The notes below the pieces were generated by a model. The model was not told where the DNA came from and made no database searches. It saw nothing but the letters and a program-made list of their open reading frames with translations. A stretch of DNA of 64,000 bases from Leptotrichia sp. oral taxon 221 (GTDB taxonomy: Bacteria > Fusobacteriota > Fusobacteriia > Fusobacteriales > Leptotrichiaceae). Shown piece after piece: positions 1-64,000 of the stretch (its first letter is position 1; each line of letters begins with the position of its first letter). The stretch is from contig NZ_CP072378.1 of assembly GCF_018128245.1 (NCBI RefSeq), positions 1,426,001 to 1,490,000 on the forward strand. The letters run 5' to 3'. A program made the position numbers and the translations under genes.

Positions 1-350
1 CCAAAAAAGAAATCTCCTTCTTGTCCAAAAGCTTCAACACCTTTAGAAAATATAAAATTAAATCCATAATCGTTTCCGACACAAGTAATATGCGAAGAAT
101 CACTGATACTTAATGACGGTAACGCTTTTCTATCTTTTCTAAATCTTCCAGTAAATTCTTCAGCAAAGTGCATCGCATCACAGTTACTTCCACCATTTCC
201 TGCTATCAGTGATTTTTTCCCATTTCTGTAAGCCTCTGCCAATTCTTCTGATATTTTTGTTGTTCTTTCGATATTTTCATCATTTTCTACAAAATTTTTC
301 ACAGTCTCAAAAGCTGTTAAGTACGAATTTCTAATGTTCTCCTTCAACAT
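1..350 (-). CDS. gmhA: Phosphoheptose isomerase, 5' part (runs off the window)
   Basis: The first 116 residues are visible; the rest lies before base 1. GmhA converts sedoheptulose 7-phosphate to D-glycero-manno-heptose 7-phosphate, the first step of ADP-heptose synthesis for the LPS inner core, in the cytosol. The sequence reads AGNGGSNCDAMHFAEE, then LSISDSSHITCVGNDYGF, which are the SIS-domain phosphosugar-binding loop and the family's conserved ISD/DSSH and CVGNDYGF blocks. ATG at 350 follows the lysR stop by 2 bp, so the two are probably co-transcribed with the regulator upstream. It was found by translating the end of the window. The call is confident from the motifs, but only a third to a half of the enzyme is present. 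Confidence 0.88.
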   Translation of the reverse strand, partial: MLKENIRNSYLTAFETVKNFVENDENIERTTKISEELAEAYRNGKKSLIAGNGGSNCDAMHFAEEFTGRFRKDRKALPSLSISDSSHITCVGNDYGFNFIFSKGVEAFGQEGDFFF

Positions 351-352
351 TT

Positions 353-1261
353 TTATTCCTCCTTTGTTTCCTTTTTCGATTTTTCAAACAATTCCCTATT
401 TATCTTGTAATCTTTAACAAATTTTATAAATTTGTCAATTCCGTCTTTATCCTCATTTTCTCTAATCAAAACTATTTGGAATCTGTCTTCTGATTTATCA
501 AAACTATGAACCAATTTTAAAGTCCCTTTCATAATTTCTTCATAAACACTATAATACGGCAAAACAGCAAATCCCAAACCATTTTTTATCAAGTTTTTCA
601 TCGTTTCAATACTTCCATTTATAGTTATTCTATTATCAAAATTAAATCCAACTTTTTTTTCAAACAAATCTAAATATTTATTCGTCAAAACGGTATCCCT
701 TTTCAATAATTGCATATCTTTCAATTCATTGTAATCATGAATTTCCTTCCCAGCCACAACAACAAAAGGATATTCTTCCGTTTCAATCACTTTAATTTCC
801 TTATCCTCAATGAAATACTCTTCCATCAACGCAATATCAACTGTTCCCTCTTTCAAATGTTTTACAAGCGATTCCCTATTTTTTATATACAAATCAAATT
901 CAATTTCTGGATTATTTCTTTTAAATTCAACCATTATTCGTGGTAAAACAGGCTCTCCAATATTATGAGTCGCTCCAATCGAGATTTTCCCTTTCTTATA
1001 TTGCAAAATTTTATTCATTTCTTTTTCCATTCTTGAAATCTTTTCAAAAATATCTTTAGACATCTTAAATAATTCTTTACCAGCAAATGTCAATTTAAAA
1101 TTTTTAGAATTTCTCTCTATTAATTGTAAACCTAAAGTTGATTCCAATTTTTTTATTTGAATAGAAACCGCTGATTGACTTATATATAGCTTTTTGGCAG
1201 CTTTTGTAAAACTTTTTTCTTTACACGCTTCAAAAAATATCTTTAAATGATGTATATCCAT
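353..1261 (-). CDS. LysR-family transcriptional regulator
   Basis: 302 residues, the usual LysR length. Residues 1-60 form the winged helix-turn-helix (FTKAAKKLYISQSAVSIQIK), followed by a linker helix. The type 2 periplasmic-binding fold starts near residue 90 (ISIGATHNIGEPVLPRIM), a layout like the CysB/CysL and CbbR groups. It would bind DNA as a tetramer and respond to a small ligand; nothing in the sequence identifies the ligand. The gene directly precedes gmhA (2 bp gap), so it may autoregulate or control heptose synthesis, but regulators of this family more often act on a divergent gene and none is present here. Inverted-repeat half-sites lie just upstream at 1291-1309. Confidence 0.9.
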   Translation of the reverse strand: MDIHHLKIFFEACKEKSFTKAAKKLYISQSAVSIQIKKLESTLGLQLIERNSKNFKLTFAGKELFKMSKDIFEKISRMEKEMNKILQYKKGKISIGATHNIGEPVLPRIMVEFKRNNPEIEFDLYIKNRESLVKHLKEGTVDIALMEEYFIEDKEIKVIETEEYPFVVVAGKEIHDYNELKDMQLLKRDTVLTNKYLDLFEKKVGFNFDNRITINGSIETMKNLIKNGLGFAVLPYYSVYEEIMKGTLKLVHSFDKSEDRFQIVLIRENEDKDGIDKFIKFVKDYKINRELFEKSKKETKEE

Positions 1262-1290
1262 TTATTTATTCTCCAATCATATATTTTATT

Positions 1291-1309
1291 AATAGTATTA
1301 TAAACTATT
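1291..1309 (-). promoter_or_regulatory. Candidate LysR operator upstream of the regulator
   Basis: AATAGT, a 7-bp spacer and ACTATT form a perfect 6-bp inverted repeat about 30 bp upstream of the lysR start. It fits the loose T-N11-A layout of LysR sites. The surrounding DNA is so AT-rich that chance is possible. Confidence 0.3.
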
Positions 1310-1509
1310 TTAAAGTATTTGTCTAGTAAAATGGCGTTTTGTAAAGTACTTTTTTTACTTTGATGGAAAAAATTTTTTCAAATTTTATAAAATTTATTTA
1401 TATATGTAGTCTCTTTTTGAATTTTTCTTTAGAATATACTAAAAACATAATTTTTTTATACAGTTAATGCAACTAATATAACAAATTATTAATTTTTTAT
1501 AAATATTCA

Positions 1510-2367
1510 CTATTTTTCAAGATATTCTACCAATTTTTCATATTGTTTTTTTGCCTCTTCATATCCAATATTATAAACTTCCTGTAATTTATCACGATTT
1601 TTCTCAATTCTTCCTAATGTCAATGGAATTGAAGGCTGAATCACAAAAATTTCTCCCTTTTTTTCCAAATCATAAACATGATCCAAAGTTGCATTATATC
1701 TGCTATATCTCGTTTTCATTAGTTCCACAAATTTAGGATATTTCTTATATCTTATCGCAGAAATCGTTCCTAATTTACTCTGTTTCTTACGATAATTTTT
1801 ATCTCTCGTCAACACCACAATATTTTTCTTATTCCCCTTTTTCATTGAATAATCCAAAGGAATAGGATCAGCAACTCCTCCATCCAAATAATTTTTACCA
1901 TTCAATTTAACGAATCTTGATAAAAATGGAAGTGAAGCTGACGCTCTCAAAATATCAATTTCTTTTATAGCATCTTTAACTACAGGATATTCAGCTTTTC
2001 CAGTTTCACAGTTCGTAATAACCGCTTGAAATTCTGTTTTACTATTTTTAAATGTTTTATTATCAAATGGATTATACTTTTCAGGAATATCATGGTACGC
2101 ATATTGTTCCTCAAAAAAATCCCCAGTCTTTATCAAATTATAAAAACTTGCATATTCTCTCTTATTTATATGATCGGCAATCGCATTAAATCCTCTTTTA
2201 TACTGTTTTGAAACATAACTCGCACCCAATGCTGCTCCAGCCGATACTCCAATTAAATTGTCCACTTCAATATTTTTTTCCAAAAAAAAGTCCAAAACCC
2301 CCGCAGTGAAGATCCCTCTCATTCCTCCACCTTCAAGAACCAATGCTATTTTTTCATTTTTTCCCAT
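1510..2367 (-). CDS. Patatin-like phospholipase / esterase
   Basis: 285 residues. The patatin Ser-Asp dyad is intact: the glycine-rich oxyanion loop GGGMRG near residue 13, nucleophile Ser42 in GVSAG, and Asp162 in the DGG motif followed by VADPIPL. The architecture is like E. coli YjjU (single domain, no signal peptide), so a cytosolic or membrane-associated lipid acyl hydrolase is likely; the substrate is unknown. The start has a good ribosome site (GGAGG about 5 bases before ATG). It stands alone, 248 bp from lysR, and no clear terminator was seen after it. Confidence 0.88.
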   Translation of the reverse strand: MGKNEKIALVLEGGGMRGIFTAGVLDFFLEKNIEVDNLIGVSAGAALGASYVSKQYKRGFNAIADHINKREYASFYNLIKTGDFFEEQYAYHDIPEKYNPFDNKTFKNSKTEFQAVITNCETGKAEYPVVKDAIKEIDILRASASLPFLSRFVKLNGKNYLDGGVADPIPLDYSMKKGNKKNIVVLTRDKNYRKKQSKLGTISAIRYKKYPKFVELMKTRYSRYNATLDHVYDLEKKGEIFVIQPSIPLTLGRIEKNRDKLQEVYNIGYEEAKKQYEKLVEYLEK

Positions 2368-2528
2368 TTCATTTTCCTCCTTACTCTATTTTTTTAACCT
2401 ATAATAAAATTAAATATATCTTTCTTTATTTGAATTTAAGAATTTTTTTAATTAATAACATATCTTAATATCTAATTATATCACTTTTTTCAAAAAAAGA
2501 TTCAAAAATAAAAAAATATTTTTATTAA
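2368..2528. other. Intergenic, nothing recognised
   Basis: This extremely AT-rich stretch lies between the patatin start and the duplicated clpB control region. It must contain the patatin promoter, but no convincing -35/-10 pair could be chosen. Confidence 0.5.
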
Positions 2529-2709
2529 TTTTCCCTATCAATAAACCCTTATTTTATCGTATCCTTATCACTTTTAATATAATTTTTGAAAAAAAAATAA
2601 ATTTTTTTAAAAAAAGTGTTAACATTTTTTCATAATATGAAACAACATATTTGCTAACAACTAAAGAGATAGAGTACTAATAAAAAGTAAGATAAATTTA
2701 TTAATAAAA
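2529..2709 (+). repeat. Degenerate copy of the clpB promoter/CIRCE region
   Basis: This segment matches 3449-3630 along its whole length, apart from a few substitutions and 1-2-base indels in A/T runs. It starts at the same base (TTTTCCCTATCA) and ends at the same TTAATAAAA. The key sites are damaged compared with the downstream copy: -35 TTAACA instead of TTGACA, -10 region altered (AACAAC-like instead of TATAAC), and CIRCE arms CTAACAACT/GAGTACTAA instead of TTAGCAACC/GAGTGCTAA. The four operator changes are all transitions. It looks like a duplicated heat-shock control region losing function. The next gene is 141 bp downstream. Confidence 0.85.
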
Positions 2710-2744
2710 TAGTGTCACGAATCATCTCAAATTAACCTATAATT

Positions 2745-2760
2745 AAAAAAAAAAAAAAAA
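2745..2760 (+). repeat. Poly(A)16 tract upstream of lipoprotein gene
   Basis: This is an uninterrupted run of 16 A about 90 bp before the lipoprotein start. Runs this long are prone to slippage and could vary the distance between upstream and promoter elements. No function is shown by the sequence. Confidence 0.8.
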
Positions 2761-2850
2761 CTAATAAAACAAAGCAGATTAAAATTATAATCTATATGAT
2801 ATAAGGTATAATTTTTAGTGAATAAAATAACATAAAGGAGTTGAAAATCT

Positions 2851-3135
2851 ATGAAAATAGTATTTAAAATTTTGGCTTTAATTTTATTAAGTATGACAAT
2901 AGTAAGCTGTGAGTTACTTGATCCAAAATTGTGGGCAGAGGTTAAAAGAGAAGAAGACATGTTAGGTAGTGAATATAATGGTAATAGAACTGAAAATTTA
3001 AGACCACATTGTCTTGTTGACAGAAATGGACGTATGAAAGAGTGTAGAACAGTACCTTATAAAGATAGAAGGCTTATAAATTGTTCCTCAAAATATAGTA
3101 CAAGAGGAAAAATTTGTGAATATGCAGATTATTAA
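2851..3135 (+). CDS. Small cysteine-containing lipoprotein
   Basis: 94 residues. The N-terminus is a lipoprotein signal with lipobox IVSC, giving Cys20 as the predicted lipidated residue. The mature part is short, polar and basic, with four further cysteines (54, 65, 78, 89) that could form two disulfides in the periplasm. The start is supported by AAAGGAG about 10 bases upstream. No family was recognised. It is followed 35 bp later by a second, even smaller lipoprotein gene with the same kind of signal peptide, and both lie between two copies of the clpB control region. Envelope-stress or bacteriocin-release roles are conceivable but not supported by any motif. Confidence 0.8.
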   Translation: MKIVFKILALILLSMTIVSCELLDPKLWAEVKREEDMLGSEYNGNRTENLRPHCLVDRNGRMKECRTVPYKDRRLINCSSKYSTRGKICEYADY

Positions 3136-3170
3136 GAAAATACAAAAAACAAAAATTAGGAGTGGTTACT

Positions 3171-3308
3171 ATGAATAGAATATTTAAAATATTTCTTTTA
3201 GCATTGGTTGGAGCTAGTTTATCTAGTTGTTTCCTTTTCCCTAGTACAGTTGGATATACTGAAGATTGTAGTGGGGATGATTGTGAATACCATTACTATT
3301 CTCATTAA
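3171..3308 (+). CDS. Very small lipoprotein (45 residues)
   Basis: The reading frame is MNRIFKIFLLALVGASLSSC followed by 25 residues and TAA. The lipobox is LSSC with Cys20 as the lipid site. The mature peptide is only 26 residues, acidic, rich in Tyr/His at its end, and has two more cysteines (33 and 38). A clean AGGAG lies 8 bases before the ATG. It sits between the first lipoprotein and a textbook terminator at 3335-3378, so the two genes form a short operon. The signal peptide resembles that of the upstream gene, but the mature parts differ. It resembles no family I recognise. Confidence 0.72.
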   Translation: MNRIFKIFLLALVGASLSSCFLFPSTVGYTEDCSGDDCEYHYYSH

Positions 3309-3334
3309 GAAATAGACACAAATTATTAACTTAA

Positions 3335-3378
3335 CTGCACCCTAAAATTACATTATAGTATGAAGGTGCAGTTTTTTT
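3335..3378 (+). terminator. Rho-independent terminator of lipoprotein pair
   Basis: CTGCACC (3335-3341) pairs perfectly with GGTGCAG (3365-3371) and is followed by seven T. It closes the two-lipoprotein operon and insulates clpB. Confidence 0.88.
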
Positions 3379-3538
3379 GTTAAGAAAATTTAGTTCTCCA
3401 TTGACTTTTTACCATTAATTATTTTATAACATATAAAACTTTTATAGCTTTTCCCTATCAATAAACCCTTATTTTATCGTATCCTTATCACTTTTAATAT
3501 ATTTTTCAAAAAAAATAAAAAATTTTTTTTAAAAAGTG

Positions 3539-3567
3539 TTGACATTTTTTTCATAATATGATATAAC
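3539..3567 (+). promoter_or_regulatory. clpB promoter
   Basis: TTGACA (3539-3544), 17 bp, then TATAAC (3562-3567): a near-consensus sigma-70 promoter about 75 bp before the clpB start. The CIRCE operator begins 8 bp after the -10, over the expected transcription start. Confidence 0.8.
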
Positions 3568-3574
3568 ATATCTG

Positions 3575-3601
3575 TTAGCAACCAAAGAGATAGAGTGCTA
3601 A
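3575..3601 (+). promoter_or_regulatory. CIRCE operator (HrcA binding site)
   Basis: TTAGCAACC, nine bases, GAGTGCTAA. The right arm is the exact CIRCE consensus and the left arm matches TTAGCACTC at the first six bases. It overlaps the start region of clpB transcription, the usual place for HrcA repression in class I heat-shock genes. HrcA itself is not in this window. Confidence 0.82.
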
Positions 3602-3641
3602 TAAAAAGTAAGATAAATTTATTAATAAAAAGGTGATATAT

Positions 3642-6212
3642 ATGGAACAAAACTTTACGCAAAAAAGTATGAGTGCCATCTCGGAAGCTCATAACTTTGC
3701 GATTAGATATAAACATTCCGAGATAAAAACGGAGCATTTACTTCTTGCTTTGATTAATCAAATGGATGGACTTATTCCTAACATTCTACAAAAGATGGGA
3801 ATTAATCCTACCGAATTGACTAAAAAGCTTGAGGCAAAATTGAATAGTATGCCGAAAATTGAAGGTGGAGTTGGTGAAGTAAGACCGAACGCTGAAGTTA
3901 ATAGAATAATTGTCGGTGCTGAAGATTATGCTAAAAAGATGGGTGACAGCTACATTAGTACAGAGCACTTGTTTCTTGCGGCATTTGATAACAACTCTTT
4001 CTTGAAGGAAAATGGCGTTAATAAAAAACAATTTGAAAATGTATTAAATGAAGTTAGAGGAGGTAGAAAAATTATGACAGACAACCCTGAAAGTACTTAC
4101 GAAGCATTAGATAAGTTTGGTAAGGATTTGGTTGAGTTGGCGAGAAAAGGTAAATTGGACCCAATAATTGGTCGTGATCAGGAAATTCGTCGTGCAATCC
4201 AAATTTTATCAAGAAGAAATAAAAATAATCCGATTTTAATTGGGGAACCTGGTGTTGGTAAAACTGCTATCGCCGAAGGAATTGCTCAGAGAATCTTGAA
4301 AGGAGATGTGCCTGAAAACTTGAAGGATAAAACAATCTTTTCATTGGATTTAGGAGCGTTGGTAGCTGGTGCTAAATATCGTGGGGAATTTGAAGAAAGA
4401 TTAAAAGCGGTTCTTGAAGAAATTGAAAATAGTGAAGGTAGAATAATTTTATTCATTGATGAAGTTCATAACATCGTTGGAGCTGGGAAAACTGAAGGTT
4501 CAATGGATGCTGGAAACCTTTTAAAACCAATGCTTGCTCGTGGTGAAGTAAAAGTAATTGGTGCAACAACAATTGATGAATATAGAAAATATATTGAAAA
4601 AGATGCGGCTCTTGAAAGAAGATTCCAACCAGTAATGGTTAATGAGCCAACAATTGAAGATACAATTTCAATTCTTCGTGGATTGAAGGAAAAATTTGAA
4701 ATCTTCCATGGAATTAGAATAACTGACAATGCGATAGTTACTGCTGCAACAATGAGTGACAGATATATTAATGACAGATTTTTGCCAGATAAAGCGATTG
4801 ACTTGATTGATGAAGCTGCTGCGAAGGTAAAAACTGAAATTAATTCGATGCCAGTTGAATTGGATGAAATTACAAGAAGATTGATGCAATTGGAAATTGA
4901 AAAAGTTGCATTGAGTAAAGAAACTGACAAGGCTTCTAAAGAAAGATTGACTACTCTTGAAAAGGAAATTGCTGATTTGAAGGATGAAGAAAAAGAATTG
5001 AAATCACAATGGGAAAGAGAAAAACAAGAAGCTGGAAAAGTTGCTAAAATTAATGAAGAAATTGAAAAAATTAAATTGCAAATTGAAGAAGCTCAAAGAA
5101 AAAATGACTATAATAAATTGGCTGAACTTCAATATGGTAAATTGCCAGAATTAGAAAAACAAAAAGAAGCTGAAGAAGAAAAAGCTAAAGATAATTCTTC
5201 TGTTGCAAATAAATTATTGAAACAAGAAATTGACAGTGAAGAAATTGCTGAAGTTGTAGGAAAATGGACAGGAATTCCAGTTGCGAAATTGTTGCAAGGG
5301 GAAAGAGAAAAAATCTTACACTTGGCTGAACATATGATGAAAAGAGTAATTGGACAAGATGATGCAATCAAAACTATTAGCGATACAATCATTCGTTCTC
5401 GTGCTGGATTAAAAGATCCAAACAGACCAATCGGTTCGTTCATATTCTTAGGACCTACTGGTGTTGGTAAAACTTATTTGACTAAGACATTAGCATTTAA
5501 CTTGTTTGATGATGAAGACAATATTGTAAGAATTGATATGTCGGAATATATGGATAAATTCAGCGTCACTAGATTAATAGGAGCGCCTCCAGGATATGTT
5601 GGATACGAAGAAGGTGGACAATTAACAGAAGCTGTTAGAAGAAAACCTTATTCTGTAATCCTATTTGATGAAATTGAAAAAGCACATCCTGATGTATTCA
5701 ATGTATTGTTACAATTATTAGACGACGGTAGACTTACTGACGGTAAAGGTAAAATCGTTGACTTCAAAAACACAATTGTAATTATGACATCAAACATTGG
5801 TAGTGAAATCATCTTGAATGACCCAATGGTAAGCGAACCTACAAAAGAAGCCGTTTTAGATGAAATGAAACATAGATTTAAACCAGAATTCTTAAACAGA
5901 ATTGACGATATCATTGTGTTTAAAGCATTAGGAAAAGAAAGCGTTAAAAACATTGTTAATCTTATCCTTGAAGGTATTAACGAAAGATTGAAAGAACAAT
6001 ACATCAAAGTTGAATTTACTGATAAAGCGTTGGATTACATCGTAGACGAAGCATACGACCCAGCTTACGGTGCAAGACCATTGAAACGATTTGTGCAAAA
6101 GGATATTGAAACTAATTTATCTAAAATGATTTTAGGTGGAGAAGTTCCTGAAAATAGTGTTGTTAAAGTTGATAGTGATGGTAAAGATTTGATTTATAAA
6201 GTAGAAAAATAA
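3642..6212 (+). CDS. clpB: ATP-dependent chaperone ClpB
   Basis: 856 residues from ATG 3642, preceded by AAGGTGA. An in-frame GTG at 3633 lies inside the ribosome site and is less likely. ClpB is a hexameric AAA+ disaggregase that works with DnaK in the cytosol. Visible parts are the double Clp N-domain (residues 1-145), Walker A GEPGVGKT (201-208) with Walker B LFIDEVHN, a long charged coiled-coil middle domain (about 400-525) that distinguishes ClpB from ClpA/ClpC, the second Walker A GPTGVGKT (604-611), and the C-terminal D2-small domain. The length is normal. It is controlled by a CIRCE operator and ends at a hairpin at 6281-6308. Confidence 0.97.
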
Positions 6213-6280
6213 AAGAAAATAATTTTAGATTAGTCTTTTGAAATTAATTCTTAAAAATTAATTTTCTAAAAACAGAAAAG

Positions 6281-6308
6281 GAAGTATCAGAAGTGGTACT
6301 TCTTTTTT
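6281..6308 (+). terminator. clpB terminator
   Basis: GAAGTA and TACTTC pair around a 10-base loop, followed by six T. It is a short but correctly placed intrinsic terminator about 70 bp after the clpB stop. Confidence 0.72.
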
Positions 6309-6384
6309 GTATTTATACTTGAATCTATTTAAAATCAAATTACTAAAATTATATAAATTTAGATTTTGAGTAAGGAGACATAAC

Positions 6385-6419
6385 TTTTGAGTTTAATCTT
6401 AAAGTAGTTTTACTATAAT
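6385..6419 (+). repeat. 35-bp dispersed motif, upstream copy
   Basis: This 35-base stretch beginning TTTTGAGT matches the inverted copy at 10127-10161 at 31 of 35 positions (counted by eye). All four differences are transitions. The pair brackets the oxidoreductase gene. It ends in TATAAT, so it could also contribute promoter activity. Confidence 0.65.
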
Positions 6420-6501
6420 ATGAATGAAATATAACATTTTACTAAATTTTATCAAAATTATATTACTCTACAATTTAACAAAAAAATTAAACTACCACAG
6501 T

Positions 6502-6530
6502 TGAATTTTGTAAAATAATAAGATAAAATA
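6502..6530 (+). promoter_or_regulatory. Candidate promoter of the interrupted oxidoreductase gene
   Basis: TTGAAT, exactly 17 bp, TAAAAT, placed 46 bp before the ATG at 6577. A strong ribosome site GAAGGAG (6562-6568) follows. The rest of 6213-6576 holds only the clpB terminator and the 35-bp motif. Confidence 0.5.
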
Positions 6531-6576
6531 CAAATAAAGATTATTTGAAGTATATTTTCAAGAAGGAGAATTAACT

Positions 6577-9500
6577 ATGAAAAAAGATTTAAAATGGGAT
6601 AGATAACTGTTATTAAAAATATATAAAAAACAAAAATATATATTAATAATTGTATAGAAAACCCCTATTTCAGTAGCAATGCTGAGATAGCTTGAATTTA
6701 AAACTAGGAAACCCTAAAGATTTAGATAACTACAGCATAGCTGGAAACAGCAAGTGCGAATGTGGCGAAAGCAGAAAAAATATTTAAATATGAACTATGG
6801 TGAAATAAAAGCTATATACTTAATCAGTTATTGAGATGTGACATCTGATTATTTATATAGTCCTAAGGTTACGTTAAATATAAAAAATCAATAACATAGT
6901 ATTTAACTATTACAATGGGTGTTTAGTTACCAATCATCTAAGGCTAGTTAAGTTATGATGAAGGTTCAACGACTAGGTGGTTGAGCCACCCTTTTAAAAA
7001 AAGATAACTAGAAAAAAACTAGGAAAGTAAAACTGTAAGCAGATATATTGACACGGCTTTATATCAATGACAGAAGAAAAATATTCACAGCCTTAATTTT
7101 TTAAGGTTGAACAAATAGTCTACACTAATATGAAAATATTAGAAGTCTACCAGCAATGGAAAGACTGCTTTGATAGTTGCGCATCAAGGTGAATGCATAA
7201 AAAGTCTATAATAAAATATAAAATAAACAAGAAAATGTTGATTTTTGTATATTGTTATGCTATGCTAATATCAAGGAGTGATAAAAGATGTTAAGTATAG
7301 GAAAATTTGCAAAATCTTTAGGAGTGAGTATTCAAACTCTAAGAAACTGGGATAAGGAAGGAAAATTAAAACCTACTTATGTTACAGAAAATGGATATAG
7401 ATACTATTCCGAAGATTTACTAAATAAATTTAGAAATATCAAAAATGTTAATAAAATAAAGAAAAAAAATATATTATATGCAAGAGTGTCTACTAAGAAT
7501 CAAAAAGATGAATTAAATAGACAAATTGATAATCTAAAGCAATATGCTTATAGTAAAGGATATTCTTTTGAAATAATAACTGATATTGGAAGTGGAATAA
7601 ATTATAAAAAAGAAGGTCTTTTAAAAATGATAAATTTAGTTGAATGTGGAGAAGTTGACAGAATAATTGTCTTATATAAAGACAGACTTATAAGATTTGG
7701 CTATGATTTAATTGAATACATTTGCAAACTTAATGATACTAAAATAGAAATAGTAGATAATTCTACTATTTCTAAGGAACAGGAACTAACAGAAGATTTA
7801 ATACAAATTATAACTGTTTTTGCAAACAAACTGTATGGAGCAAGAAGAAAAAAAACAATTAATTTGATAAAGAGTGTAAAAGAAAATGCTGATAGGTAAA
7901 AAAATCAGAATAAAAACAACTCCTGAACTAGAAATATTATTTAGAAAATGTGCAGGTGTTGCAAGATTTTCTTACAATCTAATGATTAGTTTAAATAATA
8001 GTTCCCAAAAGTTTATTAAGGAAAGTGATGTGCGAAAATATGTAACGCAGTTAAAAAAACAGGACAATTACAGCTGGTTAAAAGAAGTTAGTGCTAATAT
8101 CCCTAAACAGGCAATAAAAAACTGTGGGAAAGCATACTCCGATTATTTCAAAAAGTTAAGAGGAAAACCTAAATTTAAAAAGAAATTCAAAAATGACCGT
8201 TTCTATGTGAATTATGAGAGCTTGAAAAAAACAAATTTAGGATTTAAAGCTGAAAAATTAGGAGAAATAAGAACTAGCGAACCATTACCTGAAGCCAAAC
8301 AATATTATAATCCATATATTGTATATGACAATAAATATTGGTATCTAACATTTTCTATTGAAACAGAGTGTATAAAAGAGCAATTAAATGATTTTACACT
8401 TGGAATTGATTTAGGAATAAAGCATTTTGTAGTAACATCACAAAATGAAATTATACCAAATATAAATAAGACTTTGACAATGAAAAAACTTTACAAGAAA
8501 ATAAAAAGATACCAAAGAAAACTTACAAAGTGTTTAAAAAATAGTTTTAATAGAATTAAAGTTTTAAAACAGCTTAGGCGATTGTTTAGAAGACAAAAAA
8601 ATATCAGAAATAATCATATACATCAAGCAACTTCACATTTGGTAAAAACCAAGCCAAGTAAAATAGTTGTTGAGTATTTGAGAGTTTCTAATATACTTAA
8701 AAACAAAAGATTATCAAAAGCAATATCTGAAAGTGGATTTTATGAATTTAGAAGACAACTTGAATATAAATGTAAATTAAGAAATATTAAATTTATGTTA
8801 GCAGATACATTTTTTCCAAGTAGTAAAAAATGTTCTAACTGTGGAAATATAAAAAAAGATTTAACATTGAAAGATAGAACTTATAAATGCGATTGCTGTG
8901 GTCTTGAAATAGATAGAGACTATAATGCAAGTCTTAATTTAAGCAAATTATAATAACAATATGAAAAATTAATATACCGTTCGATATGCGGGAATTTAAG
9001 TCTGTGGAGAGTTAGAAAAACTTGTCAATTTTATTCGGCAAGAACTTTATGAAACAGAAAGTTGAATTAGTGATAATCAACATAATAAAAGTTTATTTTG
9101 ATTTTTATAGACTTTTTATATCGGCAGTTTTAGGAACAGGAATAATTGCTAATGAAATGGCACAAGCTCTTGAAAAAATGGGTAAAAATCTTTATGCAGT
9201 TGCTAACAGAACTCATGGAAAAGCTGTAGATCTTGCGAAAAAATATGGGGTTGAAAAAGTTTATGATAAAATAGAAGATATGTTTTCTGATGATGAAACT
9301 GATATTATCTACATTGCTACATCTCATAATACGCACATAAAGTTTATGATTGAAGCATTGAAAAATGGAAAACATGTATTATGCGAAAAATCAATTTCAT
9401 TAAATAGCGAAGAATTGGAAGAAGCTGTAAAATTGGCAAAAGAAAAAAATCTTATCTTAGGCGAAGCAATGACAATTTTTAATATGCCACTTTATACTGA

Positions 9501-10083
9501 ACTTTTGGAAATTGTAAATTCTGGAAAACTTGGCGATGTGAAAATGATACAAGTTAATTTTGGAAGTTACAAGGAATATGATATGACAAACAGATTTTTC
9601 AATAGAAATCTTGCAGGAGGAGCGTTGCTTGATATAGGTGTTTATGCAATTTCAATTACAAGATTATTCATGACTTCAAAACCTAATAACGTACTTTCTC
9701 AAGTGAAATATGCACCAACAGGAGTGGACGAACAAGTAGGTATAATTATGATGAATAAAGAACAACAAATGTCAACAATCGCTCTTACACTTCATTCAAA
9801 ACAGCCAAAAAGAGTTGTAATCGCTTGTGAAAAAGCATACATTGAAATCACAGAATATCCAAGAGCTGACAAAGCTAAAATCGTTTATACTGAAACAGGT
9901 GAAGTTCAAGAAATTCTATCAGGAATAACAGCAAATGCACTTCAATATGAACTTCAAAATATGGAAGAATCTGTAAGAACTGGAATTAATAAAATGAAAC
10001 TTGATTATACGGTGGATGTTATGGATATTATGACAAAATTGCGTAAAGAGTGGGGAATGACTTATCCTGAAGAGGAAGTGTAA
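6577..10083 (+). CDS. Gfo/Idh/MocA-family oxidoreductase gene split by an IStron (exons 6577-6597 and 9124-10083)
   Basis: Exon 1 reads MKKDLKW after a good ribosome site and then hits a stop within the inserted element. Exon 2 resumes in frame with AVLGTGIIANEMAQ, the first strand and glycine loop of a Rossmann fold. Joined they give 326 residues, the normal length of this NAD(P)-dependent family. Other family marks are CEKSI (the EKP-like motif) in the first domain and a C-terminal alpha/beta domain with GGALLDIGVY. Substrates are typically sugars, inositols or trans-dihydrodiols; none can be assigned here. The long frame from ATG 9022 begins inside the mobile element and is not the native start. 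Function depends on splicing of the intron. Confidence 0.85.
6598..7240 (+). ncRNA. Group I intron ribozyme core of the IStron
   Basis: The R element GTTCAACGACTAGG (6964-6977) and the S element AATAGTCT (7114-7121) are present. GACTA (6971-6975) and TAGTC (7116-7120) pair as P7. CCCTATTT near 6663-6670 can pair with the exon/left-end AAATGGG with one G-U, a possible internal guide. CTATTTCAG (6665-6673) pairs with CTGAGATAG (6682-6690), a candidate P2 that would compete with it. A GGTGG/CCACC hairpin follows R as P8. This is a self-splicing RNA whose 3' splice site lies at the far end of the element, after tnpB. The 3' boundary of the core is approximate, since downstream helices were not resolved. 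Confidence 0.82.
7288..7899 (+). CDS. tnpA: IS607-family serine recombinase TnpA
   Basis: 203 residues. Residues 1-50 are a MerR-like helix-turn-helix (SIGKFAKSLGVSIQTLRNWD with GYRYYSEDLL), and from about 65 there is a resolvase catalytic domain starting ILYARVSTKNQ, with the nucleophilic Ser in ARVST, and DRIIVLYKDRLIRFGYDLI later. HTH-before-catalytic-domain order is the hallmark of IS607 TnpA. It would excise the element as a circle and insert it at GG dinucleotides without target duplication. AAGGAG precedes the start. It overlaps tnpB by 14 bp, suggesting coupled translation. No disabling change is visible, so it may be active. Confidence 0.95.
   Translation: MLSIGKFAKSLGVSIQTLRNWDKEGKLKPTYVTENGYRYYSEDLLNKFRNIKNVNKIKKKNILYARVSTKNQKDELNRQIDNLKQYAYSKGYSFEIITDIGSGINYKKEGLLKMINLVECGEVDRIIVLYKDRLIRFGYDLIEYICKLNDTKIEIVDNSTISKEQELTEDLIQIITVFANKLYGARRKKTINLIKSVKENADR
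7886..8953 (+). CDS. tnpB: IS607-type TnpB RNA-guided nuclease
   Basis: 355 residues. The RuvC active site appears complete: Asp175 in GIDLGIKHF, Glu263 in VVEYLRVSN, and Asp343/345 in IDRDYNASLNL. A four-cysteine zinc ribbon (CSNCG and CDCCG, residues 316-339) sits before the last motif. TnpB uses an omega RNA made from the element's right end to cut DNA matching the flanking guide; in this element the guide would derive from the oxidoreductase second exon. Cutting of empty sites would favour retention of the element. Length and motifs suggest an intact enzyme, the ancestor type of Cas12. It is translated from within the end of tnpA. Confidence 0.94.
   Translation: MLIGKKIRIKTTPELEILFRKCAGVARFSYNLMISLNNSSQKFIKESDVRKYVTQLKKQDNYSWLKEVSANIPKQAIKNCGKAYSDYFKKLRGKPKFKKKFKNDRFYVNYESLKKTNLGFKAEKLGEIRTSEPLPEAKQYYNPYIVYDNKYWYLTFSIETECIKEQLNDFTLGIDLGIKHFVVTSQNEIIPNINKTLTMKKLYKKIKRYQRKLTKCLKNSFNRIKVLKQLRRLFRRQKNIRNNHIHQATSHLVKTKPSKIVVEYLRVSNILKNKRLSKAISESGFYEFRRQLEYKCKLRNIKFMLADTFFPSSKKCSNCGNIKKDLTLKDRTYKCDCCGLEIDRDYNASLNLSKL
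8940..9123 (+). ncRNA. Probable omega (guide) RNA scaffold / IStron right end
   Basis: This is the non-coding right end after tnpB, ending at the 3' splice site. It can form hairpins, for example CTTGTC with GGCAAG around a short loop. By family analogy the TnpB scaffold RNA spans the last part of tnpB and this stretch, and reads straight into the host exon (GCAGTTTTAGG) as guide. Splicing and guide production would compete for this same 3' end. Boundaries are inferred. Confidence 0.55.
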
Positions 10084-10103
10084 ACTTTTTTGTATAAATA
10101 ACT

Positions 10104-10243
10104 GAGAGTGTCCAGAATTTGTGTAAACTATAGTAAAACTGCTTTAAAATTAGACTCAAAAACTATAACTATTTTATTCAACTCTTAAATTTAAATAATT
10201 TTAAATAGTTTAATTTTAGTTACACAAAAATTTTTACACTCTC
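10104..10243. mobile_element. 140-bp MITE-like inverted-repeat element
   Basis: The ends are inverted repeats: GAGAGTGT (10104-10111) with ACACTCTC (10236-10243), and TGTGTAA with TTACACA further in. The TGTGTAAAC-type terminal sequence recalls IS256-family ends. There is no coding capacity. Outside it, TTTTTGTATAAA and TTTATACAAAAA add a second inverted repeat, so the whole can fold as a long stem starting just after the oxidoreductase stop and may act as a terminator. No target duplication was seen. The internal 35-base motif is repeated inverted at 6385-6419. The rest of 10084-10405 holds only a weak hairpin at 10337-10370. Confidence 0.55.
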
Positions 10244-10336
10244 TTTATACAAAAATTTTGCATTTTCTCAAATTTTTTTGTGCTTTTTTATACTACTCAA
10301 AAAAAGTCTCATATTTTTACACTTTCTTATCCTACT

Positions 10337-10370
10337 AAAAAAAGAAACTAATCTAAAAAATTTCTTTTTT
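10337..10370 (-). terminator. Weak candidate terminator after crr
   Basis: A-rich AAAAAAGAAA pairs with TTTCTTTTTT, 36 bp downstream of the EIIA stop on the minus strand. The stem is nearly all A-T, so support is modest. Confidence 0.35.
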
Positions 10371-10405
10371 AAACTAGTTCCTTTCAATTTTAAACTAAAC
10401 AAAAC

Positions 10406-10927
10406 TTATTTTTTGATATTTAATACAACAGTTTCTCCAGCTACAGCTGTTCCTTCTTCTACTCCATTTAAGTCAGAATATTCTTCGAAGTTAGAAATAA
10501 TTACTGGTGTAATTATTGATTTAGCGTTAGCTTTTAAGAAATCATAATCGTATTTGATTAATGGATCTCCAGCTTTAACTACTGTTCCTTCTTCTGCTAA
10601 TCTTTCAAAACCTTTTCCTTCTAATTGTACTGTGTCCATTCCAAAGTGAACAAAAATTTCAATTCCTTCAGGTGTTACAATACTAAAAGCGTGATTTGTT
10701 TCGAAAACTTTTTCTAATCTTCCAGAAGCAGGTGATAACATAGTTCCTGATGCGTTTGGTTCGATAGCAACACCGTCTCCAATCATTTTTTGAGCAAATA
10801 CATCATCAGGTACTTTAGATAATGGTAATAATTTACCAGAAATTGGTGCTAAAATTTTCCCATTAAATTCTTGAGCTTTTCCTTCTTCTTTTTTATTTCC
10901 GCCTTTTAAAAAATCAAATAATCCCAT
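10406..10927 (-). CDS. crr: PTS glucose-type EIIA component
   Basis: 173 residues from ATG 10927, which has GGAGG 9 bases upstream; an ATG 27 bp earlier lacks one. It is a soluble phosphocarrier that passes phosphate from HPr to an EIIB of the glucose/N-acetylglucosamine family. His79 (NHAFSIVTPEG) and His94 (IFVHFGMDTV) correspond to the two conserved active-site histidines, the second being phosphorylated. The N-terminus MGLFDFLKGG resembles the Crr amphipathic leader. It is a stand-alone gene with its own promoter (10978-11006). Whether it also regulates other uptake systems cannot be told. Confidence 0.95.
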   Translation of the reverse strand: MGLFDFLKGGNKKEEGKAQEFNGKILAPISGKLLPLSKVPDDVFAQKMIGDGVAIEPNASGTMLSPASGRLEKVFETNHAFSIVTPEGIEIFVHFGMDTVQLEGKGFERLAEEGTVVKAGDPLIKYDYDFLKANAKSIITPVIISNFEEYSDLNGVEEGTAVAGETVVLNIKK

Positions 10928-10977
10928 TTTACATTCCTCCATTATATTAATCATTGTTTTAGTTTAATGTCTAATAA

Positions 10978-11006
10978 ATATTAACACATATAACATAATT
11001 AGTCAA
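10978..11006 (-). promoter_or_regulatory. crr promoter
   Basis: On the minus strand TTGACT, 17 bp, TAATAT, about 50 bp before the EIIA start. It is the best-matched promoter in this interval. Confidence 0.6.
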
Positions 11007-11112
11007 TTTTTTATTTAAAATTTTTTTATTTTCTTTAATTTTTTTTATTTTAAAGATTTACATTTAATAAATTTCAAATATTTTTCTACTTTATTTGTTC
11101 CCGATATTTTTT

Positions 11113-12018
11113 CTAATAAACCTCTTTCTCTATCCCTTCATCATCCCAATATTCCTCACTTTCCCAGTATTCTCTTTCTTCCCTATCTTCAAATTCTGAC
11201 TCATCAGATTCTGCTCTTTCTCGTTCATTTTCTTCTTCATCTAGTTTTTCTAGCTCTTTTTTTGACAAAACATTGGGATAATGATTTCCTGTTGTATTAT
11301 TGATAAATTTCTTTTCCGCTCTATCTTCCATATTACGACGCAAAGGAAGATATTTATTCATTTCCAGCCACTTAGCTTCTTCCTTCATAGCTTCAAACTT
11401 TTTATCATCTTGAATACTTCTTGCAGATTTTGGATTTGTATATTTAGTTGTCATACTTTCAACAAGATTTCCATTGTAATCTATTGTACAATAAAGATTT
11501 CCGTTCATTATATATGCATCGTAACTTTTATTTATTGTTCGGTGAGTTTTTTTACTTTTTACTTCAGCATTTTCAAAGACATAAAATTTTTTCCCGTTAG
11601 AAAGAGTGTACTTTTTTATTCTATCTGCTTTTATATAAATAAATTTATCTGAATATATAGCATTTTTTGCAAAGGAATATTTTGAGTCTAAAATAAAATA
11701 TATTTTTGCTCTAATTTCACCAGGATTACCAAAATTGTTAATTTTTTCTGCTATTTTAGTAAAACTTTTAAAATATTGTTCAAAAAATAAAAAATCATCT
11801 TCAATTTTTTTATTACTTTTTTCAGATTCTTCTTCTCTTTTCAACTGTTCCTTTTCCATTTCTATTTTTCTCTTTCTAGTTTCTTGAATCAAATAATTTC
11901 TTTTATAATTTTTATAAACAAAATTTAAAAAAAATATTAAAATAATGACTCCTATCATCAAAAAAAGAAAAATTATTTTTGATTTAATCTGAAAATTTTC
12001 TTTTAAAAATTTTTTCAT
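11113..12018 (-). CDS. Membrane-anchored protein with acidic C-terminus, unknown
   Basis: 301 residues. There is a short basic N-terminus, one strong transmembrane segment (about 15-36), a charged helical stretch (40-65), a middle beta-rich part that includes NGNLYCTIDYNGNLVES, and a tail (about 255-301) made mostly of Glu, Asp, Arg and Tyr. No family was recognised. The start lies 18 bp after the res stop, with GAGGAA upstream of the ATG, so it is probably co-transcribed with the type III restriction gene. Position alone makes it a possible defence accessory, but it could equally be an unrelated envelope protein. Confidence 0.65.
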   Translation of the reverse strand: MKKFLKENFQIKSKIIFLFLMIGVIILIFFLNFVYKNYKRNYLIQETRKRKIEMEKEQLKREEESEKSNKKIEDDFLFFEQYFKSFTKIAEKINNFGNPGEIRAKIYFILDSKYSFAKNAIYSDKFIYIKADRIKKYTLSNGKKFYVFENAEVKSKKTHRTINKSYDAYIMNGNLYCTIDYNGNLVESMTTKYTNPKSARSIQDDKKFEAMKEEAKWLEMNKYLPLRRNMEDRAEKKFINNTTGNHYPNVLSKKELEKLDEEENERERAESDESEFEDREEREYWESEEYWDDEGIEKEVY

Positions 12019-12036
12019 TTTAGATCATTCCTCACA

Positions 12037-15000
12037 TTATTGTACTATTTCAAATTTTCTTTTAAAATCATCATAACTTTTAACCCAGTTAAACTTAATA
12101 TTTTTTGAAACAGCTTCAAAATGAAGTTTTCCACATTTTATCTTGCTTTTTTCAACAGAAGTCAAATCTTTTTCTTCCTTATCTGCCTTCGTTTCAACAA
12201 TAAAATATATTCCAACATTGTTTTCACTGTTTTCTGAAGAATTTTTATAGATGATTGCCCAGTCTGGAGAATAGTTTCCATATGGAGTATCTATTACAAA
12301 GCCACCTTTTTTTAGTTTTGTAAACATAAGTACATTTTCATCATTTTCCAGTTTTTCTGCAAATTCCTTTTCTCCATCACTATCAAGTTTATAATAATCA
12401 TTTAAACTTCTACTACCTTTTTTAGCTTGAAATAATCTTCTTTTATTTTCAAAATCTTCTTCATTTATTTTATTATCCACTTCAAAGATTTTCTCTGTAT
12501 CTGTCACATATCCATCTATCACTTCGTATTCAAAAACTTTTTCAGCTTTCATTTCATTTAAGTTTTCAAGCAATATTTCAGTAACATTCTCCAATACATC
12601 TTGAATATTCAATGCTTTCCTTTTTTCTTTTTCAAGTCCACTTATTATTTTTAATATCGCTAATCTTGGAAGCATTGTGTGATACATTATGTAATTTGCT
12701 ATTTCAAAATCACTTTTTGTAGCCACTTCAATTTTAGAAAATTCAATTTCTTTATTACCGTATTTCTCAGTATTAAATTTACCTGTATCATCGTAGTTTC
12801 CTTTTGCTTCCGTCAATTCTACAACTTGCTTCAAATCAAAATTACTTATATAACTATTTATTTTTTCTATACTACTTTTTATATACTTTTCATTATCAAT
12901 TTTACATTTATAAATTGCCTTTTTACTAAGATTTGTTCCTAATTCCTCAAAAAGATTTTGGAATTCCTTTTCAGAAACAAAACTTCTTTGCTTATTAATA
13001 ATCGGCTCATTATCTCCATTTGCTATTTCAATACGGTTTGTACCTTTTTCCACCATATATTTCACAAAATTTTCAGCAATTTGTATTGAATGTTCCTGTA
13101 AAGTTTCATTTGAAAATTGTATTTCTTTTATTTCCTCTTCCCCATTTTTCAAAAGCACATTGTTAGAATCCATCACTTTTTTTTCAATCAATTCTTTCTT
13201 AAATTCATCTACCAGTTCCGAAGTAATCTTAATTTTAGGAATACCTGCTTTTTCAAGAGTTACAAGTAAAAGATCCGATGTAACTTCATTTTTATTCATA
13301 TTCTTATTAAAATCTTCTTGAAGCATTCTTGAAAAATTTTCATAACTATCATTTGCAATAACAGTAAGTTCATTTACATTCCTATCAAGACATCTATTTC
13401 CAGTCACATCTACAGGAAGTCTAAGGCCCCTACCAATTTCTTGTTTTTTAGCAATCTCACTGCTTCCATTTTTCAATGTACACAAAGTAAACACATTTGG
13501 ATTATCCCAACCTTCTCTAAGAGCAGAATGTGAAAAAATAAAAGCTAATGGCTCATTAAAAGAAATCAATTCATCTTTTTTCTCTAGAATAAGTTCTATT
13601 CCTCTATCAATATCCTCTTGTGATTTTGCCTTTGGTTCATCTTCATTTTTATATTCCACCTCAACTTCATTTTTCTTCTTATCTAATGCAAAATATCCTT
13701 CTCGAACCAAATTAGCATCCTTATAACTAGGAAAATAATTTTTGTACTCCTCTATTTTCTTCTCATTTTTTTCTATAAAATTTGAATACTCCTCATCAAA
13801 TATTTCCAGATACTCTCCTTTCCCCTCAGAAGCTTCACTATCCCTAACTTTCTTAACTTCATCAATAAAAAATAATGTTAAAGTCTTTATTTTCTTGCCT
13901 TCTTCCAAAATCTCAAATTGCTTTTGAAAATGATTTTCTATAGCAAGACGAATCTGAATACGAATAATATCTTTACTCTCTAACTTCTTATTGCTCTCTC
14001 CTAATGCTAATTCAAAATCTCCGTAATTAGTAGCAATTTTCAATGACTTCTCTTTATGAGGTTGTTCTGCAATAAACATATCTTTATACTGTGGCAATCC
14101 TCCTGATAATTCATACAAAGAAACACCATTTTCTACATTAAAACTCTTAAATCTAATACTTTCTCCTTGAACTTGAGAAAACATCTCTATTCGTGCCTTA
14201 CAATCTTTCGTAAAATAAGTATACCTAATATACGGAAAATCTTTAGAAATAACACTATTTATGGTTTTTACACGAATCTTTTTTACCAAATTCTTTTTAT
14301 ACGCCTCATAAGAATCCAGTTTATACACCTGATTATACAAATTTTTATGTGTAGCCGAATAACGAAGTGTAAATAACGGCTCCAACTCTTCTATCGCCTT
14401 TAATGATTGTGATTTTTTCTTTTTAGTCCCTTCTATTTTCTGTGGTTCATCAATAAACACGATCGGTCTTACAAATTTTATGTCTCTCCATAAATTTTTA
14501 GCATATTCATCATCCTTACGAATTTTATTCGAATCCTTATTAAACGCCTGAATATTCATAACACAAATACTCAAATTATTCTCTTCCACAAAATTATTTA
14601 CTTTTCCTAAATTATTACTGTCATAAATAAAACTATATTTAGACAAATCCACATTATATAGTCTTTTAAAATGATCTCTTAATTGTTCAATAGATTTTTC
14701 CACTCCTTTACGAATCGCCACAGACGGAACTACAATCATAAATTTCTTAAATCCATACTCCTTATGCAACTCCAATATCGTACGTAAATAAACATAAGTT
14801 TTCCCAGTCCCCGTTTCCATCTCAACTGTAAAATCTTTTTCATGTTTCTTATAAGTCTCTTCGTTAGTAAAAAGTCCATTTTTCAACTGAACTTTCTTCA
14901 AATTCTGAAAAAGTTTATTCCCTCTAACAATATCAATATTTCTCACAGGATCTTTTTCAGTAAGCCTTGTTTTTCTTATCCTCTCAGCATAAATGCTATC

Positions 15001-15102
15001 CAACGATTTTGGCAATCCTCTAAATAACTCTACAACAGAATCTACCGCCTTTTTCTGATATTCCAAATTATCATCAAATTGGAATATTATTTTATTTGAC
15101 AT
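12037..15102 (-). CDS. res: Type III restriction enzyme, Res subunit
   Basis: 1,021 residues. It is an ATP-driven DNA translocase plus endonuclease that works with Mod to cut foreign DNA at pairs of unmethylated sites. Walker A is ETGTGKT (residues 96-102), the DEAD-like box is DEPQ (218-221), motif VI reads QEIGRGLRLPV, and the C-terminus has a PD-(D/E)xK nuclease: Asp947 (SPDWAI) with Glu970-Thr-Lys972. Nothing is broken. A ribosome site AGGAGG precedes the ATG. Unlike the usual mod-res layout, res is separated from mod by four other genes and a hairpin terminator at 15127-15167. Confidence 0.93.
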   Translation of the reverse strand: MSNKIIFQFDDNLEYQKKAVDSVVELFRGLPKSLDSIYAERIRKTRLTEKDPVRNIDIVRGNKLFQNLKKVQLKNGLFTNEETYKKHEKDFTVEMETGTGKTYVYLRTILELHKEYGFKKFMIVVPSVAIRKGVEKSIEQLRDHFKRLYNVDLSKYSFIYDSNNLGKVNNFVEENNLSICVMNIQAFNKDSNKIRKDDEYAKNLWRDIKFVRPIVFIDEPQKIEGTKKKKSQSLKAIEELEPLFTLRYSATHKNLYNQVYKLDSYEAYKKNLVKKIRVKTINSVISKDFPYIRYTYFTKDCKARIEMFSQVQGESIRFKSFNVENGVSLYELSGGLPQYKDMFIAEQPHKEKSLKIATNYGDFELALGESNKKLESKDIIRIQIRLAIENHFQKQFEILEEGKKIKTLTLFFIDEVKKVRDSEASEGKGEYLEIFDEEYSNFIEKNEKKIEEYKNYFPSYKDANLVREGYFALDKKKNEVEVEYKNEDEPKAKSQEDIDRGIELILEKKDELISFNEPLAFIFSHSALREGWDNPNVFTLCTLKNGSSEIAKKQEIGRGLRLPVDVTGNRCLDRNVNELTVIANDSYENFSRMLQEDFNKNMNKNEVTSDLLLVTLEKAGIPKIKITSELVDEFKKELIEKKVMDSNNVLLKNGEEEIKEIQFSNETLQEHSIQIAENFVKYMVEKGTNRIEIANGDNEPIINKQRSFVSEKEFQNLFEELGTNLSKKAIYKCKIDNEKYIKSSIEKINSYISNFDLKQVVELTEAKGNYDDTGKFNTEKYGNKEIEFSKIEVATKSDFEIANYIMYHTMLPRLAILKIISGLEKEKRKALNIQDVLENVTEILLENLNEMKAEKVFEYEVIDGYVTDTEKIFEVDNKINEEDFENKRRLFQAKKGSRSLNDYYKLDSDGEKEFAEKLENDENVLMFTKLKKGGFVIDTPYGNYSPDWAIIYKNSSENSENNVGIYFIVETKADKEEKDLTSVEKSKIKCGKLHFEAVSKNIKFNWVKSYDDFKRKFEIVQ

Positions 15103-15126
15103 TTTTTCCTCCTTTTTTTTAACAAT

Positions 15127-15167
15127 AAAAAAGCCTCGATTATCATTTTTGATAAAAGAGACTTTTT
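15127..15167 (-). terminator. Strong hairpin between GNAT gene and res
   Basis: AAAAAAG.CTC..TTATCA pairs with TGATAA..GAG.CTTTTT around a tiny loop, with A/T tails on both sides. It is a bidirectional intrinsic terminator only about 24 bp upstream of the res start. It either ends the GNAT cassette or acts as an attenuator that limits res expression. Confidence 0.75.
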
Positions 15168-15180
15168 AAAATTTATTTTT

Positions 15181-15714
15181 TTAATTTTCACTATAATACT
15201 TTTTTACTAATTTCATCGCAGCTTCATCATCTATATACATCTCAATATATGATAATTGTTTTGCTCCCAATGTTTTTTTATAATGTTCTATCAAGTTAGT
15301 TTTTGCTAAAAATGAAACATAGCCATCATAACCTTTTTCAAAACTTATCCTTGCTATCTCAGCAAATAAATGTCCACCAACTCCTAGATATTCTTTACTT
15401 TTTAAAATATTTTTAGGGTTATGACGATTATTAAACGGAGCAATTTCAACTAACACAACTTCTAATAATTGTCTTTCCTTATTCTCATAATATTCGACTA
15501 TTCCTTGTAATCTTTTATCATTTTCAGCAAATAATCCTAAAATTTTATTTTCTTTTTTACTTTCCTCTATCCAATTGAATTCCCAATTTTCAAAATTATA
15601 ATCCTGTATACTAATTTCTTTTACTTTTGTTTTTACAATTTTATTATCTTTTGTTCTAATCAGACACTGAGTTAATAAATCTATATCTATTTTTACTAAT
15701 TTTTTATTCCTCAA
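15181..15714 (-). CDS. GNAT-like acetyltransferase in small cassette
   Basis: 177 residues. A GNAT signature is visible in the second half: a beta strand LLEVVLVEIAPFN, then YLGVGGHLFAEIARISFEKG, fitting the Q/RxxGxG/A acetyl-CoA loop and helix, then GYVSFLAKTNLIEHYKKTLGAKQL. The N-terminal 60 residues are not recognised. The substrate is unknown. It starts 16 bp after the 68-residue gene and is followed by a strong hairpin. Some GNAT proteins paired with small partners act as toxins on aminoacyl-tRNA; this could be such a case but shows no distinguishing motif. Confidence 0.7.
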   Translation of the reverse strand: MRNKKLVKIDIDLLTQCLIRTKDNKIVKTKVKEISIQDYNFENWEFNWIEESKKENKILGLFAENDKRLQGIVEYYENKERQLLEVVLVEIAPFNNRHNPKNILKSKEYLGVGGHLFAEIARISFEKGYDGYVSFLAKTNLIEHYKKTLGAKQLSYIEMYIDDEAAMKLVKKYYSEN

Positions 15715-15730
15715 TTTATCCCACCCATTT

Positions 15731-15937
15731 TTATTTTATTCTAAACATTTCCAATTCTTTCTCTGTCAAACCATTTTCAATATGATTTTTTTTTATATAT
15801 TCATTGGCTTTTCGAATATCATAATAAGCCTCTGTTTCTCTAGGTAATACATAAAAACCAATATCGTCAAAATCTTTTATACTTTCAAAATTCATTTTTT
15901 CAAAAATTTTTTCAGCTTTAGCTCTATTACTGAACAT
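15731..15937 (-). CDS. 68-residue protein of unknown function
   Basis: The ATG at 15937 is chosen because GGGGAG lies about 10 bases upstream; an in-frame ATG at 15973 has no ribosome site. The protein is charged and helical: MFSNRAKAEKIFEKMNF, then FDDIGFYVLPRETEAYYDIRKANEY and a basic/acidic tail. No family was recognised. It lies between an antitoxin-like gene and a GNAT gene in what looks like one transcript. It could be an antitoxin partner for the GNAT or simply an accessory. Confidence 0.6.
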   Translation of the reverse strand: MFSNRAKAEKIFEKMNFESIKDFDDIGFYVLPRETEAYYDIRKANEYIKKNHIENGLTEKELEMFRIK

Positions 15938-16056
15938 TTTTACCACTCTCCCCTTTTTTAACTTTATTTTCATTTTTATAATATCATATATATTTTAGAG
16001 TGTCAATTAGATTTCTAACATATAATCTGAAGATTAAAGCAATAAAAGGATTTTCT

Positions 16057-16218
16057 TTATTCTTCTATCAAATCATGTTCTACTAATTTTACTTTTCCTG
16101 ATTCAATATCTGTAATAATTTTTTCTAAATATTTCATGTTACTTTCAGAATAAAATAGTTCTTCTACTTCTTTTTCTGTATTTTTATCAATGTTAGAATT
16201 AGTTATTTTTTGTGTCAT
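16057..16218 (-). CDS. Antitoxin-like small protein (53 residues)
   Basis: The frame reads MTQKITNSNIDKNTEKEVEE, then LFYSESNMKYLEKIITDIES, then GKVKLVEHDLIEE. The end (NMKYLEKIITDIESGKVKLVEHDLIE) closely resembles the C-terminal toxin-binding tail of RelB/YefM-type antitoxins, where a helix is followed by a GKVxxHDLIE strand. There is no obvious DNA-binding part. AAGGTGA precedes the ATG and a TTGACA promoter lies 25-50 bp upstream. No RelE-like toxin is next to it; the next two genes encode a 68-residue unknown and a GNAT. It is too short for automatic ORF calling. Confidence 0.68.
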   Translation of the reverse strand: MTQKITNSNIDKNTEKEVEELFYSESNMKYLEKIITDIESGKVKLVEHDLIEE

Positions 16219-16241
16219 GTTAATCACCTTCCTTAGTTGTA

Positions 16242-16270
16242 AGTGTATTTTGTAGTTTTAATTTTGTCAA
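16242..16270 (-). promoter_or_regulatory. Promoter of the antitoxin-like cassette
   Basis: Minus-strand TTGACA (16265-16270), 17 bp, TACACT (16242-16247), 24 bp before the ATG. This gives the three-gene cassette its own transcription start inside the defence island. Confidence 0.62.
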
Positions 16271-16335
16271 TTGCTTTCTTTACAAAAAATATACAATATA
16301 CATACATTTGTTATAATAATTTAAAGTTGTCTTTT

Positions 16336-16461
16336 CTATTTAATACACACATATACAATGATATTAATAATACAAAGTATCACTAATATTGAATAAAGCA
16401 AGTATTTATTTTCATCAAAAAAACTTGTATCTCCACCTGTTTTTTCTATATTTTCTGCCAT
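16336..16461 (-). CDS. Possible 41-residue single-span membrane peptide
   Basis: ATG at 16461 opens MAENIEKTGGDTSFFDENKY followed by a hydrophobic span LLYSILVILCIINIIVYVC and a stop. The ribosome site is poor, so this is tentative. The span could be a small membrane effector next to the abortive-infection gene. The rest of 16219-16595 holds the cassette promoter and nothing else recognised. Confidence 0.3.
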   Translation of the reverse strand: MAENIEKTGGDTSFFDENKYLLYSILVILCIINIIVYVCIK

Positions 16462-16595
16462 TCCAATTTTAGAAAATTCAAAATAAATCCCATAATTAAA
16501 TTTGCAATCATTCTTAAATTCTCTTTCTTTATAATGGTTTTATGTCTCTTTTTATTTAGTTGTCATTGTCCTTTTTTATAAAATGATTACTATTT

Positions 16596-17447
16596 TTAAT
16601 TCTTTCTATCATTTTCAATTATTGAAATCATATATTCTGATATTATTATAGAGGAATTTAAAACTAATCTCGCATGATGCTCTAAAATACCTACTCTTTG
16701 GGTTCCAATACCATGAGAATCACTATTATGATTTCTTATTTCTCCAATAGCACTTACAATAGAATACAATCCCGAAATTAATTTTCTTATTCTCTCACCT
16801 AAATTTTTATCTTCATCCATTTTATATATTTGACGAAATTCACTAAACAATTTATTAATATCACCTTTATTTGTTTGTGGATCCATATTTTTCTTTTCTA
16901 TTCCATAACAAAAAATTTCTTCTAACAAAGTCCGTGACTTTGTAACCACAGCTTCATAATTATTTTTCTCTAAATCTATTAAAGTTTTGCTCTCAAGTTT
17001 TTTTATATAATTAAAATCAATAAATTCAATATTATTTATTTTTTTTATTGATTTTTCACTAACTTCCATAATATAAAAACTATCATCTATTTTTTCTAAC
17101 TTTTTATTTGCAGTATTAAGTATGTTATTTATATCATTTATTGCTTTTTTTACTATTTCATCATACTTTTCTTTTTTTTCATTAAATTGTTCTTTATTAA
17201 AAAGATATGTCAACAATTTATTTATAGTTTTATTTTCTATGCAATGATTTAAGAGTTTAGACATGTATTTCCATCTACTTTCTCCATCATTCTGAATTAA
17301 ATTAAATAATTTTGATATTTCAATTATCTGTGGTCCGCTTAAATATGGCATAAATTCTATTTTATTTTTATCTGTATGTTCTCCGCCAATTAAAATATGT
17401 ATTATAGATTTTTGATCTAAAATTTTAAATTCAGTATTATCATCCAT
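16596..17447 (-). CDS. Abortive-infection (Abi_C-like) family protein
   Basis: 283 residues, no signal or membrane segment. The C-terminal ~110 residues match the Abi_C pattern: KSRTLLEEIFCYGIEKK, a helix, then GEIRNHNSDSHGIG and HHARLVLNSSIIISEYM. The conserved R-N-x(n)-H-G and H-A-R-L motifs resemble a HEPN-like RNase helix pair (inference). The N-terminal part contains YLSGPQIIEISKLFN, often seen in such proteins. It lies 21 bp after mod and is probably co-transcribed. It may be a back-up that kills infected cells if restriction fails. Family recognition is from memory of motifs. Confidence 0.72.
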   Translation of the reverse strand: MDDNTEFKILDQKSIIHILIGGEHTDKNKIEFMPYLSGPQIIEISKLFNLIQNDGESRWKYMSKLLNHCIENKTINKLLTYLFNKEQFNEKKEKYDEIVKKAINDINNILNTANKKLEKIDDSFYIMEVSEKSIKKINNIEFIDFNYIKKLESKTLIDLEKNNYEAVVTKSRTLLEEIFCYGIEKKNMDPQTNKGDINKLFSEFRQIYKMDEDKNLGERIRKLISGLYSIVSAIGEIRNHNSDSHGIGTQRVGILEHHARLVLNSSIIISEYMISIIENDRKN

Positions 17448-17468
17448 CTTTATTTTACCTTCCTTCCC

Positions 17469-19439
17469 TTAGATAAACTCAACCCTATAACTAACCTTAC
17501 TCTCTCCAGAATTTCTCTCAATCAAACTTCTCAACTTCCTAAAAGTCTCATCCTTCAATGAAATATTATCCTTAAATGCTGAATCTCTGAATACAAATTT
17601 TATTGGTAACGGATCTAATGAAGCTAATTTTTCCACCATTTCCTCTGTTATTTCTGTTTCAAGGCAAATCAAGTATGTACTTGCATATAGATAAGTCCTA
17701 TTTCCAATATCTGTCAATACTTCCAGACTTTCTGACAATGGAACATCATTCTGTCTTAACATTATTTCATAAACAATATCAATATCATTGCTTCCAAGCA
17801 CAAAATCCAATGAATCAGGGTCATTAAAAGAATATTGACTTTCTTCATTGAAATTTTCCAAGTCGTACCATTTTATATTTGTATCATCCACTTTAAATAC
17901 TTTAAATCCAATATCTGGAACTTTTTTAGGCTCTTCTCCAAGTTTCAGATTAGAATTATATTCTTCTATTTCCTGTTTTATCTTTTCTCCAGCACGTCTG
18001 ATTCTTTCTTTTCCAATTTCTGCAATATTTTTATATCCAGCCTTAAATGCTTCTGATTTTTCATCAGTTGTTTCAGGTAATTGAACCATTATATATTTTC
18101 TATTTCCATCATCTTCACTGTTTAACTGCATAACAGCATGAGCTGTTGTTGCTGAACCTGAGAAGAAATCTAAAATAGTGTCTTTTTTTTCAATAATCAT
18201 ACTTATAATTTTTTTCATTAAATATATAGGCTTAGCATAATTAAAAATATCATCTAACTCTAAATTTGATAATTCTTTTGAACTATTGTCATAGTTTATT
18301 TCTTTTTCAATCCATAAACTTTTAACTTTTCTTGTTTTTTCATTAGTTAAGTAATCTTTTTGAAAAACATCATATCTATCCTTAACTCTTTTTACGATTA
18401 ATAATTTTTTATCTTTTTCAATTTTTTCTTTACTCCATCTCCATGTTCCTAAAGTTCCATTTTCAAATTTTGGAATTATTTCAATATCTGTTTCTAATTT
18501 TTTTACTGTATAAAAATCGTTTATTTTTTCATTATAGTATATTGGAAAATGTAAAGTAGGAGATTCTGCCGCCGTTGCTCTACCTCCTCTTAATCTCAAT
18601 CCTAATAATCTATAATTCCCATACTCATCACTATTTTTATATTCTTTTTTTTGTTCTTCTGTTAATTTTTCACCAAATACTTTTAAAAAATTATAGTTCT
18701 TAGAATACATAACTAAATATTCGTGTGTTTGTGCTATAAATTGACTAGATTGTCTACCTCTCGGATTAGACATAATAGGGACTGATGCTACAAAATTCTC
18801 CTCCCCAAAAATCTCATCACACAATCTCTTCAAATTAGCCTGCTCATTATCATCAATACTTATAAATATCACACCATCATCAGTCAGTAAATCCCTAGCC
18901 AGTTTCAATCTTGGATACATCATATTCAGCCAGTTTGCATGATATCTGTTAGTTGATTTCTGATTTTTCTGTAGTTTTTCATTATTTTCTGATATTATTC
19001 CCTCTGCCTTGTCGCTTTCTTCCTTGTCCATTTTAAAAGTATCATTATAGACAAAATCATTTCCTGTATTGTAAGGCGGGTCAATATATATCATTTTTAT
19101 TGAATTGTAATAATTCTGTCTTAACAGTTTCAATACTTCCAGATTATCTCCTTCGATATATATATTTTCTGTTGTATCAGCATTTTTACTATCTTTTTCC
19201 ACAAATTTCAATGTTTTATTTCCTATCCCCTGTTGTGCCGTTTTCTTTGCATTTTGTTTCCCTGACCAGTTTAACTCATATTTTTCAGTTGTTACTTCTT
19301 CAAAATCTCCCAGTTCTTCCTTCAATGCCTTTATATCCAGCTGTCCATCCTTTATAGCAGATGGAAATAATTGCTCCAGTGCTTTTAAATTATCATTTAC
19401 TATGTCATTTATCTCTTTTTTTATTTTATTATTTTCCAT
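17469..19439 (-). CDS. mod: Type III DNA methyltransferase, Mod subunit
   Basis: 656 residues. It is an N6-adenine methyltransferase of the beta class: the catalytic DPPYNTGN (residues 120-126) precedes the AdoMet loop DFFSGSATTAHAV (424-436), with the target-recognition region between (about 200-410). It supplies specificity and self-protection for Res. The start has GGAGGAAAA before the ATG and lies 15 bp after the DUF4391-like gene. No simple-sequence repeat was seen in the coding region, so there is no sign of the phase variation known in other Mod genes. The recognition sequence cannot be predicted. Confidence 0.93.
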   Translation of the reverse strand: MENNKIKKEINDIVNDNLKALEQLFPSAIKDGQLDIKALKEELGDFEEVTTEKYELNWSGKQNAKKTAQQGIGNKTLKFVEKDSKNADTTENIYIEGDNLEVLKLLRQNYYNSIKMIYIDPPYNTGNDFVYNDTFKMDKEESDKAEGIISENNEKLQKNQKSTNRYHANWLNMMYPRLKLARDLLTDDGVIFISIDDNEQANLKRLCDEIFGEENFVASVPIMSNPRGRQSSQFIAQTHEYLVMYSKNYNFLKVFGEKLTEEQKKEYKNSDEYGNYRLLGLRLRGGRATAAESPTLHFPIYYNEKINDFYTVKKLETDIEIIPKFENGTLGTWRWSKEKIEKDKKLLIVKRVKDRYDVFQKDYLTNEKTRKVKSLWIEKEINYDNSSKELSNLELDDIFNYAKPIYLMKKIISMIIEKKDTILDFFSGSATTAHAVMQLNSEDDGNRKYIMVQLPETTDEKSEAFKAGYKNIAEIGKERIRRAGEKIKQEIEEYNSNLKLGEEPKKVPDIGFKVFKVDDTNIKWYDLENFNEESQYSFNDPDSLDFVLGSNDIDIVYEIMLRQNDVPLSESLEVLTDIGNRTYLYASTYLICLETEITEEMVEKLASLDPLPIKFVFRDSAFKDNISLKDETFRKLRSLIERNSGESKVSYRVEFI

Positions 19440-19454
19440 TTTTCCTCCAAAATT

Positions 19455-20168
19455 CTAATATTTATCCAATTCAGAAATTATCTCTCTAATTTTCTTATTA
19501 ATTTCTACTTTCTCACTATTTCTAATAGTTGATTTCATTTTTTCCTTGTACATCACAAGATTTTTAAACTTTTCAAAAATATCATTCATTTTATTTCTGT
19601 CATACCATATTAAACTTTCTAAAATATTCCTTGATTTCTGATAATACTTTCTATTTTTTAAAATGTAATTTCTTATAAACATCTCCGAATAGAAATTAAC
19701 TTTGTTAGTGCGATTCAGGATTTTAGAATAGTCTAAAACTCCTTCCACTTCCCTTTTTGCTGAACCTGACATTGACAAATCAAATATTTCAGTCATTACA
19801 GTATCTGTAACTACTATTTCATTTCTATCATTTTGATTTAGTCTTTTTAAAGCTAGTGAATACAACTCTTTTGAATTATCGTAAAATCTTAATACACAAG
19901 GTGTTTTTATTGATTCCTGATATAGATTGGCAAGAAATCCAGCTTTTTTTATATCAGTTATTTCAAAATCAAAATACTGAATTACCTTAAAATTATATTT
20001 TTCATCTTCTACACTTGGAATCTCCTCATCATTTATCATATATTTCAATGTTACTGATTTTATATATTCTTTTATTTTCTTTTTTTCAATAGGCTTAAAT
20101 TCCTTCAGAATAAGATTCTTCAATTTTATTTCCTGATTTACTTCATATCTTTCTGGCATATTTATCAT
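19455..20168 (-). CDS. DUF4391-like protein of the helicase-Mod locus
   Basis: 237 residues, soluble. It begins MINMPERYEVNQEIKLKNLIL and has a C-terminal block with ESLIWYDRNKMNDIFEKFKN. I recognise it as the DUF4391 protein that often sits between a large SNF2-like helicase and a type III Mod. No catalytic motif was seen. The ATG directly follows the helicase stop codon (TAA then ATG), so translation is probably coupled. It may be a specificity or assembly subunit; this is inference from its fixed position. Confidence 0.7.
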   Translation of the reverse strand: MINMPERYEVNQEIKLKNLILKEFKPIEKKKIKEYIKSVTLKYMINDEEIPSVEDEKYNFKVIQYFDFEITDIKKAGFLANLYQESIKTPCVLRFYDNSKELYSLALKRLNQNDRNEIVVTDTVMTEIFDLSMSGSAKREVEGVLDYSKILNRTNKVNFYSEMFIRNYILKNRKYYQKSRNILESLIWYDRNKMNDIFEKFKNLVMYKEKMKSTIRNSEKVEINKKIREIISELDKY

Positions 20169-23100
20169 TTAACCCACCACCAGAAAAGATACCAACTCAA
20201 AATCATCTGTTGTATCATCTTTAAAATTGTTATTAAATCCTGAAAAATCAAATACTGTCTGAACAGCCTTTTCTTCCTCTTCACCTTTTATACTGTTTAC
20301 CGCAGTATTAAGCAATTCAGAATAAAATCCCATTTCAGTAGCATTTTTCGTATTTTTAAAGAACTCCTTTAAAACTTTTTCCTGAACTTCATTTTTTTCA
20401 TAGCATAACTGTCTAAAAAGTTTTATAACTTCCCTTGCCTGACTATTTTTAAATAGAATTTCTTTGTTGTTGTCCACAAAAATCAGGTAATAAGGATAAA
20501 GGGAACTGTCATTCTTAGGTTTAGCATCATTTTTACTATGTTTAAAGCAGAATAATACTCCTTTTTGTTCACCTTCAGTTACAGAATAAATTCCTTTAGG
20601 TATTTTGCTTATTTCCTTATGATTATTTACATAATTTGAAAGTTCGTACAAATACTCATTCATATTCAAATCTGTCAACGAAATATTCTCATTTGTATCC
20701 TCTATGTCAATTACTTCTTCCTTCAATTTTTCTAATTGTCTCTTTCTAAAATTAAAGTCATTCATTTCAGGATTAAGCATATCTTCATCCCCAGTAGAAG
20801 CTATATTTAATGTTGTCATTTTCCCTTTAACTCTTCTCTCCAAATCTAAATACTCATTCAAATCTGCATTTGGGAAAAAATTAATCATTTGTATATTATC
20901 ATTTTTACTTCCAATTCTATCTATTCTTCCAAATCTCTGAATAAGTGACACAGGATTCCATTGAATATCAAAGTTTATTACTGTATCACAATCTTGCAAA
21001 TTCTGTCCTTCTGAAATACAGTCTGTTGCAACTATAATATCTATTTGTTCATCTTGAGGAATTTCAATCTTCAGTTTAGATTTTGGTGAAAATGCACTCA
21101 AAATACTGTGAAAATCCTCTTTTACTTTTTTATTCGAAGTTTTTACTCCTTTACCTGTAACACTTGCAATGCTAATATTTTTCCCCTCGAATTTTTTTAA
21201 CAACTTAGAATAGATATAGTTTGCTGTATCGGCAAATGCTGTAAAAATCAATATTTTTCTATTTTCTGGATTATACGGTGTGTTATCAACTTTATTTCCT
21301 ACAATTTTTTCTAATTCATGAATCTTGTTATCCCTATCTTCTTTCAATAAAATCAATGTTTCATCATATATTCTTTTTACAATATCTCTATCGTTATACA
21401 ACTCCTCAAGATAGGCATTTATTCTCAAATCTTCTACCTTTATTTCATATTTACTTCTTTCAATATAGATTTCATCTTCATTTTCCACATCAAGATTTTC
21501 TTCAATCTGCTGTCCCTTATTTAAATTTTCTATTGTCTGATCAATATTTTCAATCAATCTTTTCAAGGTTTCAGAAAATGAAAAAACTGAACTTTCCAAT
21601 CTTTTAAACAAGTTTGTTCTATGCAAATATACAAGACCTTTCGACTGTGTATCAAAATCCATTTTTCCACCACGATTCCCTGATAACTTATACTTATTGA
21701 TATAATAATTTAATTTTTCACTTTTTATAAATTTAGTTGGTGTGTAAACTGATAAATTTAATTCTTCTAAAATAGAATTTGTATTTTTAAAATTCAATAA
21801 CTGGTTTTGACTATCAATTTCTGGATAATATGTAATCGGCTTATTCTTTTGAGGAAATTTCCCTATATTTTTTGTTCCATAATAATTTGTAATATGTTTT
21901 CTGCTTCTTGATATTGTCATCATTTCTAGCAATTTATAAAAATCTGACGGCAAATTATCCAGTAACTCATCTTTTTTCTGACTTCCTTCTTTTTCCCAGT
22001 CATTTATAACTTGTGTCGCTTTTTTCAGTAAATATCCCACACTCGAAATACCTTGTTCACTAAATGCATCATCATGATCTGATGTTATAATTGAAATTTG
22101 ATTTTTTAAATCTACAAGACTATTATTTACTGGAGTTGCAGACAATAAAAGGACTTTCGTATTTTTCCCGCTTTTTATTACATCATGAAGTAATTTAAAA
22201 TATCTATTCATTATTAATTCATCATTCTCATCATATTTAGCAATTCTATTTCTAAAATTATGAGACTCATCAATAACTACTAAATCAAATTTTGACCAGT
22301 CAAATCTACTTAATTCATAACCTGATTTTGATTCTCCCTTGGTTCTTGATAAATCTGTATGAAACATAATTTTATAATTAAACATTTCATTCAAAAAACT
22401 ATCTTTATAATTTCCTGTAAAAGAACGCCAGTTATCGTATAATTTTGCTGGTGTAAGAACTAATACATTATCATTTCTTATTTCAAAATATTTAATCACA
22501 GCAAGTGCTTCAAATGTTTTTCCCAATCCTACTGAATCAGCAATTATACATCCACCATATTTCTGTAATTTCTGTATAGCAGAAACGACACAATCCTTCT
22601 GAAAATCAAAAAGCGAATTCCAAATTTCAGTCTTTTTAAATTTCTCACTATCATTTTCAAATCTTTCAATTCCGCTATCCAGCCTATCTCCAAACAATTC
22701 ATTTAATGTGAAATAATACAAAAATTCAGGGTTATAATTTTTATAAACAAATTCTAGACTTTCTAATAGTTCCTGTTTATAATCTTGTGTTACATCATTG
22801 TTATTCCAAATTTCATCATATATTTTCGACATGCCAAGTATCTGGGATTTTTCTGATTCTCCTTTTATTGTTGTATCAAAATCGTAGCGATTTACTCTTT
22901 TTTCATATATTTCAAGTGATGATGTCCCCTGAATCATAAAATCATCATCAATTATTAAAATATTCCCGTTTACTTTCTGATATGGCTTTACTTTTCTGAC
23001 ATTTACATTATTTTTTATAAAATCATACATAGCCTTTGCCTTAGCAAAATGCTTCAACTTATTTTTTTCCTTTATATCATAAGAATTGTACAAAATATCA

Positions 23101-23321
23101 TTAGGTGTTATCTCAAATTCTCTTGATATTTCATTATTTTTAGGAATAAACTTCGTATCTCTTATAATAAAATTTATTTCCTTCACATTTTTTAAATTTT
23201 TTTCCAGTGCCGTAAAAACTGATATGGTTAATTTATCATTAATGATATTCACCACAGCATTTTCTTTTTCCGATAAAACTTCATTTATCTTCTCAATAAA
23301 CTTTTTCGCTGAATTTCCCAT
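20169..23321 (-). CDS. SNF2-type helicase with PLD-like N-terminus
   Basis: 1,050 residues. The N-terminal ~150 residues end in NILIIDDDFMIQGTSSLEI, which resembles the second half of a phospholipase-D motif but lacks the HxK part. The motor is complete: ADSVGLGKT (261-269), DESHN (351-355), LLLSATPVNNS, then VATDCISEGQNL and QRFGRIDRIG. The C-terminal 250 residues are unassigned. It leads a tightly packed helicase-DUF4391-mod operon. Such helicases probably remodel or translocate DNA for the restriction complex. A promoter and a dyad lie just upstream. Confidence 0.85.
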   Translation of the reverse strand: MGNSAKKFIEKINEVLSEKENAVVNIINDKLTISVFTALEKNLKNVKEINFIIRDTKFIPKNNEISREFEITPNDILYNSYDIKEKNKLKHFAKAKAMYDFIKNNVNVRKVKPYQKVNGNILIIDDDFMIQGTSSLEIYEKRVNRYDFDTTIKGESEKSQILGMSKIYDEIWNNNDVTQDYKQELLESLEFVYKNYNPEFLYYFTLNELFGDRLDSGIERFENDSEKFKKTEIWNSLFDFQKDCVVSAIQKLQKYGGCIIADSVGLGKTFEALAVIKYFEIRNDNVLVLTPAKLYDNWRSFTGNYKDSFLNEMFNYKIMFHTDLSRTKGESKSGYELSRFDWSKFDLVVIDESHNFRNRIAKYDENDELIMNRYFKLLHDVIKSGKNTKVLLLSATPVNNSLVDLKNQISIITSDHDDAFSEQGISSVGYLLKKATQVINDWEKEGSQKKDELLDNLPSDFYKLLEMMTISRSRKHITNYYGTKNIGKFPQKNKPITYYPEIDSQNQLLNFKNTNSILEELNLSVYTPTKFIKSEKLNYYINKYKLSGNRGGKMDFDTQSKGLVYLHRTNLFKRLESSVFSFSETLKRLIENIDQTIENLNKGQQIEENLDVENEDEIYIERSKYEIKVEDLRINAYLEELYNDRDIVKRIYDETLILLKEDRDNKIHELEKIVGNKVDNTPYNPENRKILIFTAFADTANYIYSKLLKKFEGKNISIASVTGKGVKTSNKKVKEDFHSILSAFSPKSKLKIEIPQDEQIDIIVATDCISEGQNLQDCDTVINFDIQWNPVSLIQRFGRIDRIGSKNDNIQMINFFPNADLNEYLDLERRVKGKMTTLNIASTGDEDMLNPEMNDFNFRKRQLEKLKEEVIDIEDTNENISLTDLNMNEYLYELSNYVNNHKEISKIPKGIYSVTEGEQKGVLFCFKHSKNDAKPKNDSSLYPYYLIFVDNNKEILFKNSQAREVIKLFRQLCYEKNEVQEKVLKEFFKNTKNATEMGFYSELLNTAVNSIKGEEEEKAVQTVFDFSGFNNNFKDDTTDDFELVSFLVVG

Positions 23322-23378
23322 TCTTTCACTATCCCTCTATATACAAGTTTTTACAACCTCGATTAGTTTCCCCATATT

Positions 23379-23399
23379 AATTAAGCTAATAACTTAATT
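23379..23399 (-). promoter_or_regulatory. Perfect dyad near the defence-operon promoter
   Basis: AATTAAG, CTAATAA, CTTAATT: a 7-bp perfect inverted repeat between a TATAAT at 23416-23421 (minus strand) and the helicase start. It is placed where a repressor would block transcription, but it is AT-only apart from one G-C pair per arm. Confidence 0.4.
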
Positions 23400-23415
23400 T
23401 TTTTCTTATTTAAAT

Positions 23416-23421
23416 ATTATA
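23416..23421 (-). promoter_or_regulatory. Candidate -10 of the helicase-mod operon
   Basis: Minus-strand TATAAT about 95 bp before the helicase start. No good -35 is visible at 17 bp, so the call is tentative. Confidence 0.4.
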
Positions 23422-23557
23422 TCATAAATTCTTAAATTTTCACTACTTTTTTCATATTTCGCTAATAAAATTAATAGTTTTTTCCATAATTTTTAATTTT
23501 TTCCATATTAAATTTTTCAAATAGTTTAAAAAATACGAATTTAATTTCCTTATGAAC

Positions 23558-23596
23558 AAAAAAACTATACAAAAAATCCATTCTGTATAGTTTTTT
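23558..23596 (-). terminator. Terminator after the Sel1/TPR gene
   Basis: AAAAAACTATAC pairs with GTATAGTTTTTT around a 14-base loop. It works in both directions and ends the glyA-rph-TPR transcripts. The remainder of 23322-23663 carries only the defence promoter region. Confidence 0.82.
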
Positions 23597-23663
23597 CTCA
23601 AATATTTCTAAATTATTTTTATTAGATAAAATTAATTTCATCCTACAAATCATCCACTATCTT

Positions 23664-24548
23664 TTACTTACCACTCTTCAAGCTCTCTCTCAACTTATTC
23701 AAATTCCCCTTAGCCAATTCATGTCCTTTCTCCACTGCTTGCAAGTAATATTTCTCTGCTTCTTCCAGTTTTCCGCTATTTTGGTACAATAATCCTAAAT
23801 TGTTCATTGCGTCAGTATCGCCTATTTCAGCGGCTTTTAAGAACCATTTTTCAGTTTCGTCCATTTTTCCTTGCTTTGCATAAGTGATGGCAAGTGGCGT
23901 CATTAGAGCTGTTTCTCCAGATTCTATTGCTTGAAGAAAATATTTTTCTGCTTCTTCTAGTTTTCCGATCCTGTCATACAAGAAAGCTAGATTCGATATG
24001 GCTTGTGGCTGTTTTTTCTCCATTGCTTGTAAATAGTATTTTTCTGCTTCTTCATTTCGATTTTTATTTTCGTACAAAACTCCTAAATTATTGTAAGCCT
24101 CGAAATCTTCGTGTTCAACTGCTTTTTTATAATAAATTTCAGCGTTTATTGTATCGCCTAAAGTTTGGTATAAAAATCCTAAATTTCTAAATGCCGTTTG
24201 GTTCCCGTGTTTTATCGCATTCAAATAGCATTTTTCTGCTTCCTTCAATTTTCCATTATTTTGATACAAAATCCCTAAATTGTACTCTGCTTCAAGATAA
24301 TTTTCTGAAATTGCTTTTATTAAATATTTTTCAGCCTTTTGTAATTTTCCAGAATTAGCGTACAAAATTCCTAAATTATTTGCAGCTTTTGCACTACCAT
24401 GCTCTACTGCTTGTAAATAGTATTTTTCTGCTTCTTCAAAATTCCCTTTTTTATCGTAATAAATTCCTAAATCATTCATCACATCAGGATTCCCTTTTTC
24501 TATTTGTTTTAGCTGTTCAGCTACTAAATCTCTAGTTTTTGATGCCAT
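23664..24548 (-). CDS. Sel1/TPR repeat protein
   Basis: 294 residues made of about eight 36-residue helical repeats of the type EEAEKYYLQAVEHGSAKAANNLGILYxNxGK. The A-x-x-x-L-G-x-x-Y pattern is that of Sel1-like/TPR solenoids, which mediate protein-protein contacts. There is no signal peptide or membrane span, so it is cytosolic. The repeats are highly similar to each other. It lies 45 bp after rph, likely in the same transcript, and is followed by a strong terminator. No partner is indicated. Confidence 0.85.
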   Translation of the reverse strand: MASKTRDLVAEQLKQIEKGNPDVMNDLGIYYDKKGNFEEAEKYYLQAVEHGSAKAANNLGILYANSGKLQKAEKYLIKAISENYLEAEYNLGILYQNNGKLKEAEKCYLNAIKHGNQTAFRNLGFLYQTLGDTINAEIYYKKAVEHEDFEAYNNLGVLYENKNRNEEAEKYYLQAMEKKQPQAISNLAFLYDRIGKLEEAEKYFLQAIESGETALMTPLAITYAKQGKMDETEKWFLKAAEIGDTDAMNNLGLLYQNSGKLEEAEKYYLQAVEKGHELAKGNLNKLRESLKSGK

Positions 24549-24593
24549 TTTGCACCTCCTTTTTTTATTTTCTATTAATTTATCTTTTTTCCT

Positions 24594-25289
24594 TTATAGC
24601 GCAAACAATTTTTCAAACGCTTTTTTGGAAACTTCTATAAATTGCAATAACTCATTTTGAGTGAATGTTGCTTCTTCTCCAGTCCCTTGAATTTCCACGA
24701 ATTCTCCCTTGTCAGTCATAACAATATTCATGTCTACATCTGCGTGAGAATCTTCTTCATATTCCAAATCCAATAAAACTTCACCTTTCACTTTTCCAAC
24801 GCTAATCGCCGCAACTTTAGATTTTATCGGTATTTCTTTTAATTTTCCTTCATCAATCAATTTTTCAATTGCAAGTTCTACTGCCAAGTAAGCTCCTGTA
24901 ATTGAGGCGGTTCTAGTTCCACCATCAGCTTGAATAACGTCACAATCTACCATTATTGTTCTTTCGCCTAATTTTTCCAAATCAATCGCAGCTCTCAAGG
25001 CCCTTCCTATCAAACGTTGAATTTCCATTGTTCTTCCTGCTACTTTACCTTTCATTGATTCCCTTTGAACACGCATATTTGTTGCTCTTGGAAGCATGCT
25101 ATATTCTGCAGCAATCCATCCAGAACCAGTCCCTCTCAACCATCTAGGAATTTTTTCTTCAACTGTCGCATTACAAATTACTTTCGTTTTCCCAAACTCG
25201 ATTAAAACTGAACCTTCAGGGTGAATGATATAATTTTTAGTAACTTTTACTTCTCGCATTTCATCATTTTTTCTGTTATTACTTCTCAC
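24594..25289 (-). CDS. rph: Ribonuclease PH
   Basis: 231 residues, close to the usual 240. It is a phosphate-dependent 3'-to-5' exoribonuclease that trims tRNA 3' ends. Conserved blocks seen are [59 protein letters not shown] and [20 protein letters not shown], including the phosphate-site GTR motif. The C-terminus is complete ([12 protein letters not shown]). It lies 21 bp downstream of glyA and upstream of the TPR gene. Confidence 0.96.
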
Positions 25290-25310
25290 TATCGATCTCC
25301 TTTAAATCTT

Positions 25311-26555
25311 TTATTTATTTTTATAAAGAGGAAATTTTTCAGTTAATTTTAAAACTTCTTCTTTAACTTCAGCAATTGCTTCATCATTATCTATATTTTT
25401 TAAAACTTTCAAGATAAATTCTGCTACTTTTTTAGTTTCTTCTTCTTTAAATCCACGAGCTGTAATTGCTGGTGTTCCAAGTCTTACTCCACTTGTAATG
25501 AATGGTTTTTCTGGATCATTCGGTATCGCATTTTTATTACAAGTAATTCCTGCTTCTTCTAATTTTTTTTCAGCAACTTTTCCAGTAACCTTCAATGGTC
25601 TCAAATCCACTAACATCAAGTGATTATCTGTTCCACCACTTACAATTCTAAGTCCACCTTTTGTAAGTTCTTCGGCTAAAACTTTTGCATTTTTTGCAAC
25701 TTGCTCTTGATATTCTTTAAATTCTGGCGACAATGCTTCTTTGAAAGCAACTGCTTTTGCTGCGATAATATGAGCTAATGGTCCACCTTGAATACCTGGA
25801 AATACTGTTTTATCCACTTTTTTAGCTATTTCTTCGTTGTTTGTTAGAATAACTCCTCCACGTGGTCCTCTTAAAGTTTTGTGTGTTGTAGAAGTTACAA
25901 CGTCAGCGTATTCCATAGGATTTGGATGAATTCCCGCTGCAACAAGTCCAGCAATATGAGCCATATCAACCATTAAATATGCTCCAACTTCATCAGCAAT
26001 TTCTCTAAATCTTTTAAAATCAATAATTCTAGAATATGCACTCGCTCCAGCAACAATCATTTTTGGTTTTTCAGCTAATGCAATTTCACGAACTTTGTCA
26101 TAATCAATCAATTCAGTTTCTGGATCCAATCCATACTCTAATCCAACATAGTTTTTTCCAGAAAAATTAATTTTATATCCGTGAGTTAAATGTCCACCAG
26201 AACTAAGTCCCATTCCCAAAATCTTATCTCCTGCATCTAGCAATCCAACATAAACTCCCATATTCGCTTGTGATCCTGAATGAGGCTGAACATTCGCAAA
26301 TTTTGCCCCAAAAATCTTTTTCAATCTTTCAATCGCTAAAGTTTCTACAGTATCAACATTCACACAACCTCCATAATATCTCTTTCCTGGATATCCTTCA
26401 GCATATTTATTTGTAAACACTGACCCAGCAGCTTCCATTACCGCCTTTGAAACAAAATTTTCTGAAGCAATTAATTCGATTCCTTCCTCTTGTCTTTTCT
26501 CTTCCGCTTGAATAGCGTTATAAATCTCTAAATCGTAATCTTTTATATAGCTCAT
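25311..26555 (-). CDS. glyA: Serine hydroxymethyltransferase
   Basis: 414 residues, normal length. It is a PLP enzyme interconverting serine and glycine while loading tetrahydrofolate with a one-carbon unit. Visible blocks are [27 protein letters not shown], the PLP-lysine motif [14 protein letters not shown], and [11 protein letters not shown] ribosome site AGGAGG precedes the ATG. It heads a transcript with rph and the Sel1/TPR gene. No glycine riboswitch was seen in the 43-bp leader before the next upstream gene. Confidence 0.97.
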
Positions 26556-26598
26556 ATTTTCCTCCTGCTAATTAACATTTTTATCTAATTATATCATA

Positions 26599-27888
26599 TT
26601 ATTCTAAAACTTCATACGATATTTTCCATTTATTAGATTTAATTTTCGAGCTGTAAAATGTTGGTAAATTAATTTCGATTATTTGTTTTCCATTTTCTTT
26701 TTTGATAAAAGAATCGTACGAGCAAATAATTTCTCCATTTTCATTTTCCAAATACCATTTTACCTTTTTGGCTTTTATTTCAATTTCAGTTTTTATAGTA
26801 CATGAATTTGAATCTATCATTCCAATATGAAAAAATGCTATTTTCTCAATATCTGAAATTTCATAGTCTGGATACGGTTTTCCTTCCTCGCCTAAATGAT
26901 ACGAATCATGCACCAACGCACTTTGAATCACAGTTTTCCAAATTCTTTTCCTTAAAAAAACTTGATCTGATATTCGATTCACATCCATATCTTCCTTCAA
27001 ATAATCTTTCATCAAGCCAAATATATTTTTAATAACACCATTATATCCGCCCCACATACCAGCTAAAATCAATTCATTATGCATTCTCGAATCTCTCATC
27101 ACATGAAAATATTTTCCAGAATTAAGCCATTCCTTAACCGCAGCCTTTTCCTTGTAAGAAAGCAACGAATCAGCATCTCTTATTATAAATTTATCTACAC
27201 TCTCATCATCTATTACCAAAAACCTCCAAAAAGTACCTGGTATCTCACTTTGTTCTTGATTTACAAAAATTATTTCTGCATTTTCTTGTTTCAATCTTGA
27301 AATAACTTCTTCTGAAACAGTTTTATCTACATAAAATCTACATTTCCATTCTGGATAAATTGACTTTGCTAATTTCACATTCAAAATCGCAACTTCACAA
27401 TATTTTGGAGAATTTCCATACAATGAATACGAAATTACACTTTTTCTATTACTACCTTCATTATCATAATCCTTTCCAAAAGAATTTTTTAAATTATTTT
27501 CAGTAGGATTCTCACATGGAATTTTAAATACTTTTTGAGTCTCATTCGCTTCCTTCTTCTTTAATTTTATTAACAATTTAGAATAATAACTAGATTCCTC
27601 TATTTTATTCATTTCCTCGCATATTTCCATTTTTGAATTGTAAACTTCTATTTTATCTCCATCATAATTACTTATAGCTTTATCAATAATTTCATACGCT
27701 TCATCATATTTTTTCAGCCTTCTTTTCACATCCGCCATTTCCTTCAAAGCCAATCCGTGATTTGGAACTAACTCTAAAACTTCCGAGATAATCTTTTCCA
27801 TCAATTCATAATCTTTATTTATAGACGCCTCATTTTTCCTATCCGATAATTCTTTCAATTTTTCATTTATCTCTTCAATATTTTTCAT
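26599..27888 (-). CDS. TPR protein with glycosyltransferase-like domain
   Basis: 429 residues. Residues 1-100 are helical TPR-like repeats (LVPNHGLALKEMADVKRRLKKYDEAYEIIDKAI). From about 130 an alpha/beta domain follows with ISYSLYGNSPKYCEVAILNVKLAKSIYP, KFIIRDADSLLS (a DxD-like pair), and MWGGYNGVIKNIFGLM, which resembles GT-A glycosyltransferase or putative galactosyltransferase proteins. The last 60 residues look like a small beta domain. There is no signal peptide. It lies 43 bp upstream of glyA but after a terminator, so it is separate from mlaA. It may glycosylate a protein or surface glycan; the acceptor is unknown. Confidence 0.68.
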   Translation of the reverse strand: MKNIEEINEKLKELSDRKNEASINKDYELMEKIISEVLELVPNHGLALKEMADVKRRLKKYDEAYEIIDKAISNYDGDKIEVYNSKMEICEEMNKIEESSYYSKLLIKLKKKEANETQKVFKIPCENPTENNLKNSFGKDYDNEGSNRKSVISYSLYGNSPKYCEVAILNVKLAKSIYPEWKCRFYVDKTVSEEVISRLKQENAEIIFVNQEQSEIPGTFWRFLVIDDESVDKFIIRDADSLLSYKEKAAVKEWLNSGKYFHVMRDSRMHNELILAGMWGGYNGVIKNIFGLMKDYLKEDMDVNRISDQVFLRKRIWKTVIQSALVHDSYHLGEEGKPYPDYEISDIEKIAFFHIGMIDSNSCTIKTEIEIKAKKVKWYLENENGEIICSYDSFIKKENGKQIIEINLPTFYSSKIKSNKWKISYEVLE

Positions 27889-27946
27889 TCTCTCAAAACC
27901 TCACTAAATTCTTAACTTTTATAAAAAGTATTTAAAAAAATCATAT

Positions 27947-27976
27947 AAAAAGGAGCTACCACTTGGAAAGCCCCTT
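27947..27976 (-). terminator. Terminator after mlaA
   Basis: Minus-strand AAGGGGCT pairs with AGCTCCTT (one G-U) around an 11-base loop, followed by TTT. It separates mlaA from the TPR gene. Confidence 0.75.
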
Positions 27977-27997
27977 TCCTTATAATTACAAACTCTA

Positions 27998-28993
27998 CTA
28001 TTTTGCAACTTGAATTTTTCTAAAATTGTAATAAAATGCTCTTACTAAATCATATTCAAATGGCGAATTTAAGTCTCCATATTTAAGGCTAATTAACGAT
28101 CTCGCATTTAATCCTGTCATAACAGGTCTAGTGAATCCATAGATATTTTCATCGAAAACTCCTTTATCAAAGAATAAAGCATCTTCTGCTGCACCTCTTG
28201 CTGCTGATTCCATAGCTGTGTCTACTAACGTTCCTACACCATCTCTAACAGTACTAGGCCCTAAAAGTGGCAACACAAGGTATGATCCAGTATTTACACC
28301 ATAATGCCCTAATGTATCTCCCATTGTCTCCCAATCTTTTTGCATTCCCATATGAGAAGCAACATCCATAACTCCTAGCACTCCTACTGTAGAATTAACA
28401 GCCAATCTTCCCAACGCATTCATCGCTTTGCCAGGTTTTAGTTGTAACAATGAATTTACAAAAGTTGGAATTTCTTTAAAATTATTATAGAAATTTGCTA
28501 TTCCTTTTCTCACAGGTTTAGGAACAATTGCTCCATAAACTCTCGAAACTGGATACGCTATTTTCTCATCAAACTGCGTATTAAACGCATACATTCTTCT
28601 ATTAAACGGTTCCATTGCATCATTCATCCCCGTCAAATCAAATATTTTACTCGACACAACATAATCTTCATCCAATTCTGTCAAATTATTAGTCAAAACT
28701 CCATATGAATCCTCATCAAATGCAACATATCTATTTACATCGCTTTGACCTTTTTTCTTTTTAGATCTAATTACAGAACGAGGAACTTTATCTATACTTT
28801 TTCCCGGCTTTTCAACCACAGAACCATCAATAAATTCCACAAAAATATTATCATTCTTCTCATCTTCTATATTTTCCAATTGTGACACATAATTCAAATT
28901 ATCAATATCTACTAATTTTGATTGTTTTGCTTGAATAACAGTTGTTGCCGCAAACAATGTACAAAAAACCAATAATTTATTATTTTTCTTCAT
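27998..28993 (-). CDS. mlaA: MlaA/VacJ-family outer-membrane lipid-asymmetry protein
   Basis: 331 residues. MlaA removes mislocalised phospholipids from the outer leaflet of the outer membrane and passes them to the Mla transport system. Family motifs are DAMEPFNRRMYAFNTQFDE, PKPVRKGIANFYNN, LGRLAVNSTVGVLGVMDVA and GHYGVNTGSYLVLPLLGPSTVRD. It has an exported N-terminus (MKKNNKLLVFCTLFAATTV) without a clear lipobox, plus an extra ~95-residue charged region before the domain. It lies 4 bp after a secreted hydrolase gene. MlaBCDEF are not in the window. Confidence 0.93.
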   Translation of the reverse strand: MKKNNKLLVFCTLFAATTVIQAKQSKLVDIDNLNYVSQLENIEDEKNDNIFVEFIDGSVVEKPGKSIDKVPRSVIRSKKKKGQSDVNRYVAFDEDSYGVLTNNLTELDEDYVVSSKIFDLTGMNDAMEPFNRRMYAFNTQFDEKIAYPVSRVYGAIVPKPVRKGIANFYNNFKEIPTFVNSLLQLKPGKAMNALGRLAVNSTVGVLGVMDVASHMGMQKDWETMGDTLGHYGVNTGSYLVLPLLGPSTVRDGVGTLVDTAMESAARGAAEDALFFDKGVFDENIYGFTRPVMTGLNARSLISLKYGDLNSPFEYDLVRAFYYNFRKIQVAK

Positions 28994-28997
28994 CGTA

Positions 28998-30308
28998 TTA
29001 ATTTTCCTCCAATTTATCTACCATAAGTTTTGCAACATCTTTATGCCACAAAAGTCCTGTATGACCACCAAAAGGTATCATTACTTTATTTTTAAATGTT
29101 TGATTTATATATTCCAAATCTTTATCTGATAATAAAATATCATTTGTAGATGAAATAAATACTATATTCTTATTATTTCTATCAATAAAGTCTTGACTGC
29201 TTCTTAAATCAAAATCTGCTATAAATTGATCCAATGTTAAATCAGGATATTTATTTGCCTTTAAATATGGATACAAAATTTCTTTCGCATATTCATCAAA
29301 TGAAACTGACATTCCTTCAGCAAATTCTTTCGTAAGAGAATCAAATCTCTTATATGATTTCTTATCTGACAATCTTCCCACTGCCTTTTGTCCACTAAAT
29401 ACTTCCCCAGCAAAAGTCATATTTGCTGAATAAAATCTAAATAACAATCCTGTTAGTACTTCTAAATCTTTATCTCCCAATTTTAATTTATTCAAAGGGC
29501 TAGTACTAATATCCATATCAGAAAAATTAAGATCTTTAGATGTTATTGATTCATCATTAATTATATTACTAAAATGTGTATCCAAGAATTTTTCCAATCC
29601 TTTTGCATCAAAAATTCCATTTTTTACTAAATATCCATCTAATTTTTGAGTAGCTGTCAAAATACTAATTGGCGTATTCAATAATAACGATTTTTTTATT
29701 CCTATTTGATGTTTTTGCTCATCTTCTTTTTGGATTAATAATGATTGGAATCCTCCTAAACTATAACCTCCAACATAAATATTTCCATTTATTTTCATTC
29801 CATCTTTTTTCTCATCAGCAATTGCTTTTCTAATAATATCGTACATTTGTTCAGATTCAGATTTTATATATCCTGCATAATTATTTTTACTTTGACTAAC
29901 AATAAACGGCATTGTAGTAACCGAACTAAATGCTATAACGTTGTATCCTCTGTCATAAAACACATTTGCCATATACATAGAAAGTCCACTGTTATACACC
30001 GAACCTGTCCCTGAAATTACTATCATCAATGGGGCCTCTTCTTTTTGTTTCCAAACTCCATATTTAAAATCAGACCATTGTCTAAGAATTTCTGGAATTT
30101 TTTTCGTTGTCTTTATTGTTCTTACCTTAGGTCCTTTTGCATGACTAAAAGTGTACCACTGATCTTTAGGTGTCCCTAAAACCGTAGCTCTTATCGCATT
30201 TTCTTTATGCGGATAATCAACTGCAATCTGCGAAACATCGACTTCATCTGCAAACCCAATCACAGACATTCCTAAAACTATCATCATTAAAAGAAATTTC
30301 TTTATCAT
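28998..30308 (-). CDS. Secreted alpha/beta hydrolase next to mlaA
   Basis: 436 residues with a cleavable signal peptide (residues 1-20, ending VIGFA). The nucleophile elbow is GGYSLGG (Ser183), preceded by the oxyanion-type VISGTGS and followed late by PFGGHTGLLWHKD, where a catalytic His is likely. It would work in the periplasm. It is 4 bp upstream of mlaA, so both are translated from one message; a lipase or acyltransferase working on phospholipids collected by MlaA is a reasonable guess. No exact family name could be assigned. Confidence 0.8.
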   Translation of the reverse strand: MIKKFLLMMIVLGMSVIGFADEVDVSQIAVDYPHKENAIRATVLGTPKDQWYTFSHAKGPKVRTIKTTKKIPEILRQWSDFKYGVWKQKEEAPLMIVISGTGSVYNSGLSMYMANVFYDRGYNVIAFSSVTTMPFIVSQSKNNYAGYIKSESEQMYDIIRKAIADEKKDGMKINGNIYVGGYSLGGFQSLLIQKEDEQKHQIGIKKSLLLNTPISILTATQKLDGYLVKNGIFDAKGLEKFLDTHFSNIINDESITSKDLNFSDMDISTSPLNKLKLGDKDLEVLTGLLFRFYSANMTFAGEVFSGQKAVGRLSDKKSYKRFDSLTKEFAEGMSVSFDEYAKEILYPYLKANKYPDLTLDQFIADFDLRSSQDFIDRNNKNIVFISSTNDILLSDKDLEYINQTFKNKVMIPFGGHTGLLWHKDVAKLMVDKLEEN

Positions 30309-30417
30309 AACCTGTTCTCCTTTTTTTTAATTTAAAAATCTTTTGTATTTGATTATAACATAATTTTAAGAATTTTTCATTATTTTTTTGACTGAAAAGT
30401 CATTTTTATTATAATTT

Positions 30418-33400
30418 TTAAATATCCACCGAAACCAACTTAGTCTCTCCAATCTCTTTATTCATAGTCACCCCATAAAGTCTATGAGATCCTTTCATCG
30501 TTTCTTTATTGTGTGTAATCAAGATAAATTGCGACTTATCGATAAATTTATGTAGCACTTCAACTATTTTTTGTGTATTTTTTTCATCTAACGCCGCTTC
30601 AATTTCATCAAAGAATGTAAATGGACTTGGTTTAAACATAAATATTGCCATTATGAAAGAAACTGCTAACATTGATTTTTCCCCTCCAGAAAGTAACATT
30701 AGTGTTTGTTCTGGCTTATTTTTGTATCTCACGCTTAATTCCAATCCAGTTTTTAATAAATCTTCAGGATTCGTCAATTTTATGCCACCTTCAGCACCAT
30801 TTAGAATAGTATCACACATGTACTTGAAATTCTCGCTAATTTTTTCATACGCAAGAGAAAATTTATTTGTAATTTCAACTTCAATCTCTCCAATTAGCTT
30901 GAAAAGAGCTTCTCTACTCTCAATCAAATCTTTTTTCTGATTAACAATGCTTGTGTAACGCTCATTTTCTCTCTCAAATTCCTCAATAGAAGCTAAATTT
31001 ACACTTCCAATTTCTTCTCTACTTTTTTGATTCATCGACAATTTTCGTTTTACAGCATTTAATTCATTCTCGTTTTTCAATTCAAAATATTCTTCATTTT
31101 CTTTGATTTTATCCTTTTCAATCGTTTCAAACTCATCTAACTGAGATTGTAATTCATTTTCATTTTTTAGAATTTTTTCCAACAATTTTTCATAATCATT
31201 TTTTTCACTCAAAATTCTCATTTCAATTTCTTTTATTTCTTGAATCAAGTCTCTTTCTCGTTTTTCAATCTCTTTTATAGTTATCTCAATTTTTTCAATT
31301 TCTTCAAGATTTTCTTGATTATCTAAAACTTTTTTATCAATTTCTTCTTTTTTAGAAGCAATTTTCGTCTCAAAATCCTCCTTCAAAAAATCTCTCTTTT
31401 TCTCAAATTCCAATAATTCCTGATATTCACGAATCAATTTATTGTAATCAGCTTCAATTTCTCTGTATCTTGCTTTATTGTTTTCTGTTTTTACCTTCAA
31501 AATTTCATATTCTGTTACAATCGTATTCAATTCATTAGTATATTCATCCAAATTACTAATTTTATCCAATTCCTTTTCCAAATATTCCAATTTAGAATTA
31601 TTTTCTACTATGTACTTTTCAATTTCCTTAACAATTCTCTCATTTTCTATAATTTTTTCTTGCTTTTCAGTGATAAAATTCTCATTTTCTGTAATTTCAT
31701 AATTTAAAGTTCTTAAAATTCTCTCTTTTTGACCAAATTTTAAATTAAAATTGTCATACTCTGCATTAAATTCTTCGTAATCCTTTAAAAATACACTAAA
31801 TTCATCTTGTATTTCTTTTTTTTCAGAATCTAATTTTGCTGCTTTTTCTGTAATTTCCTTTAATTTTTTTTCAAATCCTGTTATTTCACTAGAAATCGAC
31901 TGTAAATCCTTTTCTAATAGCTTTAATTCTTTTTTTCGTTCTAATAATTCGTCTTTCCCTCTAAAAGAATGTCCTCCTGTCATTCTACCACGAGCTGTAA
32001 TTATATCCCCTTCAAGCGTAACAATCCTGTCACTAAAACCATTTTTCGATAATTGAGCTCCTACATCCAAATTTTTTACAACAACCGCATTTCCATACGC
32101 AAATTGCACTATTTTCTCAAGACTTTTATCATATTTAACAATATTTCGTGCAAAATCAATCACACCTTCAACTTTTGGCAATTGCGACAACATTTTCCCA
32201 GTCTTAATATTTTCAATTGGTAAAAACGATGCTCTTCCAAGTTTTTTATCTTTCAAAATTTGAATACACTTTTTCCCAATATCAGTATTTTTTACAACAA
32301 TATCTTGAAATAATCCACCTGATAAAGTTTGAATAGCTTCCTCATATCCAACAGGAATATCAATCAAATTAACAAACGCACCAATCACGCCATCAATTTT
32401 TTCATTAAGAATATATTTTATTCCTCTATTAAACGTCTCGTTTTTCTCAATGATATTAATATTTGCTCGTCTTTTTGAATCTAAATTCTCATACTTATAT
32501 CTCAAATCATTTTTCTGACTATTAATTCTCGAATAATCACTTCTCAACTCATCAATTTCATCATCCAATTGTTTTATTTGAGCTTCTTTTTCTAATTTAA
32601 AACCTTCCTTTTCAGCCTTTTTATTCTCAAAATCATCTTTTTCATTTTGTATTTTTTCAATTTCTGATTGAATTTCTTTTTTCTCAACCAAATATTTTTT
32701 ACCCTCATTTTTCGCAGAAATAACCCTTTTTTCTAAATCTTCATTTTCCCCTCTAAGTTTAATTTTATCTACTTCAAAATCAGAATTTTTCTGAGTTCTC
32801 TTTTTAATTTCATCTTCAATATTACTTTTTTTCTCTTTTAATTCAAGAACCTTTTTCTCAACCTCGTCCTTTTGAGCTTTCTTCTCATTTAATGCCTTAT
32901 TTATTTGATCTAATTCTTCTTTCGATCTTTTAAGAATTTCCTCTTTTTCCTTCGTATCAACATCCAAATTCCCTTTTCTTTTATCTTTTTCATTCGCCTC
33001 AATTTCCAAATTAGAATGTTTTTTTACCAATTCAGAATACTCATTTTTCAAATTATCTGTCAAAGAAGTGTTTTCCTTATTCTCTTTCTTTTTAGCCGAT
33101 AATTTTTCAAAAAGTTCTTCCCTGTGATTATTTTCGCTTTCCCACTCTGAATTTTTCTTTAAAAATTCTTCTTGAACATTTTCCAATTTACTTTTCAATT
33201 GTTCACTTTTCGCCGTATAATCAGCCTTTAAAAGATTTTTTTCATTGATTCCATACTCTAAAATCATATATTTTTCAGTATCAATTTTTTGTGTATAACT
33301 CTTGAATAATCTAGCTTTTTCACTTTCTTTCTTCAAGTAATTAACTCTTACTTCTAAATCTTTTTCAACATAATCAATTTTCTCAATCTCATTTTTTACT

Positions 33401-33948
33401 TCTTTTAATTTTTTCTCAGAAATTTCCTTTTCATTTTTAGCTCTTTTTACTCCAGCTGCTTCCTCTATAATTTCCTTCAATTCCATTGGTGAAGAACTAA
33501 TTATTCTCTCTACTCTTCCTTGCCCAATTATCGAATATGCCTGTTTTCCAATTCCTGTATCAATAAATAAATTATTAATATCTTTCAATCGAACCTTCTT
33601 ATTATTCAATAAATACTCGTTTTCTCCTGATTTAAAAATTCTTCTCGTAATTTTTATTTCAGAAAAATCAATATCTAAGTATCTATCTTCATTTTCGATA
33701 ATCAGACTCACTTCTGCCATCGATTTTGGTTTCCTACTTTTACTACCAGAAAAAATAATATCCGAACTTTCTTTCGCACGGATATTTTTATAGCTCTGCT
33801 CTCCTAAAACCCATAAGATCGCATCCAAAATATTACTTTTTCCACTTCCATTTGGACCAACAATCGATGTTATTCCATTGTCGAATTCTACAACAGTTTT
33901 ATTTGCAAATGATTTAAAACCATTGATTTCTAGTGCTTTTAAATACAT
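30418..33948 (-). CDS. smc: Chromosome segregation protein SMC
   Basis: 1,176 residues, full length. It is the core of bacterial condensin. Visible parts are Walker A GPNGSGKSNIL (31-41) with the FKSFA start, two long coiled coils, the hinge around residues 510-660 (ending TLEGDIITARGRMTGGH), the ABC signature LLSGGEKSMLAVSFIMAI, and Walker B FTFFDEIEAALD near the end. The start is 3 bp after the stop of the sugar transferase gene, with GGGAGA as ribosome site, so smc appears to be transcribed from the polysaccharide cluster. Confidence 0.97.
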   Translation of the reverse strand: MYLKALEINGFKSFANKTVVEFDNGITSIVGPNGSGKSNILDAILWVLGEQSYKNIRAKESSDIIFSGSKSRKPKSMAEVSLIIENEDRYLDIDFSEIKITRRIFKSGENEYLLNNKKVRLKDINNLFIDTGIGKQAYSIIGQGRVERIISSSPMELKEIIEEAAGVKRAKNEKEISEKKLKEVKNEIEKIDYVEKDLEVRVNYLKKESEKARLFKSYTQKIDTEKYMILEYGINEKNLLKADYTAKSEQLKSKLENVQEEFLKKNSEWESENNHREELFEKLSAKKKENKENTSLTDNLKNEYSELVKKHSNLEIEANEKDKRKGNLDVDTKEKEEILKRSKEELDQINKALNEKKAQKDEVEKKVLELKEKKSNIEDEIKKRTQKNSDFEVDKIKLRGENEDLEKRVISAKNEGKKYLVEKKEIQSEIEKIQNEKDDFENKKAEKEGFKLEKEAQIKQLDDEIDELRSDYSRINSQKNDLRYKYENLDSKRRANINIIEKNETFNRGIKYILNEKIDGVIGAFVNLIDIPVGYEEAIQTLSGGLFQDIVVKNTDIGKKCIQILKDKKLGRASFLPIENIKTGKMLSQLPKVEGVIDFARNIVKYDKSLEKIVQFAYGNAVVVKNLDVGAQLSKNGFSDRIVTLEGDIITARGRMTGGHSFRGKDELLERKKELKLLEKDLQSISSEITGFEKKLKEITEKAAKLDSEKKEIQDEFSVFLKDYEEFNAEYDNFNLKFGQKERILRTLNYEITENENFITEKQEKIIENERIVKEIEKYIVENNSKLEYLEKELDKISNLDEYTNELNTIVTEYEILKVKTENNKARYREIEADYNKLIREYQELLEFEKKRDFLKEDFETKIASKKEEIDKKVLDNQENLEEIEKIEITIKEIEKRERDLIQEIKEIEMRILSEKNDYEKLLEKILKNENELQSQLDEFETIEKDKIKENEEYFELKNENELNAVKRKLSMNQKSREEIGSVNLASIEEFERENERYTSIVNQKKDLIESREALFKLIGEIEVEITNKFSLAYEKISENFKYMCDTILNGAEGGIKLTNPEDLLKTGLELSVRYKNKPEQTLMLLSGGEKSMLAVSFIMAIFMFKPSPFTFFDEIEAALDEKNTQKIVEVLHKFIDKSQFILITHNKETMKGSHRLYGVTMNKEIGETKLVSVDI

Positions 33949-33951
33949 TTT

Positions 33952-35235
33952 TTATCTCCCTTTTCCAAAAATAACAATATTTACTGTCTTTAACAACACT
34001 TTTACATCAAACAAAAGATCGTGATTTTTTATATAGTATAAATCGTATTGTAATTTTCTGTAAGCATCCTCAACACTTGCACCATACGGATACATTACTT
34101 GTGCCCAACCAGTAAGTCCAGGTTTTACAGTATGTCGCAAATTATAATACTTTATTTCCTTCTCTAATTGCTGAATAAAAAATTCTCTCTCAGGTCTAGG
34201 CCCTACAAAACTCATTTCTCCCTTTAAAACATTCCACAATTGAGGTAATTCATCAATTCTAGTTGCTCTCATGATTTTCCCCCACTTTGTAACTCTGTTA
34301 TCATTTTTCACTGCCCATTTTGGACCATCTTTTTCTGCATCAGTTGTCATCGAACGAAATTTTATAATTTTAAACGGTTTATTTCCCTCACCAATTCTTT
34401 CTTGTATAAAAAAAACAGGACCTTTTGACTCTAATTTAATTATTATCGCCGCTAAAATCATAATCGGAAAAACGCAAATACTGATTATTACTGCAAAAAT
34501 TAAATCTAATATTCTCTTTGCCTTCAAATTGAAACTATTATGATAAATTTCAAAACCTGTATTTTTCAAAAACCATTCTGGACTTAAATCTGAAATTGGT
34601 AATTTTCTTTCATACATTTCATAAAATTCCAAATAATTATAATACTGCATTCCTTCTAGCTTGTACTCCAACAATTTATCCACTAATTTCGCATCAGATA
34701 ACAAATTTTCAGAAAAATCAACTACAATATCCATTCTTTTTGATTTCCACAAATTTGTAATCGTTTTTTCTATCGTAGAACTTTCCTCATTTTTTAAAAA
34801 ACCAATCAATTTGTATTGCGCATCAACTTTAATACTTTCTAACAAATCATTCGTATATCCATTTTCACCAACGAACATAATTCTCTGTCTACCAACTAAT
34901 CCTGTAATGACGATATATCTAAATGCTATTTGAAACATCGCCATAATCCCAAAAATTATTATTCCCTCATAATAATTAAATATTTTCAAAAATATTGTTG
35001 CCAAAGCTATTATTACATTTATTCCAGTAACAATTATCATATCACGCAATCGATATTTACTCGTATAAACATTGAATACATTCGCTACGTAATACAAAAT
35101 CATCGCACCCACAATTACCAATGCATTTTTAAAACCAAGACCTCTATTCACAATTAGTAATCCAACAAAATAAACCATGACTACTAAAATTCCAAATAAA
35201 TAAGAATAATTTTTTCTTACACTACTTACTGCCAT
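33952..35235 (-). CDS. Undecaprenyl-phosphate sugar-1-phosphate transferase (initiating)
   Basis: 427 residues. The N-terminal half has about four membrane helices and a CoA-binding-like soluble part (IMFVGENGYTNDLLESIK). The C-terminal half is the bacterial sugar transferase domain: KRILDLIFAVIISICVFPIM, then GPVFFIQERIGEGNKPFKIIKFRSM, RVTKWGKIMRATRIDELPQLWNVLKGEMSFVGPRPE. It is of the WbaP/WcaJ polyisoprenyl-phosphate hexose-1-phosphate type and starts glycan assembly on the inner membrane. The sugar is not predictable. It ends the polysaccharide cluster, 3 bp before smc. Confidence 0.92.
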   Translation of the reverse strand: MAVSSVRKNYSYLFGILVVMVYFVGLLIVNRGLGFKNALVIVGAMILYYVANVFNVYTSKYRLRDMIIVTGINVIIALATIFLKIFNYYEGIIIFGIMAMFQIAFRYIVITGLVGRQRIMFVGENGYTNDLLESIKVDAQYKLIGFLKNEESSTIEKTITNLWKSKRMDIVVDFSENLLSDAKLVDKLLEYKLEGMQYYNYLEFYEMYERKLPISDLSPEWFLKNTGFEIYHNSFNLKAKRILDLIFAVIISICVFPIMILAAIIIKLESKGPVFFIQERIGEGNKPFKIIKFRSMTTDAEKDGPKWAVKNDNRVTKWGKIMRATRIDELPQLWNVLKGEMSFVGPRPEREFFIQQLEKEIKYYNLRHTVKPGLTGWAQVMYPYGASVEDAYRKLQYDLYYIKNHDLLFDVKVLLKTVNIVIFGKGR

Positions 35236-35263
35236 TTTTCCCTTCCTTTTCTAAATAATAATT

Positions 35264-36025
35264 CTACTTCGTTTTTAATAAAGCAATTATCGCATAAATC
35301 ACAAAATAATAAGCTGATTTCAGCACTGACAAACCTTCTTCTTTTCTATAAATATCCCATCTAACCTTCGCTGCTGCAAACTTATTACTTGATCTAGAAT
35401 TATCCAACACTCGATAAAATGCAAGATTTTCTTGCAATCCGTAAACTTTTTTCACTTCTTTAATAATTTCCAGCCAAAGCACATAATCTTCATTTTTTTC
35501 ACGCTCTTTAAAATATCTTTTCCCAACTTTAGAAACATCATACATTACTGTCAAACATCCCATATAATTGTTTTTCAATAAATCTGTGTATGTTATTTCA
35601 CTTTTTACTTTTATTTCATTAATAGATTTCTCATTTTCAGTAACTCTCGTATAATCTGTACAACTAATCGCTGCATCTTTTTCTTTCATAAACTTAATTT
35701 GTTTTTCTAACTTATCTTCATGCCAATAATCATCTGCATCAAGAAATGCAATAAATTCACCATCTGCAATATCAATCAGTTTATTTCTACCTTTAACTAC
35801 ACCTACATTTTTACTAGCATTTATAAGTCTTATCCTCGCATCCATTTTCGAGTGCCTTTTAACAACCTCACAACTATTATCCTTCGACATATCATTCATT
35901 ATTAGCAATTCCCAATTTTCATACGTTTGAGCCAATACCGAATCAATCGTCTTTCCAATAAATTTTTCAGCATTATACATCGGTGTTATAATCGAAACTT
36001 TATCTTTTATTATTTTCTTTCTCAT
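35264..36025 (-). CDS. Glycosyltransferase family 2
   Basis: About 253 residues from ATG 36025, which has GGAGA 7 bases upstream; a start 12 bp earlier is possible. The GT-A fold is clear: VSIITPMYNAEKFIGKTIDSVLAQTYENWELLIMNDMSKD, then AFLDADDYWHEDKLEKQI with the metal-binding DxD. The C-terminal helix is hydrophobic (YYFVIYAIIALL), suggesting membrane association. It overlaps the glycerophosphotransferase gene by 26 bp, indicating translational coupling. It probably adds one sugar to the lipid-linked repeat unit. Confidence 0.9.
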   Translation of the reverse strand: MRKKIIKDKVSIITPMYNAEKFIGKTIDSVLAQTYENWELLIMNDMSKDNSCEVVKRHSKMDARIRLINASKNVGVVKGRNKLIDIADGEFIAFLDADDYWHEDKLEKQIKFMKEKDAAISCTDYTRVTENEKSINEIKVKSEITYTDLLKNNYMGCLTVMYDVSKVGKRYFKEREKNEDYVLWLEIIKEVKKVYGLQENLAFYRVLDNSRSSNKFAAAKVRWDIYRKEEGLSVLKSAYYFVIYAIIALLKTK

Positions 36026-37214
36026 TTCTTTCTCCAAGTTTTTTCAAAATTAAATCATACACTCTATCACAGTTCGCTTTATCCGAATATTTCAAAAATT
36101 TTGGTCGCAATTTTTCGATTTTTTCATACAAATTCTTTTCATATTTAAAATTATTATTCGTTAAATCTATAATTCCTTGAACGCATTCATCCACATTATA
36201 AACCGCTTTCCCAAATAATTCCTTATCCAAATCAACATACGATCCAACTTTCTCCTGATATTCATCTTTATCAAACTGAAAAAATAAAATTGGTTTATTC
36301 AAATAAAAGAAATCATACGCAACACTTGAATAATCCGTAATCAAAATCTTCGACTTTTGTAATTCCTTCGTAATTTCACTTTCTTTTGGCAATAATTGAA
36401 CATTTTTCCCTAATTTTATTTTACTAAAACTCTTTAAATAATCTTGCATCAACTGATGAATATAAATATTAAATTTTATATTATTTTCTTCTAAAAATTT
36501 ATTCAATTTTTCATTCGTCACAAGCTCCATAATATTTTTAAAATATTCTGTATCCTCAATTTTAGCATCTTCCAACTTAATCCAGTTTCTCCAAGTCGGC
36601 ATAAAGAAAATTTCTTTTTCACTAACTTCCACTCGGTACAACTTGTCATATCTTGGATATCCTGTCACAAAAGCCGTATTTTCAGGAACTTCCCACCAAG
36701 TTGTAGTTTTTACTTTTCTCTCAAATTCTGAATCGCAAATATTGACATCATAAGATTTTACCAACTCTTCTGCTATCTTTTCTGTTTTAGCATTCATCGC
36801 TTTTCTCACTTTAAATCCAACTGTTCCATGATTCAAGAATACTTTCAACGTTTTGTAATGAAATCTATTCACAAACGGTACAACAAACAAATACGGAGCA
36901 ATATCAGCTGAAATTGAGTGGGAAAATAATACAACTTCCGCATGCATAAAATACAAATACGCATTAACACTCCCTTTTATTAATTTTCCACCTAAAATTT
37001 TCTTCCTAATTTTTGCACCTTCATTCAAAACCCAAAATTCTTCTATTTCTGGTTTTGCACGTAAATACTCATAAATCGCTCTTCCATTATCAACATATAA
37101 TTCTCCTGCATTTCCACCAACTAACCAAATTTTTCGTCCCTTAAACTTTTTCTTAGTAAAAGGATACAAGAAATACGCTATCAACATATTGATTAAACAT
37201 TTAATTTTATCCAT
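36000..37214 (-). CDS. CDP-glycerol-type glycerophosphotransferase (TagB/TagF-like)
   Basis: 404 residues from ATG 37214 with AAAGGG upstream; a GTG 21 bp earlier is less likely. The family pattern (Glyphos_transf) is seen in FLNHGTVGFKVRK (near residue 125), FVTGYPRYDKLY, ILITDYSSVAYDFFYLNKPILFFQFDKDEY and the C-terminal RVYDLILKKL. Members transfer glycerol- or ribitol-phosphate from CDP-donors to teichoic acids or, in Gram-negatives, to polysaccharide. There is no CDP-glycerol synthesis gene in the window. It suggests a phosphate-modified surface glycan. Confidence 0.86.
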   Translation of the reverse strand: MDKIKCLINMLIAYFLYPFTKKKFKGRKIWLVGGNAGELYVDNGRAIYEYLRAKPEIEEFWVLNEGAKIRKKILGGKLIKGSVNAYLYFMHAEVVLFSHSISADIAPYLFVVPFVNRFHYKTLKVFLNHGTVGFKVRKAMNAKTEKIAEELVKSYDVNICDSEFERKVKTTTWWEVPENTAFVTGYPRYDKLYRVEVSEKEIFFMPTWRNWIKLEDAKIEDTEYFKNIMELVTNEKLNKFLEENNIKFNIYIHQLMQDYLKSFSKIKLGKNVQLLPKESEITKELQKSKILITDYSSVAYDFFYLNKPILFFQFDKDEYQEKVGSYVDLDKELFGKAVYNVDECVQGIIDLTNNNFKYEKNLYEKIEKLRPKFLKYSDKANCDRVYDLILKKLGERNEKENNKR

Positions 37215-37234
37215 CTTTAACCCTTTCTTTATCA

Positions 37235-38074
37235 CTATTTTCTAATCTGATATTTATTAAACCCCTGTATTCTTCCTTTCAACACAACTCTATGATAACT
37301 TCTATTTTTTGTAACAATCATTCCCACAAAACTTCTCAATAATTTTTTCCAATATTCAAAAATGTAGAAATAATTTTTTCTCAATTTTACTTCTTTCTTC
37401 ACTAACGCTCCATAACCTAAAGCATATTTATAGGCTCTCTCTAAGTCAGCGTAATTCCCTTTTTTTGCTGGATGAAAAATGATATCATTCGCATAATATC
37501 TACCTTTATAACCTTTATGCAACAGTGTTAAAACATAATCCGTTTCTTCTCCACTTCCAAAAACCGAACCCACTCCTAAATTTTCATCAAATAAGACAAT
37601 TTCATCTTGTCTATAATTCACAAAAAAAGTTATTGATTTAACTGTTTTTGAAACATTGTTTGGCTTTATATCCATATCAGTAGTTTCCATTATTCCTGTC
37701 CCATAATCTTTCCCACGTTCAAGTGTTCGACATGAATAAATTCTATACGCCTTTTTCTTCTCAAAAAACGACACTACTTTTTCAATCGTATCTGGCTGAT
37801 ATTCGCAATCATCATCAGGAAAACCAATGATTTCCCCTTCTCTAGCTATAAGTCCTTTATTCCTATTTAAACTCAATCCTTTTTGAGAACTTCTTATATA
37901 TTTTATTTCTATCTTATCTTCATATTTCATTACAATATCTAACACTCGTCTATCTGGATTCTGATCTACCACTATTAATTCAAAATCCTGGTAAGTTTGT
38001 TGTACTAAACTTTGTAAAAATAAGTCAAGCTCTTTTGTAACATTAATTGTAGGCATAATCAATGAAACTTTCAT
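37235..38074 (-). CDS. Glycosyltransferase family 2
   Basis: 279 residues from ATG 38074 (AGGAGGG upstream). The N-terminus is KVSLIMPTINVTKELDLFLQSLVQQTYQDFELIVVDQN, followed by GFPDDDCEYQPDTIEKVV as the metal-site DDD, then the acceptor region with GSGEETDYVLTLLHKGYKG. The C-terminus is basic with a possible amphipathic helix. It is soluble or peripherally membrane-bound. It is in the cluster between the exported phosphatase-fold gene and the glycerophosphotransferase, in the same orientation with very short gaps. Confidence 0.9.
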   Translation of the reverse strand: MKVSLIMPTINVTKELDLFLQSLVQQTYQDFELIVVDQNPDRRVLDIVMKYEDKIEIKYIRSSQKGLSLNRNKGLIAREGEIIGFPDDDCEYQPDTIEKVVSFFEKKKAYRIYSCRTLERGKDYGTGIMETTDMDIKPNNVSKTVKSITFFVNYRQDEIVLFDENLGVGSVFGSGEETDYVLTLLHKGYKGRYYANDIIFHPAKKGNYADLERAYKYALGYGALVKKEVKLRKNYFYIFEYWKKLLRSFVGMIVTKNRSYHRVVLKGRIQGFNKYQIRK

Positions 38075-38092
38075 CAATTTCCCTCCTTTTCT

Positions 38093-38866
38093 CTATTTTA
38101 TATCTACAATCGCCATATATGGCAAGTGATCAGATAATTTTGTCCAATCTTGAGAACTATCTTTTATGAAATAACTTTCTTTCACTTTCCATTTATTTGA
38201 TTTACTTCCAAAAATATAGTCTATTCTCGGATCTTTTAATGTTCTAAGATTTTCTTTTTTATCCTCCATATAAGTATCTCTCCAATTTCTAGTAAGTCCT
38301 GAATAATAAGTTGTTGTTGGTAAAATATTCAAATCTCCACTTAAAAATTTAATATCATCTTTATCAAAAAAATTCGTAAATACATCAAGTGAATCCATTT
38401 CTTCAGCCTTCAACTTAGTTTGAAAATCCAAATGTGTATTCATAATCAAAACTTTTTTCCCAAATGCCTTTTTATCAAGTTCAGCAATTATCACTTGTCT
38501 TCTTTCAATACCATCGGATGGCAATTCATACGAATAAATCTTTTCTAACGGATATCTTGAAATAAAGGAAATTCCATATTCTCCACCGTCATAATTTCTT
38601 GATTTTTGAAAATAATAATATTGATATCCTAATTCTGCTGCTATATCCATTGTTACATCTCTAAATTTACTTCTTTTAGTGTATTTATCTACTTCTTGAA
38701 GCGATACAAAATCTGGCTTATACGGTTTTATACTCTCTCCTAATTTTCTTCCATTAGTTAATCTCGCACCATAAATATTATAAGTCATTAATCTCAATTC
38801 TTTTGCCCAGCTAACGGTTGCTCCTGCAATCATTAACGACAACAATATTTTTTTAAATTTACTCAT
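38093..38866 (-). CDS. Exported endonuclease/exonuclease/phosphatase-family protein
   Basis: 257 residues with a signal peptide (residues 1-21, ending TVSWA). The EEP fold is complete: LRLMTYNIYGAR, FVSLQEVDKYT (metal Glu), NTHLDFQT, FLSGDLNILPTT (Asp-Asn), RIDYIF and LSDHLPYMAIV (catalytic Asp-His). These metal enzymes act on phosphodiester bonds: nucleic acid, sphingomyelin or phosphoinositides. Export points to an extracellular or periplasmic substrate. It sits among polysaccharide genes but follows a short intergenic region of 96 bp, so it may have its own promoter. Confidence 0.85.
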   Translation of the reverse strand: MSKFKKILLSLMIAGATVSWAKELRLMTYNIYGARLTNGRKLGESIKPYKPDFVSLQEVDKYTKRSKFRDVTMDIAAELGYQYYYFQKSRNYDGGEYGISFISRYPLEKIYSYELPSDGIERRQVIIAELDKKAFGKKVLIMNTHLDFQTKLKAEEMDSLDVFTNFFDKDDIKFLSGDLNILPTTTYYSGLTRNWRDTYMEDKKENLRTLKDPRIDYIFGSKSNKWKVKESYFIKDSSQDWTKLSDHLPYMAIVDIK

Positions 38867-38962
38867 TTTTCTAATTTATCTCCTAACCTTTTTTTGTCCT
38901 ATCATTGTAGATGAACTTTTCATTCAATTATATCACTTTTTTTTATATCTACCAAATTTTTC

Positions 38963-39748
38963 TTACCTTTTTTCTTTTAAATAATATCTAGCAATTATTC
39001 TAGCCTTTTTCACTAATTTTTTTACTCCTGATAAATGTTTTGTTTCCAAAAATAATCTAGCCTTTAAACTGCTCCAACTATCATTCCACCAATGTATTCC
39101 ATAAGTTTCAGGCTTTATGCAATCATCTGTATATTTTTCATGAAAACCGTAAGGATAAAAATATTCTTTTGGAAAAATCACTATTTCTCCATTTTTCAAT
39201 AAATTTTCTCGTTTTTCACTCAAATTATATCTTTTCTCAAAAGTGTAAGTAAAAATTTTTGGTATTGTCCAAATCGGTTTTTCCCAAATATCTTTTTCAT
39301 AAAATTCATATATATCTTTCAATACTTCATTGTGCTTCGTTGTCCCAAAAATTCCGACACTTATGTGCTTCTCGTCTTCGTAACCTATAAAAAAATTCAT
39401 TTTTTTTGATTTTTCATTATTTTGTTCTTGAAAAAAAGAAATTTTCTCTTCTAAAATCGGTGTTAAATCCTTTATTATTTCCATATCTGTGTCGACATAA
39501 ATTCCTGAATTTTCATACATAAAATGCACTCTCATATAATCTGAAACATATGCCCACAAGCGTCTTTCATAACACTCACGAAAAAAACTATTTTTCGCAA
39601 AATGTTTTTCCATATCAAAATTTTTCTCATTAATCTCAATTATCTCAAAATCTGGTAAATTCTTTTTCCAAGATTCCAAACATTTGTAGAAAATATCTGG
39701 CTTTTTTGCATTTCCTATCCAAACATAATATATTTTCTTTTCTATCAT
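38963..39748 (-). CDS. Glycosyltransferase with DxD (GT32-like)
   Basis: 261 residues. It opens KKIYYVWIGNAKKPDIFYKCLESWKKNLPDFEI, the start typical of capsular and mannosyl-type GT32 enzymes. YVSDYMRVHFMYENSGIYVDTDMEI carries the DxD metal site (DTD), and HWWNDSW lies near the end. It is a cytosolic retaining transferase working on lipid-linked glycan. It lies 16 bp after the polymerase-like gene, in the same transcript. Confidence 0.9.
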   Translation of the reverse strand: MIEKKIYYVWIGNAKKPDIFYKCLESWKKNLPDFEIIEINEKNFDMEKHFAKNSFFRECYERRLWAYVSDYMRVHFMYENSGIYVDTDMEIIKDLTPILEEKISFFQEQNNEKSKKMNFFIGYEDEKHISVGIFGTTKHNEVLKDIYEFYEKDIWEKPIWTIPKIFTYTFEKRYNLSEKRENLLKNGEIVIFPKEYFYPYGFHEKYTDDCIKPETYGIHWWNDSWSSLKARLFLETKHLSGVKKLVKKARIIARYYLKEKR

Positions 39749-39764
39749 TTTTTTCTCCTATTTT

Positions 39765-41162
39765 TTAAACTAGAGCTTTCTTGCTCTCAATTCTCCTGTA
39801 CATAAAATCAATGCTGAAAACTACTACATAAACTGCAACTAACATTGCCATATTTTTGAATAATCCTTCTCCAAAAAATGAACCTCTTGGAATATAAAAT
39901 AAATTTGGAATAAAATAGTAACTTGTTAGCAATAAAAATCTATTTTTTACAACGTATTTTTCATATTTAATAATTAAAATTCCCAAAATTATCGAAATCA
40001 AAATTATCCAAAAATATCCTAAATCATACATTTCTGCTATATAATTTGAACCAATTCCTTCTCCCTTCAAATACGCAGCTGGATTTAGCTCATAAGTTAA
40101 TTTATCCGCAAGTGAATTTGTTTGTAACAATGTTTCAGGCGATTGTGGTTGAAATCCAAATAATCCTTGCAAAATATACGGATATGGACCAATTCCAACT
40201 ATTTTATTCTTTAAATCAATCGTATATCCTAAAACCAAATAACTTACACCTTGCGAGAATAAAAAATCATACACAGTTTTTATCAAATCGAAACTGAATA
40301 TTTTTTTACTTCGAATCGAAACTAAGACTTGTGAAAATATCATTGTAAATCCAACTAATTTTACCATTGTCTTAGCTTTTATTTTTATTCCATAAACTTT
40401 CGCATAATACCACATTATAAATAGTAATTGTGTCAAAAATATCGCTCTAGCACCTTTAAATGAATCTAATAATTTTACCATCAAATACAATCCAGAAACT
40501 GTTAAAAACTTTTTCTTTGTCGGAATAGAAATTAAAAATATCAAAAATCCTATCGTCATCACGGTTCCAGACCCTTTTGTGAAAAACGGATACTCTACAC
40601 CCTTCAAAATTCCCGTATAATACGCTTCATACCCAGCTTGTAAAATAACTTTCAATTGTATAAACATTTTGTAAGCTAAAGCTGGTAAAGAAATAATGAA
40701 TAATGTCAATCCTACATTTGAATATAAATTATTACTCGCTAATGTAATTCCACCTTTTAATTCTATTTCATCTTCATTCAAAATTCCTATAAAAAATCCC
40801 AAATGAGTACATAACAAAACAATCAAAAATACTATTATTATTTCCTGCCTAACCTCATAGAAAAAATAATAATTTGCAAACTTCGTCGCCCAACCAAACT
40901 CTTTATAATTTACAACATCTAAAAAAACTCTTGTAAAATTAAATAAAAATGATGTGTACAAGAAAATCATATACGAATTTAACCAATCAAGATAGATTTT
41001 CGCTGTAACAAACGTGTAAACATAAACTCCCATCAGTAAATATTCTAAAAATTTCGTTTCTACAATTTCATTTGTATATACTGCACTAGTCTTTAAAAAA
41101 AACACAAACGCAATTACAAACAGATGAAAAACTAGAAAAAATATTTTATCTTTTTTTATCAT
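39765..41162 (-). CDS. Wzy-like O-antigen/polysaccharide polymerase
   Basis: 465 residues with about eleven membrane segments and a larger periplasmic loop containing PYPYILQGLFGFQPQSPETLL and LNPAAYLKGEGIGSNYIAEMYDLGYF. This pattern matches the oligosaccharide polymerase (O-antigen polysaccharide polymerase Wzy) group. It would join repeat units at the outer face of the inner membrane. No flippase (Wzx) or chain-length regulator is visible in the window, so part of the pathway is elsewhere. The repeats are polymerised before ligation, possibly by the ligase-like protein at 49886. Confidence 0.82.
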   Translation of the reverse strand: MIKKDKIFFLVFHLFVIAFVFFLKTSAVYTNEIVETKFLEYLLMGVYVYTFVTAKIYLDWLNSYMIFLYTSFLFNFTRVFLDVVNYKEFGWATKFANYYFFYEVRQEIIIVFLIVLLCTHLGFFIGILNEDEIELKGGITLASNNLYSNVGLTLFIISLPALAYKMFIQLKVILQAGYEAYYTGILKGVEYPFFTKGSGTVMTIGFLIFLISIPTKKKFLTVSGLYLMVKLLDSFKGARAIFLTQLLFIMWYYAKVYGIKIKAKTMVKLVGFTMIFSQVLVSIRSKKIFSFDLIKTVYDFLFSQGVSYLVLGYTIDLKNKIVGIGPYPYILQGLFGFQPQSPETLLQTNSLADKLTYELNPAAYLKGEGIGSNYIAEMYDLGYFWIILISIILGILIIKYEKYVVKNRFLLLTSYYFIPNLFYIPRGSFFGEGLFKNMAMLVAVYVVVFSIDFMYRRIESKKALV

Positions 41163-41186
41163 CTTTCCTCCTTTTTTATAATAAAG

Positions 41187-42077
41187 TTATTTTCTCGTAA
41201 CCTTTGAAACCATATAAATTCCAATCGGTAATGCTAAAAACAAAAACATTTTTGCTTCATTCGCTTTCCATATTTTACTAAAATTATATCCTGCAACTTT
41301 ACAAAATTTATAATAAACTGCATTATTCAAAATTTTTTCTTTAAAACTCATTTTATGCCTATTTCTCTCATTATGATACAATGCCTGTCCTCTCGGATTT
41401 CTCAACAACAAATCATTATATTTAGAAGTCAAACCATCATTTTGATATTCTTTTATCTCAATTTTTTCATTCACATAAAACATTTTATATCTCTCAGAAA
41501 TTCTATTATAAACAACCGCTTCCGTCGTAAATTTTTCGCCTTCAAATACTGGAAACGGATATTTTTTTATAACTTCCGTCTTAAACATCAACCCTTTGTC
41601 GCCCTTCACGCCAAACTTATTATAAATATCAAATTGAGACGCAATCATTTTATTTTCAGGAAATTTCGTTCCAATAATTTTTCCATCAGGATATATCGAT
41701 AAATAGCCCATTCCAGCAATTTTATCAAAACTTATTTTCTCTGATTTTTTCAACTCTTCCCAATATTCTAAAATCTTTTCAAGTCCATTTTCCACATACT
41801 CATCATCAGAATCCAAACACACAAATAATTCTCCTTGTGCCTTTTCCACTCCAAAATTATATGCTCTTTGTTTCCCCCCATTTTCCTTATAAAAATACTT
41901 AATATCCAAAATCTTTTCTCGCTGAAACTCTTCCACAATTTTCCCAGTATTGTCTGTCGAACCATCATCGACAATCACCCACTCAAAATCCTTAAAAGTC
42001 TGTTTTTTCAACGATTCATACAATTTTTTCAATAAATTTTCACGATTATATGTTGGAGTAAATATTGTAAATTTCAT
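41187..42077 (-). CDS. Glycosyltransferase family 2
   Basis: 296 residues from ATG 42077, chosen because GGGAG precedes it; an upstream ATG lacks a site. The GT-A domain is KFTIFTPTYNRENLLKKLYESLKKQTFKDFEWVIVDDGSTDNT, then VCLDSDDEYVENGLEKILEYWEE with the DxDD metal site. A C-terminal hydrophobic helix (MFLFLALPIGIYMVSK) suggests membrane attachment. It is the first gene of the polysaccharide cluster in transcription order within the window. Confidence 0.9.
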   Translation of the reverse strand: MKFTIFTPTYNRENLLKKLYESLKKQTFKDFEWVIVDDGSTDNTGKIVEEFQREKILDIKYFYKENGGKQRAYNFGVEKAQGELFVCLDSDDEYVENGLEKILEYWEELKKSEKISFDKIAGMGYLSIYPDGKIIGTKFPENKMIASQFDIYNKFGVKGDKGLMFKTEVIKKYPFPVFEGEKFTTEAVVYNRISERYKMFYVNEKIEIKEYQNDGLTSKYNDLLLRNPRGQALYHNERNRHKMSFKEKILNNAVYYKFCKVAGYNFSKIWKANEAKMFLFLALPIGIYMVSKVTRK

Positions 42078-42162
42078 TTTTCTCCCTTCTAATTTTTTCA
42101 TTATCTTTTTTCAGTATATTATATCATTTTATTGACTTTTTTGTTATCAAAAATTAATGCTT

Positions 42163-43356
42163 CTATTCCACAATTTTTCGCCTAATCGATTTATCAAAAT
42201 TCGTCAAAATATTATCTTGAATTGTATTTGCCCATTTTGCCATTTTTAATAACGTTATTTCTTCATCACCTTGAACACCAATAATTACAGCTTTATCTCC
42301 TACAGAAACCCCCTCAATATCTGTCACATCAACCAAAATCATATCCATGCAAACCTCTCCCAAAATATACGCCTTTTCCCCTTTTATCAAAATATATGAA
42401 TTACTTGATTCTATTTGTTTTTTCAACCCATGTGCATACCCAATCGGAACAATCGCTACAACCGTATCTCGCTCTAATAATCCATTATTTCCATAAGAAA
42501 CCTGCTCCCCCTTACGAACCTTACGAAGACTAATTATTTTTGAATGAAGATTTATCACTTGCTCTAATCCAACCCTTTCTGAAAGCGGTTCCATCCCATA
42601 AATCGCCATTCCCACTCTTCCAAAATCATAATTATACTTTTTCCCATACTTAAATAACAACGGACTCGCCTGTAAATGAGTATATCTATAATCAATTCCC
42701 ATATTTTGAAAAATTTTCAAAAATTCCTCATACTTTTTAACTTGTGCCTCTGTTTTCTCAAGATTTTCACTGTCAGAAATATGAGAAAAAATTGATACAA
42801 TCTCTAACTTACCTCTATTTTCAACAGTTTTAACATCTTCTACCTTTTTATCACATTCCAAAAATCTCTTATTTTCATTTCTAACTTGAAATCTTTTTAA
42901 AATACCACACAATTCTTCTATTTCATCCCCATCAAATCCCAATCTATTCATTCCAGTATTTAACTTTATATGAATTTTTATATTATTTTTCCCCTCTTCC
43001 AAAATTTCACTAAAAATTTTCTCATATTCTCGAAACTGAAAAAGACTGTAAATCGTCAATTCAATCCCATTTTCTACAGCTATTCTAATATCTTCAACTT
43101 CCGTATAATTCAGCATCATAACATTTACTTCTTTCAAAAATTTTTCCCTCGAAATTTTTTTTATCTCCAAAGCCTCCTCGATATAAGCAACCGCATAATA
43201 ATTACACCCATTTTCAATCAAAATCGGTAAAATATTCTCAATTCCCAAACCGTAAGCATCATCCTTCAAAACATAAATGATATTTTCATTTATGCTTTTA
43301 ATTTTTTCTAGATTTTTTTCTATTTTATTTCTACTAATTTCTAAATCAATTAACAT
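42163..43356 (-). CDS. alr: Alanine racemase
   Basis: 397 residues. It is a PLP enzyme making D-alanine for peptidoglycan. The PLP lysine lies in YVLKDDAYGLG (about residue 31), and the barrel and C-terminal beta domain are complete: IHIKLNTGMNRLGFD, GRVGMAIYGMEPL, VRKGEQVSYGNNG, VAIVPIGYAHGLKK and ILGEVCMDMILVDVT. There is a mid-protein insertion (about residues 145-170: RNENKRFLECDKKVEDVKTV) making it slightly longer than typical. It is a separate gene with a terminator region downstream of the next upstream unit at 43483. Confidence 0.95.
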   Translation of the reverse strand: MLIDLEISRNKIEKNLEKIKSINENIIYVLKDDAYGLGIENILPILIENGCNYYAVAYIEEALEIKKISREKFLKEVNVMMLNYTEVEDIRIAVENGIELTIYSLFQFREYEKIFSEILEEGKNNIKIHIKLNTGMNRLGFDGDEIEELCGILKRFQVRNENKRFLECDKKVEDVKTVENRGKLEIVSIFSHISDSENLEKTEAQVKKYEEFLKIFQNMGIDYRYTHLQASPLLFKYGKKYNYDFGRVGMAIYGMEPLSERVGLEQVINLHSKIISLRKVRKGEQVSYGNNGLLERDTVVAIVPIGYAHGLKKQIESSNSYILIKGEKAYILGEVCMDMILVDVTDIEGVSVGDKAVIIGVQGDEEITLLKMAKWANTIQDNILTNFDKSIRRKIVE

Positions 43357-43482
43357 TCTTTTTTCCTTTTTTATTTTCTATTTTTTTATTATCTTACTAA
43401 AAATTTTTCATTCTCTAAGTCATATAATAAAAATTTGATATTTTTCTATTTAAAACACATAATACATTTTTAATTATACTAA

Positions 43483-43518
43483 AAAAGACTAGATTTTTCT
43501 ATAATTTTCTAGTCTTTT
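43483..43518 (-). terminator. Terminator after 43539 gene
   Basis: AAAAGACTAGA pairs perfectly with TCTAGTCTTTT around a 14-base loop, with T-run in either direction. It ends the 43539-45111 transcript before alr. Confidence 0.85.
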
Positions 43519-43538
43519 CAAAAATAAATATTTTTCTA

Positions 43539-44249
43539 TTATTTCAATTCGTCCGATAATCCCCATTCCCCATTTACTTTTTTAAGAATACATGGAATAT
43601 TTTTTTCAATCACTATTTCTGATGTTGTATTTTTCAATGCAATCTCTATTTGATTTATAAGTTCATCATAAATAATGTTGATAACTCTAATTTTTTCATT
43701 CTCATTACCTGGTTTTTCCATAAAATCCAGTTCATCTTCACTATTATAACCTAGCTTTTTTAATATTATTGCTGCAATATCCTCATCTGAAATTTTATCT
43801 AAAGCTTCTAGCCCTTTATTTAAATCTTTCATTTTCATATCATATACTACATCAGCGGTATTTTCATCAATAAATTTAATTTTCTTTACAGAAAATGAAA
43901 TAGACACATTTGATATAAAAACATCTATAAATTTCTTTTGATATTTTTCCTCTAACTCTTTTTTTCTCGAACTACTCATTTTAATATCTTTATCAAACAA
44001 ATCAATATCTTTATCAAACAAATTCATATTGCCTTTTTCTACTTCTTTACTCATTTCTGCTATTGCGCTGCTAAAAATTATTTTTGAAATAGGTTGTAAA
44101 TCTCTTTGTAGTGCTTTTTCTATTTTAGAAGATTCACTTTCCATCACTTCTTGCGATATTTGAACACCTTTATTCTTCTGAAGAGTAATCGTCCCCGCAA
44201 ATCCATTTCCCATAACTGCTAACATCATTACAAACAATAATTTTTTCAT
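43539..44249 (-). CDS. Exported protein of unknown function
   Basis: 236 residues with a signal peptide (MKKLLFVMMLAVMGNGFAG). The mature part is helical and charged, with a short tandem duplication (LFDKDIDLFDKDI near residue 80) and the segment VKKIKFIDENTADVVYDMKMKD that could be a small beta domain of the kind in SnoaL/DUF-type proteins. It ends CILKKVNGEWGLSDELK, a pattern typical of secreted NTF2-like modules. No catalytic motif was seen. It lies 73 bp after the lipase-like gene. Confidence 0.7.
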   Translation of the reverse strand: MKKLLFVMMLAVMGNGFAGTITLQKNKGVQISQEVMESESSKIEKALQRDLQPISKIIFSSAIAEMSKEVEKGNMNLFDKDIDLFDKDIKMSSSRKKELEEKYQKKFIDVFISNVSISFSVKKIKFIDENTADVVYDMKMKDLNKGLEALDKISDEDIAAIILKKLGYNSEDELDFMEKPGNENEKIRVINIIYDELINQIEIALKNTTSEIVIEKNIPCILKKVNGEWGLSDELK

Positions 44250-44322
44250 AAACTTCTATCTCCTTTGTGAATTTTATTTTTTATAAGTATTATAACACAA
44301 AATTCTATTTGATTCCACACTT

Positions 44323-45111
44323 TTATTTTCTATCATCAGAAAAATATTCTAAAATTTCTTTTACAACCTCGTCTGATTTTAAAATGCTTGTATGAGTTTT
44401 CCCGTCAATCACTTTAAAACGACAATTTTTCAATCGAGCAGTTTCAATTGGAACCATACCGTCATCTTTTCCTTTTATCATAAGCGAATACAAAGGATTA
44501 TTTGTTTTATTTCCAATAATTACATAACAATCGTAATCTGGTTCGCCTAGCTGATTCACAAAACTATTTTCATTAACTTTTATTTGTCTCACGGCTTTTC
44601 CTAAAATTGGACTCAATGCTTCAGAAAAAATATTATCGGCTATAGAACTTCCATGAGAAGGCGGAGAAATAAATACAACTTTTCCCAATTCATCGATTTT
44701 ACTCTCTTTCAATTTATGTCGCAAAACAACTGATCCTAGTGAATGAACTACAAAATTCATTTTTAATTTTGATTTGCCTTCATTTAATCTTCTCTCATTC
44801 ACTTGCTCTAATTTCTTCAATTCTCCATCAATTTCTGGATTAATATATTTTTCAACCATTCCTTGAATATCTTCCTTCGTTGTCGGATACTGAATACTAA
44901 TTCCTGCATATCCTTTTTCTTCCATCTTCCCCTTAATGTACGATAAATCATCCAATTTTCCATAAATACCATGAATAAACACAACGATATCTTTATCAGT
45001 CGTATTAATATTTCCAAACTCTTCCACTTTAAATTCATGAGTCAATATTCCCGCTCTAAGTGTAAATCCCACTAACAATGGTAAACCAATTACCGCTAAT
45101 ACATTTTTCAT
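44323..45111 (-). CDS. Exported lipase-like alpha/beta hydrolase
   Basis: 262 residues from ATG 45111 (AAAGGAG upstream). A signal peptide covers about residues 1-20. The oxyanion motif is VVFIHGIYGKLDD, the nucleophile elbow is VVHSLGS (Ser124), and the acid/His pair is likely GKDDGMVPIE and DGKTHTSIL. It resembles PGAP1-like and triacylglycerol lipases. It would act in the periplasm or outside. Immediately downstream lies another exported protein; the two may be co-transcribed. A terminator and AT-rich region precede it. Confidence 0.82.
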   Translation of the reverse strand: MKNVLAVIGLPLLVGFTLRAGILTHEFKVEEFGNINTTDKDIVVFIHGIYGKLDDLSYIKGKMEEKGYAGISIQYPTTKEDIQGMVEKYINPEIDGELKKLEQVNERRLNEGKSKLKMNFVVHSLGSVVLRHKLKESKIDELGKVVFISPPSHGSSIADNIFSEALSPILGKAVRQIKVNENSFVNQLGEPDYDCYVIIGNKTNNPLYSLMIKGKDDGMVPIETARLKNCRFKVIDGKTHTSILKSDEVVKEILEYFSDDRK

Positions 45112-45290
45112 TACTACTCCTTTCATATCCGATTTCCCCTCTCATTTCCTATCCAAACTTCCAACAATATACTCACATCATTTAAACTTAATATTTGTGT
45201 AAAAAATAATCATCGTTTTATATTTGATTTTAAATCAGTTTCACTACAATATCAATTTTTATTAAATATAATAATAATGTAATAATTTAG

Positions 45291-45316
45291 AAAAAGACTA
45301 GTTTCCTAGCCTTCTT
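45291..45316 (-). terminator. Terminator after DUF4300 lipoprotein gene
   Basis: Minus-strand AAGGCTAG, GAAA tetraloop, CTAGTCTT with one G-U pair and a T-run. It separates the 45327 gene from the lipase-like gene. Confidence 0.7.
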
Positions 45317-45326
45317 CTTCTATATT

Positions 45327-46271
45327 TTAATCTTTCATCAATTCTGCATTTTCCATTATAAACGGTCTTGCAGTCGGTTGTCCCCATTCAGTATCGTATT
45401 TATTTGTCAAATATTTTTTAAGTTGAGCTCTATTCTCAAATTTTATAGCTTGATACGGTTCTTGGAACGCCAATTTTTCTAAGAATAATAATTTTCCATC
45501 TTTTAATTTCAACAGAATTCCTGTGTGACCGATGAAAAGTGTGTTTTCTTCCTCAGGTGAAATTTGCGAATGGAAAAACATCGAAATCATTGAGATTTTA
45601 TCATTGTTTGAAAATTTTACTCCTAGTCGATTCCATTCATCTTTTACTTTTTTCAAATGCACATTCACGTTTTTTGTATTTTCCGTAGCTATTGCTGAAA
45701 ATATCGTTTTAAAAGTCTTTTTCTCTGTGTCATTAAATAACAGAAAAGGCACATTATTCAATGCTTCTTCGTCTAAAAATAAACTTTTTGTCTCATCTTT
45801 AAGCGAAAAAGTACTCGTTTTCAAAAACTGTCTCATAATAGTAAACGATGTTATTCTACAGTTAAATCCTGGAAATTTAGGATTTTTCTCATCCCACAAT
45901 TTTTGAAGAATTTCTTCGTTATAATCTGGATTTATATTTTGAGAAATTTTGAATCCTTGTTTAATTAATTCTTGATTTTTTACAGAATCATTAAAAAAAT
46001 TCACACTTTTCAAAAATAAATCTATGCTTTCTTGATTCACTCCTGCATCTTTTAAAGCGTCAGCAGCTTCATTTTGCGTATCTTTATCAACCAAATTTGA
46101 ATAAACTAATTCCTTTAATTCCTTATTTTGATTCGATTTATTTTCAGGTTTTTTTACATCTTCCTGTTTCACACCAGTTTTCCCAGAATTTGAAATATTT
46201 TTTTCATCTTTACTAGAATTTGAACAACTCATAGCTGCAATTAAAAGTCCAATAATTAATAATTTCTTCAT
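45327..46271 (-). CDS. DUF4300-family lipoprotein
   Basis: 314 residues. Lipoprotein signal with lipobox AMSC (Cys16), then a low-complexity Lys/Asn/Ser linker to about residue 55. The domain VYSNLVDKDTQNEAADALKDAGVNQESIDLFLKSVNFFND and FNCRITSFTIMRQF matches, as I recall, the DUF4300 family of fusobacterial and firmicute lipoproteins, whose function is unknown. A conserved Cys in FNCRIT and His residues (FIGHTG) later hint at a cysteine-peptidase-like papain fold, but that is speculation. It lies 34 bp after nspC. Confidence 0.78.
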   Translation of the reverse strand: MKKLLIIGLLIAAMSCSNSSKDEKNISNSGKTGVKQEDVKKPENKSNQNKELKELVYSNLVDKDTQNEAADALKDAGVNQESIDLFLKSVNFFNDSVKNQELIKQGFKISQNINPDYNEEILQKLWDEKNPKFPGFNCRITSFTIMRQFLKTSTFSLKDETKSLFLDEEALNNVPFLLFNDTEKKTFKTIFSAIATENTKNVNVHLKKVKDEWNRLGVKFSNNDKISMISMFFHSQISPEEENTLFIGHTGILLKLKDGKLLFLEKLAFQEPYQAIKFENRAQLKKYLTNKYDTEWGQPTARPFIMENAELMKD

Positions 46272-46305
46272 ATTTTTCTCCTTTTACTCCTGTTATTTTT
46301 CCTTT

Positions 46306-47493
46306 TTACGAAAGTCTATTTTTAAAATCCTCATACTTAAATGTTCGTATTACTTTCAATCCATCTTTTTCAGTATAAACTGCAATTGACGGCAAGTTTA
46401 TTCCATTAAAAGTATTTGTTTTTACCATGCTGTAGTGTGCCATATCTGTAAAAATCAATTTATCTCCAACTTTTACAGGCTCATCAAATGAATAATCTCC
46501 AACAATATCTCCTGCCAAGCATGTAGGCCCACCTAATCTATAAGTATATTTTTTCTCATTAGGCAATCCTGAACCGAATATAAACGGTCTGTAAGGCATT
46601 TCAATAACATCTGGCATATGACACGAAGCCGACGTATCAAGCAACAAAATATCCATCTCATTTTTTGTAATATCTAAAACTTCCGATACCAAGAATCCTG
46701 TATTCAACGCAACAGCTTCTCCTGGCTCCAAGTAAACTTGCACATTGTAAGTTTCTTTTATATGATTTATACATTTTATAAGTTTTTCTACATCGTAATC
46801 TTTACGTGTAACATGATGTCCACCACCAAAATTTACCCATTTCATTCCATGTAAATATTTCCCAAATTTTTCCTCAAAAACTTTCAAAACATTTTCCAAT
46901 GCGTCAGAATTTTGCTCACACAAAGTATGAAAATGCAATCCTTCCAATCCTTCTAACTCATCTTCCTTAAAATTCTCAATCGTTACTCCAAATCTCGAAT
47001 ATCTCCCTGCAGGATTATAAATTTCTGTCTCAACTTCTGAAAATTCAGGATTTACACGTAATCCACAACTTATATGTTTTCCAGTCGCTTTTATTTTCTC
47101 TTGAACTCTTCCCTTAAATTTATTCCATTGTGCAAACGAATTAAACACAATATGATTCGTAATATCCAAAATTTCATCAAATTCATCATCACGATAAGAC
47201 GGATTAAAAATGTGAGTTTCCAATTTTTTCTTAGTAAATTTTTTCTCCATTTCCTCATATCCTAATTTTGCCTCAAAAAGCGAACTTGCCGTAGTTCCAT
47301 CTAAATAATGTCCAATCAACGGATAAAAGTAAAACATCGAAAATCCTTTTTGTGCCAACAAAATCTTACATCCTGTTCTATCCTTAACATCTTTTAAAAT
47401 TTTCAAATTTCTTTTCAACAGTCTCTCATCCACCAAAAACGACGGTGTCGGCAGATTTGTAATATCTATATCAATATATTTATTTTTTGCCAT
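46306..47493 (-). CDS. nspC: Carboxynorspermidine decarboxylase
   Basis: 395 residues. It is a PLP-dependent fold-III decarboxylase that makes norspermidine or, with carboxyspermidine, spermidine. The PLP lysine is in LLAQKGFSMF (about residue 49). Family motifs are GTTASSLFEAKLG, HFHTLCEQ, WVNFGGGHHVT, YLEPGEAVALNTG and TCLAGDIVGDY. No carboxy(nor)spermidine dehydrogenase was seen beside it, so its partner is elsewhere. It lies 18 bp downstream of trmD's stop side (in transcription order it follows trmD). Confidence 0.94.
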   Translation of the reverse strand: MAKNKYIDIDITNLPTPSFLVDERLLKRNLKILKDVKDRTGCKILLAQKGFSMFYFYPLIGHYLDGTTASSLFEAKLGYEEMEKKFTKKKLETHIFNPSYRDDEFDEILDITNHIVFNSFAQWNKFKGRVQEKIKATGKHISCGLRVNPEFSEVETEIYNPAGRYSRFGVTIENFKEDELEGLEGLHFHTLCEQNSDALENVLKVFEEKFGKYLHGMKWVNFGGGHHVTRKDYDVEKLIKCINHIKETYNVQVYLEPGEAVALNTGFLVSEVLDITKNEMDILLLDTSASCHMPDVIEMPYRPFIFGSGLPNEKKYTYRLGGPTCLAGDIVGDYSFDEPVKVGDKLIFTDMAHYSMVKTNTFNGINLPSIAVYTEKDGLKVIRTFKYEDFKNRLS

Positions 47494-47511
47494 AATTATT
47501 CCTCCCTTAAT

Positions 47512-48345
47512 TTACTTAGATTTCCCATGAAATAATTTCTCGTATTCCTTCTTGAATTTTTCATCCTCTAAAATTTTTTTCTCAAACAAATCTTTTCTAT
47601 TTTTTATAGTTTTTTCAATCGCCTTTTTATACCTAAACTCATCAATTTTCGCATGATTTCCACTTCTCAAAACTTCTGGAACCTCATATCCATCAATTTC
47701 AACAGGTCTTGTATATTGCGGAAATCCCAAAAGACCATTATAAAATGAATCTGTTTCAAATGACTCTTTTTTTATAACGCCTTCCTTTATTCTACTAATC
47801 GAATCCAATAGAACCAAACTCGGTAAATCACCACTACTCAAAACATAGTCTCCAATCGAAATTTCCTCATCAACAAATTTTTCAATCACTCTCTCATCAA
47901 GACCTTCATATCTACCAGAAATTATCACTAACTCTTCTTTTTTCGCCAATTCCATAACCTTTTGATGATCTAAAGTCTTTCCTTGAGGAGTCACAAAAAT
48001 AACATGTGGCTTTTTAAATTTTGAATTTTCAGATTTAAAATCTTCATTTTCATTTCCAATTTCATGATTATTTTCTCCATCTAAATCCTCTTCATTCAAA
48101 TTTTCTTTTCCATAAAAATCAAAATTCTCTTGAAAATAATTCCAATACGCCTCTGGCTTCAAAACCATTCCAGCCCCTCCACCAAAAGGCATATCATCCA
48201 TCTGATTGTGCTTATTTCTCGCATAATCCCTAATATTCACAATATCATATTCCATTTTTCCAAGCTCAATAGCCCGTTGTAAAATCGTTTGTGACAAATA
48301 CATCTCAAAAACTTCTGGAAATAAAGTCAACACACTAATTTTCAT
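47512..48345 (-). CDS. trmD: tRNA (guanine37-N1)-methyltransferase
   Basis: 277 residues. It is a SPOUT enzyme that methylates G37 of tRNAs to prevent frameshifting. Recognised blocks are KISVLTLFPEVFEMYLSQTILQRAIE, DMPFGGGAGMVLKPE, VIFVTPQGKTLDHQ, LVIISGRYEGLDERV and ISIGDYVLSSGDLP. Compared with the usual ~245 residues it carries an extra acidic, Asn/Glu-rich stretch of about 30 residues (near 75-107). It overlaps rimM by 11 bp, as in many genomes. Confidence 0.97.
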   Translation of the reverse strand: MKISVLTLFPEVFEMYLSQTILQRAIELGKMEYDIVNIRDYARNKHNQMDDMPFGGGAGMVLKPEAYWNYFQENFDFYGKENLNEEDLDGENNHEIGNENEDFKSENSKFKKPHVIFVTPQGKTLDHQKVMELAKKEELVIISGRYEGLDERVIEKFVDEEISIGDYVLSSGDLPSLVLLDSISRIKEGVIKKESFETDSFYNGLLGFPQYTRPVEIDGYEVPEVLRSGNHAKIDEFRYKKAIEKTIKNRKDLFEKKILEDEKFKKEYEKLFHGKSK

Positions 48346-48859
48346 CTGTTTCCTCTCTCATTCCCTCAATCAACTCCACATCCATTTTATTATTATCAAA
48401 ATCTATTTTTTTCACAAAAACATCTATTTGCGGAACCAATATTTCTTTATGGTTTTTAATATCTTGAATTACCAATATATCATGAGCTGCGGTCTCCATA
48501 ATGTCTATAACTTCTCCAATTTTTTCACCTTTTTCAAAAACTTCTACTCCCAGCAAATCCTTTAAATAAAAATCGTCTTCTGTTTTTTCTGGAAGCAAGT
48601 CCCGTCTTATCTTTATTTGAAGTCCATTCAACTCTTTTGCCAAATCAATATTATTTATTCCCTCAAAATTTATAATCGCTTTTTTCTCATTAATTCTTTT
48701 AACACTTTTCACCAAAAGAACCTTTCTTCGAGTATCCTTTTCAAGCAAAACTCTTTCACCAACAATAACATCTATACCTTCAAACATCGAATTTATCTTC
48801 ACGCTTCCCGTCAAATGATGCGTTCCAACGATCGTCCCAATATTAACTAAATTTTCCAT
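48335..48859 (-). CDS. rimM: 16S rRNA processing protein RimM
   Basis: 174 residues, typical length. It assists 30S assembly and binds ribosomal protein S19. The N-terminal beta-barrel starts VNIGTIVGTHHLTGSVKI, and the PRC-barrel contains FYLKDLLGVEVFEKGEKIGEVIDI and ILVPQIDVFVKKIDFDNNKMDVELIEG. It precedes and overlaps trmD. The cluster rimM-trmD is conserved in bacteria, normally with rpsP and rplS, which are absent here. Confidence 0.95.
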   Translation of the reverse strand: MENLVNIGTIVGTHHLTGSVKINSMFEGIDVIVGERVLLEKDTRRKVLLVKSVKRINEKKAIINFEGINNIDLAKELNGLQIKIRRDLLPEKTEDDFYLKDLLGVEVFEKGEKIGEVIDIMETAAHDILVIQDIKNHKEILVPQIDVFVKKIDFDNNKMDVELIEGMREETDEN

Positions 48860-48906
48860 CCTTTTCCTTTCTTATTTCGTTAACATATTCTCATTTATCT
48901 TTTACA

Positions 48907-49299
48907 CTACTTTCTAGATTTCTTAAAATTTCTACTTTCTTCTGCAATTATTTTCAATTCTTCCAATGAAGTATCATCAAAATTTGCCGCAACCGCTGAA
49001 ATCACACCTTCTACCAATGGTGCATCTGCAATTTGTGCATTTATTTTCCCTTTCAAACTTTCGATTGCTTGATTTGCATTAAAAACAGAACTTCCCATAT
49101 CGACAAACACAAGAACTCCTTCTCCTTGATCTGCCTCTATAATTGCATCTTTCACATTGTCGACATTTGTTCCGTAAATCTCATTTTTTACGTCTCCACC
49201 ATTTTTTATTTCAAAATCTTCCTGTTGCAAAACTTTTGCAAAATTAATAATTTCTTCTGCCAATTTATTACTATGGCTTACTACTACAATTCCCACCAT
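48907..49299 (-). CDS. EIIA-mannose-type phosphocarrier (DhaM-like)
   Basis: 130 residues. It has the fold of PTS EIIA-Man/DhaM: GIVVVSHSNKLAEEIINFAKVL with the phosphorylated His in VSHS (residue 9), then GVLVFVDMGSSVFNANQAIESL and the DAPLVEGVISAVAAN segment typical of DhaM. DhaM passes phosphate from HPr to dihydroxyacetone kinase DhaL. No dhaK or dhaL lies nearby, so the partner is unknown. Alternatively it serves another EIIB. It lies between rimM and an RNA methyltransferase. Confidence 0.85.
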   Translation of the reverse strand: MVGIVVVSHSNKLAEEIINFAKVLQQEDFEIKNGGDVKNEIYGTNVDNVKDAIIEADQGEGVLVFVDMGSSVFNANQAIESLKGKINAQIADAPLVEGVISAVAANFDDTSLEELKIIAEESRNFKKSRK

Positions 49300-49332
49300 T
49301 TTAATCGTTCTCCTTTTATTTCTATACTTTTA

Positions 49333-49896
49333 CTAATTTTCTCCCAATAATCTATCTAAAATAATTGATACTGCACTTCTCACACATAAATGATTATATT
49401 TTGTTTTACCTCTAATCGGCTCCAAAATTTTGTATGACATATCCATAATTTCGCTTGTCAATCCCCAACCTGTTCCAAACAATATTAAATACGGTGCCTC
49501 ATCTTCAACCATTTCTTTTCCTAAATCTTGATACGACGTAGTATTAGGAAATATTCTTGCTGAAGTTGTTATTATTTTTGGCTCTTTCCCTTCTATTTTT
49601 TTTATTGTCTCAATTGCAGTTTCTACAGAATTTTCTAAATCCGTATTTTCAAAAGCCTCTTTTCTATTTTTATTAAATTCTATCCCGTCACCTTCTGTCC
49701 AATAATTAATAATTCTATTCGTTAATTCTTGTTGTGCATCAACAGGCGTGATAATAAAATATTTTTTTATATCATATGTTCTACAAGTTCTCGAAATATC
49801 ATGAATATCAAAGTTCGTTACCGATGTTGCTACCACTTCCTCATTTCTATTATACACTGGATAATGAACTAATCCAACATAAATATTATCTCTCAT
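49333..49896 (-). CDS. SPOUT-type RNA methyltransferase
   Basis: 187 residues. It begins MRDNIYVGLVHYPVYNRNEEVVATSVTNFDIHDISRTCRTYDIKK and has a C-terminal AdoMet-knot region with YLILFGTGWGLTSEIM and YNHLCVRSAVSIILDRLLGE. This is the RNA methyltransferase family seen next to rimM-trmD in many bacteria (Methyltrn_RNA_4). The target nucleotide is unknown. The C-terminal 11 bp overlap with the O-antigen ligase-like gene suggests coupling with it. Confidence 0.85.
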   Translation of the reverse strand: MRDNIYVGLVHYPVYNRNEEVVATSVTNFDIHDISRTCRTYDIKKYFIITPVDAQQELTNRIINYWTEGDGIEFNKNRKEAFENTDLENSVETAIETIKKIEGKEPKIITTSARIFPNTTSYQDLGKEMVEDEAPYLILFGTGWGLTSEIMDMSYKILEPIRGKTKYNHLCVRSAVSIILDRLLGEN

Positions 49897-51028
49897 CTTT
49901 TTCTTTTCCTTTCTCTTTCTTATTTTTTCTATGATTAGAATATATCTTTATCCCGTATTCTTTCATCCTCTTATTATTTTCAGTATAAGACAAAATCATT
50001 ATAAATAATAGCACTGTCTGTATCCAAAAAATTACAAAATCAGTAGAATTATGAGCAATTACTCCTAAAATTAAAGATATCTTCAATATATTATTCTCAT
50101 TATTTCTCATTATTTCATAAATGTATCTCAAAAAAACAACTAACAATGCCAATGTTCCAACAACTCCATAACTCAAAAGTGATTCAACCAATGCGTTATG
50201 AGAGTGTGGATAAATAAAATTTGTAAATTTATAATAATAAAAATTTCCGTGTCCATAAAGAATATTTGTCTTTTCGAATATTCCAATTGCTATTTTTATT
50301 ATATCCACTCTCAACCAAAAATATTCTATAATACTTTTTTCTCGCAAAAATGGGAAAAATCCATAAATTACTCCGATAATATAACTAACCAAAACTACTA
50401 TTGTCGCAATAAAATATTTTCTTTCAAAAAAGTAATAAAATAACACGAATACTCCAACTGTTATTCCAATTAGAGCCGATCTCGAACCAGATAAAATCAA
50501 TGTTGCTATATTCAAAAAGAATATCATAAAATTCCATTTTGATTTTTTCTCAAACGCAAAATATAAATTCGCAACTGCAATCATCATCATCACACTTCCT
50601 AAATAATTTGGATTGTGAAAAGCGAAATATCCAGCTCTTTTTCTTGTAATCAAATATTCAATAACCCCTGTCACAAAAGGCAAAACCGAAACTTTACAAA
50701 GTAATTCCAAATTATTTTTTTTCGTACTACTTTCCATAATCAAGGTGTAATACCTTCCGACCATAACACACAGCAAAATCGGTATCGCTATCAATCCGTA
50801 CCAGTTGTCATATATCATAGCCATCACAATTGAAAACCCTAAAACTATTTCGACTACAATCAGAGATCTGTCTTTCAATATTTTTTTATATTCGCCAGAA
50901 AAAAATAAATCTATCAAAATCAAAACTGTAAAAAGTACCACAAACCAATAATGGACAAAAATCGATACTCCTAACAGCGTATACAATATTCGTAAATAAT
51001 TATCATTCGTCATATTTGCTATTTTCAA
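49886..51028 (-). CDS. O-antigen ligase / polymerase-like membrane protein
   Basis: 380 residues with about ten membrane segments. The Wzy_C signature region is present: FHNPNYLGSVMMM, SGSRSALIGI, LYGHGNFYYYKFTNFIYPHSHNALVESLLSYGVVGTLAL with the conserved PHSHN histidines. This family transfers O-antigen or polymer to lipid A-core (WaaL) or links glycans to proteins. Together with the sugar cluster at 33952-42077 it may complete surface-glycan assembly. It overlaps the RNA methyltransferase gene by 11 bp. Confidence 0.88.
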   Translation of the reverse strand: MKIANMTNDNYLRILYTLLGVSIFVHYWFVVLFTVLILIDLFFSGEYKKILKDRSLIVVEIVLGFSIVMAMIYDNWYGLIAIPILLCVMVGRYYTLIMESSTKKNNLELLCKVSVLPFVTGVIEYLITRKRAGYFAFHNPNYLGSVMMMIAVANLYFAFEKKSKWNFMIFFLNIATLILSGSRSALIGITVGVFVLFYYFFERKYFIATIVVLVSYIIGVIYGFFPFLREKSIIEYFWLRVDIIKIAIGIFEKTNILYGHGNFYYYKFTNFIYPHSHNALVESLLSYGVVGTLALLVVFLRYIYEIMRNNENNILKISLILGVIAHNSTDFVIFWIQTVLLFIMILSYTENNKRMKEYGIKIYSNHRKNKKEKGKEKDER

Positions 51029-51117
51029 GTTTATTCCCCTCTCTTTTTAATGAGAGCTAAATTAATATCCTCTCACTCAGTTTTCATTTCAAAATTTTAA
51101 TAACTATTTATCAAAAT

Positions 51118-53286
51118 TTAAAGCACTCCATTTTCAAATGCATAAGGATTGTACTTACCTTTTCTAGTTTCCAAACTTCCGATTATTTCTCGCACTTCCT
51201 CTGGACTCTCAAAAGTGAAATCCAATCTCAATTCATCAAAGTTACATTCCAAAATTTCATCCAGTTTAGGAATCAAATTCATCGGCTTATCCAAATACAA
51301 CTCAATATTATTCAAATCATTTTTCAAAACTTTATATTTGTCGTAAAATTCTCCCTCAAGCTCCTTATATTCCTCATCAAATATTTTATGCTCAATATAC
51401 ATTCCCTTCAAATATCCGTAAATTACCAATCCTTTTTTTACTTTATCTGATTTTATATTTCTCAATTGTCGATGATTCAACTCAGGCGAAATAAAAACTG
51501 TTTCTATATTTGGAAATCTCGAAAACATTTCTATTGTATGATTATTGAAAATATTCAAATTCCAGTCAAGCGACTGTCCCTTCAAACCATTTTTCTCTCC
51601 CATAATCGCCTGATACAAGTTTGAAGCCAAATTAGTATCCACTTTTATCTTTCCTAAATTTTTCTCTTTTGCAACATCATACTGTTTATGATAAATCTTT
51701 TCAATTCCAGCCTCACGACAAGCTCTCTCTTGCTCTTCATTTGACACTAATGCCGAAAATATTGGCGTTACAGTCTCTGATTTATTCTCAAAATGATATT
51801 CTTTCTTTTCAGGTGCCTTTCTTCTATACGATTGCAACAATTTTTCCTGTAATTGAGCCACACATTCCCGTTTCAAAGCCTTCAACTCACTAAATGGAAT
51901 AAATGTTGTCCCATCATAGTCAATCGAAATATTCCCCAACTCAAACGACGTATCACCCAATTCTCCTAATTTTTCTGCAATCTGTTCTTTCGTTATCACT
52001 CTCTTGGCATCTTGCTCCAAAATATCTCCTTTTGCAACAGCCACAATCTTCTGACCCCTTATATTCTCAATTTCAAATTTCAATTCCAACTCTTTTCCTT
52101 TTTTAGCAATCAATTCCCCAGCTATCGTTGAAAATCTCTTTGAAACCTTTATATTATGAATAATTCTATCATTTATCTCTTTAGAATAATTTTTATAAAT
52201 ATATTTTGTTCCTTTCGGCAATTTTCCAATCGAAATCGTATCATTTTTCTGAGCTTTTTGAACTTTTTCTCCATTGAAAATTATTTTGTTTACATATTCT
52301 CCCGAAATCGCCTCAAAGTTTTCATCTACAAACTGAACTCCATCTCCTAAAATCAAGTCATCATCAATTCTAAAATTATTCGTCTCACCAATTCTCACTC
52401 CTAAAAAGTACCCAAAATTAGATGAATACTTAAAGTTCATAAGTTTGTTATCCAAATAAAAATATCCTTTTGAATATCCTCGATTAAATAATTTGTAACT
52501 TTCTGTAGGTCTTGGTGTCCCCTTCAAAATATTATCATAATAACTCACTGTTTCAAATACATACTCACTAGATTTTTTACGCCCTTCTACTTTTATTCCT
52601 TCAATACCAATTTCTTTTAGCATATTAATTTCCTTCGCCTGTAACAACTGGTCATTTGGACTCAAAAAATATGCCTCTTTCCCTTTCTCATCAGTAAATT
52701 TTTTTCTGCAAGAATACGCACAAAGTCCTCTATTTCCACTTCTTCCTCCAATAAAACTACTGATGTAGCAATTTCCTGAATACGAAATACAAAGCGATCC
52801 AGACACAAAAATCTCTAACTCAACATTCGTCTTCTCTCGAATACTTTTTATCTCCTCAAACGACAATTCTCTCGCCAAAACAACACGATCCAACCCTAAT
52901 TCTTCCAGTTTTTTCGCTTCAACATGATTAGCAACCGTCATTTGTGTACTTCCATGGACTCTCAACCCTGGAAAATTCTCTTTTATAAATTTTATAAATC
53001 CTAAATCCTGAACAATTACTGCATCAATTCCATGTTCGTAAACTCTTTTTACATTATTGTACATACTATTTATTTCTGTATCTTTTAATATCGTATTTAA
53101 TGTCATCGAAGTCATAATTCCTCGCGAGTGAGCGTAATCAATCGCATCCAGCACTTCATTTATCGCAAGATTTTGATTATTTCTTCTAGCTCCAAATCCT
53201 CTTAATCCAAAAAATACTTCGTTTGCTCCTGCTTTTATTGCTGCTTCTAGTTTTTCATAGTTTCCAGCTGGTGCAACTATATTCAT
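51118..53286 (-). CDS. U32-family peptidase (RlhA/YdcP-like)
   Basis: 722 residues. The N-terminal U32 domain is MNIVAPAGNYEKLEAAIKAGANEVFFGLRGF, VELEIFVSGSLCISYSGNCYISSFIGGRSGNRGLCAYSCRKKF, with several conserved cysteines that likely bind an iron-sulfur or metal site. The central and C-terminal parts are the DUF3656-like region and a second U32-like barrel. The E. coli relative RlhA hydroxylates 23S rRNA C2501, so an RNA-modifying role is as likely as proteolysis. It is a single gene with 179 bp upstream before trmN6. Confidence 0.9.
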   Translation of the reverse strand: MNIVAPAGNYEKLEAAIKAGANEVFFGLRGFGARRNNQNLAINEVLDAIDYAHSRGIMTSMTLNTILKDTEINSMYNNVKRVYEHGIDAVIVQDLGFIKFIKENFPGLRVHGSTQMTVANHVEAKKLEELGLDRVVLARELSFEEIKSIREKTNVELEIFVSGSLCISYSGNCYISSFIGGRSGNRGLCAYSCRKKFTDEKGKEAYFLSPNDQLLQAKEINMLKEIGIEGIKVEGRKKSSEYVFETVSYYDNILKGTPRPTESYKLFNRGYSKGYFYLDNKLMNFKYSSNFGYFLGVRIGETNNFRIDDDLILGDGVQFVDENFEAISGEYVNKIIFNGEKVQKAQKNDTISIGKLPKGTKYIYKNYSKEINDRIIHNIKVSKRFSTIAGELIAKKGKELELKFEIENIRGQKIVAVAKGDILEQDAKRVITKEQIAEKLGELGDTSFELGNISIDYDGTTFIPFSELKALKRECVAQLQEKLLQSYRRKAPEKKEYHFENKSETVTPIFSALVSNEEQERACREAGIEKIYHKQYDVAKEKNLGKIKVDTNLASNLYQAIMGEKNGLKGQSLDWNLNIFNNHTIEMFSRFPNIETVFISPELNHRQLRNIKSDKVKKGLVIYGYLKGMYIEHKIFDEEYKELEGEFYDKYKVLKNDLNNIELYLDKPMNLIPKLDEILECNFDELRLDFTFESPEEVREIIGSLETRKGKYNPYAFENGVL

Positions 53287-53465
53287 AAATCCTCACTTTC
53301 CTATAAGAGCTCAGTTGCCACTCTCAAACTCGGCTTTTGTTACAAAATTTCTACGCTCTCATTTTAAAAATTATCTTCTCACTTCTTTATATTATAACAA
53401 ACATTTTACTTTTTTACCAAATTCTTTTTCACATTTTTATTAAAATAAAATTAAGAATGTCTTCG

Positions 53466-54197
53466 TTACTGTCCATATAATGATTTTACATAATCCGTTT
53501 TCTCATTATTCTCATCATAAATGTATATTGCTTCCTCTATTTTAAAGCCTTTTTTGGCATCTTTTACCGCTTCCAATAGACAAATTTTAGCGTCATTTCC
53601 GTATTTCGTGTAACAATTTTTCATTCGTTTTGGTTCTAGATTATATTTTTTTAGAAGTAAAATTACTTCAACTAGCCTATCACTTCGAAATACTAATGAA
53701 AAACTTCCCATATTTTTCAACAAATAACTTGTAGCTTCTATAATATCCTCCAAAGTTAAGTCAATATTGTGTCTTGCTCGACTTAATTGGTCTAAATCAT
53801 TTATCTGATTCAAATCTCCTGTAAATTCAAAATATGGAGGATTTGTGACAATCGCATCAAATTCATCTCTTTTGAATAATTTTTTGAAATTTTTTATATC
53901 ATCAGACAATATTTCTACTTGATTTTTTACACCATTGTTATTGATATTTTTTTTAGCAATTTCTGACATAATTTCCTGTATTTCAATTCCAACTATTTTT
54001 GCTTGTGATTTTTTTGCTAATAATAATGAAATTATTCCACATCCAGTCCCAATATCTAATATTTTTTTCGTTTTTCGATTAATTTTAACAAAATCTGCTA
54101 GTAAAACCGAATCTAAAGTAAAATTTTGAAAATCATTTCTTTGAATAATTTCCATATCTTTTAATGTTGTTCTCGTTTCTTCTCCTGTTTTCTTCAT
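53466..54197 (-). CDS. tRNA adenine-N6 methyltransferase-like (TrmN6/YfiC family)
   Basis: 243 residues from ATG 54197 (AAAGG upstream); a GTG 9 bp earlier is possible. Class I AdoMet domain: KKILDIGTGCGIISLLLAKKS, VGIEIQEIMSEIAKKNINNNG, and catalytic NPPYF (IVTNPPYFEFTGD). This pattern matches YfiC/TrmN6, which methylates A37 of tRNA1(Val), but related enzymes act on other RNAs or proteins. It is a single gene between U32 and the surface operon. Confidence 0.86.
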   Translation of the reverse strand: MKKTGEETRTTLKDMEIIQRNDFQNFTLDSVLLADFVKINRKTKKILDIGTGCGIISLLLAKKSQAKIVGIEIQEIMSEIAKKNINNNGVKNQVEILSDDIKNFKKLFKRDEFDAIVTNPPYFEFTGDLNQINDLDQLSRARHNIDLTLEDIIEATSYLLKNMGSFSLVFRSDRLVEVILLLKKYNLEPKRMKNCYTKYGNDAKICLLEAVKDAKKGFKIEEAIYIYDENNEKTDYVKSLYGQ

Positions 54198-54235
54198 TCT
54201 TTCCACCTTTAATTTTTTTGATTGTTCCTTTTTCT

Positions 54236-54276
54236 CATTACAAAAATTAAAAATATTTTATCAAAAACTTGTAATG
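54236..54276. repeat. 16-bp inverted repeat upstream of trmN6-like gene
   Basis: CATTACAA (54236-54243) and TTGTAATG (54269-54276) are perfect, and the arms extend outward over a CTTTTT/AAAAAG stretch with one mismatch. There is no T-run after it for the minus strand. It could be a protein-binding site or RNA leader structure. Confidence 0.5.
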
Positions 54277-54295
54277 ACAAAAAGAAAAAATAAAA

Positions 54296-54344
54296 AACTA
54301 CATCTCAAAAAATTCAAATAAATCTAATTTCTCAAGATGTAGTT
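54296..54344 (-). terminator. Terminator after the OmpA-like gene
   Basis: Minus-strand AACTACATCT pairs with AGATGTAGTT, with partial pairing continuing inward, followed by TTTTTTATTTTTT. It closes the surface operon. Confidence 0.85.
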
Positions 54345-54387
54345 ATTAAAGTACTTTAAATACCTTCAAAATTTCTATTGTTGTTTA

Positions 54388-54912
54388 TTATTGACCTTGG
54401 AAAGGTGAGAATTGGAATTCAATTCTTCTGTTTTCAAATCTTCCTTCGTCAGTTTCATTTGTAGCAACTGGTTCTCTTTCTCCCATTGAGTCAACTCCAA
54501 TAACTCTAGCTGGATCCAATCCGAATTCAACTAATTTATTTCTTACGCTAATTGCCCTTCTCATACCAAGTTTCATATTGTATTCGTCAGAACCTTTAGA
54601 ATCTGTATGTCCAATAATTCTAATTGCATAATTTTTTTGTTCCGCATATGCTTTAACATTTCTTAACAATTCGAAGTATCTTTCTTTTACTATATCTTTA
54701 TCGAAGTCAAAATTCAATTTACCTGCATCTAATACAACAACTTCTTCTTTAGGTTCAACTTTTACTGCTTCTGCTCCTTCTTCTTCAAGTTCCAAAGCAT
54801 TAATTCTAATTGTATTTTCTCTCATTTGAGTAGTTGTTAATTTTCTAGCCATTACTGGTGCAGAAACTAACAACATTGCTAATAATCCGATTACTGTTGA
54901 TTTTCTAACCAT
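54388..54912 (-). CDS. OmpA-family peptidoglycan-binding protein
   Basis: 174 residues. A signal peptide ends near VMA (about residue 22). The OmpA C-terminal domain is LNFDFDKDIVKERYFELLRNVKAYAEQ, IRIIGHTDSKGSDEYNMKLGMRRAISVRNKL, with Asp and Arg of the diaminopimelate-binding site (D and R in HTDSKGSDEYN and RRIEF). It tethers the outer membrane to peptidoglycan. It overlaps the upstream lipoprotein gene by 22 bp; GGAGG of its ribosome site lies in that gene. Confidence 0.92.
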   Translation of the reverse strand: MVRKSTVIGLLAMLLVSAPVMARKLTTTQMRENTIRINALELEEEGAEAVKVEPKEEVVVLDAGKLNFDFDKDIVKERYFELLRNVKAYAEQKNYAIRIIGHTDSKGSDEYNMKLGMRRAISVRNKLVEFGLDPARVIGVDSMGEREPVATNETDEGRFENRRIEFQFSPFQGQ

Positions 54913-55082
54913 TGTTCTGCCTCCTTCTCTAATGATTTATATTCTGGAGCATTTCTAGTTGGTTTGTTTTCTTTTAAATACTCTTCAATGTGATCTAATC
55001 TTTCAGTGTTATAGTTTACTAATCTTGCATTTGTACAAGATAAAGCTCCTAAACCTAACGCTAATAATGCTAATTTTTTCAT
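54891..55082 (-). CDS. Small lipoprotein preceding OmpA-like gene
   Basis: 63 residues. Lipobox ALSC places the lipid on Cys16. The mature part is a charged helix with a final QWLENQQ. It is encoded 22 bp into the OmpA gene, so the two are translationally coupled. It may be a small Lpp-like partner of the OmpA protein. The start has GGGAG about 9 bases upstream. Confidence 0.85.
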   Translation of the reverse strand: MKKLALLALGLGALSCTNARLVNYNTERLDHIEEYLKENKPTRNAPEYKSLEKEAEQWLENQQ

Positions 55083-55179
55083 TACATTTCTCCCTTTCTA
55101 AAATTATTTTATTATATATTTTTTTAAAAAATTATATACCTAATCTAATTATAACTAATTTTTTTGTTATTGCAAATTT

Positions 55180-55587
55180 TTATTTCATTTTATCTTGAAT
55201 TTGATCTAATCTTTGTTCCATTTTTTCCAAGATTTCATTATTTTTGTTAAATGTATCTATGTTATTGTTGATTTGTGTTACTCTTTTTTTGATTCTTTGG
55301 ATTTCTACATCCATTTTTTCACTTTCAGTCATATTTTTTTCTTTAGCTTTCATTGCTTTTATTTCTGCTTTTTTAGAATTTACTCTTTTTACTCTAGGTG
55401 CTGTACCAGTTGTTGTAGTTCCAGTCACTTCTACTGGAGTTACTTCTACTGCTTGCTCAGCTTGTCTTTGTTTTGCTACTTTTAGTAATCTTTGTACTGC
55501 TGCATCAGTATTTGATTTTCCTGCTGAAAATGATAATTGACTTACTACTAATACTGATAATGCTGCCATTCCGATAATTTTTTTCAT
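55180..55587 (-). CDS. FadA-like exported coiled-coil protein
   Basis: 135 residues from ATG 55587 (AAAGGAA upstream); an upstream in-frame ATG is weak. The signal peptide ends VSQLSFSA. Then come heptad-like helices QRLLKVAKQRQAEQA, a Thr/Val/Gly linker (VTPVEVTGTTTTGTAP), and a long helix from about residue 75 (KAEIKAMKAKEKNMTESEKMDVEIQRIKKRV) to KMEQRLDQIQDKMK. It resembles FadA-type adhesin subunits of Fusobacterium, which are helical hairpins; the linker is unusual. It could form fibres on the surface. Confidence 0.72.
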   Translation of the reverse strand: MKKIIGMAALSVLVVSQLSFSAGKSNTDAAVQRLLKVAKQRQAEQAVEVTPVEVTGTTTTGTAPRVKRVNSKKAEIKAMKAKEKNMTESEKMDVEIQRIKKRVTQINNNIDTFNKNNEILEKMEQRLDQIQDKMK

Positions 55588-55632
55588 ATTTTCTTCCTTT
55601 CTCATTTGACTTCTTATTCTTCAGTATTTTTA

Positions 55633-56094
55633 TTATTTTTTATTTGATTTTTTTACTACTTTTTTTGGTTTTTGTGAAGATCTTCTTGAGTCAACTTTTT
55701 TTGAAGATTGTTTTCCTAAAACATCATTATATCCAACAACTTCCGCTTCCTCTCTCTTAACACTTCTTACTACTCTTTCATAAAAATCAACTTTATCAGC
55801 TGCTTTTTCTGAATTGTATTGTAATCTTTCCATTGGAGTTTTTGGTTTTGGTGCTTCTTCTTTTTGATCTAAGTATTCGTCTACTGTCCCATCTGACATT
55901 TCTTTTCTAGCTTCATCCATTGCTTTTTGAGCATCTTTAACTACTTTTTCTCTTTTTACTTTTACTGGTTCAGTTTTTTTATTCAAATTTTTGTAATAAT
56001 CATTTCTAGCTTCTTTTAATAAATCTTGTGCACTTGCTCCAAACACTTGAGCAGATGCTGCTAACACTAATCCGATAAATAAAGTTTTTTTCAT
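55633..56094 (-). CDS. Exported basic coiled-coil protein
   Basis: 153 residues with a signal peptide (ending VFGASA). The mature part is helix-rich and charged: EARNDYYKNLNKKTEPVKVKREKVVKDAQKAMDEARKEM, then a Pro/Lys turn and ERLQYNSEKAADKVDFYERVVRSVKREE. The C-terminus is strongly basic with repeats of Lys/Arg/Ser. It probably binds an acidic partner or forms part of the surface assembly. It lies between two FadA-like genes. No family name was assigned. Confidence 0.7.
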   Translation of the reverse strand: MKKTLFIGLVLAASAQVFGASAQDLLKEARNDYYKNLNKKTEPVKVKREKVVKDAQKAMDEARKEMSDGTVDEYLDQKEEAPKPKTPMERLQYNSEKAADKVDFYERVVRSVKREEAEVVGYNDVLGKQSSKKVDSRRSSQKPKKVVKKSNKK

Positions 56095-56120
56095 ATCATC
56101 CTATTCCTTTACTATATTTT

Positions 56121-56510
56121 TTATTGCATTACTGATAAAAGAGTTTCTAATTCAGCAATTCTAGTTTGTTTTTGTACAATTGTTTTTTCTAAATTTTTGT
56201 AATATTCATCATAGTTTTTCAATATTTTTTTGTACTCATCTCTATGCCATCTAACTTCTGAATCTTTTTTCAATTTTTCTTGTAATTTTTCTTTTCCTAT
56301 TAATTTATTTTGTAAATCTTCAACTTCTTTTTCCAGTCTGTCTTTCTCATTTTGGAATTCTGCTTTCTTCTGAGCTTCTTTTTGCAATAAATCGTTAAAT
56401 TTATTTTCAATTGCATTTAAACTCGATTCCAAACTGTTTGTGTTTGGCGCTGAATATCCAATTACTGATACCATAATAACGCCCGCTATTAGCAATGCTT
56501 TTCTTTTCAT
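56121..56510 (-). CDS. FadA-family adhesin-like protein
   Basis: 129 residues from ATG 56510 (GGGAGG upstream); an earlier in-frame ATG at 56525 is part of the leader. The signal peptide ends VIGYSA. Then comes a helical hairpin: LESSLNAIENKFNDLLQKEAQKKAEFQNEKDRLEKEVEDLQNKL and LEKTIVQKQTRIAELETLLS. The spacing and length are typical for the FadA adhesion family of fusobacteria. It is first of five genes behind a good promoter. Whether it is an adhesin here is inference. Confidence 0.8.
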   Translation of the reverse strand: MKRKALLIAGVIMVSVIGYSAPNTNSLESSLNAIENKFNDLLQKEAQKKAEFQNEKDRLEKEVEDLQNKLIGKEKLQEKLKKDSEVRWHRDEYKKILKNYDEYYKNLEKTIVQKQTRIAELETLLSVMQ

Positions 56511-56564
56511 TACTAGACCTCCCATTTTTATAACTGTCTTTTTTTCTCCTTAACTTTTAGTTAC

Positions 56565-56593
56565 ATTGTATCAAAAAAAAAATAAAAATACAA
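56565..56593 (-). promoter_or_regulatory. Promoter of the FadA/OmpA-like operon
   Basis: Minus-strand TTGTAT (56588-56593), 17 bp of mostly T, TACAAT (56565-56570), about 55 bp before the first FadA-like start. It is the best-matched promoter upstream of the operon. Confidence 0.65.
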
Positions 56594-56727
56594 TTAAAAT
56601 TTTAATTTTTTAGCATTATTTTTGAATTTTTTTTTAAATTTATGAAAAATTACCCAAAATTTAACAATAAAGATTAATAGTATTCTCATTTTTTTAATTT
56701 TTTATACTAAAATATTAACTTTAATTA

Positions 56728-57183
56728 TTAAATCTGATCCAATAATTCAAATAATTCATTTGCTGATTGAATGGTTTCTATTTTTTCTACTAAATCTTCT
56801 TCATACGACAATTTAGAGATTTCTGCTAACAAGTCTAAATGTTCTTTTTTTTCACCTTTAGGTGCTGCTATCATAAAGATTAGTTTTGATGGTTCTTCAT
56901 CCATGCTATCAAAATCAACTCCATTTTTTGAAATTCCAAATGCTAATGCAATTTTTGAAACACATGGAGATTTTGCGTGTGGTACCGCGATATCATCTTG
57001 CATTCCTGTAGAGCATAATTGTTCTCTTTCTAATAATGCTTCAAGAAATTCTTCAGTACTATCTTCTGGGATAACTCCAGTTTTTACAAATAATTCTGTC
57101 ATTTCATTAAGTATTTCTTTTTTTGTTGTCCCTTGCAAATCTAAATTTACTCTTTCCACTGTTAAATAATCTTGTATTCTCAT
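56728..57183 (-). CDS. PTS fructose/nitrogen-type EIIA
   Basis: 151 residues from ATG 57183 (AAAGGAAG upstream). It has the EIIA-fructose fold: MRIQDYLTVERVNLDLQGTTKKEILNEM, the phospho-histidine in DDIAVPHAKSP (His69), and a C-terminal helix. Such proteins either feed a fructose permease or act as PtsN regulators of nitrogen and potassium. No permease is beside it, so a regulatory role is plausible. It starts 16 bp after miaA. Confidence 0.92.
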   Translation of the reverse strand: MRIQDYLTVERVNLDLQGTTKKEILNEMTELFVKTGVIPEDSTEEFLEALLEREQLCSTGMQDDIAVPHAKSPCVSKIALAFGISKNGVDFDSMDEEPSKLIFMIAAPKGEKKEHLDLLAEISKLSYEEDLVEKIETIQSANELFELLDQI

Positions 57184-57199
57184 TTTACTTCCTTTCTTT

Positions 57200-58117
57200 C
57201 TACGAAAAATTGTCATAATTTCTTAAAATATCCTCTATTATTTCTTTTTCTGAAATTTCAGATAAATTATAAATCAAGTAATCTTTTTCCTTTCTAAACC
57301 AAGTCATTTGCCTTTTGGCATATCTTCGACTTTCTCTTTTGATATCTTCTATCGCTTCCTCCAAAGACACTTTTCCATCGAAATAATTAAACAATTCTTT
57401 GTACCCTATCGCCGATATTTTATATAAACTATCCTCATAGTTATTATATACTTTTTTTGCCTCTTCGACAAGTCCTTTTTGTATCATTATGTCAACTCTT
57501 TTATTTATTCTTTCGTACAATTCTTCTCTATTCCTAGTCAAAAACACCTTTAAAAAATTATAATTATTTTTTTTAATATTTTTTACTCGTAATTCACTAA
57601 ATTTTCCACCAGTTATTTTGCAAACTTCTATTGCCCTAACTAATCTCAATTTATTATTCAAATCAATTTCATTGTAAGCCTGTAAATCTAGTGCTTTCAA
57701 AATTTCTTGCAATTCTTCTAACGATTTTTTTTCTAAATCTTTTCTTATCTTCTCATCTTTTGTTGGCAAATCAGAAAATCCATCTGTTATTGCTCTTATA
57801 TAAAGTCCCGTTCCACCAACTAAAATTATATTTTCAGCATTTTCTTCTTTTTCGTGCAAAATTTTATTCACTTCTACTTCAAAATCGCCAACAGAATAAT
57901 CTTCATCAGGTTCCACAACGTCAATCATATAATGTTTGATTCCTTGCATTTCATCTTCTGTTACTTTTGCGGTTCCAATGTCTAAAAATTTATAGACTTG
58001 CGAGGCATCAGCCGAAATAATATCCGCATTCAGCCTTTTTGCAAGTTTTATTGATAAATCAGTTTTCCCAACGCCTGTAGCTCCACTAATTATTATTCCT
58101 TTTAATTTTTTATTCAT
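57200..58117 (-). CDS. miaA: tRNA dimethylallyltransferase
   Basis: 305 residues. It adds a dimethylallyl group to A37 of tRNAs reading UNN codons. Walker A-like GATGVGKTDLS is at residues 12-22, then SADASQVYKFLDIGTAK, the loop LVGGTGLYIRAI, and the C-terminal RYAKRQMTWFRKE (Arg-rich motif). It lies 12 bp after obg and just before the EIIA gene, typical for housekeeping clusters. Confidence 0.96.
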   Translation of the reverse strand: MNKKLKGIIISGATGVGKTDLSIKLAKRLNADIISADASQVYKFLDIGTAKVTEDEMQGIKHYMIDVVEPDEDYSVGDFEVEVNKILHEKEENAENIILVGGTGLYIRAITDGFSDLPTKDEKIRKDLEKKSLEELQEILKALDLQAYNEIDLNNKLRLVRAIEVCKITGGKFSELRVKNIKKNNYNFLKVFLTRNREELYERINKRVDIMIQKGLVEEAKKVYNNYEDSLYKISAIGYKELFNYFDGKVSLEEAIEDIKRESRRYAKRQMTWFRKEKDYLIYNLSEISEKEIIEDILRNYDNFS

Positions 58118-58129
58118 AATTCTTTCTTT

Positions 58130-59413
58130 CTATAATACATATTCAAATTCATATCCAGCAATTACAATAATGTCGCCTTCTTCAACTCCAGCATTTTCAA
58201 GCTCTGTTTCCATTCCTAAACTTCTCATTTTTTGTAAGAAATTAATAATTCCTTCTTCACCCATAAACACATATTTTTTAAGTACATCGTCAACAATTCT
58301 TCCATCAACTTCAAAAACATGTTCTTCAAGTTTTCTAATTTCCCAGTCTTCTTTTTTATTAATTTCTCTCAATAATTCATCTACTGAATATTCTTCTTCC
58401 AATTCTTCCCTAGGAATTTCTTGAATCATTTCCCAAGCCTTATTTAATACAGGTTTTAGTCCTTCATTTGCAATAACCGAAACTGGATAAACGTATTCAA
58501 CTCCATTTTCCTTCACAAATTTTTCAAATTCATCTAATTTTTCTTCTTCATAAAGCATATCAATTTTATTTGCTACAACAATTTGTTGCTTTTTAGATAA
58601 TTTTTCACTATAATTTTTTAATTCTTGATTTATTTTAATAAAATCTTCCTTTGGATCTCTTCCATCAATTCCTGAAACATCAACGATATGAATTATCAAT
58701 TTACATCTTTCAATATGTTTCAAAAATCTATCTCCAAGTCCTACTCCTTCGTGTGCCCCTTCTATTAATCCAGGAACATCCGCTATCACAAAACTTTGCT
58801 CATCATCTACTCTCACAACACCTAATTTTGGTTTCAACGTCGTAAAATGATAACTTGCAACTTTTGATTTTGCGGCTGAAACTTTATTAATAAAACTTGA
58901 TTTTCCAACACTCGGATAACCAACCAATGCAACATCAGCCAATAATTTCAACTCTAATTTTATTTTTAATTCTAATCCTTCTCTTCCACTTTCTGCCAAT
59001 TTTGGTGCTTTTTTTACTGAAGATTTAAAATGGATATTTCCACGTCCTCCATCTCCACCTTTCAAAAACACAACCCTTTCATTAGGATTACTCAAATCCA
59101 ATAACAATCTATTCGATTCAAAATCTCTAATCATCGTACCTACAGGAACTTTTATCACTAAATCTTCTCCTGATTTCCCAGTACAACGAGCCGCACTCCC
59201 TTTCGTACCATCACCAGCTTTAAATTTTTTGCTACTCTTAAAATCCACCAATGTATTAATATTTGGATCTGCAATGAAAACTATGTCTCCACCTTTTCCT
59301 CCGTCTCCACCATCAGGTCCTCCAAATTGTACGAATTTTTCTCTTCTAAATGTAGCAGCTCCATCTCCACCTTTTCCAGATATCACCGTAATTACACTTT
59401 CATCTATAAACAT
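58130..59413 (-). CDS. obg: GTPase Obg/CgtA
   Basis: 427 residues, with all three domains: Gly-rich Obg fold (1-160: GGKGGDIVFIADPNINTLVDFK), the G domain (GYPSVGKSSFIN, DVPGLIEGAHEGVGLG, NKID), and a C-terminal OCT domain (VFMGEEGIINFLQKMRSLG). It is involved in 50S assembly and stress control. It precedes miaA by 12 bp. A terminator lies upstream at 59492. Confidence 0.97.
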   Translation of the reverse strand: MFIDESVITVISGKGGDGAATFRREKFVQFGGPDGGDGGKGGDIVFIADPNINTLVDFKSSKKFKAGDGTKGSAARCTGKSGEDLVIKVPVGTMIRDFESNRLLLDLSNPNERVVFLKGGDGGRGNIHFKSSVKKAPKLAESGREGLELKIKLELKLLADVALVGYPSVGKSSFINKVSAAKSKVASYHFTTLKPKLGVVRVDDEQSFVIADVPGLIEGAHEGVGLGDRFLKHIERCKLIIHIVDVSGIDGRDPKEDFIKINQELKNYSEKLSKKQQIVVANKIDMLYEEEKLDEFEKFVKENGVEYVYPVSVIANEGLKPVLNKAWEMIQEIPREELEEEYSVDELLREINKKEDWEIRKLEEHVFEVDGRIVDDVLKKYVFMGEEGIINFLQKMRSLGMETELENAGVEEGDIIVIAGYEFEYVL

Positions 59414-59491
59414 TTATTTATCACCTTTTTCTATTTTATTATACTCCACGAATTATAACATAATTTCTATGATTTTGTAAGATTTATTTTA

Positions 59492-59514
59492 AAAGGGAGC
59501 CTAAAACTCCCTTT
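59492..59514 (-). terminator. Terminator between the 59566 gene and obg
   Basis: AAAGGGAG pairs perfectly with CTCCCTTT around 7 bases, followed by A/T-rich sequence. It ends the transcript from the nuclease and 59566 genes. Confidence 0.83.
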
Positions 59515-59565
59515 GTTACACAATGCTTTTTTTGCTAGTAATTTCAAGCCAATTTGATTCTAACA

Positions 59566-60033
59566 TCATGCTTGACTTTTAAATAAATCCAATGCTGAAA
59601 TCTGTGTTTTAACAAGTTCTTGATATCGTTCTGGACTAAACTGTTCTTTTCTTTGATAGAGTATTTTTCCTGATTTATCTACTCGAGCAGAATAAGCTCC
59701 TTCCCAGTCTTTTTCAAATATTGGAAATAAACTCCAGTTTGTTTTTCTGACAATTCTTTCTCGTTTCATTAATGTTAGCAAGTTTGGCTCATTGTTTTTT
59801 AAAATTTTTCTGCTTTCAGGTTTTGAAGGAACTACTTCTAAATTTTTGTCATCAATAGATGTATTATTTTCTGGCTTTTTAGGTTCAGCTACTTCTTTTA
59901 CAGTAGAATTCGAAAAAATCCGAAAACCTGATAACAAAAATGTGAATAAAACTGTGTCTGAAAATTTAAATTTGAAAAAATTTCTAAAAAACTTTTTAAC
60001 ACTTTCCGTTAACTCTCTTAATTTACTCGTCAC
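59566..60033 (-). CDS. Unknown protein with membrane anchor
   Basis: 155 residues. A possible membrane segment lies at about 24-40 (DTVLFTFLLSGFRIFS). Then a flexible Pro/Lys/Asn linker and a C-terminal domain GAYSARVDKSGKILYQRKEQFSPERYQELVKTQIS, a pattern that recalls the TonB C-terminal or a phage-like assembly domain, but is too short to assign. It follows the nuclease gene by 30 bp, and may be its co-transcribed partner. Confidence 0.6.
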   Translation of the reverse strand: MTSKLRELTESVKKFFRNFFKFKFSDTVLFTFLLSGFRIFSNSTVKEVAEPKKPENNTSIDDKNLEVVPSKPESRKILKNNEPNLLTLMKRERIVRKTNWSLFPIFEKDWEGAYSARVDKSGKILYQRKEQFSPERYQELVKTQISALDLFKSQA

Positions 60034-60063
60034 AGCAGCTCACCTCTTTCATTTTTTATCATT

Positions 60064-60702
60064 TTATTTTCTTCTAACCCTTGGTTTAGTTGATGTTTGA
60101 GCTTTTTTCTCTTTTCTATAAATCCAAGGTTCTACATAACCTCTTTTTGAAAATAATCCTAGCTTATTTTTCTTCGCATTAGCTTGTAATTGCTCCATCT
60201 CAGTATCTTTTTTGTCATATTCGTAATACCACCACGCATTTCCAGTTCGAACCATCTCTTGATTGACATTTTTCCCATTTACATAAACAACTGCTACTGA
60301 ACGACCATATCTATCTCGATTTTTCACTTCAATTTCAACCAAATTATTTCCAATAATTTTTGCTAAAGCTGCTCGGCTTTCTGGACCGTAATCTTGTGTT
60401 TTTTCTGGAGCGTCAATTCCATACATTCTTATTTTCACAACCTCATCAACAAGTTTCCCATTCTCAACTTTCTGTACATTAATTGTATCTCCATCACTCA
60501 CTTTTAAAACTTGATATTTTCCATTTGACGCTATTGAATTATTTTTTCCAATATTCTTTCCAATTTCTGTTTTTGTCCCAGCATTTGCCTTGTTAGAATT
60601 TTTATTAAAATTCATCATAAATGCCATTAAAATAACAATTAGCACAAATACTGTTCCCAACATCACTAATTGATTCTTACCTTCATCCACTTTCCGTGAC
60701 AC
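60064..60702 (-). CDS. Membrane-anchored thermonuclease
   Basis: 212 residues. An N-terminal membrane segment (about 12-30) anchors the staphylococcal-nuclease fold outside the cytosol. Catalytic region: VSDGDTINV, IRMYGIDAPEK, and DRYGRSVAVVYV, holding the Asp/Arg/Glu residues (DGDT, R in RMYG, and R in DRYGR). The family hydrolyses DNA and RNA using calcium. It may degrade neutrophil DNA nets or scavenge nucleic acid. It lies downstream of metC-like gene by 43 bp. Confidence 0.9.
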   Translation of the reverse strand: MSRKVDEGKNQLVMLGTVFVLIVILMAFMMNFNKNSNKANAGTKTEIGKNIGKNNSIASNGKYQVLKVSDGDTINVQKVENGKLVDEVVKIRMYGIDAPEKTQDYGPESRAALAKIIGNNLVEIEVKNRDRYGRSVAVVYVNGKNVNQEMVRTGNAWWYYEYDKKDTEMEQLQANAKKNKLGLFSKRGYVEPWIYRKEKKAQTSTKPRVRRK

Positions 60703-60745
60703 TCTCTCACCCCCTTTTTTAGCACAATTTCCAATTATCTAATCC

Positions 60746-61876
60746 TTATTTTAAAGCATTATCAAAATCAGCAATTAAATCATCAATATTTTCAAATCCA
60801 ACTGCAATTCTAATTAATGAATTTGTAAATCCACGTGCTTCTTTTTCTTCGTCAGGCATTTCCGCATGAGTAATTGTGCTTGGGTGAGTTACCAATGTTT
60901 CTGCTCCTCCAAGACTTGCCGCAAAAATCGCTACATTCAAACTTTCAAAGAATTTTTTTACTTTTGTATCATCTTTTAATTTGAAAGAAAATACTGAACC
61001 TCCACCACTTGCTTGGCTTTCATGAATTGCTTTTCCTTTATTTGAATCCAATGTTGGATAATAAACTTTATCAACTGCATCGTGATTTTGGAAAAATTCT
61101 ATTAATTTTTCTGTATTTTTTTGAGCTGCTTCCACTCTTAATTTTAAAGTTTTCAAACTTCTAATTAATAACCAGCTATCAAAAGGTGAAATCAAAGCTC
61201 CTGCCGCTACTTGTGAAAATTTAATTTTTTCAGCTATTTCTTCGTTATTTGTAACTGCCACTCCCGCTAATAAATCATGGTGTCCAGACAAGAATTTTGT
61301 AGCACTGTGAATTACAATATCAATTCCCAAATCTAAAGGTCTTTGTAAATATGGTGTCATAAAAGTATTGTCTGCAATCGTAATCAAATTATGCTCTTTC
61401 GCTATTTCTACAACTCCTCTGATATCTGTTACATCCAATAACGGATTTGAAGGTGTTTCAATCAAAATTGCTTTTGTATTAGGTTTTATTGCTTTTCTAA
61501 TATTTTCTAAATCTGTCGTATCTACAAATGTCGATTCCACACCAAATTTTGAATAAACATCGTGTAAAATTCTATAAGTCCCACCGTAAATATCAATTCC
61601 TAAAATTATGTGATCTCCTGCTTCAAACATTGTAAATACTGATGTTGTAGTCGCCATTCCTGAAGAAAATGCAAAACCGTATTTTCCATTTTCTAAATTC
61701 GCTAATAATGCTTCCACATCATTTCTAGTAGGTGCCGACACTCTCGAGTATTCAAACTCTTGAGTCACTCCAAATTCTTTAACTGGAAATGTCGAAGCAA
61801 AATCTACACTTGTTCCCCACAATCTTTCTTTTTTTCCTTCTTTTATCCCGTGTATTGTTCTTGTCTCAAATTTCAT
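60746..61876 (-). CDS. Cys/Met metabolism PLP enzyme (cystathionine lyase/synthase)
   Basis: 376 residues. The PLP lysine is in VIHSATKFLSGHHD, the nucleotide region is YSRVSAPTRNDVEALLANLENG with GFAFSSGMATTTS, and the substrate loop is SLGGAETLVTHPSTITHAEM. It could be cystathionine beta- or gamma-lyase, gamma-synthase or methionine gamma-lyase. Oral fusobacteria use such enzymes to release hydrogen sulfide. It is a single gene with 58 bp before the GNAT gene and a strong ribosome site. Confidence 0.92.
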   Translation of the reverse strand: MKFETRTIHGIKEGKKERLWGTSVDFASTFPVKEFGVTQEFEYSRVSAPTRNDVEALLANLENGKYGFAFSSGMATTTSVFTMFEAGDHIILGIDIYGGTYRILHDVYSKFGVESTFVDTTDLENIRKAIKPNTKAILIETPSNPLLDVTDIRGVVEIAKEHNLITIADNTFMTPYLQRPLDLGIDIVIHSATKFLSGHHDLLAGVAVTNNEEIAEKIKFSQVAAGALISPFDSWLLIRSLKTLKLRVEAAQKNTEKLIEFFQNHDAVDKVYYPTLDSNKGKAIHESQASGGGSVFSFKLKDDTKVKKFFESLNVAIFAASLGGAETLVTHPSTITHAEMPDEEKEARGFTNSLIRIAVGFENIDDLIADFDNALK

Positions 61877-61934
61877 ATTAAAATCACTCTCTTCCTATGT
61901 AAAATTTTTTTGTAAAATTTTCTATCTAAAATTT

Positions 61935-62495
61935 CTATTTTTTTACAATTTTATCAAACGCTATTCTTTTCGCCCCTACATCAGGCTCCCTATCCAGCGT
62001 TATTTCTCCACGTACCTCAAACCCTTGTTTTATCAGCACTCTTTGCATCGGAATATTTTCTGTATGAGTATCCGCCCTCAAATTTGCAATTCCATTTTCA
62101 CGACAAAAATTCTCAGAATAACTCAAAATTTTCGTAGCCATTCCTTGATTTTTCACGCTATTATCAACGGCAACCCTGTGAATTGCCACATAAGGTTCTG
62201 TTGTCTTCCAACTTCCATCTATATTATCATAAGCCGTCTCAGGTTCTGGTGATAAAACAATTGTCGCAACAATTTTTTTATTGTTATTTTTATCAAAATC
62301 TGTATTTTCAGTTATTGATTTTTCTATTTCTAAAACATAACTTATCCCTTTATTTACATCATTTTCTATCTTTTCTCTATTCGGATATCCATTTTGCCAT
62401 TGGTCAATCCCCATCTCTTTTAACGAACTTTTAGCCATTTCTATAAGCTCCAAAATTCTATCAACATCTTCCATTTGAGATTTTCTAAAATTCAT
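61935..62495 (-). CDS. GNAT-family N-acetyltransferase
   Basis: 186 residues. The fold is clear: MNFRKSQMEDVDRILELIEMAKSSLKEMGIDQWQNGYPN, then VAIHRVAVDNSVKNQGMATKILSYSENFCRE with the QxxGxA acetyl-CoA loop, and DTHTENIPMQRVLIKQGFEVRGEI. It most resembles general amino-group acetyltransferases of small molecules. The substrate is unknown. It is 27 bp after ung, in the same direction. Confidence 0.9.
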   Translation of the reverse strand: MNFRKSQMEDVDRILELIEMAKSSLKEMGIDQWQNGYPNREKIENDVNKGISYVLEIEKSITENTDFDKNNNKKIVATIVLSPEPETAYDNIDGSWKTTEPYVAIHRVAVDNSVKNQGMATKILSYSENFCRENGIANLRADTHTENIPMQRVLIKQGFEVRGEITLDREPDVGAKRIAFDKIVKK

Positions 62496-62521
62496 AAACC
62501 GCCTCCTTTCTTCAAATCTAT

Positions 62522-63193
62522 CTATATTTTCCAGTCAATTTCCTTTTCACCTAATTCTCTTAAAATTTCATTCGCTCTAATAAAATGGTTACATCCAAAA
62601 AATCCACGATTTGCAGAAAGCGGACTTGGATGAACACCTTCCAAAATATAATGTTTTTGCGTATTAATCAATTTTTTCTTACTCTTCGCATTATTTCCCC
62701 ATAAAATGAAAATTAATGGTTCTTCTCTATCATTCAAATATTTTATCACATTATCTGTAAATATTTCCCAACCAATTTTTGAGTGCGAATTCGCATTCCC
62801 AGCAACTACAGTTAACGCTGTATTTAAAAGCAATATCCCTTGTCTTGCCCATTTTTCTAAGTATCCACTATTACTCATTTCATAACCGTATTCATTGTGA
62901 ATTTCTTTATAAATATTTTTTAATGACGGTGGCAACGGTACGCCTTTTTTCACAGAAAAAGCCAATCCATGTGCCTGATTTTCACCGTGATAAGGATCTT
63001 GTCCAAGCAAAACAATTTTACAATCTTTGTAACTTGTCAACTTAAAAGCTGTAAAAATTTCATCTGCTTTAGGATAAATCGTTTTCGTCTTATACTCTGA
63101 TATCAAAAATTTTCTCATTTTTTTGTAATAATCTTTTTCAAATTCCTTGTGTTCCTCAAAAATTCCATCCCAATCATTCCCAATATTTACCAT
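62522..63193 (-). CDS. ung: Uracil-DNA glycosylase
   Basis: 223 residues. It removes uracil from DNA in base-excision repair. The catalytic water-activating motif is GQDPYHGENQAHGLAFSV (Asp in DPYH), the uracil-stacking region is LLLNTALTVVAG, and the minor-groove loop is HPSPLSANRGFFGCNHF. It is the family I enzyme. It is 15 bp after the dCMP deaminase gene, joining two genes that limit uracil in DNA. Confidence 0.97.
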   Translation of the reverse strand: MVNIGNDWDGIFEEHKEFEKDYYKKMRKFLISEYKTKTIYPKADEIFTAFKLTSYKDCKIVLLGQDPYHGENQAHGLAFSVKKGVPLPPSLKNIYKEIHNEYGYEMSNSGYLEKWARQGILLLNTALTVVAGNANSHSKIGWEIFTDNVIKYLNDREEPLIFILWGNNAKSKKKLINTQKHYILEGVHPSPLSANRGFFGCNHFIRANEILRELGEKEIDWKI

Positions 63194-63208
63194 TTCAACC
63201 TCTTTTCG

Positions 63209-63694
63209 CTAATCCCTAAAATTTATCACAATTTTTTCTTTATCTAAATTTATATGTGAAATTTCAACATTTGCATTCTCAAGAATTTTTTTTGAAGCCT
63301 TAGTTGTTTCCAAATCTTTGTGCTTATCTGAAAAATAGACAACTTTTTTTATACCTGATTGAACAATTGCCTTCGCACACTCATTGCACGGAAAATGCGT
63401 CACATAAATTGTACTATTTTTTAGAGATTTTATACTGTTTAAAATCGCATTTAATTCAGCATGAACAACATACGGATACTTCGTTTCCAAAAAATCTCCT
63501 TCTCTTTCCCAAGGCATCGTATCGTCAGAACTTCCCATTGGAAAACCGTTATATCCTATTCCGATTATTTTCTTATCCTCATCAATTATACAAGCTCCCA
63601 CCTGTGTCGATGGATCCTTACTCCTCATCCCAGACAAAAACGCTATTCCCATAAAATATTCGTCCCACGACAAATAATCTTCTCTTTTCGACAT
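63209..63694 (-). CDS. dCMP deaminase-family protein (ComEB-like)
   Basis: 161 residues. It is a zinc enzyme: HAELNAILNS and PCNECAKAIVQSGIKKVVYFSD give the HAE and PCxxC zinc site. It opens KREDYLSWDEYFMGIAFLSGMRSKDPSTQVGACI, as in dCMP deaminases. It converts dCMP to dUMP for thymidylate synthesis; the product is kept out of DNA by Ung downstream. ComEB is a late-competence homologue. The gene starts 38 bp after xseA's stop. Confidence 0.92.
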   Translation of the reverse strand: MSKREDYLSWDEYFMGIAFLSGMRSKDPSTQVGACIIDEDKKIIGIGYNGFPMGSSDDTMPWEREGDFLETKYPYVVHAELNAILNSIKSLKNSTIYVTHFPCNECAKAIVQSGIKKVVYFSDKHKDLETTKASKKILENANVEISHINLDKEKIVINFRD

Positions 63695-63732
63695 TTTCTA
63701 CCTCCTTCTAAGCACAACATTTTTTCAATCTG

Positions 63733-64000
63733 TTACTTCATAACAGCCTTTCTCACGCTATCTGCAAACTGAATTTCCACTTTATCCTCTCGACTAAGCT
63801 CAATTCCTCTTTTAACAATTTTGCCATCCTTTCGAGTAATTGTGTACCCTTGCTTCAAAATATCCTCCACCGAAAATTTTGAAAGTCTAGCCTTCTTTAA
63901 TTTTAAATTCTCCCTCGATTTTTCAATCCTACTTTTTATTTCTTTCGTTAATTTTTGCTCTTTTTCAATCATATCAATTTTTTTATCATTCAAAATATTC
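63733..64000 (-). CDS. xseA: Exodeoxyribonuclease VII large subunit, C-terminal end (runs off the window)
   Basis: About 89 C-terminal residues are in the window and the frame stays open to base 64000. XseA with XseB digests single-stranded DNA. The sequence FSVEDILKQGYTITRKDGKIVKRGIELSREDKVEIQFADSV matches the small C-terminal domain, preceded by a coiled-coil stretch rich in Lys/Glu. A TTG at 63993 in this frame is internal and is not the start. It is placed upstream of the dCMP deaminase gene. Confidence 0.85.
   Translation of the reverse strand, partial: NILNDKKIDMIEKEQKLTKEIKSRIEKSRENLKLKKARLSKFSVEDILKQGYTITRKDGKIVKRGIELSREDKVEIQFADSVRKAVMK

Follow-up and report, generated by a model that had tools for sequence, protein, structure and literature searches.

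A gene for a Gfo/Idh/MocA oxidoreductase in the window, a 64,000-nucleotide stretch of the Leptotrichia sp. oral taxon 221 genome, is interrupted on the forward strand by an insert of 2526 bp (6599-9124), which its sequence identifies as an IStron of group B (IS607-type), a class already described. Its first 600 bases are predicted to adopt an IA2-type group I intron fold, and the features assigned to it are listed in Table 1. We consider it very probable that the element combines insertion by TnpA, a splicing-competent fold and copying back by TnpB; whether the copy in the window still splices well could go either way.

Table 1. Features of the IStron and its host gene, in positions of the window.
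Feature	Position	Strand	Remarks
Exon 1, Gfo/Idh/MocA oxidoreductase	6577..6598	+	MKKDLKW and first G; orthologues unbroken at the junction
P1	6599..6664	+	CCC (6662-6664) paired to exon GGG (6596-6598), enclosing a long AU hairpin
P2 hairpin	6665..6690	+	CTATTTCAG/CTGAGATAG; kept in Fnu1 with altered letters
P2.1 hairpin	6740..6751	+	GCTG-GAAA-CAGC; basal G-C here, A-U in sibling
P3, 5' strand	6755..6763	+	hand-paired with 7081-7089
R element with P7 5' strand GACTA	6964..6975	+	core motif
P7.1 hairpin	6976-6990	+	IA2 feature according to survey
P7.2 hairpin	7008-7022	+	IA2 feature according to survey
P8 hairpin	7091..7106	+	
S element/P7 3' strand TAGTC (7116-7120), then P9.0 dinucleotide (7123-7124)	7116..7124	+	
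P9, P9.1, P9.2	7125..7189	+	covariation
AU-rich IR stem, 5' strand	7197..7228	+	29 pairs with 9091-9119
tnpA, IS607-family serine transposase, 203 aa	7288..7899	+	NCBIfam transpos_IS607, 2.2e-63
tnpB, putative RNA-guided nuclease, 355 aa	7886..8953	+	guided_TnpB, 7.5e-75
Predicted guide-RNA (omega RNA) scaffold	8955..9124	+	RAGATH-18 core 9001-9060; 5' limit approximate
IR stem, 3' strand	9091..9119	+	also within the guide-RNA scaffold
Exon 2, remaining oxidoreductase	9125..10083	+	orthologue continuity

Host gene, junctions and empty sites

Exon 1 (6577-6597/8) and exon 2 (from 9124/5) join in frame to MKKDLKWAVLGTGIIANEMAQ..., and the host protein contains the domains PF01408 (Rossmann, 1.5e-23) and PF22725 (C-terminal, 1.4e-17). 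Removal of 6597-9122, 6598-9123 or 6599-9124 gives an identical product, because the GG at both junctions, already noted in the first-pass annotation together with the second of these choices, makes the ends equivalent. The ends were taken as 6599-9124 since the published convention is a GG-ending target and a CGG end, so that exon 1 terminates in the target ATGGG and the element in ATATCGG. The junction is spanned without a break in all nine orthologous loci aligned (L045-L053), among which L052 and L053 have just 4-6 bases of exon 1 and the gene of L051 contains stops. TGG directly followed by GC stands at the junction in the five orthologues read letter by letter (L045-L048 and L050), a set without L049, L052 and L053, which the anchor missed, and without L051. 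Therefore, excision of the insert recreates the ancestral gene, and the earlier proposals of an in-frame join and an exact restoration are borne out, as is the common origin of the two exons, on which that annotation had staked its own refutation. However, exact restoration is expected of any IS607-type insertion without target duplication and alone is no demonstration of splicing.

Exon 2 has neither a stop nor a frameshift. It might also be expressed unspliced, from TTG 9022 or ATG 9049 in the right end of the element, with the first strand of the oxidoreductase replaced. The frame is indeed open from 9022 through 10083, but inspection by eye showed no clear ribosome site there, the 31 promoter-like matches counted in 6300-10200 hardly differ from chance (25.3 +/- 5.5), and such a start would be useless to the sibling copy described below, whose 3' exon has ~30 codons. 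We regard an unspliced start as very unlikely.

Classification and copies in the genome

The GG-ending target, the CGG 3' end, the absence of a target duplication, the long AU-rich IR stem that encloses the ORFs, and an IS607-type ORF A and a TnpB-type ORF B both located downstream of P9.2 all place the element in group B. The first base is A in the window copy, its sibling and the element of Fusobacterium phage Fnu1, whereas the available part of the 2014 survey, whose grouping is itself by target, ends and IS family, has group B elements beginning with U. That part lists group B just in Firmicutes and phages. The identification as an IStron made at first pass is supported by core motifs, ORFs, ends and empty sites; its statement that such elements are known from clostridia is too narrow, since IStrons are also reported from Bacilli, Negativicutes and Fusobacteria, including the group A element LbISt1 of Leptotrichia buccalis.

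Of group B, the genome itself contains two complete copies and a broken one, alongside five group A introns. The sibling copy, C2, is 97.8% identical over 2535 columns and has the same ends; it lies at another ATGGG site, in a HAD gene, and its site reads ATGGG(A/G)AATGC in all six relatives read (11 fetched). Both full copies are sense-oriented within genes. Among three group A introns, whose ends come from copy alignments and may be off by target bases, the frames at the joined site are clearly sense for A2, sense near the gene start for A1 and ambiguous for A5.

Among the closest known elements, SrISt1 from Selenomonas ruminantium (L092) shares the IS607 TnpA, TnpB, P9.1 and P9.2 of the same form and a GGG target, but its TnpB is 41% identical and its intron begins with U instead of A. 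The Fnu1 element (L090, 2814-4806), not annotated as an IStron, resembles the window copy in its TTGGG target, the CGG end and the RAGATH 15-mer; its intron is by eye the most similar among those aligned and, also by eye, retains P7.1 and P7.2 with altered letters, and its reading frame runs on across the junction. In contrast to the window copy, it is phage-borne, its TnpB is 49.6% identical, and a TnpA was neither annotated nor seen. BcISt1 of the Bacillus cereus group, likened here through its description in the accessible part of PMC4227781, has a GG-ending target, a CGG end and a long AU-rich IR stem, whereas its ORF A is degenerate and that of the window copy is intact; its splicing in vivo, after a G, was shown there by RT-PCR.

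Intron structure

Helices P1-P3 and P7-P9.2 were assigned. The IA2 classification comes from P7.1, P7.2 and P9.0-P9.2 among them, and P3 of the group B introns was paired by hand. The R and S elements claimed at first pass were recovered (Table 1), and the core motifs are common to the window copy, the published group B IStron SrISt1 and the group A introns; a pattern built from the element's own sequence (R plus a C-rich stretch) had a single match in the window and none in 100 shuffles. Pairing of the exon GGG with CCC appears in the minimum-energy folds of the window copy, C2, Fnu1 and SrISt1, with z values of -1.16, -0.71, -1.25 and -5.02, the first three of which barely beat shuffles. P9 shows covariation across 11 distinct introns (score 0.842 vs 0.228 shuffled, reached in 0/500 shuffles; additional pair types 1/500; pairs altered on both sides 25/500). 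When P9, P9.1 and P9.2 are taken together in four introns, two of them 98% alike, 84 of 84 cells are paired, ten pairs are altered on both sides (0/500) and further types reach 3/500. The IR stem duplex has an energy of -31.0 kcal/mol, compared with -10.2 +/- 2.6 for 200 letter shuffles.

A covariance-model search, for which a missing hit had been named at first pass as a refutation, came close to such a miss: the Rfam group I model (Intron_gpI) yielded no match at its cut-off and only 17.0 bits (E 0.088) on the short stretch. A control gives a partial comparison: in a larger search of 62,505 bases with stricter filters, neither the sibling intron (L010) nor any of the five group A introns (L012-L014) was reported at E<=1. 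Rfam as the sole intron test was rejected as too insensitive here.

The upstream 600 bases could instead be a passenger RNA structure without splicing, in an ordinary IS607 element whose precise excision at the DNA level restores the gene, an outcome expected whenever an insertion made without target duplication is taken out. In keeping with this, a motif search 5' of the RAGATH 15-mer found no such intron core in any of the 35 viral contigs in which that region spans >=2000 bases; the other nine of the 44, Fnu1 with its intron among them, are shorter there. However, the core motifs are conserved with covariation and common to SrISt1, and each of the two full copies has the orientation of the gene around it, which makes a mere passenger structure highly improbable.

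Splicing competence of the window copy

Two derived substitutions and the missense changes in the host gene speak against assuming that the window copy splices. Position 6757 in P3 is C, resulting in a C·A mismatch, whereas U stands in all 14 of the other aligned introns that have a letter at this site. The P9.0 dinucleotide is CA, as opposed to CG in the four other group B type introns, which breaks the P9.0 pair; its G is found in 37 of 40 distinct introns, the exceptions being the window copy, L097 and L180. Neither change occurs in the 98% identical sibling. The dinucleotide matches the 3' end in all seven other elements whose ends were read, with UG and CAG in A1, A2 and A5, and CG and CGG in C2, Fnu1, SrISt1 and Acetoanaerobium, the 3' ends of the last two being taken from the CGG rule. 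The private codon changes of the host gene are five nonsynonymous and three synonymous; for relatives compared in three pairs, the counts are 6 and 23 (Fisher 0.035), 14 and 37 (0.097), and 14 and 31 (0.118). Among the residues altered are T and P of TTPHNTH, a motif that relatives conserve; the compared part of the adjacent clpB has 0:1.

These data can be read as an IStron by descent with a ribozyme too weak to splice; the oxidoreductase gene would then be effectively disrupted and in decay, with TnpA, TnpB and guide RNA still intact. On the other hand, P2.1 stays paired despite three differences from C2, and several group A introns, paired by hand, also seem to carry A·C in P3. As for the gene, exon 2 is open, the codon counts fall below 0.05 in one of three comparisons, and all eight changes are confined to codons 39-99, which a single recombined tract could explain. 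We hold this weak-ribozyme reading as a tentative possibility. Unlikely is the further proposal of a naturally splice-attenuated IStron, in which loss of the P3 and P9.0 pairs, with TnpA, TnpB and guide RNA preserved, would free transcripts for guide RNA as the host gene decays, the sibling would keep a strong intron, and a single tetranucleotide, TGGG, would be recognized by the transposase, by P1 of the intron and, as TAM, by TnpB.

TnpA, TnpB and guide RNA

TnpA and TnpB are intact, as stated at first pass. Ser68 of TnpA, assigned by motif, is presumably catalytic; TnpB has the RuvC residues D175, E263 and D345 and CxxC pairs at 316/319 and 335/338. The triad is present by alignment to 8iaz, which we take to be the RAGATH-18-guided TnpB of ISFba1, with the third D opposite A in the 8iaz chain. 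With 36.1 bits (E 1.5e-4), the RAGATH-18 match directly 3' of tnpB, absent from the first-pass annotation, falls short of the 44.9 that Rfam sets as its cut-off. ISFba1 and other RAGATH-18-guided IS607 TnpBs (PMC11061315) have the same type of guide RNA and aligning catalytic motifs, but their TAM is AGGAG or GAGGG, whereas TGGG is suggested here; the word IStron is absent from the available text of that article.

A scan of the genome_contigs collection with this single TnpB, which detects close relatives only, found one locus (L074, 40%), and TnpBs of Twort-type Staphylococcus phages are close to the window TnpB (49%). The Staphylococcus phage loci L091 and L096 gave no match to the core motif, which in L097 stands 2.7 kb upstream, within the nrd region. 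BLASTN with the intron matched 44 of the phylum's 98 genomes; all matches beyond its own genome were short stretches, many of them a 30-base core motif. The model R1, 88 positions from four introns including the window copy, run with stricter filters and scoring at most 45 candidates per genome, matched in at least nine of the 98 genomes, its own included, and exceeded 100 bits in its own only (two copies; others <=64.6 bits).

Proposed mechanism and significance

TnpA, a serine transposase, would insert the element after ATGGG without target duplication, as the empty sites suggest. In the transcript, the exon GGG would pair with the CCC guide of the intron in P1, the long AU stem would close the ORF block into a loop, and exon joining, by homology to the spliced BcISt1, would restore the TGG codon and the frame. 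TnpB with the RAGATH-18 RNA may use the flank CAGTTTTAGG... as guide, of which the first ~16-20 bases of exon 2 would serve, and ATGGG, judged from its position only, as TAM; it would then cut the emptied site, and the element would be copied back. The final 30 bases appear to be shared by intron and guide RNA, and therefore one transcript is probably unable to do both. In an IS607 IStron of Clostridium botulinum studied by Zedaveinyte et al. in 2024, intron and guide RNA reportedly compete.

The genome thus holds introns of IS607-type and IS200/IS605-type IStrons together, a combination reported for no species in the available part of the 2014 survey, and the Fnu1 element adds a likely phage carrier. 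The near-identical pair differs at two places that may decide splicing efficiency, and two natural introns, one of them with broken core pairs, offer a test pair for the trade-off between splicing and guide RNA.

The IStron and its insertion site

The insert is a real, complete IStron of a kind already known. It interrupts a Gfo/Idh/MocA oxidoreductase gene after codon 7, and the GG found at both of its ends, as the first-pass annotation had stated, gives three adjacent cut positions with an identical joined product. That removal of the insert rejoins the two exons was borne out by comparison with empty orthologues: a family search found a homologue of the oxidoreductase in 23 of 33 genomes, the own genome counted, and the nine nearest loci outside it all align unbroken across the junction, which was read letter by letter in five of them (L052 and L053 have just 4-6 bases of exon 1 in the alignment, and the gene copy in L051 is broken). 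Since the 5' flank of two of these loci, L045 and L046, is 91-92% identical over 398 bases, the insertion site itself is orthologous. The stretch from the clpB end through the oxidoreductase is about 96% identical to L045/L046, which belong to genomes of another genus, whereas the best matches in these genomes to the HAD-type hydrolase gene that hosts the sibling copy reach just about 60-65% (protein); the stretch may thus have been transferred.

Coordinates of the IStron, its host region and related elements
Feature	Location	Remark
Interrupted oxidoreductase gene	window 6577-10083	
IStron	window 6599-9124	published convention (PMC4227781)
clpB end and oxidoreductase	window 5072-10082	
Compared part of clpB	window, from 5073	
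C in P3	window 6757	
A in P9.0 dinucleotide	window 7124	
Codons 39-99 of the oxidoreductase	window 9217-9399	
Group A introns A1-A5	1.52-1.54 Mb, 1.593 Mb and 0.261 Mb of own genome contig	L012-L014
IStron with TnpB, not annotated as such	L090 2814-4806 = phage Fnu1 32557-34549	end of DUF1983 gene
Group I core with P9-like domain	L097 806-1013	nrd region of Staphylococcus phage vB_SepM_BE25, upstream of TnpB gene

A conserved group I intron fold

The R and S elements pair as P7, as proposed earlier, with P7.1 and P7.2 between P7 and P3, followed by P9.0, P9.1 and P9.2. On the helices assigned, P1-P3 and P7-P9.2, this agrees with the class IA2 layout that the 2014 survey gives for IStrons, with P7.1/P7.2 between P7 and P3 and P9.0-P9.2 after them (PMC4227781). 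Across 15 introns (11 distinct), 94.8% of 77 cells of the P9 helix are paired, and its covariation score of 0.842 (0.228 shuffled; 0/500 shuffles as high) falls to 0.2 or less when the helix is slid to other registers; pair changes on both sides give a weaker signal (6 versus 3.9 shuffled, 25/500). When P9, P9.1 and P9.2 are taken together in four introns of group B type, which include one nearly identical pair, 84 of 84 cells are paired with ten pairs changed on both sides, and none of 500 shuffles was as good. The segment 3' of P9.2 and the terminal bases of the element make a duplex of 29 pairs at -31.0 kcal/mol, compared with -10.2 +/- 2.6 in 200 letter shuffles, and this is the AU-rich IR stem typical of group B; it reaches -30.4 in the sibling copy and -21.5 in the Fnu1 phage element (-11.8 +/- 2.8 shuffled). 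Minimum-energy folding pairs GGG of the exon with a CCC in each of the four P1 regions, though three of the folds barely beat shuffles. The general Rfam group I model scored the window intron at only 17.0 bits (E 0.088), and in a larger search the sibling and group A introns likewise went unreported by it.

Transposon proteins and guide RNA

Both ORFs are intact, as first annotated, and encode an IS607 serine transposase (TnpA) and a guided nuclease (TnpB) with a complete RuvC triad, D175, E263 and D345 falling within catalytic motifs aligned to 8iaz, the best relative of solved structure. We take 8iaz for the ISFba1 TnpB described in PMC11061315, since the D and E reported there lie three residues further on than those of the chain; the A that faces the third D would reflect an inactivated construct. 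A RAGATH-18 RNA lies directly after tnpB. Folded alone, the guide-RNA scaffold pairs into the right end of the element, so that the guide RNA shares the final element bases with the intron IR stem. Where the site is occupied, TCGG instead of TGGG stands before the guide, and a genome search with the 17-base empty-site pattern (up to two mismatches) found no other site.

Copies in the genome and in phages

The sibling copy (97.8% identity over 2535 columns, both ends identical) lies in the HAD-type hydrolase gene at ATGGG, and the site reads ATGGG(A/G)AATGC in all six relatives read from 11 fetched loci, 23 other genomes having matched. A third copy, located between ORFs, lacks element bases 1-229 and 410-979. 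The two full introns thus lie within genes in sense orientation and the ribozyme-less copy outside genes, a link that with three copies is suggestive only. A similar element of 1993 bp occurs in phage Fnu1, in a gene whose current annotation splits it into separate proteins; such a phage could carry these elements among fusobacteria.

Evidence against splicing of the window copy

In the region 5' of tnpA, the window copy differs from its sibling by twelve substitutions and one gap; three of the substitutions leave P2.1 paired and two disrupt pairs. The first of these is a C in P3, a position at which the other aligned introns all have U (14 of 14, with a gap in V98). The second is an A in the P9.0 dinucleotide; G stands there in 37 of 40 distinct introns, and both counts include close copies. 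Besides the window copy, two introns lack this G: L097, which lies in a phage nrd region, and L180, a weak match. In the seven other elements whose 3' end was read (two of them with the end set by the CGG rule), the dinucleotide is the complement of the two bases that precede the final G.

The host gene carries eight private codon changes relative to three agreeing relatives, five of them nonsynonymous, including T72A and P74S in the motif TTPHNTH, which is retained in the relatives shown; the compared part of clpB has one, synonymous. The counts against three pairs of relatives gave Fisher values of 0.035, 0.097 and 0.118, so there is no more than a hint of relaxed selection on the oxidoreductase. 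Because all eight changes fall within codons 39-99, one tract of recombination is also a reasonable explanation; recombination, relaxed selection and local mutation may each account for the changes.

Place among known IStrons and proposed mechanism

In all but one of the structural features compared, the element matches a group B (IS607-type) IStron; the exception is its first base, which is A, whereas U is described for this group (PMC4227781). The 2014 survey lists group B only in Firmicutes and C. botulinum phages; it extends group A (IS200/IS605-type) to Fusobacterium and Leptotrichia buccalis and reports no species with both (PMC4227781). In the own genome, group B is accompanied by five introns of group A type; three of these have TCAG at their end. 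A3 and A4 resemble each other over just about 210 bases after R, with no whole element. We take the host genome to be from Fusobacteria, in part because of the relative in Fnu1. If so, the group B element would lie beyond the range of the survey (PMC4227781). The R1 model, built from four introns, exceeded 100 bits in one of 98 genomes of the phylum. Among the papers searched, IS607- or TnpB-linked IStrons turned up just in this survey, and we do not claim group B in Fusobacteria as unreported; a search of the same papers for a group I intron in a Fusobacterium phage gave no match. A relative, G077, has at least 30 P9-model matches, counted irrespective of element completeness, above the maximum of 24 IStrons per strain in the survey (PMC4227781).

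The precise insertion site, intact ORFs, conserved fold and guide-RNA signature are directly supported. In the proposed mechanism, TnpA would move the element, the intron would excise it from mRNA, and TnpB, guided by the flank and with ATGGG for its TAM, would cut sites that the element has left. Splicing is proposed from the fold because RT-PCR demonstrated splicing after a G in BcISt1, a published group B IStron (PMC4227781), and the retention role of TnpB follows PMC11870625. The finding is of value for its sibling pair and for the bases that intron and guide RNA share, which make the proposed conflict between the two functions testable within one genome.
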